Part shown: positions 1 to 64,000 of the stretch, piece by piece
Layout of the letters: every line of letters starts with the position of its first letter
Numbering within the stretch: the stretch's first letter is position 1
Assembly: GCF_028621715.1 (NCBI RefSeq)
Contig: NZ_CP117466.1
Location: 692,501-756,500 of the forward strand
DNA: 64,000 nt
DNA from: Paracoccus marcusii
GTDB lineage: Bacteria; Pseudomonadota; Alphaproteobacteria; Rhodobacterales; Rhodobacteraceae
Direction: 5' to 3'
Notes under the pieces: model-generated
The model's input: only the letters and a program-made list of their open reading frames with translations
Told to the model about the DNA's origin: nothing
Database searches by the model: none
Position numbers and translations under genes: made by a program

Positions 1-510
1 CAGGATCGCGCGTTGCTGACCGATCATCTCCTCGGGGCGCACCAGCGTCTCGAACTCGACGAACTTGGCACTGGGCTGGACGCCGACCTTGGCCAGCACG
101 GATGCCAGCGGCACGCCGATCCACGGAACGACCATCGACCACGCCTCGACGCAGCGCAGGCGATAGATGCGTTCCTCCAGCGCGTTGTCGGGGGCCAGAT
201 CCTCGACACCATAGCTGCCCGGGCGGTCGACCAGGCCCGCCACCTCCACGGACCAGGGATCGGTGGTTAGCGCGCCCGCATTGCGCGCCGGATCCTCCTT
301 GCCCGTCCCGAATTCGTAAAAGTTGTTGTAGTTGGTGATCTCCTCGAAGGTGTTCGGCGTCTGGTCGGTCGACAGCGGGGACGGGCGTGCATTGATCGTC
401 TGCGCGCGGACCAGTCCGGGCAGGGCCACGGCGGCGGCCCCTGCGGCCATGAATTTTCGACGGTCCAGAAAGATCCTGTGCGGCGTGACGTCAGACCAGT
501 TCAGCTTCAT
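1..510 (-). CDS. msrP: Protein-methionine-sulfoxide reductase catalytic subunit MsrP, 3'-truncated by the window edge
   Basis: Periplasmic molybdopterin enzyme that reduces oxidised methionines in envelope proteins, taking electrons from the membrane haem protein MsrQ. The visible part is the first 170 residues. A twin-arginine signal is clear: Arg17-Arg18 with the motif DRRKFMAAG, then a hydrophobic stretch ending in LVRA. The Mo-ligand cysteine lies in YRLRCVEAWSMVVPW, typical of the YedY/MsrP family. GGAGG sits 5 bases before this ATG; an in-frame ATG 3 bases further upstream is only 2 bases from it, so the second ATG was chosen. msrQ would be expected beyond the left edge and is not visible. 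The assignment is firm; only the C-terminal part is missing. Confidence 0.93.
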   Translation of the reverse strand, partial: MKLNWSDVTPHRIFLDRRKFMAAGAAAVALPGLVRAQTINARPSPLSTDQTPNTFEEITNYNNFYEFGTGKEDPARNAGALTTDPWSVEVAGLVDRPGSYGVEDLAPDNALEERIYRLRCVEAWSMVVPWIGVPLASVLAKVGVQPSAKFVEFETLVRPEEMIGQQRAIL

Positions 511-529
511 CATGTCCTCCGATCGGGCT

Positions 530-577
530 GCCCCAACGGGGCGGTACCCCTGCGTTATCGCATGATCCACGCAGGGG
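530..577. promoter_or_regulatory. Inverted repeats upstream of msrP
   Basis: Two perfect inverted repeats lie just upstream of the msrP start: GCCCC/GGGGC at 530-542, and a 9-bp arm pair CCCCTGCGT (547-555) / ACGCAGGGG (569-577) around a 13-base spacer. A further 5-bp repeat CCTGT/ACAGG is at 627-641. No T-run follows, so a terminator for recQ (which ends at 652, reading this way) is not well supported. The 9-bp element could be an operator for msrP or an RNA hairpin in its leader. Confidence 0.35.
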
Positions 578-651
578 GTTGCGCAAATGATGCATCACGT
601 TCGGTTGACTGTTCGCTGCAGGGCACCTGTTCGTTACAGGCGCGGCGCGAA

Positions 652-2688
652 TTATTCGACGCGCTCGATCTCGGCCCGGAAGGCGTCGGCGAACCGCTCC
701 ATGCGCGGCGCGTCCAGGTGGCGCGCCAGTCCATCGACGCCGGCGGGGCGGCTTTCCGCGATGCGCTTGATCTGGGCGGTCGAACAGGACAGCGGCTTGT
801 CGGTGCCGTCGGGGCCGCGCTGCAGGTCCAGCTGCACGGCCATCAGCCGGTCGAACAGCGCGCCTTCGGGACGCCCGGCCAGAGCGCGCCGTGCCGGGTG
901 CATCTCGGGCTGCGCCCCCGCGATGACCTCCAGGAAGGCGCGGCCAAAACTGTCCAGCTTCTTTGCGCCCACGCCGCCGACCCGCGCCATCTGGTCCAGG
1001 TCCTGCGGCCGCTTCTCGGCCATCTCGATCAGGGTGCGGTCGGGGAAGATGACATAGGCCGGCACGCGCGCCGCCTCGGCCAGGGCGCGCCGCTTGGCCT
1101 TCAGCGCGGACAGAAGGGGCTCGTCCTCCTCCGATACCTGGGTGCGCAGGACGTTGGCAGGCTTGGCGCCCTTGGTCGTGTCCTCGCGCAGCGTCACGCT
1201 CTCCTCGCCGCGCAGGATCGGATGCGCGGTCTCGGTCAGGTGCAGCGCGCCGTGGCGTTCGGGGTCGGGGCGGCACAGGTCCAGCCCCATCATCTGCCGG
1301 AAGATCGCCTGCCACTGCCCGCGCCCGTGTTCGCGCCCCACGCCGAAGGTCGGCAGCTGGTCATGGCCGCGCTCGCGGACCTTGTCCGTGGTGGTACCGG
1401 TCAGGATGTCGATCAGGTGGCCGCTGCCAAACCACTCCCCGGTGCGGACCATCGCCGACAGCGCCTTGCGGACCGCCAGCGTCCCGTCGAACAGCTTGGG
1501 CGGGCTCTGGCACAAGTCGCAATTGCCGCAGTCGCGGTCCATCTCCTCGCCGAAATAGGCCAGCAGGCGGCGGCGGCGGCATCCTGTCGCCTCGGCCAGA
1601 CCCAGCAGCGCGTTCAGACGTGCATGATCGCCGGCCTTGCGGGCGCTGTCGCCCAGGCCCTCGTCGATCTGGGTGCGGCGCAGGCGGATGTCGTCGGGAC
1701 CGTAGAGGGTCAGCGTATCCGCCGGATCACCGTCGCGGCCCGCACGCCCGATCTCCTGGTAATACCCCTCGATGGATTTCGGCAGGTCGGCATGCAGCAC
1801 CCAACGGATGTCGGGCTTGTCGATGCCCATTCCAAAGGCCACGGTCGCCACGACGATCAGCCCGTCCTCGGTCTGAAACCGCGCCTCGGCCTCGCGCCGG
1901 GCCTCGGCCTCCAGGCCGGCATGATAGGCGATGGCCGGATGGCCCGCCTCGCGCAGCGCCTGCGCCAGGCTTTCGGTCCGCGCGCGGGCGCCGCAATAGA
2001 TGATGCCCGACTGACCCCGGCGCGCGGCGGCATAGGCCAGGACCTGGGTGCGGGGGCTGTTCTTGGGCTGGAAGGCCAGCCGGATGTTTGGCCGGTCGAA
2101 GCCGCGCAGGAAGGTCACGGGGGCCTGTCCGTCGAACAGGCGGGTGACGATCTCGGCCCGCGTTTCCACGTCCGCAGTGGCGGTGAACGCCGCCAGCGGC
2201 ACGTCCAGCGCGCGCTTCAGATCGCCGATGCGCAGATAGTCGGGGCGGAAGTCATGGCCCCACTGGCTGACGCAATGCGCCTCGTCCACCGCGATCGCCG
2301 TGACGCCCGCCCGGCGCAAGAGGTTCACCGTGCCCCCGGATGCCAGCCGTTCGGGCGCCATGTACAGCACCTTCAGCCGCCCCTCGGAGATGGCCGAAAA
2401 CACCGCGTCGGTTTCGGCCTCGGTGTTGCCGCTGGTCAGTGCGCCCGCCTCGACCCCCGCTTCGCGCAGCGCGCGCACTTGATCGCGCATCAGCGCGATC
2501 AGTGGAGAGATGACCACCGTCACGCCTTCGCGCATCAGCGCGGGCAGCTGGAAGCACAGCGACTTGCCGCCGCCCGTCGGCATGATCGCCAGCACGTCGC
2601 GGCCTGCGGCCACCGCCTCGACGATCTCTTGCTGTCCGGGGCGGAAACCGTCGAATCCCCAGACCTGGCGCAGCAGGTCCGTTGACAT
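652..2688 (-). CDS. recQ: ATP-dependent DNA helicase RecQ
   Basis: 3'-5' superfamily 2 DNA helicase acting in recombination and stalled-fork repair. The 678-residue protein has the full RecQ order: a Q-motif region (FRPGQQEIV), Walker A (MPTGGGKS), DEAH box (VDEAHCVSQWGHDFRPDY), helicase C domain with QEIGRAGRDG, a zinc site with CGNCDLC, a winged-helix region, and a C-terminal HRDC domain (the stretch from DEPLLSALKAKR onward). The start is fixed by TGATG coupling: the YggT stop overlaps the recQ ATG by one base, so the two are probably co-transcribed from an upstream promoter. Nothing odd is seen in the motifs. Confidence 0.96.
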   Translation of the reverse strand: MSTDLLRQVWGFDGFRPGQQEIVEAVAAGRDVLAIMPTGGGKSLCFQLPALMREGVTVVISPLIALMRDQVRALREAGVEAGALTSGNTEAETDAVFSAISEGRLKVLYMAPERLASGGTVNLLRRAGVTAIAVDEAHCVSQWGHDFRPDYLRIGDLKRALDVPLAAFTATADVETRAEIVTRLFDGQAPVTFLRGFDRPNIRLAFQPKNSPRTQVLAYAAARRGQSGIIYCGARARTESLAQALREAGHPAIAYHAGLEAEARREAEARFQTEDGLIVVATVAFGMGIDKPDIRWVLHADLPKSIEGYYQEIGRAGRDGDPADTLTLYGPDDIRLRRTQIDEGLGDSARKAGDHARLNALLGLAEATGCRRRRLLAYFGEEMDRDCGNCDLCQSPPKLFDGTLAVRKALSAMVRTGEWFGSGHLIDILTGTTTDKVRERGHDQLPTFGVGREHGRGQWQAIFRQMMGLDLCRPDPERHGALHLTETAHPILRGEESVTLREDTTKGAKPANVLRTQVSEEDEPLLSALKAKRRALAEAARVPAYVIFPDRTLIEMAEKRPQDLDQMARVGGVGAKKLDSFGRAFLEVIAGAQPEMHPARRALAGRPEGALFDRLMAVQLDLQRGPDGTDKPLSCSTAQIKRIAESRPAGVDGLARHLDAPRMERFADAFRAEIERVE

Positions 2689-2981
2689 CACATGCCGTAG
2701 AAGAAGCCCGCGTTGTTCGCCAGGGCGCGCTGCGCGATGATGATGATGATGAAGACGACCAGCGGCGCCAGATCCAGCCCGCCGGTATTGGGCAGGATGT
2801 TCCGGATCGGGCGATAGATCGGCTCCAGCAGCCGGTTCAGGCCGTCCCAGATCTGCGCGACCAGCGGCTGGCGCAGGTTCAGCACCTGAAAGTTGATCAG
2901 CCAGGACATGATGATGTGCACGATCATGATGAACCACAGGACCTGCAGGATCAGTTGCAGGGCTTCGTACAGGGTTCCCAT
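2688..2981 (-). CDS. YggT family membrane protein
   Basis: Small integral membrane protein of 97 residues in the YggT (CcmB/YlmG-like) family, linked in other bacteria to osmotic tolerance and cell-division or membrane organisation; its biochemical role is unsettled. Two hydrophobic helices are visible, roughly residues 8-28 and 70-86, separated by a loop with the family motif RLLEPIYRPIRNILP. The start ATG is the most upstream one that fits the family length. It overlaps recQ by one base (TGATG), so it is the first gene of a two-gene operon. Confidence 0.88.
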   Translation of the reverse strand: MGTLYEALQLILQVLWFIMIVHIIMSWLINFQVLNLRQPLVAQIWDGLNRLLEPIYRPIRNILPNTGGLDLAPLVVFIIIIIAQRALANNAGFFYGM

Positions 2982-3115
2982 GGTCGTCTCCTTGGCTGCG
3001 CGCGCGTTCGGGCCCTGTATGGCCGCGCGTAAGGCGGGACGCAAGCGGGGCGCGACCGGATGCCGCCGCGTCCGGCTTGACGCCCGCGTGATCACGGGCC
3101 ACCCACGGGGCAGAA

Positions 3116-3154
3116 CGAAAGGCCCGCCCCCGAAAGGCCTGCTGACGAAAGGCC
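3116..3154 (+). repeat. Three tandem 15-bp units carrying CGAAAGGCC before a thioesterase-like gene
   Basis: The nonamer CGAAAGGCC occurs at 3116-3124, 3131-3139 and 3146-3154, exactly 15 bp apart. The third copy supplies the only plausible Shine-Dalgarno (AAAGG, 7 bases from the ATG at 3160), so the two upstream copies look like duplicated ribosome-binding elements. In the reading frame of the gene the units would encode a repeated Lys-Gly-Pro-like pattern, so an upstream start cannot be fully excluded. Confidence 0.6.
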
Positions 3155-3159
3155 CCTCC

Positions 3160-3720
3160 ATGTATCCGCTGATCCGCTTTGCCAAGGAACTGGTCAAGTT
3201 CCGCAATGCCCCCGCCCTGGACCCCCTGGGCACGCATGTGTCCACGCATATGTGCTGGCCCTGGGACCTGGACCCCTGGTGGGAGCTGAACAACGGCCGC
3301 ACCCTGACCCTGTTCGATCTGGGCCGCATCCCGCTGGCGCGGCGGACCGGGCTGGTGCCAGTGCTGCGGGCGAATGGCTGGGGCATCACGGTGGCGGGGA
3401 ACTCGACCCGCTATCGCCGCCGTGTCCGGGCGTTCGAACGCTTCACCATGATCTCGCGCATGGTAGGCTGGGACGCGCGCTTCGTCTATATGGAGCAGTC
3501 CATGTGGAAGGGCACGGAATGCTGCAACCAGGTGATGATCCGCTCGGCCGTGACCTCGGCCCAGGGGATCGTCGCCCCCGCCCGCGTCATGGAGGCCCTG
3601 GGCCACGCCCCCGACAGTCCGCCCCTGCCCGACTGGATCGCGGCCTGGATCGCGGCGGATGCGACGCGGCCCTGGCCCCCCGTCATCCCGGATGACGCGA
3701 AACTTCACTTGCCACTCTGA
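3160..3720 (+). CDS. Hotdog-fold thioesterase-like protein (THEM6/4HBT_2 type)
   Basis: Predicted cytoplasmic acyl-CoA thioesterase-like protein of 186 residues. It has the general layout of the 4HBT_2/THEM6 group: an N-terminal stretch with WPWDLDPWWELNNGRTLTLFDLGR, in which the asparagine pair and the D-x-G region match the catalytic helix area, followed by beta-strand segments (GITVAGNSTRYRRRVRAFERFTM) typical of hotdog proteins. The substrate is unknown. The start ATG is preceded by AAAGG inside a 15-bp tandem repeat. It is the first gene of the rightward run and is 42 bases from the UMF1 transporter gene. Confidence 0.75.
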   Translation: MYPLIRFAKELVKFRNAPALDPLGTHVSTHMCWPWDLDPWWELNNGRTLTLFDLGRIPLARRTGLVPVLRANGWGITVAGNSTRYRRRVRAFERFTMISRMVGWDARFVYMEQSMWKGTECCNQVMIRSAVTSAQGIVAPARVMEALGHAPDSPPLPDWIAAWIAADATRPWPPVIPDDAKLHLPL

Positions 3721-3762
3721 CGGGCTCTGTTCCTTATGACGGAAAAGCCATGAGGGACGGAC

Positions 3763-5133
3763 ATGACGATCGATCGCAGGCGGGTCTGGGGCTGGTGGTT
3801 CTTTGACTGGGCCAGCCAGCCCTATCACACGCTGCTGCTGACCTTCGTCTTCTCGATCTACTTCGCCGAGGTCGCGCGCACGCATTTCATCGCCCAGGGC
3901 TTTGATGCCGCGCAGGCCGGGGCGCAGGCGCAGGCGCTTTGGGGATACGGGCTGGCCATCGCGGGCGCGGTCATCGCGCTGGCCGCCCCGGTCCTGGGCG
4001 CCATCGCGGACAGTTCGGGGCGGCGGATGCCCTGGGTCTGGGTGTTCTCGGCATTCTACGTGGTGGGCGCGGCGGGGCTGTGGACCCTGACCCCCGCCCA
4101 GCCGCCGCTGATCCAGGCCATCGTCTTGTTCGGCATCGGCCTGATCGGGGTCGAATTCGCCACCATCTTCACCAATGCCATGCTGCCTGCCCTGGCCCCG
4201 CGCGACGAGATCGGCCGCCTGTCCGGGTCGGGCTATGCCTTCGGCTATCTGGGCGGGGTGACGGCGCTGGCCGTGATGCTGCTGCTGTTCGCCGAAACGC
4301 CCTCGGGGCGCACGCTGCTGGGCATCCCGCCCCTGTTCGGCCTGGACCCCGCGATGCGCGAAGGCACGCGGTTCGTCGGCCCCCTGACGGCGATCTGGTA
4401 CGCGGTCTTCATGATCCCGTTCTTCCTGTGGGTCCGCGAACCGGGGCCGGGCCGGCCGGTGCAGGTGCGCCGCGCCCTGCGCGACCTGTGGACGCTGATC
4501 CGCAGCCTGCGGCATCGGCGCAGCCTGGCGGCCTGGCTGGCATCGTCGATGTTCTCGCGCGACGCGCTGAACGCGCTGTACGGGTTCGGGGGCGTCTATG
4601 CGGGGACGGTGTTGGGCTGGCCGGTGTTCCTGGCCGGCGTCTTCGGGGTGGTCAGCGCCATCTCGGCGGCGGTGATCAGCTGGCTGGGCGGGCGCGCGGA
4701 CCGCGCCTTCGGCCCCCGCGCGGTGATCGTGGCCAGCATCCTGGCGCTGATGGCGGTCTGCATGCTGCTGGTGGGCATGGACCGGACATCCGTCCTGGGC
4801 ATTGCCACGCCGGATGCGGTCCTGGGCACCCTGCGCCTGCCCGATCTGATCTTCTTTGCCTGCGGGGCGGTGATCGGGGGCTCGGGCGGCGCGCTGCAGG
4901 CGGCCAGCCGCACGATGATGGTGCGCCACACCACCCCCGACCGCGCAACCGAGGGTTTCGGGCTTTACGCGCTGTCGGGCAAGGCCACGGCGTTCCTGGC
5001 ACCCTTCCTGATCGCGCTGACGACCGACCTGACCGGGAATCAGCGCATCGGGTTTCTTCCCCTGATCGTGATCTTTCTTGTCGCGCTGGTTCTGCTAGTG
5101 TGGGTGGACCCCGAAGGAGAGACGTCCCCGTGA
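3763..5133 (+). CDS. MFS transporter, UMF1 (Atg22-like) family
   Basis: Polytopic inner-membrane permease of 456 residues. The opening RRVWGWWFFDWASQPYHT is the signature of the UMF1 family, related to the yeast vacuolar amino-acid effluxer Atg22; bacterial substrates are mostly unknown. About twelve hydrophobic segments are visible, with an MFS-type loop (GGRADRAFGPR) after the middle of the protein. GAGGG lies 6 bases before the ATG. The last four bases (GTGA) overlap the GTG start of mepA, so the two are translationally coupled. An amino-acid or peptide-fragment exporter is possible given the murein hydrolase next door, but that is inference. Confidence 0.85.
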   Translation: MTIDRRRVWGWWFFDWASQPYHTLLLTFVFSIYFAEVARTHFIAQGFDAAQAGAQAQALWGYGLAIAGAVIALAAPVLGAIADSSGRRMPWVWVFSAFYVVGAAGLWTLTPAQPPLIQAIVLFGIGLIGVEFATIFTNAMLPALAPRDEIGRLSGSGYAFGYLGGVTALAVMLLLFAETPSGRTLLGIPPLFGLDPAMREGTRFVGPLTAIWYAVFMIPFFLWVREPGPGRPVQVRRALRDLWTLIRSLRHRRSLAAWLASSMFSRDALNALYGFGGVYAGTVLGWPVFLAGVFGVVSAISAAVISWLGGRADRAFGPRAVIVASILALMAVCMLLVGMDRTSVLGIATPDAVLGTLRLPDLIFFACGAVIGGSGGALQAASRTMMVRHTTPDRATEGFGLYALSGKATAFLAPFLIALTTDLTGNQRIGFLPLIVIFLVALVLLVWVDPEGETSP

Positions 5134-5993
5134 TCCGCAAGACCCTGACCGCCGCCGCCGTCCTGATGGGCCTGGCTTTGCCCGCATCGGCCCAATCCCT
5201 GGCCAAGGACGTCTTCGGCGCGTTCCGCACGGCGTCAGGCGGGCCGGCCGTGTCGATCGGCAACTATTCCCAAGGTTGCGCACAGGGCCTGGTGCAGATG
5301 CCCGAAAGCGGACCCAGCTGGCAATCCATGCGCCCGTCGCGCAACCGCAACTGGGGCCACCCCGAGATGATCGGCTTTCTGCAGGGCCTGTCGCGGGCGG
5401 CGCAGCAGGCCGGGTGGCGGGGCCTCTATATTGGGGACATCAGCCAGCCGCGCGGCGGACCGATGACCTCGGGCCATGCCAGCCACCAGTTGGGGCTGGA
5501 TGCCGACATCTGGATGCTGCCGCCCCCGACCTTGGGCCTGTCCCCGCAGCAGCGCGAGAACCTGTCATCCGTGTCGGTCGTCGCGAATGGCGGCACGGCG
5601 CTGTCGGGCAACTGGACGGGCGGGCACATGTCGATCATGCGCGCCGCCGCGCGCGATCCCCGCGTCGAACGCATCTTCGTCGATCCCGTCGCCAAGGTCG
5701 CCATGTGCCAGATGGAGACGGGCAACCGCGACTGGCTGCGCAAGATCCGCCCCATCAACAACCACGACTTCCATTTCCACGTCCGCATGAACTGCCCTGC
5801 CGGGTCGATCTGCCAGACGCCGAACCCGATCCCGGCCGGCGACGGCTGCGCCGAGGCGCAGGAATGGATCAACATCCGCATCGACCCCAGCCGCGCCAAG
5901 CCCTCGACCCCGGACCCCAACTATCGCCACCCCCGCACCTATCGGATGAGCGACCTGCCAGCCCAATGTTCGACCGTCGCATCGGCGCCCTGA
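5130..5993 (+). CDS. mepA: Penicillin-insensitive murein endopeptidase MepA
   Basis: Periplasmic zinc endopeptidase (M74, LAS superfamily) that cuts D-Ala-mDAP cross-links in peptidoglycan. The 287-residue protein has a Sec signal ending ALPASAQS, the first zinc motif in SHQLGLDADIW and the second in NNHDFHFHVRMNC. Conserved cysteines (YSQGCAQGL, NCPAGSIC, GDGCAEAQEW) fit the disulfides of the family. The GTG start is set by the GTGA overlap with the upstream transporter and by GGAGA 7 bases upstream. Its 3' end overlaps the next gene by 28 bases in another frame. Confidence 0.93.
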   Translation: MIRKTLTAAAVLMGLALPASAQSLAKDVFGAFRTASGGPAVSIGNYSQGCAQGLVQMPESGPSWQSMRPSRNRNWGHPEMIGFLQGLSRAAQQAGWRGLYIGDISQPRGGPMTSGHASHQLGLDADIWMLPPPTLGLSPQQRENLSSVSVVANGGTALSGNWTGGHMSIMRAAARDPRVERIFVDPVAKVAMCQMETGNRDWLRKIRPINNHDFHFHVRMNCPAGSICQTPNPIPAGDGCAEAQEWINIRIDPSRAKPSTPDPNYRHPRTYRMSDLPAQCSTVASAP

Positions 5994-6883
5994 CGCTGGC
6001 CCTTGCCGGGTCGATCCTTGCCACCGCGCCTGCCCGTGCAGGCGCGGTTCTTGATTATGTCGGCACCTATATCTGGACGATGGACCAATCGACCTTCGGC
6101 GGCTTCTCGGCGATCGACATCAGCCCGGACGGCACCGGGTTCCACGCCCTGACCGACCGGGCGCACCTGTACTGGGGCCGGATCGAACGCGATGCCCAGG
6201 GCCTGGTGCGCGGCATGTCCGTCGCCGGGCGCACGAACCTAAAGGACAGCAAGGGCCAGCCCCTGCCCCCCGGCTATACCGGCGACAGCGAAGGCATCGC
6301 GGTGGGCCCCGACGGCCGCATCCATGTCAGCTTCGAAGGGCTGGACCGGGTCGCGACCTATGATCACCCCGACACACCCGCCACCACCCACCCCCGCCCG
6401 GACCGCCTGCCCGGCATGGGCGTGAACGTGGGGCTGGAGGCGCTGGCCATCGACGACGACGGCACCCTGTTCGCCGTCCCCGAGCGGTCGGGTTCGGAAA
6501 CCCAGCCCTTCACCATCCTGTCGTTCGACGGCGCCTGGACGGAATACGGCCAGATCCGCCGCGATCCGCGCTGGCGTGCGGTGGGGGCGGATTTCGGGCC
6601 CGACGGCTGGTTCTACCTGCTGGAGCGCGATTTCCGCGGCATCCTGGGCTTTGTCTCGCGCGTGCGGCGGATGCGGCTGGAGCCGGGGGTGATCCAGGAC
6701 GACCAGATCCTGCTGGAGACGCGGCCCCTGCAATACGACAACCTGGAAGGCATCTCGGTCTGGGACGACGGCGTGGGCATGCGCATCACCATGATCTCGG
6801 ACGACAACTTCCTGTTCGTCCAGCGGACCGAGATCGTCGAATACCGCCTGCGCGACACCGGCCTGCAGGCGCTGCGGAATTGA
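5966..6883 (+). CDS. Secreted esterase-like activity of phytase family protein
   Basis: Predicted exported protein of 305 residues with a Sec signal (residues about 1-24, ending APARAGA) and a six-bladed beta-propeller-like body of the phytase-like esterase family (PF13449 type). Recognisable stretches are FGGFSAIDISPDG near the N terminus, YTGDSEGIAVGPDGRIHVSFEG in the middle, and NLEGISVWDDG followed by ITMISDDNF near the end. Function in bacteria is poorly defined; phosphomonoesterase or phosphodiesterase activity is the usual guess. It starts inside mepA with a 28-base out-of-frame overlap, so it probably belongs to the same transcript. Confidence 0.85.
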   Translation: MFDRRIGALTLALAGSILATAPARAGAVLDYVGTYIWTMDQSTFGGFSAIDISPDGTGFHALTDRAHLYWGRIERDAQGLVRGMSVAGRTNLKDSKGQPLPPGYTGDSEGIAVGPDGRIHVSFEGLDRVATYDHPDTPATTHPRPDRLPGMGVNVGLEALAIDDDGTLFAVPERSGSETQPFTILSFDGAWTEYGQIRRDPRWRAVGADFGPDGWFYLLERDFRGILGFVSRVRRMRLEPGVIQDDQILLETRPLQYDNLEGISVWDDGVGMRITMISDDNFLFVQRTEIVEYRLRDTGLQALRN

Positions 6884-6935
6884 CAAGACCGCCCGCGCGG
6901 GCGTAAGGCGCGCGCTGCCCCACCCGTCCGGGGGG

Positions 6936-6968
6936 CCGAGTTCTTCCGCAACCTTCGCAAAAACGGAA
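6936..6968 (+). promoter_or_regulatory. Candidate preQ1-I riboswitch masking the Shine-Dalgarno of the transporter gene
   Basis: A compact H-type pseudoknot can be drawn. P1 is CGAG (6937-6940) with CTTCG (6953-6957), slightly imperfect. It is followed by the loop TTC-TTCCG-CAAC, then the A-rich C-AAAAAC segment, and P2 is TTCCG (6944-6948) with CGGAA (6964-6968), a perfect 5-bp pairing. The order P1, UUC, P2, GC, P1', AAAAAC, P2' matches the known preQ1-I class. The only Shine-Dalgarno candidate, GGAA at 6965-6968, lies in P2', 8 bases before the ATG. Ligand-bound folding would therefore block translation. The gene controlled is of the VUT/YhhQ family, which takes up queuosine precursors. 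Confidence 0.6.
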
Positions 6969-6976
6969 ACCCGCCG

Positions 6977-7579
6977 ATGATCCGCTTTCTGCCCGGCATC
7001 CTTGCCATGGCCGCCATTGTCGTGGCCTCGAACGTCCTGGTCCAGTTCACGGTCGCCACCTGGCTGACCTGGGGGGCCTTCACCTATCCGCTGGCCTTCC
7101 TGGTCACGGACGTCATGAACCGCGTCCACGGCGCCGCCGCCGCGCGCCGCGTGGTGCTGGCAGGGTTCGTGACCGGGGTCGTCTGGTCGCTGATCGCCGC
7201 AGGGATGGATGCCACCACGCTGCGAATCGCCATCGCGTCTGGGGCGGCCTTCCTGGTGGCGCAGATGGTCGACGTGCAGGTCTTCGACACGCTGCGCGGC
7301 GGGCGCTGGTGGCGCGCGCCGCTGGTCTCGACCCTGCTGGGGTCGGCGCTGGACACGGTGCTGTTCTTCGGAATCGCCTTTGCGGTCGTGCTGCCCGCGG
7401 ACACCAACACGGGCTGGGCCAACGAGGCGGTTCCGCTGCTTGGCGCGGGACCGTTCAGCCCGCTGTGGGTTTCGCTGGCACTTGCCGACTGGATGGTCAA
7501 ACTTGGTCTGGCGATACTGGCCCTTGTGCCGTTCCGCATCATCGTCCGCAATTTGTTGGGGCACAGGGCAGAAAGCTAA
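6977..7579 (+). CDS. VUT/YhhQ-type queuosine precursor transporter
   Basis: Integral membrane protein of 200 residues in the vitamin uptake transporter (VUT, YhhQ/COG1738) family, which imports preQ0/preQ1 for tRNA queuosine synthesis. Family marks are LTWGAFTYPLAFLVTDVMNRVHG near the N terminus, MVDVQVFDTLRG in the middle and LGSALDTVLFFGIAFA after it; about six helices are visible. The ATG at 6977 is preceded by the candidate preQ1 pseudoknot, which supports the substrate. No queuosine synthesis genes lie nearby, so it looks like a stand-alone salvage gene. Confidence 0.88.
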   Translation: MIRFLPGILAMAAIVVASNVLVQFTVATWLTWGAFTYPLAFLVTDVMNRVHGAAAARRVVLAGFVTGVVWSLIAAGMDATTLRIAIASGAAFLVAQMVDVQVFDTLRGGRWWRAPLVSTLLGSALDTVLFFGIAFAVVLPADTNTGWANEAVPLLGAGPFSPLWVSLALADWMVKLGLAILALVPFRIIVRNLLGHRAES

Positions 7580-7644
7580 TTGACAGAATTTCGATCTGTG
7601 TCAGCCTGTCCCTATACAGCAATCTTTTGAAAGGAGGTGGTCCA

Positions 7645-7701
7645 GTGTCTAGAGTGATAGTGGAGAGACGTTTCGGAACAGTCGGGGGGACCCCGGCCTG
7701 A
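7645..7701 (+). CDS. 18-residue micro-ORF (leader peptide-like)
   Basis: A GTG-initiated ORF of 18 codons (MSRVIVERRFGTVGGTPA) ends in TGA. Its ribosome-binding site is exceptional: AAAGGAGGTGGTCC directly abuts the start, with the core GGAGG 7 bases from it. The peptide is basic in the middle and has no run of regulatory codons that would suggest classical attenuation. I do not recognise it. Whether the product matters, or only the act of ribosome binding, cannot be told from sequence. Confidence 0.5.
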   Translation: MSRVIVERRFGTVGGTPA

Positions 7702-7780
7702 GGGCAGCCCCAAAGGCCACCACCCCTGGTTGGGACCGGACCTGCGTCCGCCCCTAACCGGACCATCTCCTTGGATCTCG

Positions 7781-7815
7781 CGGGCCGCCTCTTGCTGGGC
7801 GGCCCGTTCCTTTTT
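7781..7815 (+). terminator. Rho-independent terminator of the small RNA unit
   Basis: A perfect 9-bp stem CGGGCCGCC (7781-7789) / GGCGGCCCG (7798-7806) with an 8-base loop is followed by TTCCTTTTT. It is one of the clearest intrinsic terminators in the window and marks the 3' end of the upstream RNA. Confidence 0.88.
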
Positions 7816-7850
7816 GCGCCCCCGTGTCCGGTTTGCGCCACCGTGTCCGG
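7816..7850. repeat. Short tandem direct repeat
   Basis: GCGCCCCCGTGTCCGG (7816-7831) is repeated as GCGCCACCGTGTCCGG (7835-7850), 15 of 16 bases identical with a 19-bp period. It sits between two convergent terminators and has no evident function. Confidence 0.5.
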
Positions 7851-7875
7851 CCGTGCGGCCCGGCGCAACGAGAAC

Positions 7876-7897
7876 GGGCGGCCCCGAAGGACCGCCC
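7876..7897 (-). terminator. Hairpin downstream of lactate permease; one of two near-identical copies
   Basis: Read on the minus strand this is GGGCGGTCC-TTCG-GGGCCGCCC, a 9-bp stem (one G-U) closed by a UUCG tetraloop and followed by GTTCTCG. It lies 24 bases past the lactate permease stop. A copy differing by one base is at 47779-47800 after another leftward gene. The weak T-tract makes termination plausible rather than certain. Confidence 0.6.
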
Positions 7898-7920
7898 GCA
7901 CCGATGTCGTCAGCCTTGCG

Positions 7921-9687
7921 TCAGGCGCGGACAGGCACCGCGGCCCGGTCGCGATTGGCGCGCATCGCGCCGACCACGATCGCGGCCCAGATCAGCGCCG
8001 CCAGCCACCACAGCCCGCCGCCGATCAGCGCCATCCCGATCAGGCCCGCCTGCACCACGTAATACGCCATGGTGATCAGCGTCTTGCGGATGATGTCGCC
8101 CTCGCGGTCGGTCAGGCCCACGACGGCGGACGCGGCCACCACGTTGTGCACGCAGACCATGTTGCCCGCAGCGCCGCCCACGGCCTGCAGCACCACCACG
8201 ATGGTGATCCCCGCAAGATCCAGTCCGATGCCCTGCGCGGCCGAGAACTGGAACAGCGCGAACATCATGTTCGACACGGTATTCGATCCCGCGATGAACG
8301 CGCCCAATGCGCCCACGATCGGTGCGAACAAGGGCCAGCTGGCACCGGTCGCCGCGGCCATCCCCTCGGCCAGGGTGATCGGCATGGACGCCACGCCCTC
8401 CGAGCCCGAGTTGATGAACACCTGCACCATCGGCACCGCCAGCAGCAGCGCGGGCGCCGCGGCCAGCATCGTGCGGCCCGAGATCGCCCAGGCCCGGCCG
8501 TAATCGCTGCCCCGCATGCGGAACAGCGCGACCGAGATCAGGGATGCGATGATCATCACCGTCCCCGGCGAATAGGCGAACTGCGCGGTCGCGTTGATGC
8601 CCGACCCGAACAGGTCGCGCAGCGCCAGCGTGGTGTCCGGCCCGGTCAGCCACGCCTTCAGCGGCGCGATGGTCCGCGTCAGCACCAGCAGCGCCGCGAC
8701 GATGACATAGGGCATCCATGCCGTCAGCAGGCCGATGCGGCGGTCATCGGGGCCCAGTTCGGCCTGGTCGGGTTCGATGTTGCCCTGCCAGCCTTCGTCC
8801 CACTGGGCGCGTGCCGGAAAGTCGAACCTGTCGGACGGCATGAACCAACCGGCCCGCGCGGCCGGCACCACGATCATCAGGCCGATCAGCCCGCCCAGCA
8901 GGGACGGGAATTCCGGTCCCAGGATGCGCGCGACCAGCAGATAGGGCATCGTGAAGGCCAGCCCGGCAAAGATCGCGAACTTCCACGCGCGAAAGCCCTT
9001 GGCAAAGCTCCGCTCGGTGCCGAAGAACCGCGTCAGCATGCCGACCATCAGCAGCGGGATCAGCACGCCCACCAGCGCATGGACCAGCGCGACCTGCGCG
9101 GCCACCACCGGCACGTATTCGGCCAGGGTCAGGGGCGCGATGGCGCTAGCGACCTCGGGGCTGTTGGACAGGCCGGTGTTGATGCCGACCAGCATCGGCG
9201 TGCCGACCGCGCCGAAGGACACGGGCGTCGACTGGATGATCAGCGTGACCATGACCGCGGCCATGGCCGGAAAGCCGATCGCCAGCAGCAGCGGCGCCGC
9301 CACGGCGGCCGGCGTGCCGAACCCGGACGCGCCCTCGATCATCGACCCGAACATCCATGCGATGATGATCGCCTGGATGCGCCGGTCGGGCGAGATGTCC
9401 ATGAACCCGCGCCGGATCGTGCGGATCGCGCCCGATTCTTGCACCGTGTACAGCAGCAGGATCGCCCCGAACACGATGTAGAGCAACGTCACCGCCGTCA
9501 CCAGCCCGTTGACCGTGGCCCCCGCGACCCGCGCCAGCGGCGCCCCCCACAGGAACAGTGCCAGAAGCACCGTGACCACATAGGCGGTCATCATCGACAG
9601 CTTGGCCGACCGTCGCATGACGACCAGCAACACAAACACCACCGCGACGGGCAAGGCCGCGGCAATGAACATTATTCCCTGTGACAC
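7921..9687 (-). CDS. lldP: L-lactate permease (LctP/LldP family)
   Basis: Inner-membrane proton symporter for lactate and possibly glycolate, 588 residues with about fourteen hydrophobic segments. Family marks are [47 protein letters not shown] and [16 protein letters not shown], and near the end the stretch with [15 protein letters not shown]. The GTG at 9687 was chosen because GGAGGAG lies 5 bases upstream; an ATG at 9672 is the alternative. No lactate dehydrogenase is adjacent. A hairpin follows the stop. Confidence 0.92.
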
Positions 9688-9743
9688 CCCAACTCCTCCT
9701 CGAATTGTCCGCATCATTCGGGACAGGTTCACGGCGGAAAGCA

Positions 9744-9774
9744 AGAAAAAACCGGTCTGGAAACCAGACCGGTT
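9744..9774 (-). terminator. Rho-independent terminator of the thiolase gene
   Basis: On the minus strand, a perfect 11-bp stem AACCGGTCTGG / CCAGACCGGTT with a TTT loop runs straight into a T-tract (TTTTTTCTTG). It lies about 25 bases after the thiolase stop and before the lactate permease start, so the two leftward genes are separate units. Confidence 0.92.
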
Positions 9775-9799
9775 GCGCAAACGGTGTCGGAACGGTGCG

Positions 9800-10981
9800 T
9801 CAGTCGCGGCGGATCGCGATGGCGATGCCCTGGCCGCCGCCGATGCACATGGTGATCAGCGCGGTGCGCCCACCCGTCCGCTCCAGCTCGTGGATGGCCT
9901 TGACCATCAGGATCGCGCCGGTGGCGCCGACCGGATGGCCCAGGGCGATGGCGCCGCCATTGGGGTTCACGCGGGCCGGATCCAGCCCCAGGCCCTTGTT
10001 CACCGCCAGGGCCTGGGCGGCAAAGGCCTCGTTCGATTCGATCACGTCGAAATCGCCGGCCTTCAGCCCGGTGCGGGCCATCAGCGCCTCGACCGCGGAG
10101 ACCGGTCCGATGCCCATCACCTCGGGGCGCACGCCGGCCACGGCATAGCCCAGGATGCGCGCCCGCGGGGTCAGGCCAGCGCGTTCGGCGGCATCCGCCC
10201 GTGCCAGGACCAAGGCCGCGGCGCCGTCGTTGATGCCGCTGGCATTGCCCGCGGTCACGCTGCCGCCCTTCTGGAACACGGCCTTCAGGCCCGCCAGCTT
10301 CTCCAGGCTGGTGTCCTTGGGGTGCTCGTCCGTGTCGAAGGCCACCATGCCCTTGCGCGACTTGACCTCGACCGGGACGATCTGATCCTTGAAATGGCCC
10401 GCAGCGATCGCCGCCGCGGCGCGACGCTGCGATTCCATCGCGAATGCGTCCTGCTGTTCGCGGGTGATGTCATGTTCGGCGGCCACGTTCTCCGCCGTGA
10501 CGCCCATGTGGCCCGTGCCCATCGGGCAGGTCAGCGCGCCGGTCATCATGTCCAGCATGACCTGGTCCCCCATCTTGGCCCCGAACCGCGCCGAGGGCAC
10601 GACATAGGGCGCCCGGCTCATGCTCTCGGCGCCGCCCGCGACCGCGAAATCGCCGTCGCCCAGCATCAGCGCCTGCGCCGCCGACACGATGGCCTGCGCG
10701 CCCGACCCGCACAGACGGTTCACGTTCATCGCGGGCGTGGTGTGCGGGATGCCCGCCTCCAGCATGGCCACGCGGGACAGGTACATGTCGCGGGGTTCGG
10801 TGTTGATCACATGGCCGAAGACCACCTGCCCGATCCGGTCGGGGGCGACGCCCGCGCGATCCAGCGCGGCGCGGGTGACGGTGGCGGCCAGCTGAATCGG
10901 CGGAACCGCGGCCAGGCTGCCCCCGAAGGTGCCGATGGCGGTGCGCGCGCCGGACAGGATGACGATATCGGATGCGGACAT
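9800..10981 (-). CDS. Acetyl-CoA acetyltransferase (thiolase family)
   Basis: Condenses two acetyl-CoA or cleaves 3-ketoacyl-CoA; 393 residues, the usual length for a biosynthetic-type thiolase. The nucleophilic Cys91 is in [15 protein letters not shown], the His of the C-terminal domain in [16 protein letters not shown], and the second catalytic Cys in [12 protein letters not shown]. An SNEAFAAQ block is also present (here [15 protein letters not shown]). Substrate chain length cannot be read from the sequence, and there is no phaB or beta-oxidation partner beside it. A ModE-like regulator gene diverges upstream and a strong terminator follows. Confidence 0.93.
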
Positions 10982-11110
10982 GGATGGGCCTCCTCTTGCC
11001 TTTGGCGACAGTCTGGGCGCGCTGCCCGCGTCCCGCAACCGTGCCGTCGCGGCAAATTGCATGCCTCCGCGCAAGGCGCTATGTTGCGCAGGAATAACGA
11101 GAGAGATCCC

Positions 11111-11479
11111 ATGACCCAGACCGGCCCCCGGCTGCGCATCAAGCTGCGCCTGGAATACGACTCGCCCCTGATCCTGGGGCCGGGCAAGGCCGAGCTGCTG
11201 GCGCGGATCGGGCGGCTCGGCTCGATCTCGGCCGCCGCGCGCGAGATGGGGATGAGCTACAAGCGCGCCTGGACCCTGGTCGAGGAGATGAACACCGCCT
11301 TTGCCGACCCCGTCATCGACAGCGCGCGCGGCGGGGCGGGGGGCGGCGGCGCGACCGTCACCCCCACCGGACAGCAGGTCCTGGCCCATTACCGGGCGCT
11401 GGAATCGCTGTTGCTGGATGCGGGGGCCGCGGATCTGATGGCGCTGAACGCCCTGCTGCGGCCCGAGGGATCGGGCTGA
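11111..11479 (+). CDS. ModE-like winged-helix regulator without molybdate-binding domain
   Basis: A 122-residue DNA-binding protein matching the N-terminal domain of ModE. It contains KAELLARIGRLGSISAAAREMGMSYKRAWTLVEEMN, the characteristic helix-turn-helix, then a Gly-rich wing (SARGGAGGGGATVTPTG). The C-terminal TOBE (molybdate-binding) domains of full ModE are absent, so it would not sense molybdate by that route. No mod transport genes are in the window. The ATG is preceded by GAGA. It diverges from the thiolase gene with a gap of about 130 bases, which could hold both promoters. Confidence 0.85.
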   Translation: MTQTGPRLRIKLRLEYDSPLILGPGKAELLARIGRLGSISAAAREMGMSYKRAWTLVEEMNTAFADPVIDSARGGAGGGGATVTPTGQQVLAHYRALESLLLDAGAADLMALNALLRPEGSG

Positions 11480-11574
11480 TCCATCGGCCGGTCGGTGCCC
11501 CGCTTCCGGCTTTGTGATTTCACAGGCGGGTGAATTTGCGTAGACTGTCCGCAAAACAAGAGAACGAGGGCAGG

Positions 11575-12159
11575 ATGAACAGGCTACTGAAGCTGGCCAT
11601 TGTCGGGCTGGTCGCCTCATGCGGGGGCGGCGGGAACTTCAGCGCGCCGCGGCAGCTGGACAATGCGTGCGCGATCACGTCGGAACGACCCGCCTATCTG
11701 CGCGCCATGCGCCAGACCGAACGCAAATGGGGCGTGCCGGTCCATGTTCAGATGGCGACCCTGTACCAGGAATCGAAATTCATCGGCGATGCGCGCACCC
11801 CGCATCAATACGCGCTTGGCGTCATTCCCATCGGCCGCCAAAGCAGCGCCTTCGGCTATTCCCAGGCCCTGGACGGCACTTGGGAGGAGTACCAGCGCGA
11901 GACCGGCAACCGCCGCGCCCGGCGCGACAGCATCCGCGACGCGACCGACTTCATGGGCTGGTACATGCATGGCAGCCAGCAGCGGCTTGGCCTGTCCAAG
12001 AACGACGCCGCGTCGCAGTACCTGGCCTATCACGAAGGCCGCAGCGGCTTTGCCCGCGGCAGCTATCGCCAGAAAAGCTGGCTGATGCGCGTGGCCGGAT
12101 CCGTGGGCCAGCGGTCCGAGATGTACCGCCAGCAGCTGGTCGGCTGCCGCCGCGCTTGA
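11575..12159 (+). CDS. Muramidase-like (SLT-type) lipoprotein
   Basis: Predicted lipoprotein of 194 residues: a short hydrophobic signal ends in the lipobox LVASC followed by Gly-rich sequence. The body resembles soluble lytic transglycosylases: VPVHVQMATLYQESKFIGDART contains the ES motif with the presumed catalytic Glu, and FGYSQALDGTWEEYQRETGN and DATDFMGWYMHGS fit the SLT fold. Expected role is cleavage of glycan strands at the outer membrane side of the periplasm. ATG preceded by GAGGGCAGG. It stands alone between the ModE-like gene and the GST. Confidence 0.75.
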   Translation: MNRLLKLAIVGLVASCGGGGNFSAPRQLDNACAITSERPAYLRAMRQTERKWGVPVHVQMATLYQESKFIGDARTPHQYALGVIPIGRQSSAFGYSQALDGTWEEYQRETGNRRARRDSIRDATDFMGWYMHGSQQRLGLSKNDAASQYLAYHEGRSGFARGSYRQKSWLMRVAGSVGQRSEMYRQQLVGCRRA

Positions 12160-12211
12160 CGCGGCGCGGGGGCTGGGGCCTTCTGTCCGTCCAACGGCCA
12201 GGAGGATCCCC

Positions 12212-12799
12212 ATGTACCGCGTCATCGGCACCGCCAAGTCCCGCGCCCTGCGCGTCCTGTGGATGCTGGAGGAGCTGGGACAGCCTTACGACCACATTCC
12301 CGCCAATCCGCGCAGCGACGGCGTGGCCCAGTTCAACCCGGCAGGCAAGGTTCCGGTCCTGATCGACGACGGCACGCCGATCACCGATTCGACCGCGATC
12401 CTGACCTATCTGGCCGATCGCCACGGCGATCTGACCCACCCGGCGGGCACCCTGGACCGGGCGCGTCAGGACAGCCTGACCCAGTTCCTGCTGGACGAAT
12501 TCGACGCGGCATTGTGGCTGGCCGCGCGCCACAGCTTCATCCTGCCCGAGGAGATGCGACTTGGCGCGATCAAGAACACCCTGCGGTGGGAATTCGAGGC
12601 CAGCCAGAAGACCCTGGTCCACCGCATGTCCGACGGCCCCTATCTGATGGGAGAGCGGATGACCGTGCCCGACCTGATCCTGGCGCATTGCCTCGACTGG
12701 GCGCTGTCGGCGCGGTTCCCGATCGTCGAACACCGCCTGACCGAATACCTGGACCGCATCCGCCAGCGCCCCGCCTATCAGCGGGCCATGGCACGCTAG
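12212..12799 (+). CDS. Glutathione S-transferase family protein
   Basis: Cytosolic GST-like protein of 195 residues. The thioredoxin-fold N domain runs to about residue 75, with FNPAGKVPVLIDDGTPITDSTAILTYLA (the cis-Pro VPVL motif and the glutathione gamma-Glu site D/E-S). The helical C domain holds GERMTVPDLILAHCLDWA. Substrate unknown. A strong GGAGG precedes the ATG. The stop overlaps by 3 bases the stop of the convergent flavoprotein gene. Confidence 0.88.
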   Translation: MYRVIGTAKSRALRVLWMLEELGQPYDHIPANPRSDGVAQFNPAGKVPVLIDDGTPITDSTAILTYLADRHGDLTHPAGTLDRARQDSLTQFLLDEFDAALWLAARHSFILPEEMRLGAIKNTLRWEFEASQKTLVHRMSDGPYLMGERMTVPDLILAHCLDWALSARFPIVEHRLTEYLDRIRQRPAYQRAMAR

Positions 12800-13968
12800 A
12801 GCCTGCGGGCTGCGGCCTGCCCCGCGCGCAGCCCCGTGGCAAGGCAGGTGGTTAGCAGATAGCCGCCTGTCGGCGCCTCCCAGTCCAGCATCTCTCCGGC
12901 GGCAAAGACGCCGGGCAGGGCGCGCAGTTCAAGCTCAAACGTCAGCGCCTCCGACCGGATGCCCCCGGCCGACGAGATCGCCCGGTCCAGCCCCATCGGC
13001 CCCACATGGCAAAGCGGCAGCGCCTTGGCCCGCGCGGCCCAGCCCTCGGCGCTGTCCGGCAGGGGGCGCCCCCATTCCAGCAGCAGGCCCACCCGCGCCG
13101 GATCGCCCAGGATGCGGCGCAACCAGTTGCCCAGGCTCAGCTTGCCGCGCGGCTGCGCAAAGCGCCGCGCCAGGGACGCGTGGTCCAGGTCGGGGGCCAG
13201 ATCGACATGGGCCGCCTGCCCGTCGCGGATCGGGGCCGCGACGGCATAGACGCCCCCGCCCTCGATCCCATCGGGGGTGATGACCCATTCGCCGCGGCTG
13301 ACGCTGTCGCCTGCGCGGATCGCGACGCCCTTGACCGGCGCGCCGTGCAGCCGCGCCATCGCGGGCGACCAGTCGACCCGGAACCCCATGTTGGCCGGAC
13401 GAAACGGCGCGATGGCGACACCGGCCTCTGCCAGGATCGGCACCCAGGTCGCATCCGACCCCAGCCGCGGCCAGCTGGCCCCGCCCAGGGCCAGCACCGT
13501 CACATCGGGCTGCAGCACCCGGCGACCGTCGGGCGTGTCGAAGGCAAAGCCACCGCCCAGCCCGACCCATCGCCAGCGCGACCGCAGCTCGACCCCGCCC
13601 GCGCGCAGCCGCGCCAGCCAGGCCCGCAGCAGGGGCGAGGCCTTCATGCCCACCGGAAACACCCGGCCCGTCGATCCCGCGAACAGAGCGATGCCCAGGC
13701 CCTGGGCCCAATCCCGCACCGCCTGCGGGCCGAACGCCCCCGCATCGGTCGCCAGATAATCGCGCCTGTCCGACGCGGCGATCTGGGCGCCAAAGGCCGC
13801 CAGCGGTTCGTCGCGGGTCAGGTTCAGGCCGGATTTCCCGGCCATCAGGAACTTGCGGGCGGGCGTGGGCATCGCGTCGACCACCACCACCTGACGGCCG
13901 GGCGCCATCAGCGCCTCGGCCGCCATCAGCCCGGCAGGTCCGGCCCCGATCACCAGGGCAAGGGTCAC
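12796..13968 (-). CDS. NAD(P)/FAD-dependent oxidoreductase, HI0933/BaiN-like flavoprotein
   Basis: Predicted flavoprotein of 390 residues. The Rossmann FAD-binding site opens the protein (LALVIGAGPAGLMAAEALM), followed by KFLMAGKSGLNLTRDE, a hallmark of the HI0933-like family, and a C-terminal FAD motif (ALPGVFAAGEMLDWEAPTGGYLLTTCLATG). The middle contains GGASWPRLGSD. The reaction is unknown; relatives reduce unsaturated substrates. The GTG start is set by a GTGA overlap with the holA stop, making it the last gene of the leuS-lptE-holA unit. It converges on the GST gene with a 3-4 base overlap. Confidence 0.85.
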   Translation of the reverse strand: MTLALVIGAGPAGLMAAEALMAPGRQVVVVDAMPTPARKFLMAGKSGLNLTRDEPLAAFGAQIAASDRRDYLATDAGAFGPQAVRDWAQGLGIALFAGSTGRVFPVGMKASPLLRAWLARLRAGGVELRSRWRWVGLGGGFAFDTPDGRRVLQPDVTVLALGGASWPRLGSDATWVPILAEAGVAIAPFRPANMGFRVDWSPAMARLHGAPVKGVAIRAGDSVSRGEWVITPDGIEGGGVYAVAAPIRDGQAAHVDLAPDLDHASLARRFAQPRGKLSLGNWLRRILGDPARVGLLLEWGRPLPDSAEGWAARAKALPLCHVGPMGLDRAISSAGGIRSEALTFELELRALPGVFAAGEMLDWEAPTGGYLLTTCLATGLRAGQAAARRL

Positions 13969-14993
13969 CGCCGCCCCCGCGGCTTCATCGCAAGGCGCAG
14001 CAGCGCGCGTTCCACCAGCGGCATCTGCGGCGCGCGGCTGGCGGACCGCAGCGTCATGTCGGTCGACAGCAGCAGCGACACCGCCTCCTCCAGCGGGCCC
14101 ATGCCCCAGCTTTGCGCCTGGCGGGTCATGCGGTCGCGGCGGGGGCCGAAGACGGGCGGGCGCGCGCGGGCCAGCGCCACCCCCGGCCCCGCCGGGTCGG
14201 CAGCGGCCAGGTGCAGCGTGCGGAAATGGCGCAGCGCGCCGATGCACAGGGTGACGGGCGCGATCCCCTGCTGTTCGATCCGCCGCATCAGCGGGCCGAA
14301 ATCGGCCTCGCGGCGTTCGGCGACGGTGTGGATCAGCTCGTCCAGGTCGGCCTCGATCGTGGCGGGCGCCAGCATGGCGATCTCCTCGACCGTCAGGGGG
14401 GCGGGGTCCTGGTACTTGTACAGGCCGATCTTCTCGACCGTCTGGCGCAGATCGCCGGGGTCCAGCGCGCGCGCCAGAAGACCCAGTTCGCGCATCGCGT
14501 CCCGCGGCACCTCGCGCAGGCCGGCATCCGCCAGCCAGCGGCCGATCTCGTCCTCGGAGGGAGGATCGTCATAGATGGGGGCGGTCACCGCCTGGCCATG
14601 CGTCTCGAACAGGCGCCGCAGGGATGACGACTTGGACAGGCTTGCCGCCGTGACCACGATCACCGCATCCCCCTGCCGCCAGCCTGTCAGCGCATCGCGG
14701 ATCGCGTCGGTGGCCAGGTCGGGTGTGTCCTCGACCACGACCACGCGGGGGCCGGGAAAGAACCCCACCTCGCGCACCGCGTCGATCAGCTGGGCGGGGT
14801 CCTTCTTCAGGCCCGCGCCGGGCATCCGGGTCAGCCGCATCTCCTCGTCGGCCTTCTCGCCGGTCAGGGCGCGCACGACCTCGGCCCGCTTCAGCGCCAC
14901 GCGCATCGCGTCCTGCCCATAGATCAGCACCCCCGGCCGCGAGGGGTCGGGGCGGGCCAGATAGCGCGCGATCTCGGCCCCCTTCAGCAGCAT
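13965..14993 (-). CDS. holA: DNA polymerase III delta subunit HolA
   Basis: Clamp-loader subunit that opens the beta clamp; 342 residues. Recognisable are the N-terminal segment with GVLIYGQDAMRVALKRAEVVRAL, the beta-wrench region (FFPGPRVVVVEDTPDLATDAIRDAL) and the AAA+-like domain with LRRLFETHGQAV, which lacks a functional Walker A as expected for delta. The C-terminal collar-domain helices include PLVERALLRLAM. It follows lptE by 3 bases and overlaps the flavoprotein gene by GTGA. lptE-holA adjacency is widespread in proteobacteria and supports the call. Confidence 0.93.
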   Translation of the reverse strand: MLLKGAEIARYLARPDPSRPGVLIYGQDAMRVALKRAEVVRALTGEKADEEMRLTRMPGAGLKKDPAQLIDAVREVGFFPGPRVVVVEDTPDLATDAIRDALTGWRQGDAVIVVTAASLSKSSSLRRLFETHGQAVTAPIYDDPPSEDEIGRWLADAGLREVPRDAMRELGLLARALDPGDLRQTVEKIGLYKYQDPAPLTVEEIAMLAPATIEADLDELIHTVAERREADFGPLMRRIEQQGIAPVTLCIGALRHFRTLHLAAADPAGPGVALARARPPVFGPRRDRMTRQAQSWGMGPLEEAVSLLLSTDMTLRSASRAPQMPLVERALLRLAMKPRGRR

Positions 14994-14996
14994 GGA

Positions 14997-15491
14997 TCAG
15001 TCCGGCAGGCCGGATGCGGCCGCCAGCAGGCGCGTGACCACCTGATCGGCCAGCATCAGCGCCAACCGCTCGCGCGCGTCGCCCTCGGCCGCCAGGGTCG
15101 AGATCGTGGTCCCGGTGGTGGAATAGGACGTGAAGCTGCTGACGCGTCCCTGGGTGATCACCGCACCCCCCGGCCCGGTCAGCGCGAAATCGGCGGTGCC
15201 GTTCAGCGAATAGCGGGTCGTGACCTCATCGGGCGTGATGGCCTGCGCGACGACGCCCGCGCTGATGCGGTAATCCAGGTCATAGACTGCCGCGTCCTCG
15301 GGGCCCAACCGTTCGGCCAGGCGCCGGTTGAAGACGAAGTCCAGCGGCGTGTCCGGGTCGCGCGGGCGGACCTTGCCGAACAGCTTGCCGCCCCCGCCGC
15401 CCGGCCCATAGACCGGCGACAGCCCGCAGGCCGCCAGCCCCGAGACGGCCAGCAGCCCCAGCAGGACCGCGCGGCGATCAGGCGACCACAT
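14997..15491 (-). CDS. lptE: LPS-assembly lipoprotein LptE
   Basis: Outer-membrane lipoprotein that plugs LptD and helps insert lipopolysaccharide; 164 residues. The signal [17 protein letters not shown] ends in a clean lipobox with Cys22, followed by [10 protein letters not shown], the family's opening motif. The remainder is an LptE-like alpha/beta domain ([36 protein letters not shown]). The start ATG overlaps the leuS 3' end by 14 bases, so translation is likely coupled to leuS. Confidence 0.88.
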
Positions 15492-18015
15492 TGACGATCC
15501 GCCCCGGCACCACGATCAGCTTCTTGACCGCCGCCCCGTCCAGGAACCGCAGCACGGTGTCGTCGGCCAGCACCAGCGCCTCGATTTCGGACTTGTGCAT
15601 GGTCTTGGGAACGGTGATCTCGGCCCGGCGCTTGCCGTTGATCTGGATCGGAAGGGTCACGCTGTCGTCCTCCAGCAGGGCCGGGTCCGCCTTTGGCCAG
15701 CCCGCATCGACCACCATGCCCTGCCCGCCCGATTTCGACCAGACCTCTTCGGCCAGGTGCGGCACCATCGGCGCCATCAGCTGGGCCATGATCCGCAGGG
15801 CCGCGCGGCGCGCCTCGCCCCCGGCCTGCGATTTCGCTACAGCGTTGGCCAGTTCATAGAGTTTCGCGACCGCCTTGTTGAAGGCAAAGCCCTCGATCGC
15901 CTTGGTGACATCCGCGATGGCGCGGTGCGCCGTGCGCGTCAGGTCGGCATCGTCGCCCCCTTCGGGAACCTCGTCGGCTAGGCGCCAGACGCGGGACAGG
16001 AACTTGAACGCGGCCTCCGCTCCGGCGGCGGTCCATTCGACGTCGCGTTCGGGCGGGCTGTCCGACAGCATGAACCACCGTGCGGTATCCGCGCCGAAAC
16101 TTTCGACGATGCTGACCGGATCGACGACGTTCTTCTTGGATTTCGACATCTTCGCGGACGGGATCACCTCGACCGCGGTGCCGTCGGCCAGACGCCCGTC
16201 GTTCACGTCCTCGGGCAGGTGATAGACCGGGCGCCCCCGGTCGTCGGTGGTGCGATAGATCTCGTGCGTGACCATGCCTTGCGTGAACAGCGCGTCGAAC
16301 GGCTCTCGTGCCGTCTCGGGCAGGTGGCCCGTCTTGACCATCGCGCGGGCAAAGAAGCGCGAATAGAGCAGGTGCAGGATCGCGTGTTCGACGCCGCCGA
16401 TATACTGGTCGACGTTCATCCAGTATTTCGCATCCGCCCGGTCGGTCGGCGTCGCCGCCCCCGGCGAGGTGAAGCGCGCGTAATACCACGACGAATCGAC
16501 GAAGGTGTCCATCGTGTCGGTCTCGCGCCGCGCCGCGCCTCCGCATTTGGGGCAGGTCGCCTGACGCCAGGTCGGGTGGCGGTCCAGCGGATTGCCCGGC
16601 ACGTCGAAGGTTACGTCCTGCGGCAGCAGCACGGGCAGGTTCGCTTTCGCCTCGGGCACGGTCCCGCAGCTGTCACAATGCAGGACCGGGATCGGGCAGC
16701 CCCAATAGCGCTGGCGCGAGATGCCCCAGTCGCGCAGGCGGAACTTGGTCACGCCCTCGCCGTATCCCGCGCTTTCCGCATGGGCGATGGCGGCGTCCAC
16801 GGCGGCCTCTCCGGTCTGATCGGCCGCGCCGCTGAAGCCGCGGACATAGGTCACGGGTTCGGTCTTGGCAGGCACGAAGGGCGCATCCGCCACCAGTGCG
16901 TCTGCCTGTTCCTGCGTCATGCCGGGCTGACCAAAGGTCGCGCGGATGGGCAGGCCGTACTTGCGCGCGAATTCGTGGTCACGCTCGTCATGCGCCGGGC
17001 TGCCGAAGATCGCGCCGGTGCCGTAATCCATCAACACGAAATTCGCGATCCAGATCGGCAGGCGCCAGTCGGGGTCCAGCGGATGCGCGACGGTCAGGCC
17101 GGTGTCGAAGCCCAGCTTGGGGGCGGTCTCGATGGCTTCCTCGGTCGTGCCGATCCTGCGGCATTCCTCGCGGAAGGCCTCGATCTCGGGGCGGCTGGCC
17201 GCCAGCTCCTTGACCAGGGGATGATCCGGCGACAGCGCGACGAAGCTGGCGCCCATCAGCGTGTCGGGACGGGTCGTATAGACCTCGATCGCCTCATGGC
17301 CCGCCGGCGCATCGACCGTGCGGAACGTGAACTGCAGCCCGCGCGACCGGCCGATCCAGTTGGCCTGCATCAGGCGAACCTTCTCGGGCCAGCCCGTCAG
17401 CCCGTCCAGCGCCTCCAGCAACTCGTCGCTGTAATCGCTGATCCTGAAGAACCACTGCGTCAGCTCGCGCCGTTCCACCGTGGCGCCCGACCGCCAGCCC
17501 TTGCCGTCGATCACCTGTTCATTGGCCAGCACGGTCATGTCGACCGGGTCCCAGTTCACCTGCGCCGACTTGCGCGTGATCAGGCCCGCGTCCAGCATGT
17601 CCAGGAACAGCGCCTGCTGCTGCGCCACATAGGCGTCGTCGCAGGTCGCGAATTCGCGGCTCCAGTCGATGGACAGGCCCAGGGGCTTCAGCTGCTCGCG
17701 CATGGTCTCGATGTTGGCATAGGTCCAGTCGCGGGGATGACCGCCCTGCTCCATCGCGGCGTTCTCCGCGGGCATGCCGAAGGCGTCCCAGCCCATCGGG
17801 TGCAGCACGCTGAACCCCTGCGCCCGCTTGAACCGCGCGACCACGTCGCCCATCGCATAGTTGCGCACATGGCCCATGTGGATGCGCCCCGACGGATAGG
17901 GGAACATCTCCAGCACATAGTATTTCGGGCGCTCGTCGCGGACGGCGGCAAAGGCGTCGGCATCGGCCCAGGCCGTCTGCCAACGGGCTTCGCTTGTCGC
18001 GGGATCATAGGGCAT
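15478..18015 (-). CDS. leuS: Leucyl-tRNA synthetase LeuS
   Basis: Charges tRNA-Leu; 845 residues, normal for bacterial LeuRS. Class I signatures are present: HIGH-type [15 protein letters not shown] at about 38-52 and KMSKS near residue 620 ([10 protein letters not shown]). The CP1 editing domain is intact, with [21 protein letters not shown] zinc-like cysteine cluster is seen (CDSCG and CPKCGGA). The start has GAGG 7 bases upstream. It leads the block leuS-lptE-holA-flavoprotein; DUF3576 is 160 bases upstream on the same strand. Confidence 0.97.
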
Positions 18016-18175
18016 GGGGAACCTCGGGCATCATTCGTTGCCCGCAGGGTCTATACGCCCCGCCTGTGCGGGTCCAGATGCGGCCGACCGGAGCCCGTCG
18101 AATGCGACCGCCCGCGGGCATCGCGAAACACCGCCGGATGCCCCGCGATCGGGCCCCCGCTGCGCGGACGCGACC

Positions 18176-18652
18176 TTACAGGCGGCCGTCCTGGATGCGC
18201 AGCTGGCGGGCGCGGGTCAGGATGGCATCCTCGACCGCGCGGACGGTGCCCGCCTCGACCGCGGCGCCGCCCGGCCCCTGCAGCGCCAGGCGCAGGCTGC
18301 GCGCATCCAACGCCGGGTCGCTGATCTGGATCGTCGCACGATAGGACCGCCCCCCGCCCGGAGGCGTGCCGTAGCCGGTCTGGATCACGCCGGTGAACGG
18401 ATCGACCGTCTGCACCGGGAGAAAGTTCAGCACGTCCAGGCTGGCGTTCCACAGGTACTTGTTCACCCCGACCATCTGGTCCGGGTTGCCCGACCGGATG
18501 AACAGGTCCTGGATCAGGGTGCCCCGCTCGGACGGGCGCATGTCGCGGTCGGGGGTGGGGCCCGCGTTTTCCGTCGTGCCGTTGCCGCAGGCCGCCAGGC
18601 CCGCGCACAGCGTCGTGACGATCATCAGGCGCGTGGCGCGTGCATAGGTCAT
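18176..18652 (-). CDS. DUF3576 family lipoprotein
   Basis: Predicted lipoprotein of 158 residues: the signal reaches a lipobox with Cys22 (LCAGLAACGNG). The mature part has the DUF3576 pattern, including TLIQDLFIRSGNPDQMVGVNKYLWNASLDVLNFLPV and a middle strand region PFTGVIQTGYGTPPGG; the C-terminal helix has RAVEDAILTRARQLRI. The family is typical of alphaproteobacteria and often sits before leuS; its function is unknown, presumably in the outer envelope. It may be transcribed with leuS across the 160-base gap, in which I see no other gene. Confidence 0.85.
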   Translation of the reverse strand: MTYARATRLMIVTTLCAGLAACGNGTTENAGPTPDRDMRPSERGTLIQDLFIRSGNPDQMVGVNKYLWNASLDVLNFLPVQTVDPFTGVIQTGYGTPPGGGRSYRATIQISDPALDARSLRLALQGPGGAAVEAGTVRAVEDAILTRARQLRIQDGRL

Positions 18653-18944
18653 CCCAGTCCCCCGGAGGTCAGTTCAGTGGTACAATCTCTTTGGGTCAGC
18701 ATTAGCCCGGATCGGCGCCGCGAAACAAGCGACTTGAGGCGCGGACCCCGTCAGTTCGCCCGACGCGGGGCCTGTCCGGACAGGGCGGTCGGGGCAGGTG
18801 TGGCCCAAGTGCATCACGGAAATGGGCAAAGAAAACAGCAGACGCGTGATTCCGTTGCATCACAATCGCGAAAGAGTGAAACAAATTGCATACCCAGGGC
18901 GGGACAGCTGGCTTGGGCAACAGAGAGACAAGAGGGAACACACC
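18653..18944 (+). promoter_or_regulatory. Long porin upstream region with palindromes
   Basis: The 292 bases between DUF3576 and the porin hold no gene. They contain a 14-bp perfect palindrome CCTGTCCGGACAGG (18771-18784), a CCCCG/CGGGG inverted repeat just before it, and an AT-richer stretch (about 18855-18893) with two TTGCAT copies. The palindrome is a reasonable operator or hairpin; the AT-rich part is the likeliest promoter zone. I cannot place -35 and -10 boxes with confidence. Confidence 0.4.
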
Positions 18945-19958
18945 ATGAAGAAGGCACTTATCGCCTCGACCGCGCTGGTCCTGACCGCGGGTATCGCCGC
19001 TGCAGACGTCACCATCTCGGGTTATGGCCGTACCGGCGTGCTGTACCAAGAAGACGGCGTGCGCGGTGCGATCGTTACGGATGACGGCGATGTCTACACC
19101 GCCAGCGAGGCGATCGTCCAGTCGCGCCTGCGCATGAACATCGACGCGACGACCTCGACCGACCAGGGCGTCGACTTCGGTGGCCGGATCCGCATCCAGT
19201 GGGACCAGGGCGATGACGAAACCACCGTCGCACCCGGCTATGTCTACGTGACCGCCAGCGGCCTGACCGTGGAAATCGGTAACTCGAACACCGCCTACGA
19301 CTCGGCTGCCCTGCTGTACAACTCGGAAATCGGCGTCTACTCGCGTTCGTTCGGCAACTCGCGCGGCGACTTCTTCGCATTCAACACCGACGGCTACCCG
19401 TCTTATGACAACACGGTCGACCTGACCAACCAGCGTCGCAACGACTACATGGGCGTCATGGTCAAGTACGCCGTCGCCGGTGTGAACCTGCGCGCCTCGG
19501 TCGTCGATCCCGACCAGGTTTATGATGGCCTTGGTGGCGATGACGAAAAAGAATACAGCGTCTCGGCCGACTATGTCTGGAATGACTCGGTGACGCTGTC
19601 GGCAGCCTACGTGAAGAACGGCGCAGGCATCGACGACAACGACCAGTATCTGCTTGGCGCGGAATACGCGTTCAACGACAAGACCGACATCGGCCTGCTG
19701 TACATCGACAACGGTGAAGTGCTGGGCGACGACTCGGACCTGGGCAAGACCATCACGCTGTACGGCAGCTACGAGGTTGCTCCGCTGACCACCATCAACG
19801 GCTATGTCGCCAACAACAGCGCAGATTCCAACGAAACCGACAACGCGTTCGGTATCGGCGGCTCGTACGACCTGGGCGGCGCCATGCTGGCCGGTTCGGT
19901 TCAGCGCGGCTACAACGAGAACATCACCGCCGACATGGGCGTGCAGTTCAACTTCTGA
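18945..19958 (+). CDS. Rhodobacter-type outer-membrane porin
   Basis: General diffusion porin, 337 residues, with a Sec signal (MKKALIASTALVLTAGIAAA) and a mature start DVTISGYGRTGVLYQ typical of Rhodobacter/Paracoccus porins. It is rich in Asp, Asn, Gly and Tyr, with alternating beta strands and the C-terminal phenylalanine (GVQFNF) recognised by the BAM machinery. Codon use is visibly less GC-extreme than in neighbours, as expected for a very highly expressed gene. AGAGGG precedes the ATG; an in-frame upstream ATG at 18798 would bury the signal peptide and was rejected. A strong terminator follows. Confidence 0.95.
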   Translation: MKKALIASTALVLTAGIAAADVTISGYGRTGVLYQEDGVRGAIVTDDGDVYTASEAIVQSRLRMNIDATTSTDQGVDFGGRIRIQWDQGDDETTVAPGYVYVTASGLTVEIGNSNTAYDSAALLYNSEIGVYSRSFGNSRGDFFAFNTDGYPSYDNTVDLTNQRRNDYMGVMVKYAVAGVNLRASVVDPDQVYDGLGGDDEKEYSVSADYVWNDSVTLSAAYVKNGAGIDDNDQYLLGAEYAFNDKTDIGLLYIDNGEVLGDDSDLGKTITLYGSYEVAPLTTINGYVANNSADSNETDNAFGIGGSYDLGGAMLAGSVQRGYNENITADMGVQFNF

Positions 19959-19983
19959 TCCCTCGCGGTCAGACGTCATATGG

Positions 19984-20017
19984 AAAGAGCGGGCCTTGCG
20001 CCCGCTCTTTTCTTTTT
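19984..20017 (+). terminator. Rho-independent terminator of the porin gene
   Basis: A perfect 11-bp stem AAAGAGCGGGC (19984-19994) / GCCCGCTCTTT (20000-20010) with loop CTTGC is followed by TCTTTTT. It ends the porin transcript 13 bases before the YggS start. Confidence 0.95.
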
Positions 20018-20030
20018 GTCAGGTGGGATC

Positions 20031-20690
20031 ATGGGACTGGACGACATCACCCGCCGCATCCGCGCGGCCGAATCCGCCGCAGGGCGCGCACCGGGCAGCG
20101 TCACGCTGATCGCGGTCAGCAAACTGCAACCTTCCGAACGGGTCGAGGGCGTTCTGGCCGCGGGCCACACCGTCTTCGGAGAGAACTACGTCCAGGAGGC
20201 GCAGGCCAAGTGGCCTGCCTGGACCGCGGCGCATCCGGGCGTGTCGGTCCACATGATCGGGCCGCTGCAATCGAACAAGGCGCGGGCCGCCGTGCAGCTG
20301 TTCGACGCGATCCACACGCTGGACCGCGTGACGCTGGCCCGCAAGCTGGCCGCGCAGATGGCCGAACAGGGCCGTCGCCCGCAGCTGTTCGTGCAGGTCA
20401 ACACCGGGGATGAGCCGCAAAAGGCCGGCATCCTGGCGGATGAGCTGCCCGGCTTCCTGGCGTTGTGCGCCGAGCTGTCGCTGTCGCCTGAGGGCCTGAT
20501 GTGCATCCCGCCCGACGGCGAGGATCCGGCACCGCATTTCACCCTGCTGCGCGACCTGGCGCGCGACCACGGCCTGCCCGGCCTGTCGATGGGCATGAGC
20601 GCCGATTTCGAGACCGCCATCGCCCATGGCGCGACCCATGTCCGCGTGGGGTCGGCGATCTTCGGGGCGCGGAACGCTCAGGGCACGTAA
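20031..20690 (+). CDS. YggS family pyridoxal phosphate homeostasis protein
   Basis: Cytosolic PLP-binding protein (PLPBP/YggS), 219 residues, that keeps B6 vitamers and amino-acid pools in balance rather than catalysing a reaction. The PLP lysine is in TLIAVSKLQP near residue 36; HTVFGENYVQEAQAKW, HMIGPLQSNKA, LFVQVNTGDEPQKAGI and LSMGMSADFETAIAHGATHVRVGSAIFG are all family signatures. AGGTGGG lies 5 bases before the ATG. The porin terminator ends 13 bases upstream, so transcription must come from read-through or from a promoter overlapping that hairpin. It overlaps the convergent L,D-transpeptidase gene by 13 bases. Confidence 0.93.
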   Translation: MGLDDITRRIRAAESAAGRAPGSVTLIAVSKLQPSERVEGVLAAGHTVFGENYVQEAQAKWPAWTAAHPGVSVHMIGPLQSNKARAAVQLFDAIHTLDRVTLARKLAAQMAEQGRRPQLFVQVNTGDEPQKAGILADELPGFLALCAELSLSPEGLMCIPPDGEDPAPHFTLLRDLARDHGLPGLSMGMSADFETAIAHGATHVRVGSAIFGARNAQGT

Positions 20691-21163
20691 AGCGGCGTGC
20701 CCGGGGGCGCGTGACGCGCGATCCACATCAGGTCCCGGCGGGCAAAGGCGATGCAGCCTTCGGTCCCGAAACCGGGGCGGCGCCACTGGTGCAAGAAGAT
20801 CGCGGATCCCCGCCCCGGAACCGCATCCGCATTCCAGTCCGTCGTCAGGATCACATCGTACAGCGGGTCGGCGCGGCGCAGCCGTTCGTGGCTGGCCGCA
20901 ACCGGCGCGCGGGCGTGCTGGTTATAGGCCGCATGGCCCGGATCGTCACACCATAGATCGCCCGGCCCGATCACCCGCGCCCAAGGCGCGGGGCGGGCCA
21001 AGCGGTCCGGGCGGTACCACAGCCCGGTGATGCGATGGCGGCCCGAAGGGGTGGCGTGATCGCCCTCGCGCTTGGCGGGGGTGATCCCGGCGCGGCCGAT
21101 GCTGCAGGGAATGACGCGGCCCAGAAAACGCAGCCCCTGCGGGGTCAGCACCATGCCGGTCAC
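20678..21163 (-). CDS. L,D-transpeptidase (YkuD fold) with variant active-site motif
   Basis: Small YkuD-domain protein of 161 residues without a clear signal peptide. The catalytic cysteine lies in FLHQWRRPGFGTEGCIAFARRDL, where the usual SHGC is TEGC, a variant seen in a subgroup of these proteins. The earlier GDHATPSGRHRITG matches the conserved T-P-x-G strand. Expected chemistry is formation or editing of mDAP-linked peptides in peptidoglycan, but the altered motif and lack of an export signal leave this open. The GTG start overlaps the ribA stop by GTGA, so it is translated with ribA. Confidence 0.8.
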   Translation of the reverse strand: MTGMVLTPQGLRFLGRVIPCSIGRAGITPAKREGDHATPSGRHRITGLWYRPDRLARPAPWARVIGPGDLWCDDPGHAAYNQHARAPVAASHERLRRADPLYDVILTTDWNADAVPGRGSAIFLHQWRRPGFGTEGCIAFARRDLMWIARHAPPGTPLYVP

Positions 21164-22218
21164 AGCAGATGCCCCGACTTTTCGGCCTTCACATCCAGAT
21201 AGCCGGTGTTGTGACGGTTGCGCGGCACGACCAGCGGAACCCGTTCGGGGACCGCGATGCCGTGGGCCTGCATCATCGCCACCTTGCGCGGGTTGTTGGT
21301 CATCAGGTGCACGGCGCCGAAACCCAACCGTCGCAGCAGCGCCGCGCCGATGCGGAAGTCGCGCTCGTCATCCTCGAATCCCAGGCGGTGGTTCGCCTCG
21401 ACCGTGTCAAAGCCCTGGTTCTGCAGGTCATAGGCGCGCATCTTGTTGGCCAGCCCGATGCCCCGCCCCTCCTGGTTCAGGTACAGCAGCACCCCCGCCC
21501 CCGCCTGCCCCATCGCGGCCAGCGCGGCGTTCAGCTGCGGCCCGCAATCGCATTTCAGGCTGCCCAGCACGTCGCCCGTGAAACAGGCCGAATGCAGCCG
21601 CGCCAGGACGGGCGCATCGCGGGGCGGGTCGCCGATCTCGATCGCGTAATGCTCCTCTCCACCGTCATCGGGACGGAAGATGTGCAGCCGCGACCGCTCC
21701 GCCGACAACAGTGGCAGGCGCGCTGCCGCGACCGGGGCCATCGCGGCCTCGGCTGCAAGCTGCGCAAGAACCGGACCCGGAGGCAGGCGCGTCAGGCCCG
21801 GCGGCGCGGGGGCCGCGACCATCAGCATGGCAGGCAGCAGCTGCGCCGATTTCGCCAGCGCCAGCGCCGCGCGATGGGGTCCCGCATCGCCGTCGCGCAG
21901 GGTGGTCAGTGGTCCCTTCATCGGGGTCATCAGGTCGCCTGCGGGATCGGCCAACGCCCGCAGCCACGCCAGATCGGCCCCCACGGGCAGCGCAACCCGC
22001 GCCAGATCGCCGTCATAGGCGCGCGCCTTGAGCGTTTCGGCCCGCCGTCCGGTCAGGGCCAGGACGGCGGGGCCAAGCGCGCGCAGATCGGCCAGACGCG
22101 CGGGCGACAGCGTCTCGACCGCGGCCGCAAGATGGTCGCCAAACGCCACCGGCAGGCCCATGCGCAGGTCGGCGCGCGCGCGGGCGATGGTCTCGGGCAG
22201 GGTCGGGATCAGGCTCAT
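21160..22218 (-). CDS. ribA: GTP cyclohydrolase II RibA with N-terminal extension
   Basis: Opens the GTP ring in the first step of riboflavin synthesis. Of 352 residues, about the last 200 form the catalytic domain: ARLHSACFTGDVLGSLKCDCGPQL supplies the three zinc cysteines, then LLYLNQEGRGIGLANKMRAYDLQ and FEDDERDFRIGAALLRRLG with the catalytic Arg/Tyr region. The first 150 residues are an Ala-rich extension without the catalytic residues of DHBP synthase. An ATG at 22230 is an alternative start; neither has a strong Shine-Dalgarno. It diverges from cenR. Its stop is coupled to the L,D-transpeptidase GTG. Confidence 0.92.
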   Translation of the reverse strand: MSLIPTLPETIARARADLRMGLPVAFGDHLAAAVETLSPARLADLRALGPAVLALTGRRAETLKARAYDGDLARVALPVGADLAWLRALADPAGDLMTPMKGPLTTLRDGDAGPHRAALALAKSAQLLPAMLMVAAPAPPGLTRLPPGPVLAQLAAEAAMAPVAAARLPLLSAERSRLHIFRPDDGGEEHYAIEIGDPPRDAPVLARLHSACFTGDVLGSLKCDCGPQLNAALAAMGQAGAGVLLYLNQEGRGIGLANKMRAYDLQNQGFDTVEANHRLGFEDDERDFRIGAALLRRLGFGAVHLMTNNPRKVAMMQAHGIAVPERVPLVVPRNRHNTGYLDVKAEKSGHLL

Positions 22219-22271
22219 GGGGCCACGCATTCTTGAAACAGTCTGAAACATAACGCACCAATCCGACAACT

Positions 22272-22293
22272 CCATGTGAGGATTCGCACATGG
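22272..22293. promoter_or_regulatory. Inverted repeat between ribA and cenR
   Basis: CCATGTG (22272-22278) and CACATGG (22287-22293) form a perfect 7-bp inverted repeat with an 8-base spacer in the 135-base divergent region. It is 60 bases upstream of cenR and 54 upstream of ribA, a typical operator position. A second small palindrome, TTGCGCAA, lies nearer the cenR Shine-Dalgarno. The binding protein is unknown; autoregulation by CenR is one possibility. Confidence 0.4.
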
Positions 22294-22353
22294 TGCTGGA
22301 CGGTCCGGGCTGCGACGCCCAACTCATTGCGCAATGACGCAAAGGAGGCAACC

Positions 22354-23040
22354 ATGGCCGGACTGAAGAAGATCCTGCTTGTCGATGACGAGGAAGACCT
22401 GCGCGAGGCCTTGGCCGAACAGCTGGTCGCGACCGACGATTTCGACGTGACCGAGGCCGGCAGCGGCGCCGAGGCGGTCGAAGCCACCAAGAACGCGATC
22501 TTTGACCTGGTGGTCCTGGATGTCGGCCTGCCCGATACCGACGGGCGCGAGCTGTGCAAGAAGCTGCGCAAGCTGAACGTCAAATGCCCCATCGTGATGC
22601 TGACCGGGCATGACACCGATGCCGACACGATCCTGGGCCTGGATGCGGGCGCCAACGACTATGTCACCAAGCCCTTCAAGTTCCCGGTCCTGCTGGCCCG
22701 CCTGCGCGCCCAGCTGCGCACGCATGAACAGTCCGAGGACGCGATCTTCCAGCTTGGGCCGTACACGTTCAAGCCGTCGATGAAGATGCTGATCGACGCC
22801 AAGGACCGCAAGATCCGCCTGACCGAGAAGGAGACCAACATCCTCAAGTTCCTGTACCGCGCGCAGGACGGGGTGGTGGCCCGCGACGTGCTGCTGCACG
22901 AGGTCTGGGGATACAACGCGGGCGTGACCACGCACACGCTGGAGACGCACATCTATCGCCTGCGCCAGAAGATCGAGCCGGATCCGTCGAACGCGCGCCT
23001 TCTGGTCACGGAATCGGGCGGCTATCGCCTGGTCGCCTGA
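22354..23040 (+). CDS. cenR: OmpR-type response regulator CenR
   Basis: Cell-envelope response regulator of alphaproteobacteria, essential in several species, controlling envelope genes; 228 residues. The receiver domain has DDEED near the start, phospho-acceptor Asp56 (LVVLDVGLPD), and the conserved T and K (MLTGHD, YVTKPF). The winged-helix output domain contains LTEKETNILKFLYRAQDGVVARDVLLHEVWGYN and THTLETHIYRLRQKIEPD. AAAGGAGG precedes the ATG. The partner kinase CenK is not adjacent, as is common. A terminator follows at 23158. Confidence 0.9.
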   Translation: MAGLKKILLVDDEEDLREALAEQLVATDDFDVTEAGSGAEAVEATKNAIFDLVVLDVGLPDTDGRELCKKLRKLNVKCPIVMLTGHDTDADTILGLDAGANDYVTKPFKFPVLLARLRAQLRTHEQSEDAIFQLGPYTFKPSMKMLIDAKDRKIRLTEKETNILKFLYRAQDGVVARDVLLHEVWGYNAGVTTHTLETHIYRLRQKIEPDPSNARLLVTESGGYRLVA

Positions 23041-23157
23041 GGCATCGGCGGGTTCCTGCGCAGACAACTTTGCCGGGAACCCAAGCCCTGATGTGACGTT
23101 CTGTCCCCGAAGCCCAGTGGTCGGCGGATGCGGCCACACCCCTCCCTCTCTGTTCTG

Positions 23158-23190
23158 CCCCGGCGTTCCCTGCGCCGGGGCTTCTTTTTT
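23158..23190 (+). terminator. Rho-independent terminator downstream of cenR
   Basis: A perfect 8-bp stem CCCCGGCG (23158-23165) / CGCCGGGG (23173-23180) with a 7-base loop is followed by CTTCTTTTTT. The 117 bases between the cenR stop and this hairpin contain no gene, only another inverted repeat (GGGTTCC/GGAACCC). Confidence 0.92.
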
Positions 23191-23204
23191 GGACGGCCGT
23201 CCGG

Positions 23205-24176
23205 TCAGCGCCCGTGCGGCGCGGTCCAGTCCGCGTCCGGACCGATGGGCACGATGCGGTGCGGATTGATCATGTCGTGGCTGTAGTAGTAGTGCCGCAT
23301 GAAATGATCCGGATGGATCGTCCGGGCGACGCCCGGCCACTGGTACAGCTCGCGTGCCCAGCCCCACAGGTTCGGATAGTCGACGATGCGGCGGCGGTTG
23401 CACTTGAAATGCGTGTGATAGACGGCATCGAACCGGACGATGGTGGTGAACAGCCGCCAGTCGGCCTCGGTGATGCGGTCGCCGGTCAGATAGCGGTGTT
23501 CGGCCAGCAGCCCCTCGATCCCGTCCAGGCTGTCGAACAGCGGATGGACCGCCTTGTCATAGGCCTCTTGGGTGGTGGCGAAGCCCGCCTTGTAGACGCC
23601 ATTGTTGACGGTGTCATAGACGCGGTCGTTGATCGCCTTGATGCGGGCGCGCAGGGGTTGGGGCCAGTAATCGTCCGTGTTGCCGGTCACGCCGTCAAAG
23701 GCGCTGTTGAACATGCGGATGATGTCGGCGCTTTCGTTCGACACGATCCGGCCGGTCTGGCGGTCCCACAGGACGGGGACGGTGACGCGTCCCGACATGT
23801 CGGGCGTGTCCTTCAGATAGACCTGGCGCAGATAGTCCAGGCCGAACTGCCGGTCGCCCGTGGCGCCGTCGAAATCGGTGCGGAATTCCCATCCCTCGCT
23901 CAGCATCTCGGGGTGGACGACCGAGATGTCGATGTGATCCTCCAGACCCTTCAGCGCGCGGAAGATCATCGTGCGATGCGCCCAGGGACAGGCATGGCTG
24001 ACATAGAGGTGATAGCGTCCCGATTCGGCCGCGAACCCGCCCTGGCCCGTCGGCCCCGCCTGCCCGTCCGAGGTCACCCAATTGCGGAACTTGGCCGTGT
24101 CGCGCTTGAACTCTCCCCCGGTACTGTCGGTGTCATACCATTCGTCCTTCCAGACGCCGTCGACCAGCTGGCCCAT
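23205..24176 (-). CDS. Glutathionyl-hydroquinone reductase (Xi-class GST, YqjG/ECM4)
   Basis: Reduces glutathionyl-(hydro)quinones, a quinone detoxification step; 323 residues, the family length. The catalytic Cys is in YHLYVSHACPWAHRTMIFRALKG. Other marks are VTVPVLWDRQTGRIVSNESADIIRMFN, the Xi-class Tyr-rich region (NGVYKAGFATTQEAYDKAV) and the C-terminal WPGVARTIHPDHFMRHYYYSHDMINPHRIVPIGP. The ATG follows GAAAGGAGTTCAC (GGAG 5 bases upstream). Together with the downstream MFS gene on the same strand it may serve aromatic-compound handling. Confidence 0.94.
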   Translation of the reverse strand: MGQLVDGVWKDEWYDTDSTGGEFKRDTAKFRNWVTSDGQAGPTGQGGFAAESGRYHLYVSHACPWAHRTMIFRALKGLEDHIDISVVHPEMLSEGWEFRTDFDGATGDRQFGLDYLRQVYLKDTPDMSGRVTVPVLWDRQTGRIVSNESADIIRMFNSAFDGVTGNTDDYWPQPLRARIKAINDRVYDTVNNGVYKAGFATTQEAYDKAVHPLFDSLDGIEGLLAEHRYLTGDRITEADWRLFTTIVRFDAVYHTHFKCNRRRIVDYPNLWGWARELYQWPGVARTIHPDHFMRHYYYSHDMINPHRIVPIGPDADWTAPHGR

Positions 24177-24233
24177 GTGAACTCCTTTCGGTGATGTGAC
24201 GGGGCAACGGGCGGGGGGCCGCCTTGTTCCCCG

Positions 24234-25550
24234 TCACCCGATGGCGCGGTCGCGGGTCTCGATGCGGATCAGCAGCAGGGCCGCCGCCGCCAGCAGCAGC
24301 AGCACGGCGAAACTGCCGATGGCCAAGCCAAAGCCGCGCGCAAAGACGACGGCCAGCAGGCTGGGCGCCAGGATGCCGCCCAGGCGGGCGACCGCGCTGG
24401 CCGTGCCCATGCCCGTGCCGCGCAGATGCGTTGGATAGAGTTCCGGCGTGAACGCATAGAGCGCGCCCCAGGTGCCCAGCAGCGCAAAGCTCATCACGAT
24501 CAGGGCCGTTGCGACCAGGGCGGGGCTGCTGGCCAGGGCGAACAGGCCGCAGCCCAGGGCCGACAGGACCAGAAAGGCCGCCAGCGTGGGGCGACGGCCC
24601 ACCGCCTCGACCCCCCAGGCCGCCAGCGCGTACCCGGGCACCTGCGCCAGTGCCAGGATTACCAGGAAGCCGTATCCGCGCACGAAGCCGAAGCCTTCGG
24701 TCGCCAGCTGTCCCGGCACCCAGACAAAGACCCCGTAATAGGACAGCGACACCAGGAACCACACCGCCAGCACGCCGATGGTCGCGCGCCGCAGCGGGGC
24801 CGCCATGATCGACGCGGCACCTCCCGACGGCACCGGTGCGGGACGCAGATGCGCGTTGGCGGGCAGCGGCATCGCGCCGTTCACGGCCAGCACGCGGTCG
24901 ATGACGGCGCGCGCCTCGGCCTGGCGGCCCTTGCGGACCAGGTACATGGGCGATTCCGGGATCCAGAACCGCAGGAAGAACCCGATCAGCGCCGGCATCG
25001 CCGCGACCAGGAAGATCCAGCGCCACGGCGCGACGGCCCCCATGCTGGCGGCGGCCCAGGCCGTCAGGGCCACGACGATGGTGCCCACCGCCCAGAACCC
25101 CTCCAGCCAGACCAGCCAGCGGCCGCGGTTCCTGGGCGGCAGGAATTCGGCCATCATCGCATAGTCGACGGGCAGAGTGCCGCCCACCGCGACCCCGGTC
25201 AGGAACCGCAGGATCAGCAGCCAGGTGAAATCGCCGGCCATCACCGATGCCAGCCCGAACACCGCGTCCATCGCGACGGTGCCGATCAGCACCCATTTGC
25301 GCCCGATCCGGTCGGCCAGTCGGCCGAAGGCAAAGGCGCCGACGAACATGCCCAGGAAGAACACCGTCCCGATCTGCAGCGCGGTCACCCGCTCCAGGCC
25401 GAAGGTCGCGGCGACCGAGGGTGCGGCGAAACCCACCGCGATCACCTGCATCGCGTCCGCCGCCCAGACCAGGCCGAAGATGCCCAGCAGGCGCCACTGG
25501 AACCGGCCTGTGCCGCCGCGCGTCAGCGCCTCGTCGATGGTCAGTTTCAT
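24234..25550 (-). CDS. MFS transporter, metabolite:H+ symporter type
   Basis: Inner-membrane permease of 438 residues with twelve predicted helices. The opening DEALTRGGTGRFQWRLLGIFGLVWAADAMQ resembles the NiaP/aromatic-acid symporter group. The MFS signatures GRLADRIGRKWVLIG (loop 2-3) and VEAVGRRPTLAAF (loop 8-9) are clear, as is FTPELYPTHLRGTGMG near the end. The substrate cannot be read: nicotinate, aromatic acid or sugar acid are candidates. GGGGA lies just upstream of the ATG. It diverges from xthA. Confidence 0.85.
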   Translation of the reverse strand: MKLTIDEALTRGGTGRFQWRLLGIFGLVWAADAMQVIAVGFAAPSVAATFGLERVTALQIGTVFFLGMFVGAFAFGRLADRIGRKWVLIGTVAMDAVFGLASVMAGDFTWLLILRFLTGVAVGGTLPVDYAMMAEFLPPRNRGRWLVWLEGFWAVGTIVVALTAWAAASMGAVAPWRWIFLVAAMPALIGFFLRFWIPESPMYLVRKGRQAEARAVIDRVLAVNGAMPLPANAHLRPAPVPSGGAASIMAAPLRRATIGVLAVWFLVSLSYYGVFVWVPGQLATEGFGFVRGYGFLVILALAQVPGYALAAWGVEAVGRRPTLAAFLVLSALGCGLFALASSPALVATALIVMSFALLGTWGALYAFTPELYPTHLRGTGMGTASAVARLGGILAPSLLAVVFARGFGLAIGSFAVLLLLAAAALLLIRIETRDRAIG

Positions 25551-25667
25551 GGCCGTCCCCCTTGTCCCAACAGCCCCTTGCATAGCGCGCGGGGATCATA
25601 TGGCAAGCCTGCGCCTCGACAGGCCGGGGTCGCGCCGCTAGGGTCCGCGCCCAAAGGAGCCTGCCCC

Positions 25668-26453
25668 ATGTTCACCATCGCCACCTGGAACATCAACTCG
25701 GTCCGCCTGCGCGAGGGTCTGGTCGCCCGCCTGCTGCAGGAAGAGGCGCCCGACGTGCTGTGCCTGCAGGAATGCAAGTCGCCGGTGGAGAAGATCCCGC
25801 TGACCCGGTTCGCGGACCTGGGATACACGCATATCGTGGCGCGCGGGCAGAAGGGTTACAACGGCGTGGCGATCCTGTCGCGCCTGCCGCTGGAGGATGC
25901 GGGCGACCGCGATTACGCGCAGCTGGGCCATGCCCGGCACGTGGCCGCCCGGCTGGAGAACGGCGTGGTGATCCACAACATGTACGTCCCCGCGGGCGGC
26001 GACATCCCCGACCGTGACCAGAACCTGAAATTCGGGCAGAAGCTGGATTTCCTGTCGGAGATGCGCGACGTGTTCCACGCCGACCGCCCCACCCGGTCGA
26101 TCCTGGTGGGCGACCTGAACATCGCGCCGCGCGAGGATGACGTCTGGTCACACAAGCAGCTGCTGAAGATCGTCAGCCACACGCCCGTGGAGGTCGAGCA
26201 CCTGCTGGCCGCCCAGGACGCGGGCGGCTGGGTGGACGTCACCCGGCAGGACATCCCGCAGGGGCTGCTCTACAGCTGGTGGAGCTATCGGGCCAAGGAC
26301 TGGGACGCGGCCGACAAGGGCCGGCGGCTGGACCATATCTGGGCCACCGCCGACATCGCGGGCGCTGCCCATGGCAGCCGCATCCTGCGCCCCCTGCGGG
26401 GCTGGGAGGGGCCCAGCGACCACGTCCCCGTCATGGCCAGCTTCGACCTCTAG
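25668..26453 (+). CDS. xthA: Exodeoxyribonuclease III
   Basis: AP endonuclease and 3' exonuclease of base-excision repair; 261 residues. Motifs of the endonuclease/exonuclease/phosphatase fold are in order: ATWNINSVRLR, CLQECKSP (metal Glu), YNGVAILSRLP, NMYVPAGGD, LVGDLNIAPREDDVW (Asp/Asn pair), RRLDHIWAT and the C-terminal GPSDHVPVMASFDL (Asp-His pair). AAAGGAGC precedes the ATG. Its stop overlaps by 3-4 bases the stop of the convergent nhaC. Confidence 0.95.
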   Translation: MFTIATWNINSVRLREGLVARLLQEEAPDVLCLQECKSPVEKIPLTRFADLGYTHIVARGQKGYNGVAILSRLPLEDAGDRDYAQLGHARHVAARLENGVVIHNMYVPAGGDIPDRDQNLKFGQKLDFLSEMRDVFHADRPTRSILVGDLNIAPREDDVWSHKQLLKIVSHTPVEVEHLLAAQDAGGWVDVTRQDIPQGLLYSWWSYRAKDWDAADKGRRLDHIWATADIAGAAHGSRILRPLRGWEGPSDHVPVMASFDL

Positions 26454-27946
26454 GCGTTTTCGCCCAGGGCGTGATCGCCCAGGTCCAGGACGTCCTCGTT
26501 CTGGCGGTCCCACTCGCGGCGTTCGGCATCGGTCGCCTGGGGCGAGAACCAGCCGGTGACCGCATAGAGGATACCGATCAGCGGCGCCGTCCAGCAGGCG
26601 AAGGCCAGCGGGATGTACAGCAGGTTCGTCAGGTTGCCGTCCATCACGCCCAGCGACAGGGCGGTGATGACGAAGGCCCCGCCCGCGTTCCACGGGATCA
26701 GCGGGGACATCAGGGTGCCCCCCTCCTCGACCGCGCGGGACAGGTTCAGCGTGGAATAGCCCATGCCGCGGTACAGCGGCGCATACATCCGCCCCGGCAG
26801 CGCGATCGAGATATAGGGATCGCCCGCCACCACATTGGTGGCGAAGGCGGTCGCGATGGCGCTGCTTTGCACGGCGGTAAAGCTTTTGACGCGGCTGATG
26901 ATGGCGTTGATGATCGCCTCCAGGCAGCCGGTCCGCTCCAGCGCGCCGCCGAATCCCAGCGCGATCAGCATCAGCGAGATGGTCCACATCATCGACTGGA
27001 TGCCGCCCGCGTTCAGCAGGCTGTCGATGTCGGCCACGCCCGTCTCGATCGCGTAACCGGACTGGGCATAGGTGAAGACGTCGTGCAGCCCCGCGCCCTG
27101 CAGGAAGATCGCGATGATCCCGCCCAGCAGCACCCCCGCGAACAGCGACGGCAGCGGCGGGCGGCGCGTGACGGCCAGCACGATCACCACCAGCGCCGGG
27201 ATCATCGGCACCCAGCCCAGCGTGAACTGCGCGGCCAGCGTGTCGGTGATCGCGTCGATGCGCGCCATGCTGGTCTCGGCCGGAGAGATCAGCCAGGTCC
27301 CCGCGATGAAATAGATGACCAGCGCGATCAGCATCGCGGGCACGGTCGTGGGCAGCATGTTGCGGATGTGATCGAAGATGTTCACCCCCGTCACCGCCGG
27401 CGCCAGGTTCGTCGTGTCCGACAGCGGAGAGATCTTGTCGCCGAAGAACGCCCCCGACACGACCGCCCCCGCCGTCCAGTAGGCCGGGATGCCGAAGCCC
27501 GCGCCGATGCCCATCAGCGCCACGCCCACGGTGCCCACGGTGCCCCAGCTGGTGCCCAGGGACAGCGACACGACCGCACACAGCACCATCGCCGCGACCA
27601 GGAAGATCTGCGGGTTCAGCAGCGTCAGCCCGTAATAGATCAGCGTCGGCACCGTCCCCGACGCGATCCAGACCCCGATGATCATGCCCACCACGATCAG
27701 CACCGACAGCGACGGCATGGACACGTGGATGACGTGGAACACCCCCTCGCGGATGTCCATCCACCCCTGCCCGCGCAGGACGCCCAGAAGGCCGGTGATG
27801 GCCAGCCCCAAGATCAACGGGATGTGCGGGGTGAAATCGCCGTAATAGAACAGCTGCAGCGCCAGAAGGCCCAGCGTCAGCACGATGGGCAGCAGGGCCA
27901 GCCACAAAGGCGGCAGGCCCGGCCGGGTCGGGGGGGTCTCTGTCAT
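26450..27946 (-). CDS. nhaC: Na+/H+ antiporter NhaC
   Basis: Inner-membrane sodium/proton antiporter, 498 residues with about twelve helices. The family block SLGTSWGTVGTVGVALMGIGAGFGIPAYWTAGAVVSGAFFGDKISPLSDTTNLAPAV is complete, as is the second half with LSRAVEEGGTLMSPLIPWNAGGAF. The start at 27946 is 8 bases from GAGGG; an ATG 6 bases upstream is also in frame but only 2 bases from it. Expected role is pH and sodium homeostasis. It diverges from the thioredoxin/TPR gene and converges on xthA. Confidence 0.92.
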   Translation of the reverse strand: MTETPPTRPGLPPLWLALLPIVLTLGLLALQLFYYGDFTPHIPLILGLAITGLLGVLRGQGWMDIREGVFHVIHVSMPSLSVLIVVGMIIGVWIASGTVPTLIYYGLTLLNPQIFLVAAMVLCAVVSLSLGTSWGTVGTVGVALMGIGAGFGIPAYWTAGAVVSGAFFGDKISPLSDTTNLAPAVTGVNIFDHIRNMLPTTVPAMLIALVIYFIAGTWLISPAETSMARIDAITDTLAAQFTLGWVPMIPALVVIVLAVTRRPPLPSLFAGVLLGGIIAIFLQGAGLHDVFTYAQSGYAIETGVADIDSLLNAGGIQSMMWTISLMLIALGFGGALERTGCLEAIINAIISRVKSFTAVQSSAIATAFATNVVAGDPYISIALPGRMYAPLYRGMGYSTLNLSRAVEEGGTLMSPLIPWNAGGAFVITALSLGVMDGNLTNLLYIPLAFACWTAPLIGILYAVTGWFSPQATDAERREWDRQNEDVLDLGDHALGENA

Positions 27947-28076
27947 GGTCATGTCCCTCATGTCTTCACACGGCCGTGAGGCCTGCGTGATCGCAACGCG
28001 CAAACCGGCCCTTTCGTTCAGCCGCCAAGCGCCCCATATTGCGGGGAACACGCCAACCGAACCATGCGGGGCCAGG

Positions 28077-28988
28077 ATGACCATGCTTTTCGAGGGGGCC
28101 CAAGCGCCCAAGACCGACGACTTCATCAAGGACGTGACCGAGGCCACCTTCATGGCCGAGGTGGTCGAGGCGTCGATGCAAGTGCCCGTCATCGTCGATT
28201 TCTGGGCGCCCTGGTGCGGCCCCTGCAAGACGCTGGGCCCCGCGCTGGAGGCCGAGGTCGCCCGACACAAGGGCCGCGTACGCATGGCCAAGATCAACGT
28301 GGACGAGAACCAGACGATCGCGGGCCAGTTGCGCGTGCAGTCGATCCCGACCGTCTATGCCTTCTTCCAGGGCCAGCCGGTCGATGCCTTCCAAGGCGCA
28401 GTGCCCGCAAGCCAGGTCAAGCAGTTCGTCGACAAGCTGGCCGCGATGTCGGGCGATGACGGTGGTCTGGCAGACGCCCTTGCCGCGGCCGAGCAGATGA
28501 TCGAGGACAACGAGGCCGCCGATGCCATCGAGACCTTCACCGCCATCATCGGAGAGCTGCCCGACAGCCCCGAGGCCTGGGGCGGGCTGATCCGCGCCCA
28601 TCTGGCCGCGGGCGACCATGCCGCCGCCGCCTCGACCCTGACGCAGGTGCCAAGCCCCCTGGCCCATGCCGGCCCGGTCGAGGCCGCGCGCGCCAAGCTG
28701 GCCCTGGCCCAGCAGGCCGCCAGCGCCGGTCCGCTGGATGATCTGGCCGCCCGCGTCGAGGCCGATCCGGCCGATCAGCAGGCACGGCTGGAATACGCGC
28801 AGGCACTGCATGCCGACGGCCAGCTGGAGGCCGCCATCGACATCCTTCTGGACAGCTTCCGCCGCGACCACGAGTGGAACGACGGCGCCGCCAAGGCGCA
28901 GCTGATCACGATCTTCGACAGCCTCAAGCCCACCGACCCCATCGGGCAGAAAGGCCGTCGCCGCCTGTCCTCGCTGATCTTCGCCTGA
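28077..28988 (+). CDS. Thioredoxin-TPR co-chaperone (CnoX/YbbN type)
   Basis: Cytosolic redox chaperone of 303 residues. The thioredoxin domain (about 15-130) keeps both cysteines in VIVDFWAPWCGPCKTLGPAL, unlike E. coli YbbN where the active site is altered, and has the cis-Pro motif VQSIPTVYAFFQGQPV. The C-terminal part is helical TPR-like (DNEAADAIETFTAIIGELPDSPEAWGGLIRAHLAAGDH and later repeats), ending KGRRRLSSLIFA. ATG-ACC-ATG gives two near starts. Its stop is 3 bases before the Lon-N gene, which supports joint transcription of a protein-quality set. Confidence 0.9.
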   Translation: MTMLFEGAQAPKTDDFIKDVTEATFMAEVVEASMQVPVIVDFWAPWCGPCKTLGPALEAEVARHKGRVRMAKINVDENQTIAGQLRVQSIPTVYAFFQGQPVDAFQGAVPASQVKQFVDKLAAMSGDDGGLADALAAAEQMIEDNEAADAIETFTAIIGELPDSPEAWGGLIRAHLAAGDHAAAASTLTQVPSPLAHAGPVEAARAKLALAQQAASAGPLDDLAARVEADPADQQARLEYAQALHADGQLEAAIDILLDSFRRDHEWNDGAAKAQLITIFDSLKPTDPIGQKGRRRLSSLIFA

Positions 28989-28991
28989 CCG

Positions 28992-29618
28992 ATGGCGCTG
29001 CGTTTCGACCTGCCCGACCGCATCCCGCTGTTCCCGCTGCCCGGGGCCGTGCTGATGCCGCGGGCCCGCATGCCGCTGCACCTGTTCGAGCCGCGTTATC
29101 TGCAGCTGCTGGAAGACACGCTGAAGACCGATCACCGCCTGATCGGGATGATCCAGCCCGAAGGCGATGGCCTGTCCGCCATCGGCTGCGCGGGCCGGGT
29201 CGTGGCGTTCTCGGAAACCGGCGACGGGCGGATGATGATCTCGCTTGGCGCGATCTCGCGGTTCCGCCTGCAGGAGGTCGAGGAGGGCTTTGCCCCCTAC
29301 CTGCAGGGCCGCGTCGACTGGTCCTCGTTCGGGCGCGACCTGTCCGGGCCGGAGCAGGATCCGACGCTGGACCGCAAGGCACTGTTTTCGCTGCTGGACC
29401 GCTACATGCAGACGCAGGAGCTGTCGACGGACTGGGACGCCGCCGCCGAGGCGGAGGACGAGCTGTTGATTAATTCGCTGTCGATGATGCTGCCCTTCAC
29501 CCCCGGCGACAAGCAGGCGCTGCTGGAATCGCCCACCCTGGCCGACCGTCGCGAGCTGCTGGTCGGCCTGATCGAATTCGCCCTGCACGGCGGAGAGAAC
29601 GAGGAACGCCTGCAATGA
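28992..29618 (+). CDS. Lon substrate-binding (LON_N) domain protein
   Basis: Stand-alone N-terminal Lon domain of 208 residues without ATPase or protease parts. [47 protein letters not shown] is the hallmark of the YcjX/LON_N family, and [14 protein letters not shown] fits its second subdomain. Role is probably substrate or partner binding, but unproven. It follows the thioredoxin/TPR gene by 3 bases and overlaps the next gene by ATGA. Confidence 0.9.
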
Positions 29619-29806
29619 CCGATGCCCCCCTTTTCGACCGCCACATGCTGGAGGCGCTGGTCTGCCCGGTGACCCACGCCACGCTCAGCTATGATGCCCA
29701 GGCGCAGGAGCTGGTGTCCCGCACGGCGGGGCTGGCCTTTCCGATCCGTTCGGGCATCCCGATCATGCTGATCGACGAGGCCCGCCAGATCCGCGCCGAT
29801 GACTGA
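29615..29806 (+). CDS. Trm112 family protein
   Basis: Small protein of 63 residues with the Trm112/YcaR fold (DUF343): [28 protein letters not shown], then [17 protein letters not shown]. Eukaryotic Trm112 activates methyltransferases; the bacterial role is unclear. Only one of the usual cysteines is seen (CPVTHA, where many have CPxCKG), so zinc binding is doubtful, as in many alphaproteobacterial members. It is translationally coupled to the Lon-N gene through ATGA. Confidence 0.88.
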
Positions 29807-29830
29807 CCCGCGCGCAGGGGCGTGACCGAC

Positions 29831-30490
29831 ATGGACCGCCCCGTGGCGATCCCGCGGGTGGCGGCCGCGCGCCGGCCCGAACCCGCCGCCCTGCCCCTGT
29901 GGCTGCGGGCGGTCATCATCGCCTGCTGCATGATCGAGGCGTTCTGCTTTGCCGCGCCCATGCTGGGCCTGGGCAGCGCGCGGACGGCCTCGGTGATGCT
30001 GGGCGGCTTCTGGGCGCCGCTGGTGGGCGACGGGGTCGGGCTCTATCCCGGTCAGGGGGTCGCGATGTTCCTGACCTACGGCCTGCTGCATTCCGGACCG
30101 CTGCATCTGGCGATGAACATGATCTCCCTGGCCGCCGTCGGCAGAGAACTGGTGCGCATGATCGGATCGGCCCGCATGGCGCTGACCTATCTGCTCAGCC
30201 AGATCGCCGCCGGCATGGCCTTCGCCTGGATGGAGCCCGATGCCGGGCCGATGGTCGGCGCCTCGGGCGCGGTCTTCGGGCTGGCGGGGGCGCTGGTCGG
30301 CTATGCGGCGATCACCTTGCGCCGCCGTCACCGCCCGATGAGCCCGCTGGTGCGCGCCGTGGCGCTGATCCTGGGGCTGAACGTGGCGCTGACGCTGCTG
30401 ATGCCGTCGATCGCCTGGCAGGCGCATCTGGGCGGGGGCGTGGCGGGCTTGGTGCTGGGGCTGATCTTTGCCCTGATCCCGCGCCGCTGA
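29831..30490 (+). CDS. Rhomboid family intramembrane serine protease
   Basis: Six-helix intramembrane protease, 219 residues. The nucleophile is in MVGASGAVFGLAGALVGY (GxSG), and the partner His in SIAWQAHLGGGVAGLVLGL, so the Ser-His dyad is intact; the L1/TM2 region has YGLLHSGPLHLAMNMISL with the HxxxN oxyanion motif. The ATG at 29831 is 10 bases from AGGGG; a GTG at 29822 is the alternative. It follows the Trm112-like gene by 24 bases and may end that operon. Substrates unknown. Confidence 0.92.
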   Translation: MDRPVAIPRVAAARRPEPAALPLWLRAVIIACCMIEAFCFAAPMLGLGSARTASVMLGGFWAPLVGDGVGLYPGQGVAMFLTYGLLHSGPLHLAMNMISLAAVGRELVRMIGSARMALTYLLSQIAAGMAFAWMEPDAGPMVGASGAVFGLAGALVGYAAITLRRRHRPMSPLVRAVALILGLNVALTLLMPSIAWQAHLGGGVAGLVLGLIFALIPRR

Positions 30491-30515
30491 CCCCCTGCCG
30501 ACGCCGGTGCGACCC

Positions 30516-31376
30516 TCAGCCGTCCTGGGGGGTCCGGGGGGCCTGCCCCCCGGCGTCGCGGGACGCAATCTGCGCGCTTTCGTCATCCGCCACCGCTGCG
30601 GTGGTGCTGTCCGTCGCAGGCTGTTCCACCGGGTCAGCGTCACCCTGATCGCCGCTGACCGACGCATCTTCGATGGCCGCTTCCGGCTCGGCGGCGGCAT
30701 CGTCGCGGTCGATGTCTTCGGGGTCAAAGGCGTCCTCGATCCCCTCGGCGGCCATCAGGCGCCGCAGCGCCGCGCGGAACTCGTCCGCGGGCTGCCAGAC
30801 CAGCGATGCCGAATCCTGCCCCTCGACCTGCGCCAGGTGCTCGGCCACCAGGCGGTGCCCGATGCCATAGCCGGTCCATTTGCGCATCCGCCCACGCCCC
30901 AGGAACCACTCGCCTTGATCATAGTCGCGGCGCGCCCACAGCCCCGCGGCCTGCTTCAGCGTGCCCAGCCCCGGCCGCGTCTGATCCCAAGGGTCGGGCG
31001 GCCCGCCCAGAACCTGCTGGACGAAATGTCCCGCCAGCCCCTCGCTGACCAGCGCCTCGCCCAGGGACCGACCGTATCCCGGCCCATCCCACCGCGTCAG
31101 GCGATGCAGTGCGTGGACCAGGGTGCGGCGAAAATGCTCGGGCTCGACCCGGTCGGGGTCCAGCGTGATCTCGATGATGCCGGGGGCCGGGGCGTGGCCC
31201 GCGATGCCCCATTCGGGGATCACTCCGTCGCCCGCCCGCACCACAAGGTCGAACCGGGGCAGGTCCAGATGCGCCTCGGCCATCGCCACCATCTCGCGCG
31301 CATGGGCGCGGATCTCGGCCATGACGGGCGTCAGGGCGCTGCGGGCATTCAGCATGTGCAACTGCCAGATCGTCAT
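30516..31376 (-). CDS. DUF2268-like putative zincin with degenerate HExxH
   Basis: A 286-residue protein resembling predicted Zn-dependent proteases of the DUF2268 type. Residues 1-200 carry the domain: IIEITLDPD, then the helix RRTLVHALHRLTRWDGPGYGRSLGEALVSEGLAGHFVQQVLG. At 88-92 the expected HExxH-like motif reads HALHR, so the catalytic Glu is Ala, while the downstream E in LVSEGLAGHF is kept. The last 70 residues are a low-complexity Asp/Glu/Ala tail. Either an inactivated enzyme or a binding protein. It is 37 bases upstream (on the minus strand, downstream) of ftsK and probably shares its transcript. Confidence 0.7.
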   Translation of the reverse strand: MTIWQLHMLNARSALTPVMAEIRAHAREMVAMAEAHLDLPRFDLVVRAGDGVIPEWGIAGHAPAPGIIEITLDPDRVEPEHFRRTLVHALHRLTRWDGPGYGRSLGEALVSEGLAGHFVQQVLGGPPDPWDQTRPGLGTLKQAAGLWARRDYDQGEWFLGRGRMRKWTGYGIGHRLVAEHLAQVEGQDSASLVWQPADEFRAALRRLMAAEGIEDAFDPEDIDRDDAAAEPEAAIEDASVSGDQGDADPVEQPATDSTTAAVADDESAQIASRDAGGQAPRTPQDG

Positions 31377-31413
31377 GGCCACATCCCGTTCTGGCCGGTC
31401 CCTACCGCGGTCA

Positions 31414-33993
31414 TCAGACCTCGGGGACCAGCACCTCGCGCTTGCCGACATGGTTGGCGCTGCTGACCACGCCCTGCTCCTCCATCTGCTCGACCAGGCG
31501 CGCGGCCTTGTTGTAGCCGATGGCCAGCTTGCGCTGGATATAGCTGGTGGAACATTTGCGGTCCTTGGCGACGATCATCACGGCCTGATCATACAGTGCA
31601 TCGTCCGATCCGTCGCCGCCCAGGCCCAGCACCGCGTCGATGTCGTCGGCCTTGTCGTCCTCGGGGCCCTCGACCACGCCCGACTTGTAGCTGGGCGGCC
31701 CAAAGGATTTCAGGTGGGTCACGATCTCCTCGACCTCCTCGTCGCTGACGAAGGGACCGTGGATACGGGTGACGCGCGCGCCGTTGCCCATATAGAGCAT
31801 GTCGCCCTGGCCCAGCAGCTGCTCTGCCCCCTGCTCGCCCAGGATGGTGCGGCTGTCGATCTTCGAAGTGACCTGAAAGCTGACCCGCGTCGGGAAGTTC
31901 GCCTTGATCGTGCCGGTGATGACATCGACCGAGGGACGCTGCGTCGCCATGATCAGGTGGATGCCCGAGGCCCGCGCCATCTGCGCCAAGCGCTGGATGC
32001 AGGCCTCGATCTCCTTGCCGGCGACCATCATCAGGTCGGCCATCTCGTCGACGACCACGACGATATAGGGGAAGGTCTCGGGCTGGAACTCCTCGGTCTC
32101 CCAGATCGCGTCGCCGGTATCCTCGTCAAAGCCCGTCTGGACGGTCCGCTTGAACATCTCGCCCTTCTTCAGGGCCTCGGTGACGCGGCCGTTATAGCCC
32201 TCGATGTTGCGCACGCCCATCTTGGACATCTTGCGATAGCGGTCCTCCATCTCGCCCACGACCCATTTCAGCGCCACGACGGCCTTCTTGGGGTCGGTGA
32301 CGACCGGGGACAGCAGGTGCGGGATGCCGTCATAGACGGACAGTTCCAGCATCTTGGGGTCGATCATGATCAGCCGGCATTCGTCCGGCGTCAGCTTGTA
32401 CAGCAGGCTCAGGATCATGGTGTTGATCGCGACCGACTTGCCCGACCCGGTGGTGCCCGCGATCAGCAGGTGGGGCATCTTGGCCAGGTTCGCCACGACC
32501 GGATCGCCGCCGATATCCTTGCCCAAGGCCAAGGGCAGCGGCTGCGTGCCGTCGCCGAAGGCGCGCGAGGCGAAGATCTCGCGCAGCAGCACCTTTTCGC
32601 GCTTGGCGTTGGGCAGTTCGATCCCGATCACGGTGCGGCCGGGAACGGTGCTGACGCGCGCGGACAAGGCCGACATCGACCGGGCGATGTCGTCGGACAG
32701 CCCGATCACGCGGCTGGCCTTCAGGCCCGGCGCGGGTTCCAGCTCGTACAGCGTCACGACCGGGCCGGGGCGGACCTCGGTGATCTGGCCCTTGACGCCG
32801 TAATCGTCCAACACCGCCTCCAGCATGCGGGCGTTCTCCATCAGCGCCTCGTGGGACACGGGCACCACGTCGCTGTCCGATGGCGCCGACAGCAGCGCCA
32901 GGGGGGGCCGCTCATAGGCGGGGCTGCCGCTGTCGTCGAACCGCAGGGCAGGCTCGGCCTCGGCCCGCGCGCTGCGCGAGGGTTCGGCGCGCTTGGCGGG
33001 GGCGATGATCTGGCGCGGCGTCTCGGCGCCGAAGGGGCGCGGGTCGACCGGCTCCTCGGGGGCGGGGGTCGCGGGCGCACCCTCGCGGGCCAGCCGGGAC
33101 GCGACCGCCTTCAGCACCGACGACTTGGCGGTGCTGGTGCGGATGGCGTCGCTGATGCGGCCCCGGACCTCGGCCTCGGACGGGGCGGCGCCCTCGTAAT
33201 CCGAATCGCGCTCGATCAGCTCGGGCTCGGGCATCTCGGATTCCAGCTCGAATGCCGGCGGGGCGGAACGGCGGCGCGCGGCGGGCGCGGCCTTGCGCGG
33301 GGCGGCGTCCTCGGCGCGCGGCTGGCGCAGGCGCTGCGCCGCGCCGGCGGCGGCCGATCCCGCCAGAACCGTCCCGTGCAGCGCCGTCGCCAGCCCCTGC
33401 CGGAACCGCAGCCACAGAGCCGCGACTTCGGTCCGGTCGAAGCCCAGGACGAAGGCCGCCGCCGCGACCACGGCCACCGCGACCAGCAGCGCCGCCAGGC
33501 GGATACCCAGCTGTGCCTTCATCGGCAGCAGGTTCAGCATCGCGCCCATCACCATGTCGCCGAAATGGCCGCCCAGGCCGTAATTCTGCTGCCATTCGGG
33601 GCCGGGGATCAGCGTGCTGGCATAGATCGACACCAGGGCCACGGCGATCGGGGTGAAGATGCCGCGCATCAGGCGCTCCTCGCCCTTGTGCAGCATCATG
33701 CGCAGGCCCCAGACCCAGGCGGCGACGACCAGCATCCAGGCCCCCATGCCCGCGATCATGATCAGCGCCGAGGCGATCATCGCCCCGATCCCGCCCAGCA
33801 TGTTCTGCGCCGGCGCGTCGGTGGCCGACCCGAAGCTGGGATCGTCGGGCGACCAGCTGCCCAGCATCATCGCGATCAGGATGCCCAGCACGATCAGTCC
33901 CGCGCCGATGGCCTCCTTGCCGCGTCGTTCCAGGGCGGCCTGGGTCGACTGGTCGAACAGCGGGTCGCGGTGTTTCGCCTGCCAGCTTGCCAT
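31414..33993 (-). CDS. ftsK: DNA translocase FtsK
   Basis: Septal DNA pump that clears chromosomes at division; 859 residues. There are four or five N-terminal transmembrane helices (about 25-190), a Pro/Ala/Arg-rich linker (about 200-380), then the motor domain with Walker [19 protein letters not shown] near residue 510, Walker B ([14 protein letters not shown]), and the C-terminal gamma winged helix ([30 protein letters not shown]) that reads KOPS sites. The linker is short compared with E. coli. The start MASWQAK has a GGGGGG tract 11 bases upstream; an ATG at 34017 would overlap the aminotransferase. Confidence 0.95.
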
Positions 33994-33997
33994 GATC

Positions 33998-35197
33998 TCA
34001 GCCCCCCGTTTCGTCATATAGGACCGCCCGCAGGCGGGTCAGCGCGGCGCGCGTCTGGTCGGCATCGGCCACCAGCGCCACCCGGATGAAGCCCGCGCCG
34101 GGATTGATCCCGTCCACGTCGCGCGACAGATAGGCGCCGGGCAGCACCTGGATGCCCGCCTGCGCCCACAGCGTCCGCGCGGCCTGTTCGCCGTCGGCCA
34201 CCGGCAGCCACAGAAAGAACCCGCCCTCCGGCGGCAGATAGCCGGGAATGTCGCCCAGGATTTCGTCTGCGATGCGGTATTTCTGTTGATACAGCGCCAG
34301 GCTGGCGGCCACGTGATCCTCGTCCGACCAGGCGGCGGTGCTGACGCGCTGCACCGGCAGCGGCAGCGGCGCGCCCGCATAGTTGCGCAGCCGCCGCATC
34401 TGGGCGATCTGGGCGCGGCCGCCCGCGGCGAAGCCAGACCGCAGGCCGGGCAGGTTCGACCGCTTGGACAGCGAATTGAACATCACCACCCGGTCGGGCA
34501 GGCCCATCGCGGTCGCGACCTGCAGGGCACCCGGCGGGGGCGCATCGCGCCAGATCTCGGAATAGCATTCGTCGGCCAGGATCAGGAAATCGTGCCTCTC
34601 GGCCAAGGTCACCAGCGTTTCCAGGTATTCGCGGTCGGCCACCGCCCCCTGCGGGTTGGCGGGCGAACACAGATAGGCCAGCGCCACCCGGTCCAGCAGC
34701 GCCGGGTCCAGCCCCGCGTAATCGGGCAGGTTGCCCGTGGCGGGCGTGGCCGGCACGAACAGCGCCTGCGCCTGCACCGCGGCGGCGGCGACCGCATAGA
34801 CCTGATAGAACGGGTTCGGCACCAGCACGATCGGCTGCTGGCCGGCCTTGGTCTCGGGGCACAGGGCCAGGGCCGCGTTGAACAGCCCCTCGCGCGTGCC
34901 GTTCAGCACCATCAGCCGGTCAGGTGAAACGTCCAGGCCATAGCGGCGGTCCAGCCAGCCGCCGATCGCCGACAGCAGTTCGGGCGCGCCCTCGTTCGGG
35001 GGGTATTTCGCCAGTTCGGGCAGGCTGTCGGCCATCACCTGCGCCACGAAACCGGGCATCGGGTGGCGGGGCTCTCCGATGGTCAGGATCATGGGGGATT
35101 CGCCGGGGGCCAGCCCCGGCTCGATATCCGACAACAGCGCCCGCAAACGCGGGAACGCGTAGTCCGGCAGGTTCGAGAACCGCTCGGGGAATGCCAT
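33998..35197 (-). CDS. Class I/II aminotransferase, DapC-like
   Basis: PLP-dependent fold-type I aminotransferase, 399 residues. Marks are [15 protein letters not shown] at the N terminus, [48 protein letters not shown] (PLP-ring Asp) and [20 protein letters not shown] with the Schiff-base Lys. The sequence resembles succinyldiaminopimelate aminotransferases, which would pair with the DapD encoded at 61 kb, but specificity is not decisive from motifs. GAGG precedes the ATG. It ends 4 bases before the ftsK start on the same strand. Confidence 0.88.
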
Positions 35198-35282
35198 CTC
35201 TGCCTCGCTTTTCGGGGTCTGCGCCCCGTTCCTTGGCGGAAACATTAGCGTGATCCGGGCCTTGCGTCCAGCAAAGACCCGG

Positions 35283-36611
35283 TCACGCCAGCGCGCCCTC
35301 GGCCCCCGCCGCCACGCGCAGCAGATGCCGGTCCTGACCGGCATGGCCCAGCAGGCTGATCCCGCAGGCCGGGTGCCCGGTGGGCAGGGTGATCGCGGGC
35401 AGGCCCAGCAGGTTCGCGATCCGGGTGTTGCGCAGGGTCAGCAGGTTGGCGCGCACGAATTCCGACCCGTCGGTCATCAGCCGTTGGGTCGCGGGCGGCA
35501 GGATCGGCACCGTCGGCAGCAGCACGGCGTCGTATCCGCCGACGACCTCCTTGATCCACTTGCGGCGCACGCGGGCCAGGCTTTCCCATGCCGCGACATA
35601 GTCGGGCGCGCTGACCCCTGCCCCGCCACGGAACCGCTCCAGGATGGGCTGCCACATCAGTTCCGGCGCATCCTCGATCTGGGCGCGCCAGATGCCATAG
35701 GCCTCGGGGGCGAACAGCTGCGGCGACAGGGCCATGGCCTTGTCCAGCCAGTCGGTCGAGACGTGCGCGATCTGCGCACCGGCCCGACCCAGCCTATCCA
35801 CCGCGTCCTGGAACGCCGTCACCGGCCCGGATTCGGCGTCGTCGAAGGGCAGCCCCTCCAGCACCATCAGGCGCAGGCCCTGCACGCTGGCGCCGTCCAG
35901 GTCGGGGGCCCGCTGGTCGGCCATGATCGCAAAGATCTGGGCACAGTCCTCGACGCTGCGGGCGATGGGGCCCGCGATGTCGAACCTGCGCGCCAAGGGC
36001 ACCACGCCCTTTTCGGGCAGCGCGCCATGCGTGGGCTTGAACCCCACCAGCCCGTTCCACGCCGCGGGCACGCGGACGGACCCGCCCGTGTCGGTGCCAA
36101 CCGCCGCCGCCGCCAGCCCCAGCGCCACCGACACCGCCGCCCCGGATGACGAGCCCCCCGGCGCCAGGTCCGGGTCCAGCGCATTGGGCGGCGTCGCCGT
36201 GCGCGGGTTCAGCCCCAGCCCGGAAAACGCCAGTTCGGTCATGTGGGTCTTGCCTAGGCAGACCATGCCGCGACGGGCCGCGCGCGCCAGGATGTTGGCG
36301 TCCTTGCGCGGCACGCGCCCCTCCAGCAGGCGCGATCCGGCCTCGGTCACGGTGCCGCCGCTGTCGATGTTGTCCTTCCAGCTGATGGCCACGCCGTCCA
36401 GCAGGCTGTGGCGGCGTTCCTGTTTGGCACGGTCATGGGCGGCCACGGCCTCGGACCGGGCGCGGGCGGCGGTCAGGCGGGCATAGATGCGCGCGCAGTC
36501 GGGGTGATCCTTCGCGGCGGCCAGATAGGCCTCGGTCTGGTCGATGGGGTCCAGGACCCCCGCCATGATGGCGCGGCCCTGCTGGGTGGCCGATGCCCGC
36601 AACCAGTCCAT
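35283..36611 (-). CDS. Amidase (amidase signature family)
   Basis: Amide hydrolase of 442 residues with the complete Ser-cisSer-Lys triad: VAISWKDNIDSGG (Lys), APGGSSSGAAVSVALG (cis-Ser) and GTDTGGSVRVPAAWNGLVGFKPTHG (nucleophile Ser). It lacks the GatB/GatC neighbours expected of a tRNA amidotransferase and is shorter than GatA, so it is more likely a catabolic or detoxifying amidase. The ATG directly abuts the stop of the SDHAF4-like gene, so the two are one transcript. Confidence 0.9.
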   Translation of the reverse strand: MDWLRASATQQGRAIMAGVLDPIDQTEAYLAAAKDHPDCARIYARLTAARARSEAVAAHDRAKQERRHSLLDGVAISWKDNIDSGGTVTEAGSRLLEGRVPRKDANILARAARRGMVCLGKTHMTELAFSGLGLNPRTATPPNALDPDLAPGGSSSGAAVSVALGLAAAAVGTDTGGSVRVPAAWNGLVGFKPTHGALPEKGVVPLARRFDIAGPIARSVEDCAQIFAIMADQRAPDLDGASVQGLRLMVLEGLPFDDAESGPVTAFQDAVDRLGRAGAQIAHVSTDWLDKAMALSPQLFAPEAYGIWRAQIEDAPELMWQPILERFRGGAGVSAPDYVAAWESLARVRRKWIKEVVGGYDAVLLPTVPILPPATQRLMTDGSEFVRANLLTLRNTRIANLLGLPAITLPTGHPACGISLLGHAGQDRHLLRVAAGAEGALA

Positions 36612-36788
36612 TCAGAAATCCACCGCGATTCCGCCCTTTTCCCAGTCGCCATAGCGGACCGGCTCCGGCCCGTCGCGCCCGCCGTATTCGACCGGCAGGA
36701 TCTGCCCGGCCTGCTGTTTCCTGCGGGCCTCGGCCTCGGCCAGGGCGCGCTGTGCGGCGGCGGGCAGGGCGGGGGTGTCATCGCTCAT
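36612..36788 (-). CDS. DUF1674 / SDHAF4-like protein
   Basis: A 58-residue protein of the DUF1674 family, whose mitochondrial member SDHAF4 protects and matures the flavinylated succinate dehydrogenase subunit. The C-terminal signature EYGGRDGPEPVRYGDWEKGGIAVDF is complete and ends exactly at the protein terminus, as in the family. It is read from ATG with a GGAAAGATCCTCC leader. No sdh genes are nearby. The amidase start follows immediately. Confidence 0.88.
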   Translation of the reverse strand: MSDDTPALPAAAQRALAEAEARRKQQAGQILPVEYGGRDGPEPVRYGDWEKGGIAVDF

Positions 36789-36860
36789 GGAAAGATCCTC
36801 CGAATGGGCGTAAGGGGTCGCGGAACAGTGTTGAACATCACTTAGGCAAAGGAAAGCGTT

Positions 36861-38132
36861 TTGGCAAAGCCGGGCGGCGATATGGCGCGCAAGGGCGCAT
36901 TGCGATTGATCCAGGGCGTGCGCGACGGGCGGTCCCTGTCGGACCAGTCCGGCAGCCTGCGCGCGCTGCCGGTGGCCGAACAGGCCCGGGCGGCCCGGCT
37001 GGCGGCCGAGACGCTGCGCCATCAGGGTCGCGCGGACGTGGTGATCGACGCCTTCGTGAACCGCAGGCCCGCCCCCCAGATCGCCGACGTGCTGCGCCTG
37101 GCCGTGGTCGAGATGCTGGAGCTGGGCGCCCCTGCCCACGGCGTCGTGGGTGCGGCGGTCGACCTGACCCGGACGCTGGGCGCGCGCGGCCAGGCGGCGG
37201 CGGGCATGGTCAACGCGGTCCTGCGCAAGGCGGGCGCGTATCAGGGCTGGGCCGACCTAGCCCCGCAACCCTTGCCCGAATGGCTGCGCGGCCCGCTGGT
37301 CGAGGCTTACGGCGACGCGGTGATGACCGCCATCGAGGCCGCCCATCAGCGCGGCGCGCCCCTGGACCTGACGATGAAGCCCAGCGCGGACCCGGTGCCG
37401 GGCGCCGATGCGCTGCCCACCGGGTCGTGGCGCCTGCAGGGTCCGGTGCAGGTGACCGCCCTGCCGGGGTTCGATGAGGGCCAGTGGTGGGTCCAGGATG
37501 CCGCCGCGGCCCTGCCCGCGCGCCTGCTGGCCCCGCAGCCCGGCGAACGCATTGCAGACCTGTGCGCGGCGCCCGGCGGCAAGACGCTGCAGCTGGCGGC
37601 GGCCGGTGCCCATGTCACCGCCGTGGACATCAGCGAACAGCGCCTGCGCCGCGTGACCGAGAACCTGGCCCGCTGCGGGCTGACCGCCGATCTGGTCACG
37701 GCCGACGTGCTGGACTGGCGCCCCGACGTGGCACCCGACGCGATCCTGCTGGACGCGCCCTGCAGCGCCACGGGCACCATCCGCCGCCATCCCGACCTGC
37801 CCTTCATCCGCGACGGCCACGGCATCGCCGAGCTGATCGAGCTGCAGGCGACCCTGCTGGATCACGCGCTGTCGGTGCTGCGGCCCGGTGGGCGGCTGGT
37901 CTATGCCACCTGCTCGCTGATCCCCGACGAGGGCGAGGTCCAGATCGACGAGGTGCTGGTCCGCCATCCCGGCGTGATCGTGGAACGCCCGGACCTGTCG
38001 CGGATCGACCTGCCCGGCATCGACCCCGCCTGGATCACCGAGGAGGGCGGCCTGCGCCTGCGCCCGGATTACTGGGCCGACCGGGGCGGGATGGACGGGT
38101 TCTACATGGCTTGCCTGCGCAAGCCCGGCTGA
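36861..38132 (+). CDS. rsmB: 16S rRNA m5C967 methyltransferase RsmB
   Basis: SAM-dependent RNA cytosine-5 methyltransferase of 423 residues. A NusB-like RNA-binding domain (about 15-140) precedes the catalytic domain, which has IADLCAAPGGKTLQLA (SAM site), ILLDAPCSATGTIRRHPDL (motif IV Cys) and LVYATCSLIPDEGE (motif VI Cys). I take the TTG at 36861 because AAAGGAAAG lies just upstream; an ATG at 36882 is the alternative. It opens the rightward block through purH and lspA. Confidence 0.92.
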   Translation: MAKPGGDMARKGALRLIQGVRDGRSLSDQSGSLRALPVAEQARAARLAAETLRHQGRADVVIDAFVNRRPAPQIADVLRLAVVEMLELGAPAHGVVGAAVDLTRTLGARGQAAAGMVNAVLRKAGAYQGWADLAPQPLPEWLRGPLVEAYGDAVMTAIEAAHQRGAPLDLTMKPSADPVPGADALPTGSWRLQGPVQVTALPGFDEGQWWVQDAAAALPARLLAPQPGERIADLCAAPGGKTLQLAAAGAHVTAVDISEQRLRRVTENLARCGLTADLVTADVLDWRPDVAPDAILLDAPCSATGTIRRHPDLPFIRDGHGIAELIELQATLLDHALSVLRPGGRLVYATCSLIPDEGEVQIDEVLVRHPGVIVERPDLSRIDLPGIDPAWITEEGGLRLRPDYWADRGGMDGFYMACLRKPG

Positions 38133-38192
38133 ACGGAACCGTCGGGCCACCTTGCGCCTTCCTTCCGCGAATGCGGATGAAAGGATGACCAG

Positions 38193-38369
38193 ATGAGGCT
38201 GACCACTGTCGCGATGGGACTGAAACTGGCGCAGGCCGTCCTGCGCACGCGCGGCGCCAGCACGGCGGCCAAGGGTGCGGGCGGCCTTGCCTCGGGGATC
38301 GGCACGGCCGTGATGGTCGTGGCGGCGGTGCAGCTGGCGCAGCAGCTGTTCTCGTCGCGCAAGCGCTGA
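38193..38369 (+). CDS. Small hypothetical membrane protein (58 residues)
   Basis: Short ORF between rsmB and purH with AAAGGA 8 bases before its ATG. The product starts MRLTTVAMGLKLAQAVLRTRG, has a Gly/Ala linker (AAKGAGGLASGIG), and a hydrophobic helix about residues 36-52 (TAVMVVAAVQLAQQLF), ending with a basic tail SSRKR. That layout suggests a single-pass inner-membrane microprotein. I do not recognise a family. The reverse-strand ORF over the same bases has no ribosome-binding site. Confidence 0.55.
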   Translation: MRLTTVAMGLKLAQAVLRTRGASTAAKGAGGLASGIGTAVMVVAAVQLAQQLFSSRKR

Positions 38370-38430
38370 GGCGCTGGACCTTCGGCGGGGGTTTCGGTAA
38401 CTGGGCGTCACCCAGAGACACGAGGCCCCC

Positions 38431-40017
38431 ATGTCCGACCCCGTCGCCATCCGACGCGCGCTTCTCTCCGTTTCCGACAAGACCGGCCTGATCGATTTCG
38501 CCCGCGCCCTGGATGCGCGCGGCGTCCAGATCCTGTCCACCGGCGGCAGCGCCAAGGCCCTGCGCGACGCGGGCCTGTCCGTGACCGACGTGGCAGACGT
38601 GACGGGTTTCCCGGAAATGATGGACGGCCGCGTCAAGACGCTGCACCCGGCGGTGCATGGCGGCCTGTTGGCGCTGCGCGACAACGCGGACCACGTGGCG
38701 GCGATGGAGGAGCATGGCATCGGCGCGATCGACCTGCTGGTCGTGAACCTCTATCCGTTCGAGGAGACCGTCGCCAAGGGCGCGGCCTATGACGACTGCA
38801 TCGAGAACATCGACATTGGCGGCCCGGCAATGATCCGCGCCGCGGCCAAGAACCACGGCTTTGTCACCGTTGTCGTGGACGTTCAGGATTACGACGCCGT
38901 TCTGGCCGAACTGGACGCGAATGGCGGGACCACCCTGCCCTTCCGGCAGCGGATGGCGCAGACGGCCTATGCCCGCACCGCGGCCTATGACGCCGCCGTC
39001 AGCACCTGGATGGCGGATGCGATCGGGGAGGCCACGCCCCGCCGCCGCGCCTTTGCCGGTACGCTGGCGCAAGGCCTGCGATATGGCGAGAACCCGCACC
39101 AGCAGGCGGCCTTCTATGTCACGGGCGATGCGCGCCCCGGCGTTGCCACCGCGCAACAGCATCAGGGCAAGGAGCTGTCCTACAACAACATCAACGACAC
39201 CGATGCCGCCTTCGAGCTGGTGTCCGAGTTCGACCCGGCGGAGGGCCCCGCCTGCGCGATCATCAAGCACGCCAATCCCTGCGGCGTGGCCCAGGGCGCG
39301 ACCGCGCTGGAGGCCTATAAGCGGGCGTTTGATTGCGACCGCACCTCCGCCTTCGGCGGCATCATCGCGCTGAACCAGCCGCTGGACGGGGCCACCGCGG
39401 AAGAGATCGTCAAGATCTTCACCGAGGTCGTCATCGCCCCCGATGCCGACGCCGACGCGCGCCGCATCTTTGCCGCCAAGAAGAACCTGCGCCTGCTGAC
39501 CACGGGCGGTCTGCCCGATCCGCGGGCGGGCGGGCTGACCTTCCGGCAGGTGTCGGGCGGCATGCTGATCCAGGGTCGCGACAACGGCCATGTGGCCCGC
39601 GCCGACCTGCGCATCGTGTCCGACCGCCAGCCGTCGGAACAGGAACTGGCCGACCTGATGTTCGCCTGGACCGTCGCCAAGCACGTGAAATCCAATGCCA
39701 TCGTCTATGCCAAGGACCTGGCCACCGTCGGCATCGGCGCGGGCCAGATGAGCCGCGTGGACAGCACCCGCATCGGGCGGCGCAAGTCCGAGGACATGGC
39801 CCAGGTCCTGGGCCTGTCGGAACCGCTGACCAATGGCGCGGCGGTGGCGTCCGACGCGTTCTTCCCCTTTGCCGACGGCATCGAGGCCCTGGCCGAGGCC
39901 GGCGCCCGCGCGGTCATCCAGCCCGGCGGGTCGATGCGCGACGACGAGGTGATCGCGGCGGCCAACCGCCTTGGGCTGGCGATGGTCCTGACCGGCCAGC
40001 GTCACTTCCGCCACTGA
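38431..40017 (+). CDS. purH: Bifunctional AICAR formyltransferase/IMP cyclohydrolase PurH
   Basis: Last two steps of purine synthesis; 528 residues. The N-terminal IMP cyclohydrolase domain (MGS fold) has [18 protein letters not shown] and [15 protein letters not shown]; the AICAR transformylase domain has [32 protein letters not shown], the catalytic Lys-His in [12 protein letters not shown], and [16 protein letters not shown]. The C-terminal segment ending [14 protein letters not shown] is intact. Its TGA overlaps the lspA ATG by one base, so lipoprotein processing is translationally coupled to purine synthesis here. Confidence 0.97.
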
Positions 40018-40712
40018 TGGCCGCGCCCGCGAAACCCGCCGCCCGCAAGGCGCGCCCGGCACCCCAGCCCGCGCGCAGCGACATGCGGCCGGTGATCTGG
40101 GTCGCGCTGGCGATCTTTCTGGCCGACCAGGCGCTGAAATACGTCGTCGTCCACATGCTGGACCTGGACCGCGTGCGGTCGATCGACGTGTTCCCCCCCT
40201 GGCTGAACCTGCGCATGGCCTGGAACCAGGGCGTGAACTTCGGCCTGATGGCGTCGGATACGGACATCATGCGCTGGGTGCTGATCGGGGTGGCGCTGGT
40301 CATCTGCACCTGGGTATGGATCTGGGTCTGGCGCGCGGGCCTGGGGCGGTTCGCCCGCATTTCGGCCGGGCTGCTGATCGGCGGCGCGCTGGGCAACGTG
40401 GTGGACCGCGTTCTTTATGGTGCGGTGGCCGATTTCCTGAACATGTCGCTGCCGGGCTGGCAGAACCCCTACAGCTTCAACGTGGCCGACATCTCGATCT
40501 TTGCGGGCGCGTTGGGGCTGGTGCTGATGCCGCAGCCCAAGACGACCGAAACCCCCGCCCCGGCAAAGCCCCGCACACAGCGCACGGCGCCCAAGCCGCC
40601 TGCGCGTCCGGCACCCAAGGTGCCTTCGCCGCCGCCCGCCGGTCCGCGCCAGCCCGACCTGTTCGCGCCCGCCGACCAACAGGGTCGTGACGGCGACGGA
40701 AAACCGGGCTAG
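40017..40712 (+). CDS. lspA: Lipoprotein signal peptidase LspA with long termini
   Basis: Inner-membrane aspartyl protease that cleaves prolipoproteins; 231 residues versus the usual 160-170. Both catalytic Asp motifs are present: GGALGNVVDRVLYGAVADF and SFNVADISIFAG. Four transmembrane helices fit. Extra length comes from a basic Ala/Pro N-terminal extension (about 20 residues) and a Pro-rich C-terminal tail of some 55 residues (KTTETPAPAKPRT onward). The gene starts within the purH stop (TGATG). Several predicted lipoproteins in this window are its likely substrates. Confidence 0.93.
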   Translation: MAAPAKPAARKARPAPQPARSDMRPVIWVALAIFLADQALKYVVVHMLDLDRVRSIDVFPPWLNLRMAWNQGVNFGLMASDTDIMRWVLIGVALVICTWVWIWVWRAGLGRFARISAGLLIGGALGNVVDRVLYGAVADFLNMSLPGWQNPYSFNVADISIFAGALGLVLMPQPKTTETPAPAKPRTQRTAPKPPARPAPKVPSPPPAGPRQPDLFAPADQQGRDGDGKPG

Positions 40713-40742
40713 AACGGCGCAACGGACCAAAGGGGGCAGGAC

Positions 40743-41261
40743 ATGCGGACAAGCGCGCTGGTGATCGGATTTGCGGCCGCGATGGGGCTTTCCGCCTGTG
40801 GCGGCGGGACGCTGAACAATATCGGCGCGGGCCAGGTGGGGCCGGACGAATTCGCGATCCTGCCCACGCGGTCGCTGTCGATGCCGCCCGATCTGGCGGT
40901 GCTGCCCGCACCCACGCCGGGCGGCGCGAACATCACCGATCCGAACCCCCGCGGCGACGCGGTCGCCGCCCTGGGCGGCAACCCGGAACGGCTGGCGAAC
41001 CAGGGCATCGGGGCCGCGGACCAGGCGCTGGTCGCGCAGGCCGCCCGCGCGGGCACCGACCCGCAGATCCGCGAACGCCTGGCGCAATCGGATGCCGAAT
41101 GGCGGGCCCGCAACGGCCGCCGCCCGCTGGAGCGCATCATGGGCACGCCGGTCTATCAGCGCGCCTATGCGCCGATGGCGCTGGACCCCGTCAGCGAACA
41201 GCGGCGCTGGCAGCGCGCCGGGGCCATCACCTCGACCGCGCCGGCGCCCGCGGCAGAGTGA
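40743..41261 (+). CDS. DUF3035 lipoprotein
   Basis: Predicted lipoprotein of 172 residues: signal MRTSALVIGFAAAMGLSAC with lipobox Cys19. The DUF3035 core is seen in VGPDEFAILPTRSLSMPPDLAVLPAPTPGGANITDPNPRGDAVAALGGNP, a region common in alphaproteobacteria next to lspA, and its Pro/Gly-rich nature suggests an extended outer-membrane tether. Function unknown. GGGGGCAGG precedes the ATG. Its stop overlaps the P450 GTG start by GTGA. Confidence 0.88.
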   Translation: MRTSALVIGFAAAMGLSACGGGTLNNIGAGQVGPDEFAILPTRSLSMPPDLAVLPAPTPGGANITDPNPRGDAVAALGGNPERLANQGIGAADQALVAQAARAGTDPQIRERLAQSDAEWRARNGRRPLERIMGTPVYQRAYAPMALDPVSEQRRWQRAGAITSTAPAPAAE

Positions 41262-42478
41262 GCACCGCCGTCTTCGACCCGACGGACCCCGGTTTCGGGG
41301 CCGATCCCTGGCCCGCCTATGCGGCGCTCAGGGCGCAGCCGGGCCTGCCCCTCTGGCCGGGCTTCGGTGGCCATCTGGCATCGCGCATGGCGGATGTGCG
41401 CGCCATCGCGCTGGACCGGCGCATGGTGCGCGCGCCCGCGGCCTTTGCCCCGCCCGAACAGGTGCGCGCGATGCAGGTCGCGGGCAACTTCCATGACATG
41501 CCGTTCCACGAACGCTTCGTGCAGACCTCGATGCTGGACACGGATGGGCCGGATCACGACCGGCTGCGCCGCGCGGTGTTCCCGTTCTTTACCAGGACCC
41601 GGCTGGAGGGGATGCGCAGCTTCGTGACGTCCTGGGTCGATGCTGCGTTGGACCGCCTGGTCCCGCAGGGGCGGATCGATTTCATCGCCGATCTGGCGGC
41701 GCATCTGCCGGGGCAGGTGATCGGCCACCTGATCGGCACGGACCCGGCGCTGGCGCCGCAGATGACCGAATGGTCCGATCACGTGGTCAGCTATTTCGAC
41801 ATCGACCGGACGTCCGCCAAGAAGGCCCGCGCCGAGGAGGCCACGCGCCTGTTCGCGGCGCTGCTGGAGGACCTGCACGCCGAACGCGCCGCCCGCCCGC
41901 GCGACGACCTGATGTCCGCGATGATCGAGGCCGAGCGCGCGGGCCTGATGACCCATGACGAACTGATCGCCACGATCATGCAGATCCTGCATGCGGGGCA
42001 TGGATCGACCATCGACGTGCTGGGGTCGGGGATGGTGGCGCTGCTGGATCACCCGGACCAGGCGGCCCTGCTGCGCGCGCAGCCGGACCTGATGCCGCAG
42101 GCCGTGCAGGAGATGTTCCGCTTTGCCGCGCCGCTGCCGTTCTTTCACCGCTATGCGTCGGAGGACCTGACGATCTGCGGGCGGGACTGGCCCAAGGGCA
42201 CGCTGTTCGGGCTGCTTTACGCGTCGGCCAACCGCGACCCCGAGGCCTTTGCCGATGCCGACCGCTTTGACGTCACCCGCCGTCCGAACGTGCATCTGGC
42301 CTTTGGCGCAGGCGTGCACGTCTGTCTGGGCAATAATCTGGCGCGACTGAACATGGAGACGCTGTTCACGGCCCTGCTGGCCCGCGCGCCGGGGATGGCG
42401 GCGGATGGGCCGGTGCGGTGGAAACAGGGGCTGCAGGCGCATGGGCCGCTGTCCTTGCCGGTGCGTCTGACCGCCTGA
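41258..42478 (+). CDS. Cytochrome P450 with atypical I-helix motif
   Basis: Haem-thiolate monooxygenase of 406 residues, soluble bacterial type. The haem loop is canonical, LAFGAGVHVCLGNNLARLNM with the Cys ligand near 355, and the K-helix ExxR is in VQEMFRFAAPLPFFHR. The I-helix motif, normally A/G-G-x-D/E-T-T/S, reads AGHGST (about 246-251): the acidic residue is Gly and the following Thr is Ser. This may alter oxygen activation or substrate. No ferredoxin or reductase gene is adjacent. The GTG start is fused to the DUF3035 stop (GTGA), placing it in the lspA transcript, an unusual position. Confidence 0.92.
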   Translation: MSTAVFDPTDPGFGADPWPAYAALRAQPGLPLWPGFGGHLASRMADVRAIALDRRMVRAPAAFAPPEQVRAMQVAGNFHDMPFHERFVQTSMLDTDGPDHDRLRRAVFPFFTRTRLEGMRSFVTSWVDAALDRLVPQGRIDFIADLAAHLPGQVIGHLIGTDPALAPQMTEWSDHVVSYFDIDRTSAKKARAEEATRLFAALLEDLHAERAARPRDDLMSAMIEAERAGLMTHDELIATIMQILHAGHGSTIDVLGSGMVALLDHPDQAALLRAQPDLMPQAVQEMFRFAAPLPFFHRYASEDLTICGRDWPKGTLFGLLYASANRDPEAFADADRFDVTRRPNVHLAFGAGVHVCLGNNLARLNMETLFTALLARAPGMAADGPVRWKQGLQAHGPLSLPVRLTA

Positions 42479-42502
42479 CCGGCGCACGGGTCGGAACGGG
42501 TC

Positions 42503-42537
42503 GCCCGGCCCGCCCCCAGCGAGGGGGCCGTCCGGGC
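42503..42537 (+). terminator. Two-part GC hairpin downstream of the P450 gene
   Basis: An outer 6-bp stem GCCCGG/CCGGGC and an inner 6-bp stem GCCCCC/GGGGGC are separated by a 3x3 internal loop, with loop AGCGA. No T-tract follows, so it is terminator-like only. The rest of the 174-base gap to the M16 gene holds no ORF that I can support; GAGGAGG for the peptidase lies at 42635. Confidence 0.4.
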
Positions 42538-42652
42538 GCGCGGCTGGCGCCGCGACCCCTGCCATCGGCGCTGCACATTCGCGCGAGCGTGGCTTGCGCG
42601 GCCTGCCCCTGACGTCCAAGTTGCCCCTCAGCAAGAGGAGGTTGCTCCACCC

Positions 42653-44086
42653 ATGCGTCACCCCGCATCCCGTTCCGCCCTGGCCGTGGCCCTGGCGCTT
42701 GGCACGTCGCTGACCGGCCTGCCCGCCCTGGCGCAAGACGCCGCCGCCCCGATGCCCGACGGCGTCACCCATTTCACCCTTCCCAACGGCCTGGAGACGG
42801 TGGTCATCCAGGACGAGCGCGCGCCCGTCGTGGTGCAGATGGTCTGGTACAAGATCGGCGCGGCGGACGAGGTGCCGGGCAAGTCCGGCATCGCGCATTA
42901 TCTGGAACACCTGATGTTCAAGGGCACCGACACGCTGGAGCCCGGAGAGCTGTCCAAGACGGTGACCGCGAACGGCGGCAGCGACAACGCCTTCACATCG
43001 TGGGATTTCACAGCCTATTTCCAGCGCATCGCCAGCGACCGCCTGCCCCTGGTGATGGGGATGGAGGCCGACCGCATGGCCAACCTGAACATCCGCGATG
43101 AGGACTGGCAGGCCGAACGCCAGGTCGTGCTGGAGGAGCGCGCGCAGCGCGTCGACAGCGACCCCGCCGCCCTGTTCGCCGAGGAGCTGAACGCGGTCGT
43201 CTATGACAACCACCCCTATGGCCGACCAATCATCGGCTGGCGCGACGAGATCGAGGCGCTGACCCGCGACGACGCGGTCGCCTGGTACGACACGCATTAT
43301 TCGCCGAACGAGGCCGTGCTGGTCATCGCCGGCGACGTCACCCCCGAGGAGGCCCGGGCCTTGGCCGAGGAGCATTACGGCGCCATCCCCGCCAAGGGCG
43401 AGGCCGAACCGCGCATCCGCCCGCAGGAGCCGCCCAAGCGGACCGCGCGGCGGCTGGAGATGTCGGACCCGCGCGTCGCGCAGCCCCGGATGATCCGCAC
43501 CGTGCTGGCCGCGGAACGCGATCCGGGCGCGCAGGAGGATGCGGCGGCGCTGACCGTGCTGGCGGCGCTGCTGGGCGGGTCCTCGCAGACCTCGTATCTG
43601 GCGCAGCAGCTAACGCTGCCGGGAACCGCGCTGTGGGCGGGGGCCAGCTATGACGGGCTGTCGCTGGACCGGACCGAATTCATGCTGTCGCTGGTTCCGG
43701 CCGAGGGCACCCCGCCCGAGGAGGCCGAAGCGGCACTGGACGAGGCGCTGGCGCAGTTTCTGGCCGAGGGTCCGGACGAGGCCGACCTGGAGCGCGTCAA
43801 GACCCGCATCCGGGCCGAGGAGATCTATTCGCGCGATTCGGCGCATGGCCGGGCCTATGACTATGGCCAGGGGCTGTCGACCAGCCTGACCGTGCAGGAC
43901 GTGAACGACTGGCCCGACATCCTGGACGCGGTCACCGCCGAGGACGTGATGGCCGCCGCCCGCGACGTGCTGCAGGCGCCCGCCGTGACCGGCTGGCTGC
44001 TGCCCGCCCCCGCGGAGGCGGAGGCCGCCGCGACCCAGGAACCGGCCCCGGCCACCCCCGACGAACAGACCGAGGTGCAAGGATGA
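42653..44086 (+). CDS. M16 family zinc peptidase, catalytic partner
   Basis: Exported pitrilysin-type protease of 477 residues with a Sec signal (ending TGLPALAQDA). The inverted zinc motif HxxEH is intact in GIAHYLEHLMFKGT, with the downstream Glu in the ERQVVLEERAQRVD region. GAGGAGG precedes the ATG by 11 bases. Its last 40 residues are Ala/Pro/Glu-rich (APAEAEAAATQEPAPATPDEQ). With the following gene (ATGA overlap) it should form a heterodimer, like other two-gene M16B pairs, degrading peptides in the periplasm. Confidence 0.93.
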   Translation: MRHPASRSALAVALALGTSLTGLPALAQDAAAPMPDGVTHFTLPNGLETVVIQDERAPVVVQMVWYKIGAADEVPGKSGIAHYLEHLMFKGTDTLEPGELSKTVTANGGSDNAFTSWDFTAYFQRIASDRLPLVMGMEADRMANLNIRDEDWQAERQVVLEERAQRVDSDPAALFAEELNAVVYDNHPYGRPIIGWRDEIEALTRDDAVAWYDTHYSPNEAVLVIAGDVTPEEARALAEEHYGAIPAKGEAEPRIRPQEPPKRTARRLEMSDPRVAQPRMIRTVLAAERDPGAQEDAAALTVLAALLGGSSQTSYLAQQLTLPGTALWAGASYDGLSLDRTEFMLSLVPAEGTPPEEAEAALDEALAQFLAEGPDEADLERVKTRIRAEEIYSRDSAHGRAYDYGQGLSTSLTVQDVNDWPDILDAVTAEDVMAAARDVLQAPAVTGWLLPAPAEAEAAATQEPAPATPDEQTEVQG

Positions 44087-45399
44087 TCCGTGCCGCAATC
44101 GCCACCGTTCTTGCCCTGCTGGCCGTGCCGGCGCAGGCGATCGAGATCCAGGACGTCACCTCTCCGGGTGGGATCAAGGCCTGGCTGGTCCAGGACGACA
44201 GCATCCCCTTTGTGGCGCTGGACATCCAGTTCCGCGGCGGTGCCAGCATGGACGCCGAGGGCAAGCGCGGCGCCGTCAACATGATGACCGCGTTGCTGGA
44301 GGAGGGCGCCGGGTCGAACAGCGCCACGCAGTTCGCCCAGGCGGTCGAGGACCTGGGCGCGCGGCTGTCCTTTTCGGCCAGCGACGACACGGTGTCCGTG
44401 GGCTTCCAGTCCCTGACCGAGAACCGCGACGCCGCCGCCGACCTGCTGGCCCAAGCGCTGGCGCAGCCGCGGTTCGACGACGATGCGCTGACCCGCGTGC
44501 GCGGACAGGTGCAGGCAGTGATCCGGTCCGAGGCGACCGATCCGAACAGCATCGCCGCCAAGGAGATGGCGGCGCAGGCCTGGGGCGAGCATCCCTATGC
44601 GACCTCGATCAACGGGACGGCGGAGAGCGTCGCGGCCCTGACCAGGCAGGACCTGGTGGCGGCCAAGAACCGCGTGCTGGCGCGCGACCGGGTGGTCGTG
44701 GGCGCGGCGGGCGACATCTCGGCCGAGGAGCTGGGGCTGCTGCTGGACCGCATCCTGGGCGGGTTGCCGGAACAGGCGACCGCCCCCCTGCCCGAGCAGG
44801 CGGAGCTGCAGGTGACCGGCGGCACGACGGTCATCGACTGGGACAGCCCGCAGACCGTGGTGGCCTTTGCCGGGCCGGGCATCCCGATCGACGACCCCGA
44901 TTATTTCGCGGCTTTCGTCGCCAACCACATCCTGGGCGGCGGGGGCTTCAGTTCCCGCCTGATGGAGGAGATCCGCGAGAAGCGCGGGCTGACCTATGGC
45001 GTGGGAACGGCGCTGGCCACGGGGCTGTACGGCCAGACCTGGCAGGGCGGCATGTCGGGATCGAACGCCACCACGGCCGAAGCGGTGGAGCTGATCCGCG
45101 CCGAATGGGCCCGCATGGCCGAGGGTGTGACGGACCAGGAACTGACCGATGCCAAGACCTATCTGACCGGGGAATATCCCCTGCGGTTCGACGGGAACGG
45201 ACGCATCGCATCGATCCTGGCAGGCATGCAGCTGATCGGATTCCCGATCGACTATATCGATACCCGCAATGCCAAGGTCGAGGCGGTGACCTCCGAGGAC
45301 GTGTCCCGCGTGGCGCAGCGCCTGCTGGACCCCGAACGGCTGCGCTTCGTGCTGGTCGGCCGCCCCGAGGGGATCGAATCGGACCCTGTCACCAACTGA
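44083..45399 (+). CDS. M16 family peptidase-like protein, non-catalytic partner
   Basis: Exported 438-residue M16 homologue with a signal peptide (IRAAIATVLALLAVPAQA). The position of HxxEH is RGAVNMMTALLEEGAG, so zinc ligands are missing. The C-terminal half keeps the typical substrate-anchoring block GGGFSSRLMEEIREKRGLTYGVGTAL with Arg and Tyr, the hallmark of the regulatory or R/Y subunit in heterodimeric M16B proteases. It starts inside the stop of the catalytic gene (ATGA). Two strong hairpins follow. Confidence 0.92.
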   Translation: MIRAAIATVLALLAVPAQAIEIQDVTSPGGIKAWLVQDDSIPFVALDIQFRGGASMDAEGKRGAVNMMTALLEEGAGSNSATQFAQAVEDLGARLSFSASDDTVSVGFQSLTENRDAAADLLAQALAQPRFDDDALTRVRGQVQAVIRSEATDPNSIAAKEMAAQAWGEHPYATSINGTAESVAALTRQDLVAAKNRVLARDRVVVGAAGDISAEELGLLLDRILGGLPEQATAPLPEQAELQVTGGTTVIDWDSPQTVVAFAGPGIPIDDPDYFAAFVANHILGGGGFSSRLMEEIREKRGLTYGVGTALATGLYGQTWQGGMSGSNATTAEAVELIRAEWARMAEGVTDQELTDAKTYLTGEYPLRFDGNGRIASILAGMQLIGFPIDYIDTRNAKVEAVTSEDVSRVAQRLLDPERLRFVLVGRPEGIESDPVTN

Positions 45400-45415
45400 G
45401 CCGACAACAGCGGTG

Positions 45416-45470
45416 GCGCCGCGCCCCCAAGGGGCGCGGCGCGGTCGTTCCGCGGGGCTGATGCCCCGCG
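45416..45470 (+). terminator. Two tandem perfect hairpins between the M16 pair and mutL
   Basis: Hairpin 1 is a 12-bp perfect stem GCGCCGCGCCCC (45416-45427) / GGGGCGCGGCGC (45431-45442) with loop CAA. Hairpin 2 is an 8-bp perfect stem CGCGGGGC (45451-45458) / GCCCCGCG (45463-45470) with loop TGAT. Neither has a long T-run, but the pair is very stable and probably ends or insulates the M16 transcript before mutL at 45513. Confidence 0.55.
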
Positions 45471-45512
45471 AATCTCTGGCAGCGGCGGGGCAGTCCTGCT
45501 AGATTTGGGGCG

Positions 45513-47354
45513 ATGAACAGCCATGCCCCCAAGATACGCCCCGACGGCCGCGCCGTGATCCGCCAGCTGGATGAGGCCACCGCCAACCGCATCGCGGCGG
45601 GCGAGGTGGTCGAGCGTCCGGCCTCGGCGGTCAAGGAACTGGTCGAGAATGCGCTGGACGCTGGCGCCACCCGGATCGAGATCGCCATCCAGGACGGCGG
45701 CAAGCGGCTGATCCGCGTCACCGACGACGGCTGCGGCATGGTGCCGGACGACCTGCCGCTGGCCCTGTCGCGCCATGCCACCAGCAAGATCGACGGGACC
45801 GACCTGCTGGCCATCACCAGCTTCGGCTTTCGCGGCGAGGCGCTGCCCTCGCTTGGCGCGGTCGGGCGGCTGACCATCACCTCGCGCACGCGGGGGGGCG
45901 AGGGGGCGTCCATCGCGGTCACCGGGGGGCGGCTGGACCCGCTGCGCCCGGCGGCCGCCAATTGCGGCACCGTGGTCGAGCTGCGCGACCTGTTCTTTGC
46001 CACGCCCGCGCGGCTGAAGTTCCTGCGCACCGACCGGGCCGAGACGCAGTCGGTGGCCGACACGGTGCGCCGCCTGGCGATGGCCGAACCCTATGTGGGC
46101 TTTTCGCTGACCGCCGACGGGCGCGAGATCTTTCGCGCCGATGCCGAGCAGGGAGAGCTGTTCGGGGCGCTGACCACGCGGCTGACCCGGCTGATGGGGA
46201 CGGATTTCATCGACAACGCCCTGCCCATGGATGCCGAACGCGACGGGATCACCCTGACGGGCTATGCCGCCCTGCCGACCTATTCGCGCGGGGCGGCGGT
46301 CGCGCAGCATCTGTACGTGAACGGGCGGCCGGTGCGCGACAAGCTGCTGACCGGGGCGCTCAGGGCGGGCTACATGGACGTGCTGGCGGCGGGCCGGCAT
46401 CCGGCGGCGGTGCTGTTTCTGGAATGCGATCCGCAGATGGTGGACGTGAACGTCCACCCGGCCAAGGCCGAGGTGCGGTTCCGCGACCCGCAATCGGCCC
46501 GCGGGCTGGTCGTGGGCAGCCTGCGCCACGCGATGGCGGGGGCCGGGCACCGCGCCTCCAGCACGGTGGGCCACGCGACGCTGCAGGCGGTGCAGGTCGA
46601 GCCGGGGCCCGAACCTTTGGCCGAAAACCGGTCAGACCCGCGGCCCGCATGGCAGGCCGACAGGCCGTCGGCGGCGGCCGTGCGGGCGGCGCTGGACCTG
46701 CAGATGCCGGGCTTTGCCGAGACGCCGTCGGCGCGGTTCGACCCGGTCGTGGCCGACGCGCCGATGGAGGACGCGCCCCTGGGGGCCGCGCGCGCGCAGA
46801 TCCACGAGAACTACATCATCGCGCAGACGCCCGACGGGCTGGTGATCGTCGATCAGCATGCCGCCCATGAACGGCTGGTCTATGAGCGGCTGAAGGCGCA
46901 GGCGCAGGCCGCGGGCATCCCGGCCCAGGCCCTGCTGATCCCCGAGATCGTCGAGCTGTCCCCGGCCGATGCCGATCGCATCCTGTCCATCGCCGCCGAT
47001 CTGGCCGCGCTTGGTTTGGTCGTCGAGCCGTTCGGCCCGGGCGCGGTCGCGCTGCGCGAGGTGCCAGCAATGCTGGCGCGGCTAGACGGGCGCGCGCTGA
47101 TCCGCGACATCCTGGACGATCTGGCCGATCAGGGAGCCTCGGACCGGCTGCAGGCGCGCATCGATGCGGTGCTGTCGTCGATGGCCTGCCACGGGTCGGT
47201 CCGGTCCGGCCGCCGGATGGGTGCGGACGAGATGAACGCCCTGCTGCGCGAGATGGAGCGGACACCGAAATCGGGCCAGTGCAATCACGGCCGCCCGACC
47301 TGGGTCAAGCTGCAGCTGTCGGACATCGAACGTCTGTTCGGTCGCAGGGATTGA
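45513..47354 (+). CDS. mutL: DNA mismatch repair protein MutL
   Basis: ATPase that links MutS to the repair machinery; 613 residues. GHKL ATPase motifs are complete: [53 protein letters not shown] and [13 protein letters not shown]. An Ala/Pro-rich linker precedes the C-terminal dimerisation domain (about 430-613). In that domain I do not see the DQHAxxExxxxE endonuclease motif in full: [19 protein letters not shown] is present, so DQHAAHER is conserved. The terminal [11 protein letters not shown] is conserved too. Confidence 0.95.
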
Positions 47355-47402
47355 CGCAGGGCGCGCGCGGATCGATCCTGTGCCCAGACAGGAGGTGCCG
47401 CG

Positions 47403-47774
47403 ATGCTGCAGATTGCCGTCGACAAGATCGCCCATGTGATCATCCGCGCCCGCGATTACGAAAGCGGCGTGAATCCCTGGGCCCATCAGGGCGGCGGACG
47501 CCAGCATGGCACCCGGAGCGAGTTGCACGACTTCATCGCGGGCCTGAACGAGGATGAGCAGGCCAGCCTGGTCGCCGTGATGTGGATCGGGCGCGACAGC
47601 TTTGAGCCGTCCGAACTGGAGGAGGCGATCCGGACCGCCCGGATCGAACGGACCATCCCGACCGAGGATTACCTGATGGGCGAACCCCGACTGGCCGATC
47701 TGCTGGAGGCCGGGCTGGAAGGGCTGGGCATCTCTCCCGGCGACATCGAGGACGACCTGCAGCGTCCGGTATGA
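47403..47774 (+). CDS. DUF3775 domain protein
   Basis: A 123-residue acidic protein of the DUF3775 family: LQIAVDKIAHVIIRARDYES at the N terminus, then ELHDFIAGLNEDEQASLVAVMWIGRDSFEP and a C-terminal helical end (LMGEPRLADLLEAGLEGLGISPGDIED). No catalytic motif is seen, and function is unknown. AGGAGG precedes the ATG. It may be cotranscribed with mutL, 48 bases upstream. A hairpin at 47779 follows. Confidence 0.85.
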   Translation: MLQIAVDKIAHVIIRARDYESGVNPWAHQGGGRQHGTRSELHDFIAGLNEDEQASLVAVMWIGRDSFEPSELEEAIRTARIERTIPTEDYLMGEPRLADLLEAGLEGLGISPGDIEDDLQRPV

Positions 47775-47778
47775 CGAA

Positions 47779-47800
47779 GGGCGGCCCCGCAGGACCGCCC
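47779..47800 (-). terminator. Hairpin downstream of the PQQ sugar dehydrogenase; copy of the 7.9-kb element
   Basis: Minus-strand reading GGGCGGTCC-TGCG-GGGCCGCCC gives a 9-bp stem with one G-U. It differs from the element at 7876-7897 by one loop base. Both lie 20-25 bases past the stop of a leftward gene, between convergent genes, and so probably act as a recurring terminator-like module. Confidence 0.55.
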
Positions 47801-47820
47801 CAGAACCGATCGTGGCTGGA

Positions 47821-49014
47821 TCACCCTTCCGGGGTCAGGCGGACCAGACGGCCGTTCTCCTCGTCGGTGATGACGACCAAGGCGCCATCCTGAGCAACCT
47901 CGACCTCGCGGACGCGGCCGATGCCCTGTGCCAGGCGCGCCTCTCCGGTCACGGTGGTGCCGTCCAGTTCCAGCCGGATGATGTCGCCCGACCGCAACCC
48001 GCCGATCAGCGCGTCCCCCTGCCAGTCGGGGAACATGTCGCCGTCATAGAAGGCCATTCCGCTGATCGCGGGCGACGGATCCCAGTAATAGACCGGCTGT
48101 TCGGTGCCCTCGACCTGGGTCGCGCCCATCTGGGCCCCGCTATAGTCGGTGCCATAGGTGGCCAGGGGCCAGCCATAGTTCAGTCCGCCCTCGACGGCGT
48201 TCAGCTCGTCACCGCCCTTGGGGCCGTGCTCGTTCATCCACAGCTGGCCGTCGGGGCCCATCGCGGCGCCCTGGATGTTGCGATGGCCGATGGACCAGAT
48301 CTCGGGCAGCGCGCCCTCGATTCCCGCCCCGGCCGGGGTGCCGTCGGTGGCGTTGATGCGGATGATCTTGCCCAGGGTCGCCTGCGGGTCCTGGGCGTAT
48401 TGGCGGGGTTCGGGGTCGCTGCGTTCGCCCAGGCCGACAAAGATGTGGCCCTCGTCGTCATGCACGATCCGCGCGCCGAAATGCTTGGTCGAGGCCCATG
48501 CCGGCTGCTGCTGCCAGATGCGCTGGACGTCGTCCATCGTGGTGCCGTCCTCGGACAGGATACCGGTCGCGACGGCGGTGGCGTTCGTGCCGTCGCCGCG
48601 GGGTTCGGCATAGGTCCACCAGACGCGGCGGGTGTCGGCGAAATCGTCCGCGACGGACACGTCGTGCAGGCCGCCCTGGTCGCGGGCATCGACCTCGGGC
48701 AGGCCCTGAATGGGTTCGGACAAGGTACCGTCGGTGGTATAGATGCGCATCCGGCCGGGGCGTTCGGTAATCAGCCAGTTCCCGTCGGGCAATTCCTGCA
48801 GGCCCCAGGGATGCTCCAGCCCCTCGACCAGGACCTGCTGCTGCAGGCCGGTGCCGTCCAGCATGGGCGCGCGGGTCTGGCCTTCGAAGGCGGGCTTTTG
48901 GTCATAGGCGGCCCCGTTGGGGGCGGCGTCGTTGAAACCCTGCGCCGCGGCCATCGAGGCCAGGAATCCTGTGGCGGCAAGGGTGGTCAGGCTTGTCGTC
49001 GTACGGCGCGTCAT
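47821..49014 (-). CDS. PQQ-dependent sugar dehydrogenase, exported
   Basis: Soluble aldose dehydrogenase-type beta-propeller (GSDH family), 397 residues, with a signal peptide ending LASMAAAQG. Motifs are HPWGLQELPDGNWLITERPGRMRI, RDQGGLHDVSVADDF (catalytic His region), HFGARIVHDDEGHIFVGLGER, GHRNIQGAAMGPDGQLWMNEHGPKGGDELN (PQQ and calcium region) and DPSPAISGMAFYDGD. It oxidises periplasmic sugars if PQQ is available; no pqq synthesis gene is in the window. GGAGG precedes the ATG. Confidence 0.92.
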   Translation of the reverse strand: MTRRTTTSLTTLAATGFLASMAAAQGFNDAAPNGAAYDQKPAFEGQTRAPMLDGTGLQQQVLVEGLEHPWGLQELPDGNWLITERPGRMRIYTTDGTLSEPIQGLPEVDARDQGGLHDVSVADDFADTRRVWWTYAEPRGDGTNATAVATGILSEDGTTMDDVQRIWQQQPAWASTKHFGARIVHDDEGHIFVGLGERSDPEPRQYAQDPQATLGKIIRINATDGTPAGAGIEGALPEIWSIGHRNIQGAAMGPDGQLWMNEHGPKGGDELNAVEGGLNYGWPLATYGTDYSGAQMGATQVEGTEQPVYYWDPSPAISGMAFYDGDMFPDWQGDALIGGLRSGDIIRLELDGTTVTGEARLAQGIGRVREVEVAQDGALVVITDEENGRLVRLTPEG

Positions 49015-49117
49015 GGGGTCCTCCGATCCGGTGAATACCCTGCCCAATTCGTGACACGGCCTGGCGTTCCCCCCTGCGGCAACACGTCCCTGTCAGGCGG
49101 CCGTGACGGCGCCCATG

Positions 49118-50173
49118 TCAGCGCGCGTCGAGATGGTCGCGAAACAACGCACCCGCCCGGCCCCAAGCGCCCGCGTCGAGGTCGTCCAGCCCCTGCAGCA
49201 CGGGCAGCAGCTGGGCCGCGTAATCCTCGCTGCTTTCGCGCGGCAGCATCGAGGGCAGGTTGTCGATCGCCATCACGTCCAGCACCGGCGCATCCGCCAC
49301 CCGCAGGACCGGCGCGTCCCAAGTGGTGGTGCGGTCATAGACCTTGATCGGGGAAAAATCGCTGGTCGGGTCGCAGGCCACGTCGCCGATGACGCTCAGC
49401 GTACGACCCGGCGCCACGGCATCGGCGGACACGAAGACCGGGGCGCCGGGATGGGCCAGGATCGCGTTGACGAAGACATCGTGCATCAGCACCTCGGGGA
49501 AGGGGCCGCCATGGGCGGTCTCGGCCATGTCCCACCCGGTCACGGTGACGCCCATCGCGGTCAGCAGGTCGGCCGCGCCGCTGCCAACGCGGCCCTTGGC
49601 GCCGATGACGATGGCCCGCGGACGCGGGCGGCCGGTGGCGTCCAGCCGCGCCCGCAGGTCGTCCAGCAGGCGGTGCCGGTCGGGATAGGCGGCCACCGGT
49701 CCGCAGATGCCGCCCGACTGCTGCGCGGCCCAGGCCATCAGCGACACCGCCGCCCCCGCATAGCCCGCCCAGTACCCGAAGGCCGCCAGCCTGCGCCCCG
49801 TGTCGTCGGTCAGATATTCCAGGTCATAAAGCGCCCCGCCCCCGGCCCGGAACCGGTCCAGCAGCACCCGACCCGCGGGCTGGCTCTTGAAGGCGTGGCC
49901 GAACATCACGTGGCGATGGCGCAGGGGGGTGCCGTCCTCGGGCAGCTCCTTGAGGCCGAAGACGATGGCATCGTCAGGCGCGGTGGGCCAGCTGCCCTCG
50001 GGGGTGATGGCCGCGCCGGCCTTGGCATAGGCGTCGGTCGGGATGATCCGGCGGGGGCTGTCCTCGACCGTGACGCGCATGCCCTGCCCGATCAGCGCGG
50101 CGACCCCGTCCGGGGTGATGCCCACGCGATCCTCGTTCGGGCGGCTTTCCGCCCTGACCCACAGATGTGTCAT
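49118..50173 (-). CDS. Saccharopine dehydrogenase (NAD+, L-lysine-forming type)
   Basis: Single-domain LYS1-type oxidoreductase of 351 residues. LWVRAESRPNEDRVGITPDGVAALIGQGMRVTVEDS is the AlaDH/PNT-like N-terminal signature; AIVIGAKGRVGSGAADLLTAMGVTVTGWD is the NAD Rossmann motif; ending VMAIDNLPSMLPRESSEDYAAQLLPVL is typical of LYS1. It would interconvert saccharopine with lysine and 2-oxoglutarate. As the window also has dapD, lysine is made by the diaminopimelate route, so this gene more likely serves lysine turnover. No LYS9 partner is adjacent. It diverges from the MBL gene. Confidence 0.92.
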   Translation of the reverse strand: MTHLWVRAESRPNEDRVGITPDGVAALIGQGMRVTVEDSPRRIIPTDAYAKAGAAITPEGSWPTAPDDAIVFGLKELPEDGTPLRHRHVMFGHAFKSQPAGRVLLDRFRAGGGALYDLEYLTDDTGRRLAAFGYWAGYAGAAVSLMAWAAQQSGGICGPVAAYPDRHRLLDDLRARLDATGRPRPRAIVIGAKGRVGSGAADLLTAMGVTVTGWDMAETAHGGPFPEVLMHDVFVNAILAHPGAPVFVSADAVAPGRTLSVIGDVACDPTSDFSPIKVYDRTTTWDAPVLRVADAPVLDVMAIDNLPSMLPRESSEDYAAQLLPVLQGLDDLDAGAWGRAGALFRDHLDAR

Positions 50174-50300
50174 CCCGATCCCCTGCCATGGCTTGCGCCC
50201 CAAGCTGTAGGTCACGCGGCAATGCGCCGCAAGCGCGGGCCGGAACCCCCGGCACGCCGCCGGGGTTGGCCTTTCTTTGCCCCGTTCCGCAGGAGACAGC

Positions 50301-51083
50301 ATGCACCTGACCCGTCGCACCGGACTGAAACTGGCCGCAGCCCTGATGGGCACCGCCGTCCTGCCCGCCCTGGTCCTGCCCCGCACGGCCCGCGCGCAGG
50401 ACGGCGGCTTTCGCCATGCCGTCGAGGGTGGAGAGGTCGTGATCCACCCCGTCGATCACGCAAGCATGGTCCTGGAGACGCCCGTGGGGGTGATCTATGT
50501 CGATCCGGTCGGCGGTGCCGAGGCCTATGCCGACCTGCCTGCGCCCGACCTGATCCTGATCACCCATGAACACGGCGACCATTACGACCAGCCGACGCTG
50601 GACGCCCTGCCCGAGGTGCCGATGATCGCCAACCCCGCCGTGGCCGGGATGCTGCCTGCCGCCATGGCCGAACGCACCACGACGATGGCCAACGGCGACA
50701 GCGGAGAGGCCCTGGGCCTGCCGATCGAGGCCATCCCCGCCTACAACATCACCGAGGACCGGCTGCAGAACCATCCGCAGGGCCGCGACAACGGCTATAT
50801 CCTGACCATCGGGGGCCAGCGCTTCCTGATCGCCGGCGATACCGAGGATACGCCCGAACTGCGTGCCCTGACCGACATCCATGTGGCGTTCCTGCCGATG
50901 AACCTGCCCTATACGATGTCGGTGGATCAGGCGGCGGCGGCAGTCACCGCCTTTGCCCCCGACGTGGTCTATCCGTATCACCACCGGGGCAGCGACCTGG
51001 ACGCGTTCGCAGCCTTGGTGGCCGAGGGCGGGTCGGGTACGCAGGTCGTCGTGGCACCGTGGTATGCCGAAGCGGACGCCTAG
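50301..51083 (+). CDS. Tat-exported MBL-fold metallo-hydrolase
   Basis: Predicted periplasmic metallo-beta-lactamase-fold protein, 260 residues. A twin-arginine signal MHLTRRTGLKLAAALMG precedes a cleavage region RTARAQDG. The metal motif LILITHEHGDHYD is complete, followed by FLIAGDTEDTPEL (Asp ligand) and YPYHHRGSDLDAF (His). It resembles UlaG/YfnA-like small hydrolases; the substrate is unknown. GGAGA precedes the ATG. Its stop overlaps by 3-4 bases that of the convergent RluA gene. Confidence 0.9.
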   Translation: MHLTRRTGLKLAAALMGTAVLPALVLPRTARAQDGGFRHAVEGGEVVIHPVDHASMVLETPVGVIYVDPVGGAEAYADLPAPDLILITHEHGDHYDQPTLDALPEVPMIANPAVAGMLPAAMAERTTTMANGDSGEALGLPIEAIPAYNITEDRLQNHPQGRDNGYILTIGGQRFLIAGDTEDTPELRALTDIHVAFLPMNLPYTMSVDQAAAAVTAFAPDVVYPYHHRGSDLDAFAALVAEGGSGTQVVVAPWYAEADA

Positions 51084-51730
51084 AACGGCACCTTTGCCGA
51101 AAACCCGGTCTGCACCCCGGTGTCGGGGTGGCGGAACCGCAGGCTTTCGGCATGCAGCATCAGGCGGGGATGGTCGGCGGCCGTCCCCGTCGCATAAAGC
51201 GGATCGCCCAGGATCGGGTGGCCCAGGGACGCCATGTGCACCCGCAGCTGGTGGCTGCGCCCTGTGACGGGCATCAGGCGCACCCGTGTTTCGGCATCGG
51301 TCGCGCGGACGACGCGCCAATCGGTCTGGGCGGGCCGACCCTCGGCATGGTCCACCTTCTGGCGGGGCCGGTTCGGCCAGTCCACGATCAGCGGCAGGTC
51401 GACCCGACCGGTCTCCGGCTGCAGGCGGCCCGAGAGCCGTGCGACATAGACCTTCTTGGTCAGCCGATCCTCGAACTGCTTGGACAGGTGGCGCTGCGCC
51501 TGCGGGGTCAGGGCAAAGACCATCACCCCCGACGTGTCTAGGTCCAGCCGATGCACCAGCAGCACGGTCGGAAACGCCTCGCGCAGGCGGGCGATCAGGC
51601 AGTCGGCCCGATCCTCTCCGCGCCCTGGCACCGACAGCAACCCCGCCTGCTTGTCCACCACCAGCACGTGGTCGTCGGCATGCAGGACCACCGGGATGTC
51701 CGGCGGCGGGTCATAGACGAATTCGGTCAT
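51080..51730 (-). CDS. RluA family pseudouridine synthase
   Basis: RNA-modifying enzyme of 216 residues, without an S4 domain, resembling RluA. The catalytic motif is LVHRLDLDTSGVMVFAL (Asp of HRLD). DDHVLVVDKQAGLLSVPGRG is the conserved strand and KKVYVARLSGRL the third motif; TGRSHQLRVHMASLGHPILGDPLYA completes the family set. Target is probably 23S U746 and/or tRNA U32. The start overlaps the LysE stop by ATGA. Confidence 0.93.
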   Translation of the reverse strand: MTEFVYDPPPDIPVVLHADDHVLVVDKQAGLLSVPGRGEDRADCLIARLREAFPTVLLVHRLDLDTSGVMVFALTPQAQRHLSKQFEDRLTKKVYVARLSGRLQPETGRVDLPLIVDWPNRPRQKVDHAEGRPAQTDWRVVRATDAETRVRLMPVTGRSHQLRVHMASLGHPILGDPLYATGTAADHPRLMLHAESLRFRHPDTGVQTGFSAKVPF

Positions 51731-52353
51731 TTCCAGACGAGGCGCAGCGCCAGCCCCGCGAACATGACGGCGGCGATCTTGTTGACCATCCCCAGCCGCT
51801 TGCCGATCACCCCACCTGCGATCCCGCCGACGATGCCGTATCCCATGGTCACCAGCGTCCCCGTGAATGCGAAGATCAGCCCCAGGCCCAGGATCTGCTG
51901 CCAGACCGGGCCCCAGGCGGCGTTGGTGAACTGCGGCAGGAAGGCCAGCAGGAACAGGACCGGCTTGGGGTTCAGCGCGTTGGACAGGAACCCGCGGCGG
52001 ATGATGTTCCAGACCCTGACGCTGCCCCGGGCCGACGGGTCGATGTCGCCCGACCGCCAGCTTTTCCACGCCAGCCACAGCAGATAGGCCGCGCCCGCGT
52101 ATTTGATGGCGCGCAGCGCCTCGGGATGGGCGGCGACGATCGCGCCCAGGCCCACGGTCGCCAGCGCCACGTGCATCAGCACGCCCAGGCCCACGCCGAA
52201 CCCGGCCCAGGCCCCGGCGCGCGGCCCGCCCTGGATGCCGCAGGCGCTGGCGAAGAACACGTCCTGACCGGGCGCAAAGTTCAGGACCAGCCCGCCCGCG
52301 ATGAACGCGGTCAGCTGTCCCGCGGGAATGTTCGCCAAGGTGTCCCAGATCAT
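51727..52353 (-). CDS. LysE family exporter
   Basis: Inner-membrane amino-acid or metabolite exporter, 208 residues, six predicted helices. GLVLNFAPGQDVFFASACGIQGGPRAGAWAGFGVGLG is the family block (PGQ motif), and FLSNALNPKPVLFLLAFLPQF the second. The substrate is not set by motifs; lysine, arginine or homoserine lactones are known for relatives. It is coupled to the downstream RluA gene by ATGA. Its 5' side lies 22 bases from the msrC stop on the same strand. Confidence 0.9.
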   Translation of the reverse strand: MIWDTLANIPAGQLTAFIAGGLVLNFAPGQDVFFASACGIQGGPRAGAWAGFGVGLGVLMHVALATVGLGAIVAAHPEALRAIKYAGAAYLLWLAWKSWRSGDIDPSARGSVRVWNIIRRGFLSNALNPKPVLFLLAFLPQFTNAAWGPVWQQILGLGLIFAFTGTLVTMGYGIVGGIAGGVIGKRLGMVNKIAAVMFAGLALRLVWK

Positions 52354-52375
52354 CGTGCTGCCGTCCCCATCGTGA

Positions 52376-52828
52376 TCACAGATGCCCGAAGGCGTCCGCC
52401 AGAATCGCCGTCAACGCATCCGCGTCGGCCTGACCAAAGGCATCCGGACGGTCGCTGTCGATGTCCAGCACCCCGATCAGCCGCCCGCCCGCGCCCAAGA
52501 CAGGCAGCACGATCTCGGACCGGGTGCTGCTGGAACAGGCGATGTGGCCCGGGAAGGCCTCGACATCGGGCACGATCTGGACCGTTCGCGTGCGCGCCGC
52601 CGCCCCGCAGACCCCGCGCGAAAACGGGATGACCAGGCAGCCGTGCCCGCCCTGATAGGGCCCGATCTTCAGCAGCTCGGGGCCCACCACGCGATAGAAG
52701 CCGGTCCAGTCGAACCGGTCGTCGGAATGATGCAGTTCGCAGGCGACGGTCGCCATCAGCGCGACCTCGTCGGTCTCGCCCGCACACAGGGCCCGGATGC
52801 GGGCCGACAGATCGTCATAATCGCTCAT
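52376..52828 (-). CDS. msrC: Free methionine-(R)-sulfoxide reductase (GAF domain)
   Basis: GAF-domain enzyme of 150 residues that reduces free Met-R-O. The family's cysteines are present: YQGGHGCLVIPFSRGVCGAA and HIACSSSTRSEIVLPVL, with the peripheral Cys and active-site Cys in the usual positions, and the C-terminal VLDIDSDRPDAFGQAD. AAGGA lies 7 bases before the ATG; the reading frame is open further upstream without family similarity. Together with MsrP at the left edge it gives methionine repair in both cytosol and periplasm. It diverges from the histidine kinase. Confidence 0.92.
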   Translation of the reverse strand: MSDYDDLSARIRALCAGETDEVALMATVACELHHSDDRFDWTGFYRVVGPELLKIGPYQGGHGCLVIPFSRGVCGAAARTRTVQIVPDVEAFPGHIACSSSTRSEIVLPVLGAGGRLIGVLDIDSDRPDAFGQADADALTAILADAFGHL

Positions 52829-52877
52829 CCGCATATCCTTACGCGGGGCCGTCGGGACAGGAAAGCCCGCCCGTTCA

Positions 52878-52898
52878 CCGCCGCGACGATTGCGGCGG
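52878..52898. promoter_or_regulatory. Inverted repeat between msrC and the histidine kinase
   Basis: CCGCCGC (52878-52884) and GCGGCGG (52892-52898) form a perfect 7-bp inverted repeat with a 7-base spacer in the 117-base divergent region, 48 bases before the kinase ATG. A NarL-type regulator encoded two genes on could bind such a site, but GC-rich repeats arise easily here. Confidence 0.3.
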
Positions 52899-52945
52899 GG
52901 ACGCGGACCATTGCCCCGGCAACCGCTTGGCGGCACTGTCGCGCT

Positions 52946-54262
52946 ATGACGCTGCGCACCCGCATCCTGACGCTGATCCTGATCGTCCAGCTGGGCCTGA
53001 TCGCGCTGCTGGCCCTGGGCAGCCTGGACCGGCTGCGTCGCGACATCGCCACCGAAACGCGCATGGGCGCCGAGACGGCGCGCAACCTGGTGCTGGCCAC
53101 GATCGGCACGATGCAGGGGGCCGTGCCGCCCGACCGCATCATGGCGCGGCTGCCCGAACGGCTGACCGAACCCCGCCATGCTCGCATCGGCATCCTGAAC
53201 GCGCTGGACGGGACGCTGCGCCAGCCCGCGGGTCCGCCCGACCCGGCGCTGCGCGCACCCGGCTGGTTCGCGGCCCTGGTCGCCCCCGACCCGCAGGAAA
53301 CCCGCCTGCCGGTGGTGATCGTCGGCCGCCCGCGCGGCTATGTGCTGATCACCGGCGACCCGGCCGAGGAGATCGCCCGCGCCTGGCGCGACATCCGCGA
53401 CCTGATGGCGCTGGCGGCGGCGGCGGCGGTCCTGCAGGCGGCGCTGATCGCCGGGGCTTTGGCGCAGGGGTTGCGCCCGGTCGCGACCATCGCCGCGCGC
53501 CTGTCCGACATGACGCGGGGCGACCTGGACAGCCGCATCGGCCCGCTGCCCCATCCCGACCTGGCGGCGCTGGCCACCCATGCCGACCGGCTGGCGCAGG
53601 CGCTGGAACAGGCCCGCACCGACCGCACCCGCCTGCAGCACCAGGTGATCGCCCGCGCGGATGCCGAACGAAAGGCAATCGCCCGCGACCTGCACGACGA
53701 GATGGGCCCGTGCCTGTTCGGCCTTCGGGTCGAGGCCGATGCGCTGCGCGAGGCGGCGCCCGACCCCGCGACCGCCGCATCGGCCGACCAGATCGCGGCG
53801 ATCGCGGAACAGATCGCCCGCGTGAACCGCACCCTGCTGGACGATCTGCGCCCGATGGCGGTGGGACAGCTGCCTTTGGCCACGGTGCTGGCGGATTACG
53901 TGGCCGATCTGAACCGCCGCTTTCCGGGCACCCGCTTTGCGCTGGACATGGCCGCGGGCCTGCCAGAGCCCGACGAGGCCACCGCGCTGACCCTGTTCCG
54001 CATCCTGCAGGAGGGCACCACGAACGCCCTGCGCCATGCACGGGCGGACCGGGTGGACATCCGGCTCTGGACCGATCCGGCGCATTGGCGCATGGTGCTG
54101 GCCGATGACGGCGTGGGCATGGCCCCCGACCGGCGCGAGGGGACCGGCCTGACGGGCATGCGCGAACGCATCACCCTGCTGGGCGGCACCCTGCGCCTTG
54201 AGGCCGGGTCGCCCGGCACGCGCCTGATCGCGGACCTGCCCCGGCAGGCCGGACAGCCCTGA
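52946..54262 (+). CDS. Sensor histidine kinase, NarX/UhpB type (HisKA_3)
   Basis: Membrane sensor kinase of 438 residues: TM1 about 8-28, a periplasmic domain of roughly 110 residues without a motif I know, TM2 about 150-172, a HAMP-like linker (GLRPVATIAARLSDMTRGDLDSRIG), then the HisKA_3 dimerisation site AIARDLHDEMGPCLFGLRVEADALRE with the phospho-His near 250, and a HATPase domain (FRILQEGTTNALRHA, ADDGVGM, GTGLTGMRERITLLGG). The signal is unknown. Its partner regulator starts 31 bases downstream. Confidence 0.92.
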   Translation: MTLRTRILTLILIVQLGLIALLALGSLDRLRRDIATETRMGAETARNLVLATIGTMQGAVPPDRIMARLPERLTEPRHARIGILNALDGTLRQPAGPPDPALRAPGWFAALVAPDPQETRLPVVIVGRPRGYVLITGDPAEEIARAWRDIRDLMALAAAAAVLQAALIAGALAQGLRPVATIAARLSDMTRGDLDSRIGPLPHPDLAALATHADRLAQALEQARTDRTRLQHQVIARADAERKAIARDLHDEMGPCLFGLRVEADALREAAPDPATAASADQIAAIAEQIARVNRTLLDDLRPMAVGQLPLATVLADYVADLNRRFPGTRFALDMAAGLPEPDEATALTLFRILQEGTTNALRHARADRVDIRLWTDPAHWRMVLADDGVGMAPDRREGTGLTGMRERITLLGGTLRLEAGSPGTRLIADLPRQAGQP

Positions 54263-54293
54263 CGACCGCCAGCACTGAGGACAGGACGAACCC

Positions 54294-54920
54294 GTGACGA
54301 AACGCGCCTTGGTCATCGACGACCACCCGATCACCCATCTGGGCGCCAGCCGCCTGCTGCGCGATCTGGGCTATGACCCGGTGGGCCAGGCCATGTCCGG
54401 AGAGGAGGCGCTGGACCAGCTGACCCGCGACCCCGCCCCCGACCTGATCGTCCTGGACATCAGCCTGCCCGGCGCGGGTGGCCTGGACCTGGTCGCCCCG
54501 CTGCTGGCCGCCGCACCCGACGCGCGCATCCTGGTCTTTTCGATGAACGACCAGACAGGCTTTGCCGCCCGTGCCCTGCAGGCGGGCGCGCAGGGGTTCC
54601 TGTCCAAGAACGCCCCGCCGTCCGATTTCCGCGACGCCGTGCGCACGCTGGAGGCCGGAGAGTTCTATCTGGCCCCCAAGCAGGCGATGGCGCTGGCCAC
54701 GCTGCGCGCGGGCGCCGCGGGCGACCCCCTGGGCGCGCTGTCGGACCGCGAACGCCAGGTCCTGGCCCTGATCGGGCAGGGGCATGCGCTGCAGGCCATC
54801 GCGGATCAGCTGGGCGTCAGCTACAAGACCGCGGCCAACACCTCGTCGGCGCTCAAGAAGAAGCTGGGCGTGGACGGGATCAACGGCTTGATGAAATTCG
54901 CGCTGGACAGCGGCGTATAG
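54294..54920 (+). CDS. NarL/LuxR-type response regulator
   Basis: Response regulator of 208 residues paired with the upstream kinase. The receiver has the DDH acid pocket and phospho-Asp55 (LIVLDISLPGAGG); Lys is in GAQGFLSKNAPP. The LuxR HTH is LSDRERQVLALIGQGHALQAIADQLGVSYKTAANTSSALKKKLG. The GTG start has AGGACAGGAC upstream. DUF2478, TusA and MbfA genes follow on the same strand within 10 bases each or by overlap, so they are either in its operon or its targets. Confidence 0.92.
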   Translation: MTKRALVIDDHPITHLGASRLLRDLGYDPVGQAMSGEEALDQLTRDPAPDLIVLDISLPGAGGLDLVAPLLAAAPDARILVFSMNDQTGFAARALQAGAQGFLSKNAPPSDFRDAVRTLEAGEFYLAPKQAMALATLRAGAAGDPLGALSDRERQVLALIGQGHALQAIADQLGVSYKTAANTSSALKKKLGVDGINGLMKFALDSGV

Positions 54921-54929
54921 GGGGTCGGC

Positions 54930-55442
54930 ATGCTGGCTTGGTTCACGAACGACACCGACACGACGCCCGGCGCGGCTGACCTGGCGCTGGAGGCGCTGGC
55001 AGCGGACCTGAGCGCGCGCGGACTGCCCGTGGCGGGGGCGGTGCAGCGCAACCTGGACCTGGGCCCTGATTGCGCGTGCGACATGGAGATGATCGTGCTG
55101 GGCGATCCCGGCGATCCGGTCCGCATCTCTCAGTCGCTTGGGCCGGGGGCGCAGGGCTGCAGGCTGGATACCGGCGCGCTGGAGGAGGCGGTGGCGCGCA
55201 CCGCGCCCCGTCTGGCCGGCGCGGGCTTGGTGGTGATCCCCAAGTTCGGCCGCCAGGAGGCGATGGGCCGCGGCTTTCGTGACCTGATCGGCCAGGCGGT
55301 GGCCGACGGGCAGCCGGTGATCCTCTACGTGCCGCGCCAGCAGCAGGCGGCGTTCCTGGATTTCGCGGGCGATCTGGCGGTGCGGATCCGGCCCGACCAG
55401 CTGCGGTCCTGGTGCCTGGACCGATTCGCGGCGGCGTCGTGA
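54930..55442 (+). CDS. DUF2478 protein
   Basis: A 170-residue protein of the DUF2478 family, P-loop NTPase-like in fold but without a Walker A here. The family signature is seen as LVVIPKFGRQEAMGRGFRDLIGQAVADGQPVILYVPRQQQAAFLDFAG. Cysteines in LGPDCACDMEM could bind metal or sulfur. In other genomes it sits near molybdenum-related genes, but biochemistry is lacking. It starts 9 bases after the response regulator stop, and its stop overlaps the TusA-like GTG by GTGA. Confidence 0.82.
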   Translation: MLAWFTNDTDTTPGAADLALEALAADLSARGLPVAGAVQRNLDLGPDCACDMEMIVLGDPGDPVRISQSLGPGAQGCRLDTGALEEAVARTAPRLAGAGLVVIPKFGRQEAMGRGFRDLIGQAVADGQPVILYVPRQQQAAFLDFAGDLAVRIRPDQLRSWCLDRFAAAS

Positions 55443-55702
55443 CGGACCTGGACGCGCGGGGGTTGCTGTGTCCCCTGCCGGTGCTGCGGCTGCGAAAGCA
55501 GCTGCTGGCGATACCCGAAGGGGGCATCGTGCGGCTGATCGCGACGGATCGCATGGCGATGGTCGATGTGCCGCATTTCTGCGGGCAGGCCGGGCATGCC
55601 ATGATCGGGATGCGCGATCTAGGCGACGGCGTCACGGAATTTACGGTCAGGCGCGGCCCCGCGACCGGACAGGCAGCCGATCCTGCCCCCGAAGAGAGTT
55701 GA
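55439..55702 (+). CDS. TusA-family sulfur carrier
   Basis: Small cytosolic persulfide carrier of 87 residues. The active motif is DLDARGLLCPLPVLRLRKQL with the CPxP cysteine; MVDVPHFCGQAGHAMIGM carries a second Cys and replaces the usual central strand pattern. C-terminal tail PATGQAADPAPEES is disordered. Members deliver sulfur to tRNA thiolation, Moco enzymes or sulfur oxidation. The GTG start is within the DUF2478 stop (GTGA), which suggests joint function. Confidence 0.9.
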   Translation: MTDLDARGLLCPLPVLRLRKQLLAIPEGGIVRLIATDRMAMVDVPHFCGQAGHAMIGMRDLGDGVTEFTVRRGPATGQAADPAPEES

Positions 55703-55711
55703 GCACCGACG

Positions 55712-56692
55712 ATGACCATGCCCTTCCTGCCCTCGCGCAAGCGCCTGTCGGAGTTGACAGAGCAAGAGATCGTGGCCCTGGCCATCGCCTCCGAGGAGGA
55801 TGACGCGCGCATCTATCGCAATTGGGCGGCGTTCCTGCGCAAGGACTATCCCGCCAGCGCCGCCGTGTTCGACGCCATGAGCGCCGAGGAGGACGGCCAC
55901 CGCCGCCTGCTGCTGGACATGCACCAGCGCCGGTGGGGTGACGCCATCGCCGTGATCCGCCGCGAACATGTCGCGGGCTATGTCACCCGCCGCCCCGCCT
56001 GGATGATCGAAAACCTGTCGCTGGACCGCATCCGCGCCGAGGCCGCGGGCATGGAACGCGACGCGGCCGAGTTCTATGCCCATGCCGCCCAGGTCAGCCA
56101 GGACGCCGGCACGCGCAAGCTGCTGGGTGATCTGGCCGCCGCCGAGCGCGGCCACGAGAACCGCGCCCACGAGCTGACCGAACAACTGCTGCCCGCCGAT
56201 GCCCGCGCCGAGGAGGATGCCGTCGCCCATCGCGATTTCGTCCTGACCTGGGTCCAGCCGGGGCTGGCGGGGCTGATGGACGGCAGCGTGTCGACCCTGG
56301 CGCCGATCTTTGCAGTGGCGTTTGCCACGCAGAACCCATGGACGACCTTCCTGGTGGGCGCCGCCGCCAGCATCGGCGCAGGCATCAGCATGGGCTTTAC
56401 CGAGGCCGCATCCGATGACGGCGTGGTGTCGGGACGCGGATCGCCGCTGAAGCGCGGACTGTCATCGGGGGTGATGACCACCGTGGGCGGGATGGGGCAC
56501 GCCCTGCCCTATCTGATCCCGGATTTCTGGACCGCCACCACCATCGCCATCATCGTCGTCTTCGTCGAGCTGTGGGCCATCGCCTGGATCCAGAACCGCT
56601 GGATGCAGACGCCCTTCTGGCGGGCCGTCTTGCAAGTCGTCGTGGGCGGTGGTCTGGTGCTGGCCGTTGGGGTGCTGATCGGATCGGGCTGA
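55712..56692 (+). CDS. mbfA: Membrane-bound ferritin MbfA (ferritin-like plus VIT1 domain)
   Basis: Iron exporter of 326 residues: a cytosolic ferritin-like rubrerythrin domain (about 1-165) with diiron motifs [35 protein letters not shown] and [12 protein letters not shown], joined to a VIT1/CCC1 transport domain with [31 protein letters not shown] and several helices. In alphaproteobacteria MbfA exports iron and protects from peroxide, under Irr control. I do not see a palindromic iron control element upstream. The start is 9 bases past the TusA-like stop. Confidence 0.93.
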
Positions 56693-56713
56693 CGGCCCCC
56701 GCCCGGGGGCCAG

Positions 56714-57637
56714 ATGACCGAGATCCTGCTCAAGACCCTGCCCTTCTTCGCCCTGATCGGGCTGGGCTGGGTCGCCGCCGCCACGCGGTTCTTTCCCGCC
56801 CAGGGTGCGGCCTGGCTGACGAAGTTCGTGTTCTATTTCGCGCTGTCGGCGATGCTGTTCCGCTTCGCGGCCGGGGTCGATCTGGGTCGGCTGTTCGATC
56901 TGCGCTTCGTTCTGGCCTATCTGGCCGGCTCCACGGCGGTCTGGGCCGTGGGCCTGTGGGTCGCGCGCGCCCGCGGCCTGGGCCTGGCCGAGGCCGCGAT
57001 GGAGGCGCAGTGCTGCATGATCGGCAACACCGGCTTTCTGGGCGTGCCGATGCTGGTCGTGCTGCTGGGCCCGGCGGCGATCGGGCCGGTGCTGATGGTG
57101 CTGATCATCGACATGCTGGTCTTTTCCACGTTGATCACGCTGATCGTGCATGCCTCGCGCAATGGCGGGGTCGGCGTCGCCGCCATCCTGCCGGTGCTGC
57201 GGGGGATCGCGGCCAACCCGATGATCCTGGCGATGGTCGCGGGCCTTTCCTGGGGCGGGCTGGGCCTGCCCATGCCTGCCCCCCTGGACGAATTCCTATC
57301 GATCCTGGGGGCCGCCGCCACGCCCGGCGCGCTGTTCGCCATCGGCGCCAGCCTGGCGGGGCGCAGCCTGGCGCGACTGGCCCCGTCGGCCTGGCTGTCG
57401 GGGGCCAAGCTGGTCCTGCACCCGGCCGCGGTGGGTCTGGCGGCCTGGGCCTTCGGGGTCGATCCCGTGTCGGCAGGAGTCATGGTGGTCGCGGCGGGCC
57501 TGCCGGTCGCGGGCAACGTCTATATCCTGGCCCAGCATTTCGGGCTGGCGCAGCAGCGGGTGTCGACTGCGATCCTGATCTCGACCGCGGCCAGCATCCT
57601 GACCATCCCCGCGCTGATCCTGCTGATCGGGGCCTAG
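56714..57637 (+). CDS. AEC family transporter (auxin efflux carrier fold)
   Basis: Inner-membrane carrier of 307 residues with ten predicted helices. Marks are GLGWVAAATRFFPAQGAAWLTKFVFYFALSAMLFRF, and CCMIGNTGFLGVPMLVVLLG, the family's central motif. The end has VAGNVYILAQHFGLAQQRVSTAILISTAASILTIP. Relatives move malonate, malate or other organic anions; substrate unknown. It starts 21 bases past mbfA and overlaps by 3-4 bases the convergent gabT stop. Confidence 0.88.
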   Translation: MTEILLKTLPFFALIGLGWVAAATRFFPAQGAAWLTKFVFYFALSAMLFRFAAGVDLGRLFDLRFVLAYLAGSTAVWAVGLWVARARGLGLAEAAMEAQCCMIGNTGFLGVPMLVVLLGPAAIGPVLMVLIIDMLVFSTLITLIVHASRNGGVGVAAILPVLRGIAANPMILAMVAGLSWGGLGLPMPAPLDEFLSILGAAATPGALFAIGASLAGRSLARLAPSAWLSGAKLVLHPAAVGLAAWAFGVDPVSAGVMVVAAGLPVAGNVYILAQHFGLAQQRVSTAILISTAASILTIPALILLIGA

Positions 57638-58923
57638 GCCCGCGCGGCCAGCATCGCCTCCTCCAGGATATCCAGCGCCTGCGCGAATTGGTCGTTCGGG
57701 ATGGTCAGCGGCGCCAGGAAGCGGATCACGTTGCCATGCACCCCGCAGGTCAGCAGCAGCAGCCCCCGCGCCAGCGCCTGTTCGCGCACCCGCGCGGTCA
57801 GGCCCGCATCGGGCCCGTCCGGGCCGATGAACTCGGCCGCGACCATGAAGCCCGGCCCCCGGATGTCGGCCAGTTCCGGCATCTGCGGCCGGATCGCCTC
57901 CAGCCGCGCCTTCAGCGCCGCGCCCAGGCGGTTGGCGCGTTCGCACAGGCCTTCCTCCTCGATCACGTCCAGCACCGCCAGGCCCGCCGCGATCCCCAAG
58001 GGGTTGCCGCCATAGGTGCCGCCCAAGCCCCCCGGCTCGGCCGCATCCATGATCTCGGCGCGGCCCGTCACCGCGGCGATGGGCAACCCGCCGCCCAGGC
58101 CCTTGGCCATGGTCACTAGATCGGCTGCGACGCCGTGATGCTCCATCGCGAACAGGCGGCCGGTACGCGCGAACCCGGTCTGCACCTCGTCGGCGATCAT
58201 CACGATGCCATGCCGGTCGCACAGCGCGCGGATCGCCACGACGAAATCGGTGGGCGCGGGATAGAAGCCCCCCTCGCCCTGCACCGGCTCGAACACGATG
58301 GCGGCGACGCGGGCGGGGTCCAGGTCAGCCTTGAACAGCTTGTCGATGGCGGCAAGGCTGTCCTCGGTGGTGACCCCATGCAGCGGGCAGGGGAAGGGCG
58401 CGTGGAAGACGTCGGGCATCATGCCGCCGAAGCCCTTCTTGTAGGGGACGACCTTGCCGGTCAGCGTCATGCCCATGAAGGTCCGCCCGTGGAACGCGCC
58501 GGTGAAGGCGATCACCGCATCGCGCTTCGTGGCCGCGCGGGCGATCTTGACCGCGTTCTCGCAGGCCTCGGCCCCGGTGGTGACAAAGATCGTCTTCTTG
58601 GCAAAATCGCCCGGGGTCGCGTCGTTCAGGCGCTCGGCCAGGCGGACATAGTTCTCATAGGGCAGAACCTGGTGGCAGGTATGCGTGAACGCGTCCAGCT
58701 GGGCGCGCACGGCCTCGATCACGCGGGGGTGGCGGTGGCCGGTGTTCACCACCGCGATGCCGGCGGCGAAATCGATCAGGCGGTTGCCCTCGATGTCGGT
58801 GACGGTGGCGTTTTCGGCATGTGCCGCGAAATGGTCGGTCATCACGCCCACGCCGCGGGCCATGGCGGAGCGGCGGCGGGCGGCGGTTGCCGCGTTGGTC
58901 GCGGCGTCGGTCAGGTCCTTCAT
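57634..58923 (-). CDS. gabT: 4-aminobutyrate transaminase
   Basis: PLP-dependent class III aminotransferase, 429 residues. [99 protein letters not shown] and [20 protein letters not shown] (Schiff-base Lys) fit GABA transaminase well. GGGAGGG lies 7 bases before the ATG. It feeds GABA or other omega-amino acids to succinate semialdehyde; the dehydrogenase gabD is not adjacent. It diverges from the crotonase gene. Confidence 0.92.
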
Positions 58924-59056
58924 GGTGCATCCCTCCCTGGATGGATGGTCCAAGGGTGATCCTTTCGCACGCGTTTGCCAACGGCGAACTTCGCCTCGAC
59001 GCAGGCGGCGGGGCGGGCTATCCCCGGACGCGCACGTTCAAGGGAGGGAACCGGAC

Positions 59057-59854
59057 ATGCGCGACATCGCGGACCTGAGGCTGTCGAACATCCTGCTGGC
59101 GGTGGACGACGAGGGCATCGCCCGCGTCACCCTGAACCGCCCGGCCAAGCGCAACGCGCTGGACCTGGCCACCATCGAGGAGCTGATCGACATCTTCACC
59201 ACCCTGCCGCGCGCGGGCGTGCGCGCCGCGATCCTGGACGCGGCGGGCGATCATTTCTGCGCGGGGCTGGACCTGGTGGAACACCACCGCGAGGATCGCA
59301 GCGCCGCCGATTTCATGCAGGTCTGCCTGCGCTGGCACGATGCGTTCAACCGGATGGAATATGGCGGCGTGCCGGTCATCGCCGTCCTGCAGGGGGCGGT
59401 CGTGGGCGGCGGGCTGGAACTGGCCAGCGCCGCGCATATCCGCGTGGCGGGGCCCGGCACCTATTTCGGCCTGCCCGAGGGGCAGCGCGGCCTGTTCACG
59501 GGCGGCGGCGCCACGGTCCGCGTGGCCGACCTGATCGGCAAGGCGCGGATGATCGACATGATGCTGTCCGGGCGCCTCTATCGCGGGAACGAGGCCGTGT
59601 CGGTGGGGCTGTGCCAGTACATGGTCGACGACCCGGCCGCCCATGCGCTGCAGATCGCGCGCAAGGCGGCACAGAACCCGCCGCTGTCGAACTTCGCCAT
59701 CTGCTCGGCCATCAGCCACATGCAGAACATGAGCGCGCTGGACGCAGCCTATGCCGAGGCCGCCGTGGCCGGCGTCGTGAATACCCAGGCCGCGGCCCGC
59801 GACAGGCTGGCGGCCTTCGCCGGCGGCACCGCGGACAAGATCAAGCCCGCCTGA
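59057..59854 (+). CDS. Enoyl-CoA hydratase/isomerase (crotonase) family protein
   Basis: Crotonase-fold protein of 265 residues. The oxyanion hole is formed by DHFCAGLDL and [45 protein letters not shown] holds the first catalytic Glu, and the position of the second, in KARMIDMML, appears to be Asp. Substrate and reaction (hydration, isomerisation or hydrolysis) are open. GGGAGGG lies upstream of the ATG. No other beta-oxidation genes are adjacent. A long hairpin follows. Confidence 0.88.
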
Positions 59855-59900
59855 CGGAGGCGCCATGTCGCGTCGCGGGCCTTGGGCCCGTGCCGCGGCA

Positions 59901-59935
59901 GCGGTCGGTCGGGGCTCGATGCCCCGGCCGACCGC
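59901..59935. terminator. Bidirectional hairpin between the crotonase and exoD genes
   Basis: A 15-bp stem GCGGTCGGTCGGGGC (59901-59915) / GCCCCGGCCGACCGC (59921-59935), one G-U, with loop TCGAT sits between two convergent genes (stops at 59854 and 59943). T-tracts are weak, but position and stability favour termination of both. Confidence 0.65.
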
Positions 59936-59942
59936 TCCTCGC

Positions 59943-60521
59943 TCAGGGCATCAGGGTCAGGACCAGCGTGACCACCCCGCCGATCGCCAGGAACCCCAGC
60001 AGCACGAAGACCCCGTCCCGCGCCAGCAGGCCGAAGGCCAGCAGGCTGACCACCACGCCCATCAGCGACGAGGTGAAGGGAATGAATTCCAGCAGCGGCA
60101 TCACCAGCCCGCAGCACAGGCAGATCCCCTGCACGATCCAGCGCATGGGCCGGCGCACCAGCGGGGTCAGCCGCTCGTGGCTGACCCGGTCAAGGAACCG
60201 CGCGGGCTTCTCCATCCAGTCAAGCGCCTTGCGCAACCGGTCGCCGGACACCTGCCGCCGCATCAGGAAGCCCGGCAGCCAGACGTGATCGCGCCCGATC
60301 AGCATCTGCGCCGACACCAGCGCGATCAGCAGGCCGCAGATGCTGGAGAACAGCGGCACGCCCGACAGGGGCGACGCCACCGCAAAGGCCGGGATCATCA
60401 GGTTGGGGGGCAGCGAATCCTGGCCCAGGGCCTCGGCGATCTGTCCGACGCTGACCTTGTCGCCCTCGGCCCCCTTGCGCACGCGGCCGACCAGATCGGT
60501 GATGACGGTGTCATCGCTCAT
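59943..60521 (-). CDS. ExoD family membrane protein
   Basis: Membrane protein of 192 residues of the ExoD (exopolysaccharide synthesis) family first described in rhizobia. Features: GRVRKGAEGDKVSVGQIAEALGQDSL, ASPLSGVPLFSSICGLLIALVSAQMLIG, and RRPMRWIVQGICLCCGLVMPLLEFIPFTSSLMGVVVSLLAFGLLARDG with three to four helices. Role in polysaccharide export or alkaline tolerance is suggested for homologues; mechanism unknown. It stands apart from the yaiI-dapD pair (56 bases upstream on the same strand). Confidence 0.88.
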   Translation of the reverse strand: MSDDTVITDLVGRVRKGAEGDKVSVGQIAEALGQDSLPPNLMIPAFAVASPLSGVPLFSSICGLLIALVSAQMLIGRDHVWLPGFLMRRQVSGDRLRKALDWMEKPARFLDRVSHERLTPLVRRPMRWIVQGICLCCGLVMPLLEFIPFTSSLMGVVVSLLAFGLLARDGVFVLLGFLAIGGVVTLVLTLMP

Positions 60522-60576
60522 CGCATTCTCCTGCTTGTCGGGGGTGCAACGCATGGACCCGTCGCGGGGTCCGCGC

Positions 60577-61032
60577 TCAGCCCGCGCGGCGTGCGGCGGT
60601 CAGCAGCCGGTCCAGCGACTGCAGGAACCGTGCCCGGTCGGCCTTGCCGAACCCCGCCCCGCCGCCCTTGTGGAACGGGTCCGCCGCGCGGATGTCGGCC
60701 ATCAGGTCGCGCGTGGCCAGCCGTGGGCCGATGTTGCGCACGTCCAGCACCTCTCCGGCATGTGTCAGCACCGCCGCCCCCGCCTTGATGCAGCGATCCG
60801 CCAGCGGCAGGTCACCCGTCACCACCACGTCGCCGGGACCGCAGCTGTCGGCGATCCACTTGTCGGCCTCGTCGGGGCCCGCGGACACGATCTGCAGCCG
60901 GACCAGCGGATGCGTGGGCATCCTGAGGCCCCCGTTGCAGACCAGCACCATGGGCACACCCATGCGGACGGCCACCCGCTCGGCCTCGGCCTTGACCGGG
61001 CAGGCATCCGCATCGATGAACAGCGTGGTCAT
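60577..61032 (-). CDS. YaiI/YqxD (UPF0178) family protein
   Basis: PIN-like domain protein of 151 residues. [32 protein letters not shown] is the family opening, and [27 protein letters not shown] carries the conserved Asp residues of a nuclease-like site; [39 protein letters not shown] completes the family. Biochemical role unknown. The ATG overlaps the dapD stop by one base (TGATG). Confidence 0.9.
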
Positions 61033-61853
61033 CAGTCGCGCAGCAGCTCGTTGATCGAGGTCTTGGACCGCGTCTGCGCGTCGACCCGCTTGACGATCAC
61101 CGCACAGTACAGGTTCACGCCGTTCTTGGACGGCATCGTGCCCGACACCACGACCGACCCCGCCGGAACCTCGCCATAGGTCACGCTGCCCGTCTCGCGG
61201 TCGACGATCTTGGTCGACTGGCCGATATAGACGCCCATCCCCAAGACCGATCCCTCGCGCACGATGCAGCCCTCGACCACCTCCGAACGCGCGCCGATGA
61301 AGCAGTCGTCCTCGATGATCGTCGGCCCCGCCTGCAGCGGCTCCAGCACGCCGCCGATGCCAACGCCGCCCGACAGGTGGACGTTCTTACCGATCTGCGC
61401 GCAGGACCCGACGGTGGCCCAGGTGTCGATCATCGCGCCCTCGCCCACATGGGCACCCAGGTTGACGAAGGACGGCATCAGCACCGCGCCCTTGCCGATG
61501 AACGCCGACCGCCGCACGATCGCGCCCGGCACGGCGCGGAACCCCGCGCGGCGCCAGTCGTCCTGGGTCCAGCCATGGAACTTGGACGGAACCTTGTCCC
61601 ACCACGAGGTGCCCTGCGGACCGCCGGCCATCTCCTCCATGTCGTTCAGGCGGAAGGACAGCAGCACCGCCTTTTTCGCCCACTGGTTCACGTGCCAGTC
61701 GGCGCCGCGCTTTTCGGCCACGCGCAGGGCACCGCTGTCCAGCTGATGCAGGGTCTCGCGCACGGCCTCGCGGGCGGCGCCCTGCGTGTCGGGGGTGATC
61801 TCGGCGCGGGCCTCCCACGCGGTTTCGATGGCTTGTTCCAGGTCTTGGGTCAT
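61032..61853 (-). CDS. dapD: Tetrahydrodipicolinate N-succinyltransferase DapD
   Basis: Succinylates tetrahydrodipicolinate in lysine and meso-diaminopimelate synthesis; 273 residues, the normal length. It has the left-handed beta-helix with hexapeptide repeats ([57 protein letters not shown]), the [34 protein letters not shown] stretch and a C-terminal [33 protein letters not shown]. It presumably works with the DapC-like aminotransferase at 34 kb. It diverges from the LOG gene. Confidence 0.96.
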
Positions 61854-61958
61854 CTTGGCCTCTTGCTGCTGTCGCGTCCGGGTGGAAACTGTTGCCTGTG
61901 GGCTATAAGCATCAACCAATGCACGCGCAATCCGCGCATCCCCCACCCCGAGGCCTTG

Positions 61959-62789
61959 ATGACCGATACGACCGAACAGGACCGCGCCCACACCCTGCCC
62001 GCCAGCAGCCGCGACGCGGCCCGCGCCCGGCACGTGCCCGACACGCCCCAGACCCGTGCGCCGTCCTATCAGCTGGCCTTCAGCGACCGCGACTTCCTGC
62101 TGCGCGAGGAGCTTCGCCCCGTCCGCCTGCAGCTGGAACTGCTGAAGCCCCAGATGATCATGGACGAACACGGCATCGAATCCACCGTGGTGATGTTCGG
62201 CGGCGCGCGCATCCCGGCGCCCGACGGCGCGGCCCGCGACGCCCGCAGCCCGGCCTTGGCCGAACTGTCGAAATACTATACCGAGGCGCGCCTGTTCGCC
62301 CGCCTGATGACCGAACGCAGCCTGGCGCAGGGCGGCAAGGACCTGGTCATCTGCACCGGCGGCGGCCCCGGCGTCATGGAGGCGGGCAACCTGGGCGCGC
62401 AGGAGGTCGGCGGCCAGTCGATCGGCCTGGGCATCGTGCTGCCGCACGAGCAGGCCCCCAACCCCTATGTCACGCCGGACCTGTGCTTCAACTTCCACTA
62501 TTTCGCGATCCGCAAGATGCATTTCCTGATGCGCGCCCGCGCCATCACGGTCTTCCCCGGCGGCTTCGGCACCCTGGACGAGCTGTTCGAGGCGCTGACC
62601 CTGATCCAGACCGGCCGCATGGCCCGCATCCCGGTCCTGCTGTTCGGGGCCGAGTTCTGGGACGGCATCATCAACTGGCAGGCCCTGGCCCGCGCCGGCA
62701 CGATCAGCGCGTCCGACCTGGACCTGATCCGCTATGTCGAGACCGCGGACGAGGCCGTGGCGATCATCGACGCCTGGTCGCCGGAATGA
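61959..62789 (+). CDS. LOG family protein (nucleoside 5'-monophosphate phosphoribohydrolase-like)
   Basis: Lysine-decarboxylase-like Rossmann protein of 276 residues. The LOG motif pair is present: [34 protein letters not shown] and [26 protein letters not shown], with the catalytic Arg/Glu in PGGFGTxDE. It hydrolyses purine nucleotide N-glycosidic bonds in characterised relatives. An N-terminal extension of about 60 residues is Arg/Ala-rich. There is no clear Shine-Dalgarno beyond GAGG at 61950. It precedes rsgA by 40 bases. Confidence 0.9.
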
Positions 62790-62829
62790 AACGCTTGCAT
62801 CGCGGCCATGGCCCGATCATGCAGATCGC

Positions 62830-63837
62830 ATGACACGCGCGCTGGACGATCTGGGCTGGGGGCCCTTCTTTGCCGATCAGGTCACCGATGACGATGCGGG
62901 GCTGGTGCCCATGCGCATCGCCGCGGTGCACCGGTCGCGGCTGATGGCCGAAACCGGGGCGGGCCAGGTCCGGCTGGACCTGCCGCTGCATGCCACGACC
63001 GCAGACTTTGCGGTGGGCGACTGGGTGCTGGCCAAGGGCGACACGCGCGTGGTGGCCCGCCTGCTGGACCGCCGCGCCCTGCTGCGTCGCCGGACCGAGG
63101 GGGCGGATGCCCGCCAGCTGATCGCCGCCAACGTGGACACGCTGTTCGTGGTCACGTCGTGCAACGACGATTTCAACCCGGCCCGCCTGGAACGCTATCT
63201 GGCCCTGGCGAACGAGGCCGGGACGGACCCGGTGATCGTGCTGACCAAGATCGACAAGGTCGACGACCCGTCGGCCTGGGTCGACCGCGCCCGCACCCTG
63301 CAGCGCGGGCTGCAGGTCGTGGCGCTGAACGCCAAGTCGCCCGATGCGGCGGCCGTGCTGGCACCCTGGTGCGGACCGGGGCGGACGGTCGCGCTGGTGG
63401 GCTCGTCCGGAGTGGGCAAATCGACGCTGCTGAACACGCTGTCGGGCCGCGATGCCCAGGCCACCGGGGAGATCCGCGAATCGGACGCCAAGGGGCGGCA
63501 CACCACCACTGCGCGGTCGCTGCATCCGGTGGCGGGCGGGGGCTGGGTCATCGACACGCCCGGCATGCGCACGCTGCACGTGGCCGATGTCGCCGTGGGC
63601 ATCGAGATGCTGTTCGCCGAGATCACCGAACTGGCCCCCCATTGCCGGTTCCGCGACTGCACCCATGCGCATGAACCGGGCTGCGCGGTGCAGGCGGCCG
63701 TGCGCGCCGGCACGCTGGACGCGGACCGCCTGGAACGCTGGCGCAAGCTGCACGACGAGAACCGCGACAACACCCCCGTCCAGACCGGGCCCCGCGGCAA
63801 CCGCACGACCCTGCCCCGCGGCGGCAGGCGGCGCTGA
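62830..63837 (+). CDS. rsgA: Ribosome small-subunit-dependent GTPase RsgA
   Basis: Late 30S assembly GTPase of 335 residues. OB domain (about 25-80), then the circularly permuted GTPase: LTKIDKVDD (G4), VALVGSSGVGKSTLLNTL (G1) and WVIDTPGMRTL (G3). The C-terminal zinc finger is in APHCRFRDCTHAHEPGCAV, followed by a basic tail ending GGRRR. The chosen ATG has weak ribosome-binding support. It is the last full gene in the window. Confidence 0.94.
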   Translation: MTRALDDLGWGPFFADQVTDDDAGLVPMRIAAVHRSRLMAETGAGQVRLDLPLHATTADFAVGDWVLAKGDTRVVARLLDRRALLRRRTEGADARQLIAANVDTLFVVTSCNDDFNPARLERYLALANEAGTDPVIVLTKIDKVDDPSAWVDRARTLQRGLQVVALNAKSPDAAAVLAPWCGPGRTVALVGSSGVGKSTLLNTLSGRDAQATGEIRESDAKGRHTTTARSLHPVAGGGWVIDTPGMRTLHVADVAVGIEMLFAEITELAPHCRFRDCTHAHEPGCAVQAAVRAGTLDADRLERWRKLHDENRDNTPVQTGPRGNRTTLPRGGRRR

Positions 63838-64000
63838 TGATCACTGCTCCCGCAATCATGTTGCACGCGCTGGGGGAGAGGTCGTCCCCTGGGGGACGTT
63901 TCCCGGTTTGGGCAGCCGTTGTTGCTGCAAGCGTCGTCGAACAGCCAAGCACATAGGCCGCGTCCTGCATCACGATGGCTCAGGTCGCCGATGAAGCCAC
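63838..64000. other. Right-edge region without a supported gene
   Basis: After the rsgA stop lies an inverted repeat CGTCCC/GGGACG (63883-63898) with a TTTCCCGGTTT tail, a weak terminator candidate. An ATG at 63975 (MAQVADEA...) runs off the edge but lacks a visible Shine-Dalgarno, so a gene start there cannot be supported. Confidence 0.4.

Follow-up and report, generated by a model that had tools for sequence, protein, structure and literature searches.

Between a Vut_1-family gene (PF02592, 6977-7579) and an L-lactate permease gene on the minus strand (PF02652, 7921-9780), the window, by which we mean the whole 64,000-nucleotide stretch of Paracoccus marcusii DNA analysed here, poses the question of why an RNA should place a long complement of the 16S 3' tail in front of an ORF of only 18 codons and then carry, behind that ORF, an element able to cover it again. 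The original prediction described such an RNA, and all the elements that it named are present where it had placed them. By sequence comparison the locus is a conserved small RNA gene of about 200 nt. The reading developed below, to which we give a probability of roughly 0.55, is that of a translation-gated switch, a stand-alone RNA of the RF01867 type whose 3' arm would hide its own ribosome-landing site and whose peptide would be secondary; translation itself, the gating and the output are what we infer from the comparisons and predicted folds.

Anatomy of the RNA gene and its neighbours

The gene reads on the plus strand, with the Vut_1-family gene as its 5' neighbour and the convergent permease gene as its 3' neighbour. 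Its -35 element would be the TTGACA at 7580-7585, which lies at the conserved promoter place, followed by a putative -10-like CAGCCT at 7602-7607 (promoter span 7580-7607) and a transcription start probably near 7613-7618. The extended Shine-Dalgarno sequence AAAGGAGGTGGTCCAG (7630-7645) ends in the G that also opens the GTG start codon (7645-7647) of the 18-codon ORF, which encodes the peptide MSRVIVERRFGTVGGTPA and ends in TGA at 7699-7701. A structured inner region separates this ORF from the 3' masking element GGACCATCTCCTT (7760-7772), behind which GATCTCG (7774-7780), at a place that pairs with codons 3-6 in other groups, stands directly before the intrinsic terminator, present as predicted with a hairpin at 7780-7807 and a T-rich tail (7780-7815 in all). 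Right behind the stop codon lies the motif GGGCAGCCC (7701-7711), of which the same or close variants occur in many Rhodobacteraceae-type elements of our alignment A1.

For comparison the elements were divided into groups (Rhodobacteraceae type, SH, SHG, SS, KRCHL and other) by rules drawn after inspecting the peptides. A TTG between -70 and -35 of the Shine-Dalgarno sequence is found in all 84 distinct upstream regions of the Rhodobacteraceae type, against 0.36 expected from shuffling, and most lie at -48 to -52. It also occurs above the shuffled expectation in 17 of 25 SHG, 31 of 41 SH, 26 of 28 SS and 13 of 15 other elements, the signal in KRCHL (3 of 7) being weak. A promoter-like site at 7627-7655 was rejected, since it overlaps the Shine-Dalgarno sequence and the TTGACA at 7580 sits in the conserved place. 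Terminators were located with a folding-based finder, which left out four of 208 loci (L103, L110, L139, L140) and replaced an earlier string-based finder that had dropped 69 of the 208, two of them for want of a stop in the sequence. Predicted pairing of the terminator with its own stem averages 0.989 over 87 Rhodobacteraceae-type elements, one of which falls below 0.8, and the group means at equilibrium lie between 0.967 and 1.000; in no group does folding at equilibrium predict a structure that would rival the terminator.

The last result bears on the possibility that the RNA is a transcription attenuator, in which the short ORF would act as a leader controlling the gene behind the terminator, in many Rhodobacteraceae the ribosome-rescue gene arfB. 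An ArfB-like GPGGQ motif does follow on the same strand at 41 of 87 Rhodobacteraceae-type loci, and over all groups it lies 66-237 nt past the terminator end in 39 of 43 cases. It is nearly absent, however, from the other groups (2 of 117 loci: one of 42 SH, one of 15 other, none of 25 SHG, 28 SS or 7 KRCHL), the next gene in the window is the convergent permease, and of three RF-1-domain matches in the window's genome the third, which falls in an arfB-like frame of 155 aa, is 83 kb from the RNA. With no competing terminator fold, which also speaks against attenuation, and with a downstream gene that varies, control of arfB by attenuation is improbable. On the 5' side a Vut_1 gene stands upstream on the same strand at 82 of the 87 Rhodobacteraceae-type loci and at two of 117 in the other groups together, so that neighbouring genes differ between groups while the RNA persists, and no constant downstream gene was found. 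Because the neighbours vary and the arfB-like frame is 83 kb away, we regard the RNA as standing alone, most likely as a gene with its own promoter, of which the -10 element and start are putative, and its own terminator. At many of the loci L061-L090 the ArfB-like rescue gene starts only tens of bases past the terminator, with little room for a promoter.

A divergent branch of the RF01867 (CC2171) RNAs

The original prediction knew of no named RNA family with this layout, and a gathering-level Rfam search of the 64-kb window gave no match. The model RF01867 (CC2171), which Rfam types as Gene, sRNA, nevertheless matches 7621-7805 with 30.3 bits (E 6.2e-5 on 271 bases), and a search of the window's genome with this model returned the RNA locus (E 1.7e-4). 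As the match is significant but lies under the curated gathering cut-off of 75, the window RNA is best described as a divergent relative of RF01867, and a named family at the same locus can thus be given after all. Among 20 loci from several orders, seven pass the cut-off at the same element; 61 of 289 genomes of the class have a match with E up to 0.001, nine of them over the cut-off, and among 14 control genomes a match was obtained in Caulobacter vibrioides only. All 30 class-wide RF01867 loci that were inspected carry AAAGGAGGTG[AG]TC, an NTG codon and a short ORF. The 5' block with the Shine-Dalgarno sequence and NTG-TC is present in the window and in 29 of the 30, L241 having GTGAA after the Shine-Dalgarno sequence.

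The window RNA and the family have in common the 5' block GAAAGGAGGUGRUCCAGUGUCU, a terminal GC-rich hairpin and a similar length. They differ in the peptide and in the helix that closes the 5' region: the helix of the RF01867 model, which joins codons 3-5 to the bases before the terminator, is unsupported in the Rhodobacteraceae type (z +0.6; predicted pairing 0.04), where the Shine-Dalgarno sequence is predicted to be masked instead of codons 3-6 (0.90). By its sequence, then, the window RNA belongs to a Rhodobacteraceae branch that has diverged from the other RF01867 RNAs.

In the cited accounts RF01867 is one line of a table that lists updated structures (PMC11701678), and it serves to label the candidate MH_s33 from Mesorhizobium huakuii (PMC5596092). 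The literature searched gave no recognisable account of a translated CC2171-type RNA, so an earlier notice is possible. For Caulobacter, 75.4% of genes are reported to lack a Shine-Dalgarno sequence, and the same account describes two previously predicted ncRNAs as translated, by which a translated CC2171 is possible, while it finds the regions of most of 133 ncRNAs not to be translated, by which CC2171 may equally be one of these (PMC4117421).

Distribution

By DNA similarity the RNA was found in 36 of 37 genus genomes, its own included (genome G021 was missed), and in none of 24 other genomes of the class. With at most one mismatch allowed, 102 of 149 genomes of the family and 49 of 385 of the class contain a 20-base motif. 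A looser exact 18-position motif, consisting of AAAGGAGGTGRTCC, any base and then ATG, GTG or TTG, was found in 75 of the 398 genomes searched in the phylum, every one of them by hand count among the 135 Alphaproteobacteria (60 of which lack it in exact form) and none among the 263 non-alphaproteobacterial genomes; the reversed-pattern control gave no match. The homologues keep the arrangement of Shine-Dalgarno sequence, ORF and 3' element. Similarity and motif scans found one copy in each matched genome, but L239 (genome G048) has two different members, at C1:805104 and C1:2921849, one of MSHCH type with 68.9 bits to RF01867 and one of MSHG type with 34.6 bits, so that a genome may carry more than one.

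A scan of named contigs, which gives no frequency, yielded at least 118 stretches. Five of these contigs bear non-alphaproteobacterial titles, namely L098 (7833), L125 (5051) and L139 (169) as Gemmatimonadetes or Gemmatimonadota, L201 as SAR92 and L203 as Nitrospinota, and three more are titled only Proteobacteria; two of the Gemmatimonadetes peptides have WAS in common. The five oddly titled contigs may represent mis-binned DNA, chance or a wider range. Four of them are included in the group statistics, L139 having dropped out.

An almost maximal Shine-Dalgarno sequence

The segment AAAGGAGGTGGTCC (7630-7643) leads directly into the GTG ORF. The claim that the Shine-Dalgarno sequence matches the perfect complement of the 16S tail at 15 of 16 positions, the remaining one allowing a G-U pair, holds through the 16S tails of relatives. 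The exact tail CTGGATCACCTCCTTT was not found in the window's own genome sequence, rRNA genes being apparently largely absent from the sequences searched. GGATCACCTCCTTT occurs in three of 41 genus genomes, one of which, L224, has it in a 16S-like context reading CTGGATCACCTCCTTTCT, or at greater length CTGCGGCTGGATCACCTCCTTTCT. A 53-base 16S-tail query matched 237 records of the plasmid collection, each with at least 95% identity, and a Paracoccus aminovorans replicon, among the 15 matches listed, is identical to it at 53 of 53 bases. Exactly matched, the core AAAGGAGGTGRTCC has a single occurrence in the genome of 3.18 Mb. When up to two mismatches are allowed the number of sites rises to 49, but the reversed control then has 37, so that only the full motif stands out. 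The Shine-Dalgarno sequence is thus most likely almost maximal, and would place a 30S subunit on the short ORF.

Predicted masking of the Shine-Dalgarno sequence in the Rhodobacteraceae type

The 3' element at 7760-7772 can, as claimed, pair with 7631-7643 over 13 uninterrupted base pairs, one of them G-U. The minimum free energy fold of the window RNA (-99.0 kcal/mol, z -3.9, none of 200 shuffles as good) closes all 13. Across 85 distinct elements of the Rhodobacteraceae type the predicted pairing of GGAGG with the CCUCC-like 3' element averages 0.90 and reaches at least 0.5 in 79; the six that fall short include a few loci, apparently L080 and L109, in which the folding-based finder chose doubtful terminator hairpins. 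The same pairing has means of 0.00-0.28 in the other groups. Of 87 Rhodobacteraceae-type elements 76 have YRYYTCC in the stretch from the stop codon to the terminator, and in the 84 distinct ones the longest run pairing with the Shine-Dalgarno sequence in that interval averages 9.52 bases against 6.74 for shuffles. In the window RNA the Shine-Dalgarno sequence is accordingly predicted to be masked by the 3' arm.

Two-sided changes between the 3' element and the Shine-Dalgarno sequence are hardly to be expected. The permutation test for this type gives z -2.0 (50 of 2000 as good), a weak value from a test that has little power because the Shine-Dalgarno sequence hardly varies, and RNAalifold does not choose the helix in the 46-sequence alignment A1, where the 3' element falls in shifted columns; the corresponding helix of the other groups does covary. 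Codons 2-7 show no covariation with the 3' element in this type (z +0.6; predicted pairing 0.04). RNAalifold proposes from the same 46 sequences a second long-range helix, between UCGG in codons 10-11 (7673-7676) and the CCGG that borders the mask (7758-7761; columns 46-49 with 147-150), which has a few two-sided changes and, as its partner shares 7760-7761, would compete with the Shine-Dalgarno helix in the window. The alternative fold through ACCACC at 7719-7724, put forward as a competing partner, was rejected, since it is not conserved: the motif is present in one of the 46 rows of A1, that of the window itself, and between stop codon and terminator in four of 87 elements (the window's L001, its close relative L002, L128 and L193).

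Conservation of a 16S-tail complement beyond the usual Shine-Dalgarno sequence might suggest a sponge or ribosome decoy that titrates initiation-competent 30S subunits. Such an RNA would presumably need large copy numbers per cell, and a decoy needs neither a conserved stop codon nor a fixed ORF length; as the gene is masked and, by motif, present once in each matched genome, a bulk 30S sponge is most improbable.

The 3' arm in the other groups

Outside the Rhodobacteraceae type the bases before the terminator often complement codons 3-6, as in CATTGTC/GACAATG, CATGGTT/GACCATG, CATTGC/GCAATG, CATCG/CGATG and ATGAGATT/AATCTCAT, among others. In 110 distinct elements the predicted duplex between codons 2-7 and their own 3' element has a mean energy of -12.15, compared with -8.02 when the partners are permuted (none of 2000 permutations did as well, z -14.6); such permutation tests ignore phylogeny, an effect that the within-group versions reduce but do not remove (SH -6.5, SS -4.2, other -4.1, SHG -2.2 and KRCHL -0.9, the last not clearly supported). 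Of the controls, codons 8-13 give z -3.3, smaller than -14.6 yet not zero, and the 3' region further upstream z -0.2. Runs of at least six pairs are found in 63.2% of 117 elements, against 16.8% with shuffled 3' elements. From 36 SH and SHG sequences RNAalifold chose the codon helix unaided (columns 24-30 with 222-228), and its column pair 27/225 is U-A in 25, G-C in five and C-G in four. At equilibrium, codons 2-6 are predicted to pair only moderately with the 3' element (means SH 0.37, SS 0.27, SHG 0.26, other 0.11, KRCHL 0.00).

Judged by covariation and predicted pairing, therefore, the 3' arm of the Rhodobacteraceae type would pair with the Shine-Dalgarno sequence itself and that of most other groups with codons 3-6, with which it covaries; it is mostly the RNA's own 3' end that would shut the ribosome-landing site, through different bases in different groups. 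The suggestion that the 3' element is an independent mimic of the 16S tail is not supported by this comparison, as in most other groups the arm complements the element's own codons 3-6 and is not anti-SD-like. The same evidence weighs on a role in trans, by which the 3' arm would pair with the Shine-Dalgarno sequences of other mRNAs under the control of translation of the ORF. The arm is CCUCC-like in the Rhodobacteraceae type, and sRNAs with anti-SD motifs, SisA-D, are described in Caulobacter (PMC12559287). However, folding predicts that here the arm takes the RNA's own Shine-Dalgarno sequence as its partner (0.90), and most other groups have in its place one that matches the element's own codons, which leaves a trans-acting regulator very improbable.

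The short ORF

The GTG ORF of 18 codons begins, as described, at the end of the Shine-Dalgarno sequence (7645-7701). The start codon is GTG in 144 of 204 elements, ATG in 54 and TTG in six, counts in which the named-contig scan admitted only A, G or T as first base and the class and family scans were free there. When the class was scanned with the GTG pattern and any one mismatch allowed, 30 of 49 matches had one. In 19 of these the start codon differed in its first base, which was A in 15, T in four and C in none; its other two bases were never affected, and the remaining 11 mismatches lay elsewhere. Among all 60 genus and family loci, whatever their peptide, the ORF has 18 codons in 56, 20 in three and 24 in one; codon 19 in the 55 distinct elements is TGA in 34, TAG in 11, TAA in six and a non-stop in four, with no TGG. 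In the Rhodobacteraceae type codon 19 is a stop in 76 of 80 distinct elements, a set defined with a length rule, and 18 codons are found in 83 of 87, a figure that is partly circular because that rule required a length below 21 (83 of 88 without it, L077 having 24). The length is 18 codons in 22 of 25 SHG elements and 14 in all seven of KRCHL. With their start codon, ORF length and interchanging TGA, TAG and TAA stops these RNAs look translated, and the conserved start and stop codons, beside the predicted Shine-Dalgarno pairing, support the reading of the window RNA as one that sequesters itself and has a short ORF fit for translation.

An obvious reading is that of a small-protein gene, a well-translated mRNA for an 18-residue peptide whose strong Shine-Dalgarno sequence and terminator simply serve expression. 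Start, stop and length are conserved as it would have them, and motifs are common within groups (LERGVGT; KRCHLAGIAR; TW). The peptides are nevertheless unlike each other between groups, and no frame-specific synonymous excess is seen: differences to the nearest neighbour are synonymous in 89 cases against 70 expected in frame 0 and in 84 against 67.5 in frame 2, and the SHG set has 11 in frame 0 against 15.8 expected. None of nine differences among the seven KRCHL elements is synonymous, so that bases rather than residues are apparently kept, and in other groups a covarying RNA helix crosses the start region. We consider a small-protein gene unlikely; selection on the peptide is not clear, and translation of the ORF appears to matter more than its product, the peptide sequence being secondary.

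By eye, neither MSRVIVERRFGTVGGTPA nor its relatives have a long hydrophobic stretch. The KRCHL elements are a 14-codon form in which KRCHLAGIAR is nearly fixed base for base and the 3' mask is less clear than in any other group; their loci (L122, L150, L161, L167, L171, L194 and L205) comprise five Bradyrhizobium titles, one Tardiphaga and one Xanthobacteraceae. Six peptides of the SS and other groups (L047, L051, L060, L156, L166 and L188) have in common a C-terminal (E/G)QP or GGQ-like stretch.

Discussion

In the translation-gated switch that we favour, the Shine-Dalgarno sequence and start codon would leave the polymerase first and the mask would follow some 120-130 bases later. A 30S subunit bound within that interval would keep the RNA open, and the RNA would be translated; a molecule missed by 30S would close and stay silent. 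Such a gate would make translation reflect spare 30S capacity or the speed of transcription, and ribosome occupancy may in turn set the lifetime of the RNA and the contacts of its 3' arm, an output at which we can only guess. It is possible, and we offer it tentatively, that the RNA serves across the class as a sensor of free 30S subunits, each transcript having one co-transcriptional chance and the share of open molecules reading the spare initiation capacity.

Small RNAs with a short ORF and a self-masking start are a kind already known. The type I toxin mRNAs Hok and AapA fold back between their 5' and 3' parts, so that an element near the 3' end covers the start of translation, which then depends on an open form. 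The window RNA resembles them in its predicted closure, and differs in a peptide that is not hydrophobic by eye and is unlike between groups, and in being a chromosomal gene found across a class. rnTrpL of Sinorhizobium, described as a leaderless small RNA with a translated 14-codon ORF from the trpE attenuator (PMC10117765), is likewise an alphaproteobacterial small RNA with a short ORF, though the window RNA, whose ORF is putatively translated, has an extended Shine-Dalgarno sequence and no fixed downstream gene. Extended Shine-Dalgarno start sites are reported from Staphylococcus aureus for mRNAs, small ORFs and a uORF, with long pairing that reaches near the start codon as here; the portion of that account drawn on mentions no 3' mask (PMC13009471). 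Two RNAs of Rhodobacter sphaeroides are known to us by description alone, with no link to the window RNA found: StsR, under RpoHI/RpoHII, was rejected as its identity, being given as a 72-nt RNA (PMC8307010), and Pos19, of 219 nt and in the RpoE regulon, is titled a small coding RNA (PMC5036791). No entry of the P. denitrificans sRNA table, as far as the cited part goes, was matched to the window locus (PMC5107571). What would be new, allowing for possible prior notice, is the class-wide form with its extreme Shine-Dalgarno sequence, the predicted masking of that sequence in Rhodobacteraceae, and the link to RF01867.

A family filed as an sRNA thus reaches across a class and looks mRNA-like and self-masking. 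The extreme Shine-Dalgarno sequence, the near-fixed ORF length and, in several groups, a covarying mask unite the Caulobacter CC2171 RNA, the Mesorhizobium sRNA candidate and the Rhodobacteraceae, sphingomonad and Bradyrhizobium forms as one kind of gene, which would offer a natural system in which translation depends on early capture of a ribosome, in bacteria that often do without Shine-Dalgarno sequences.
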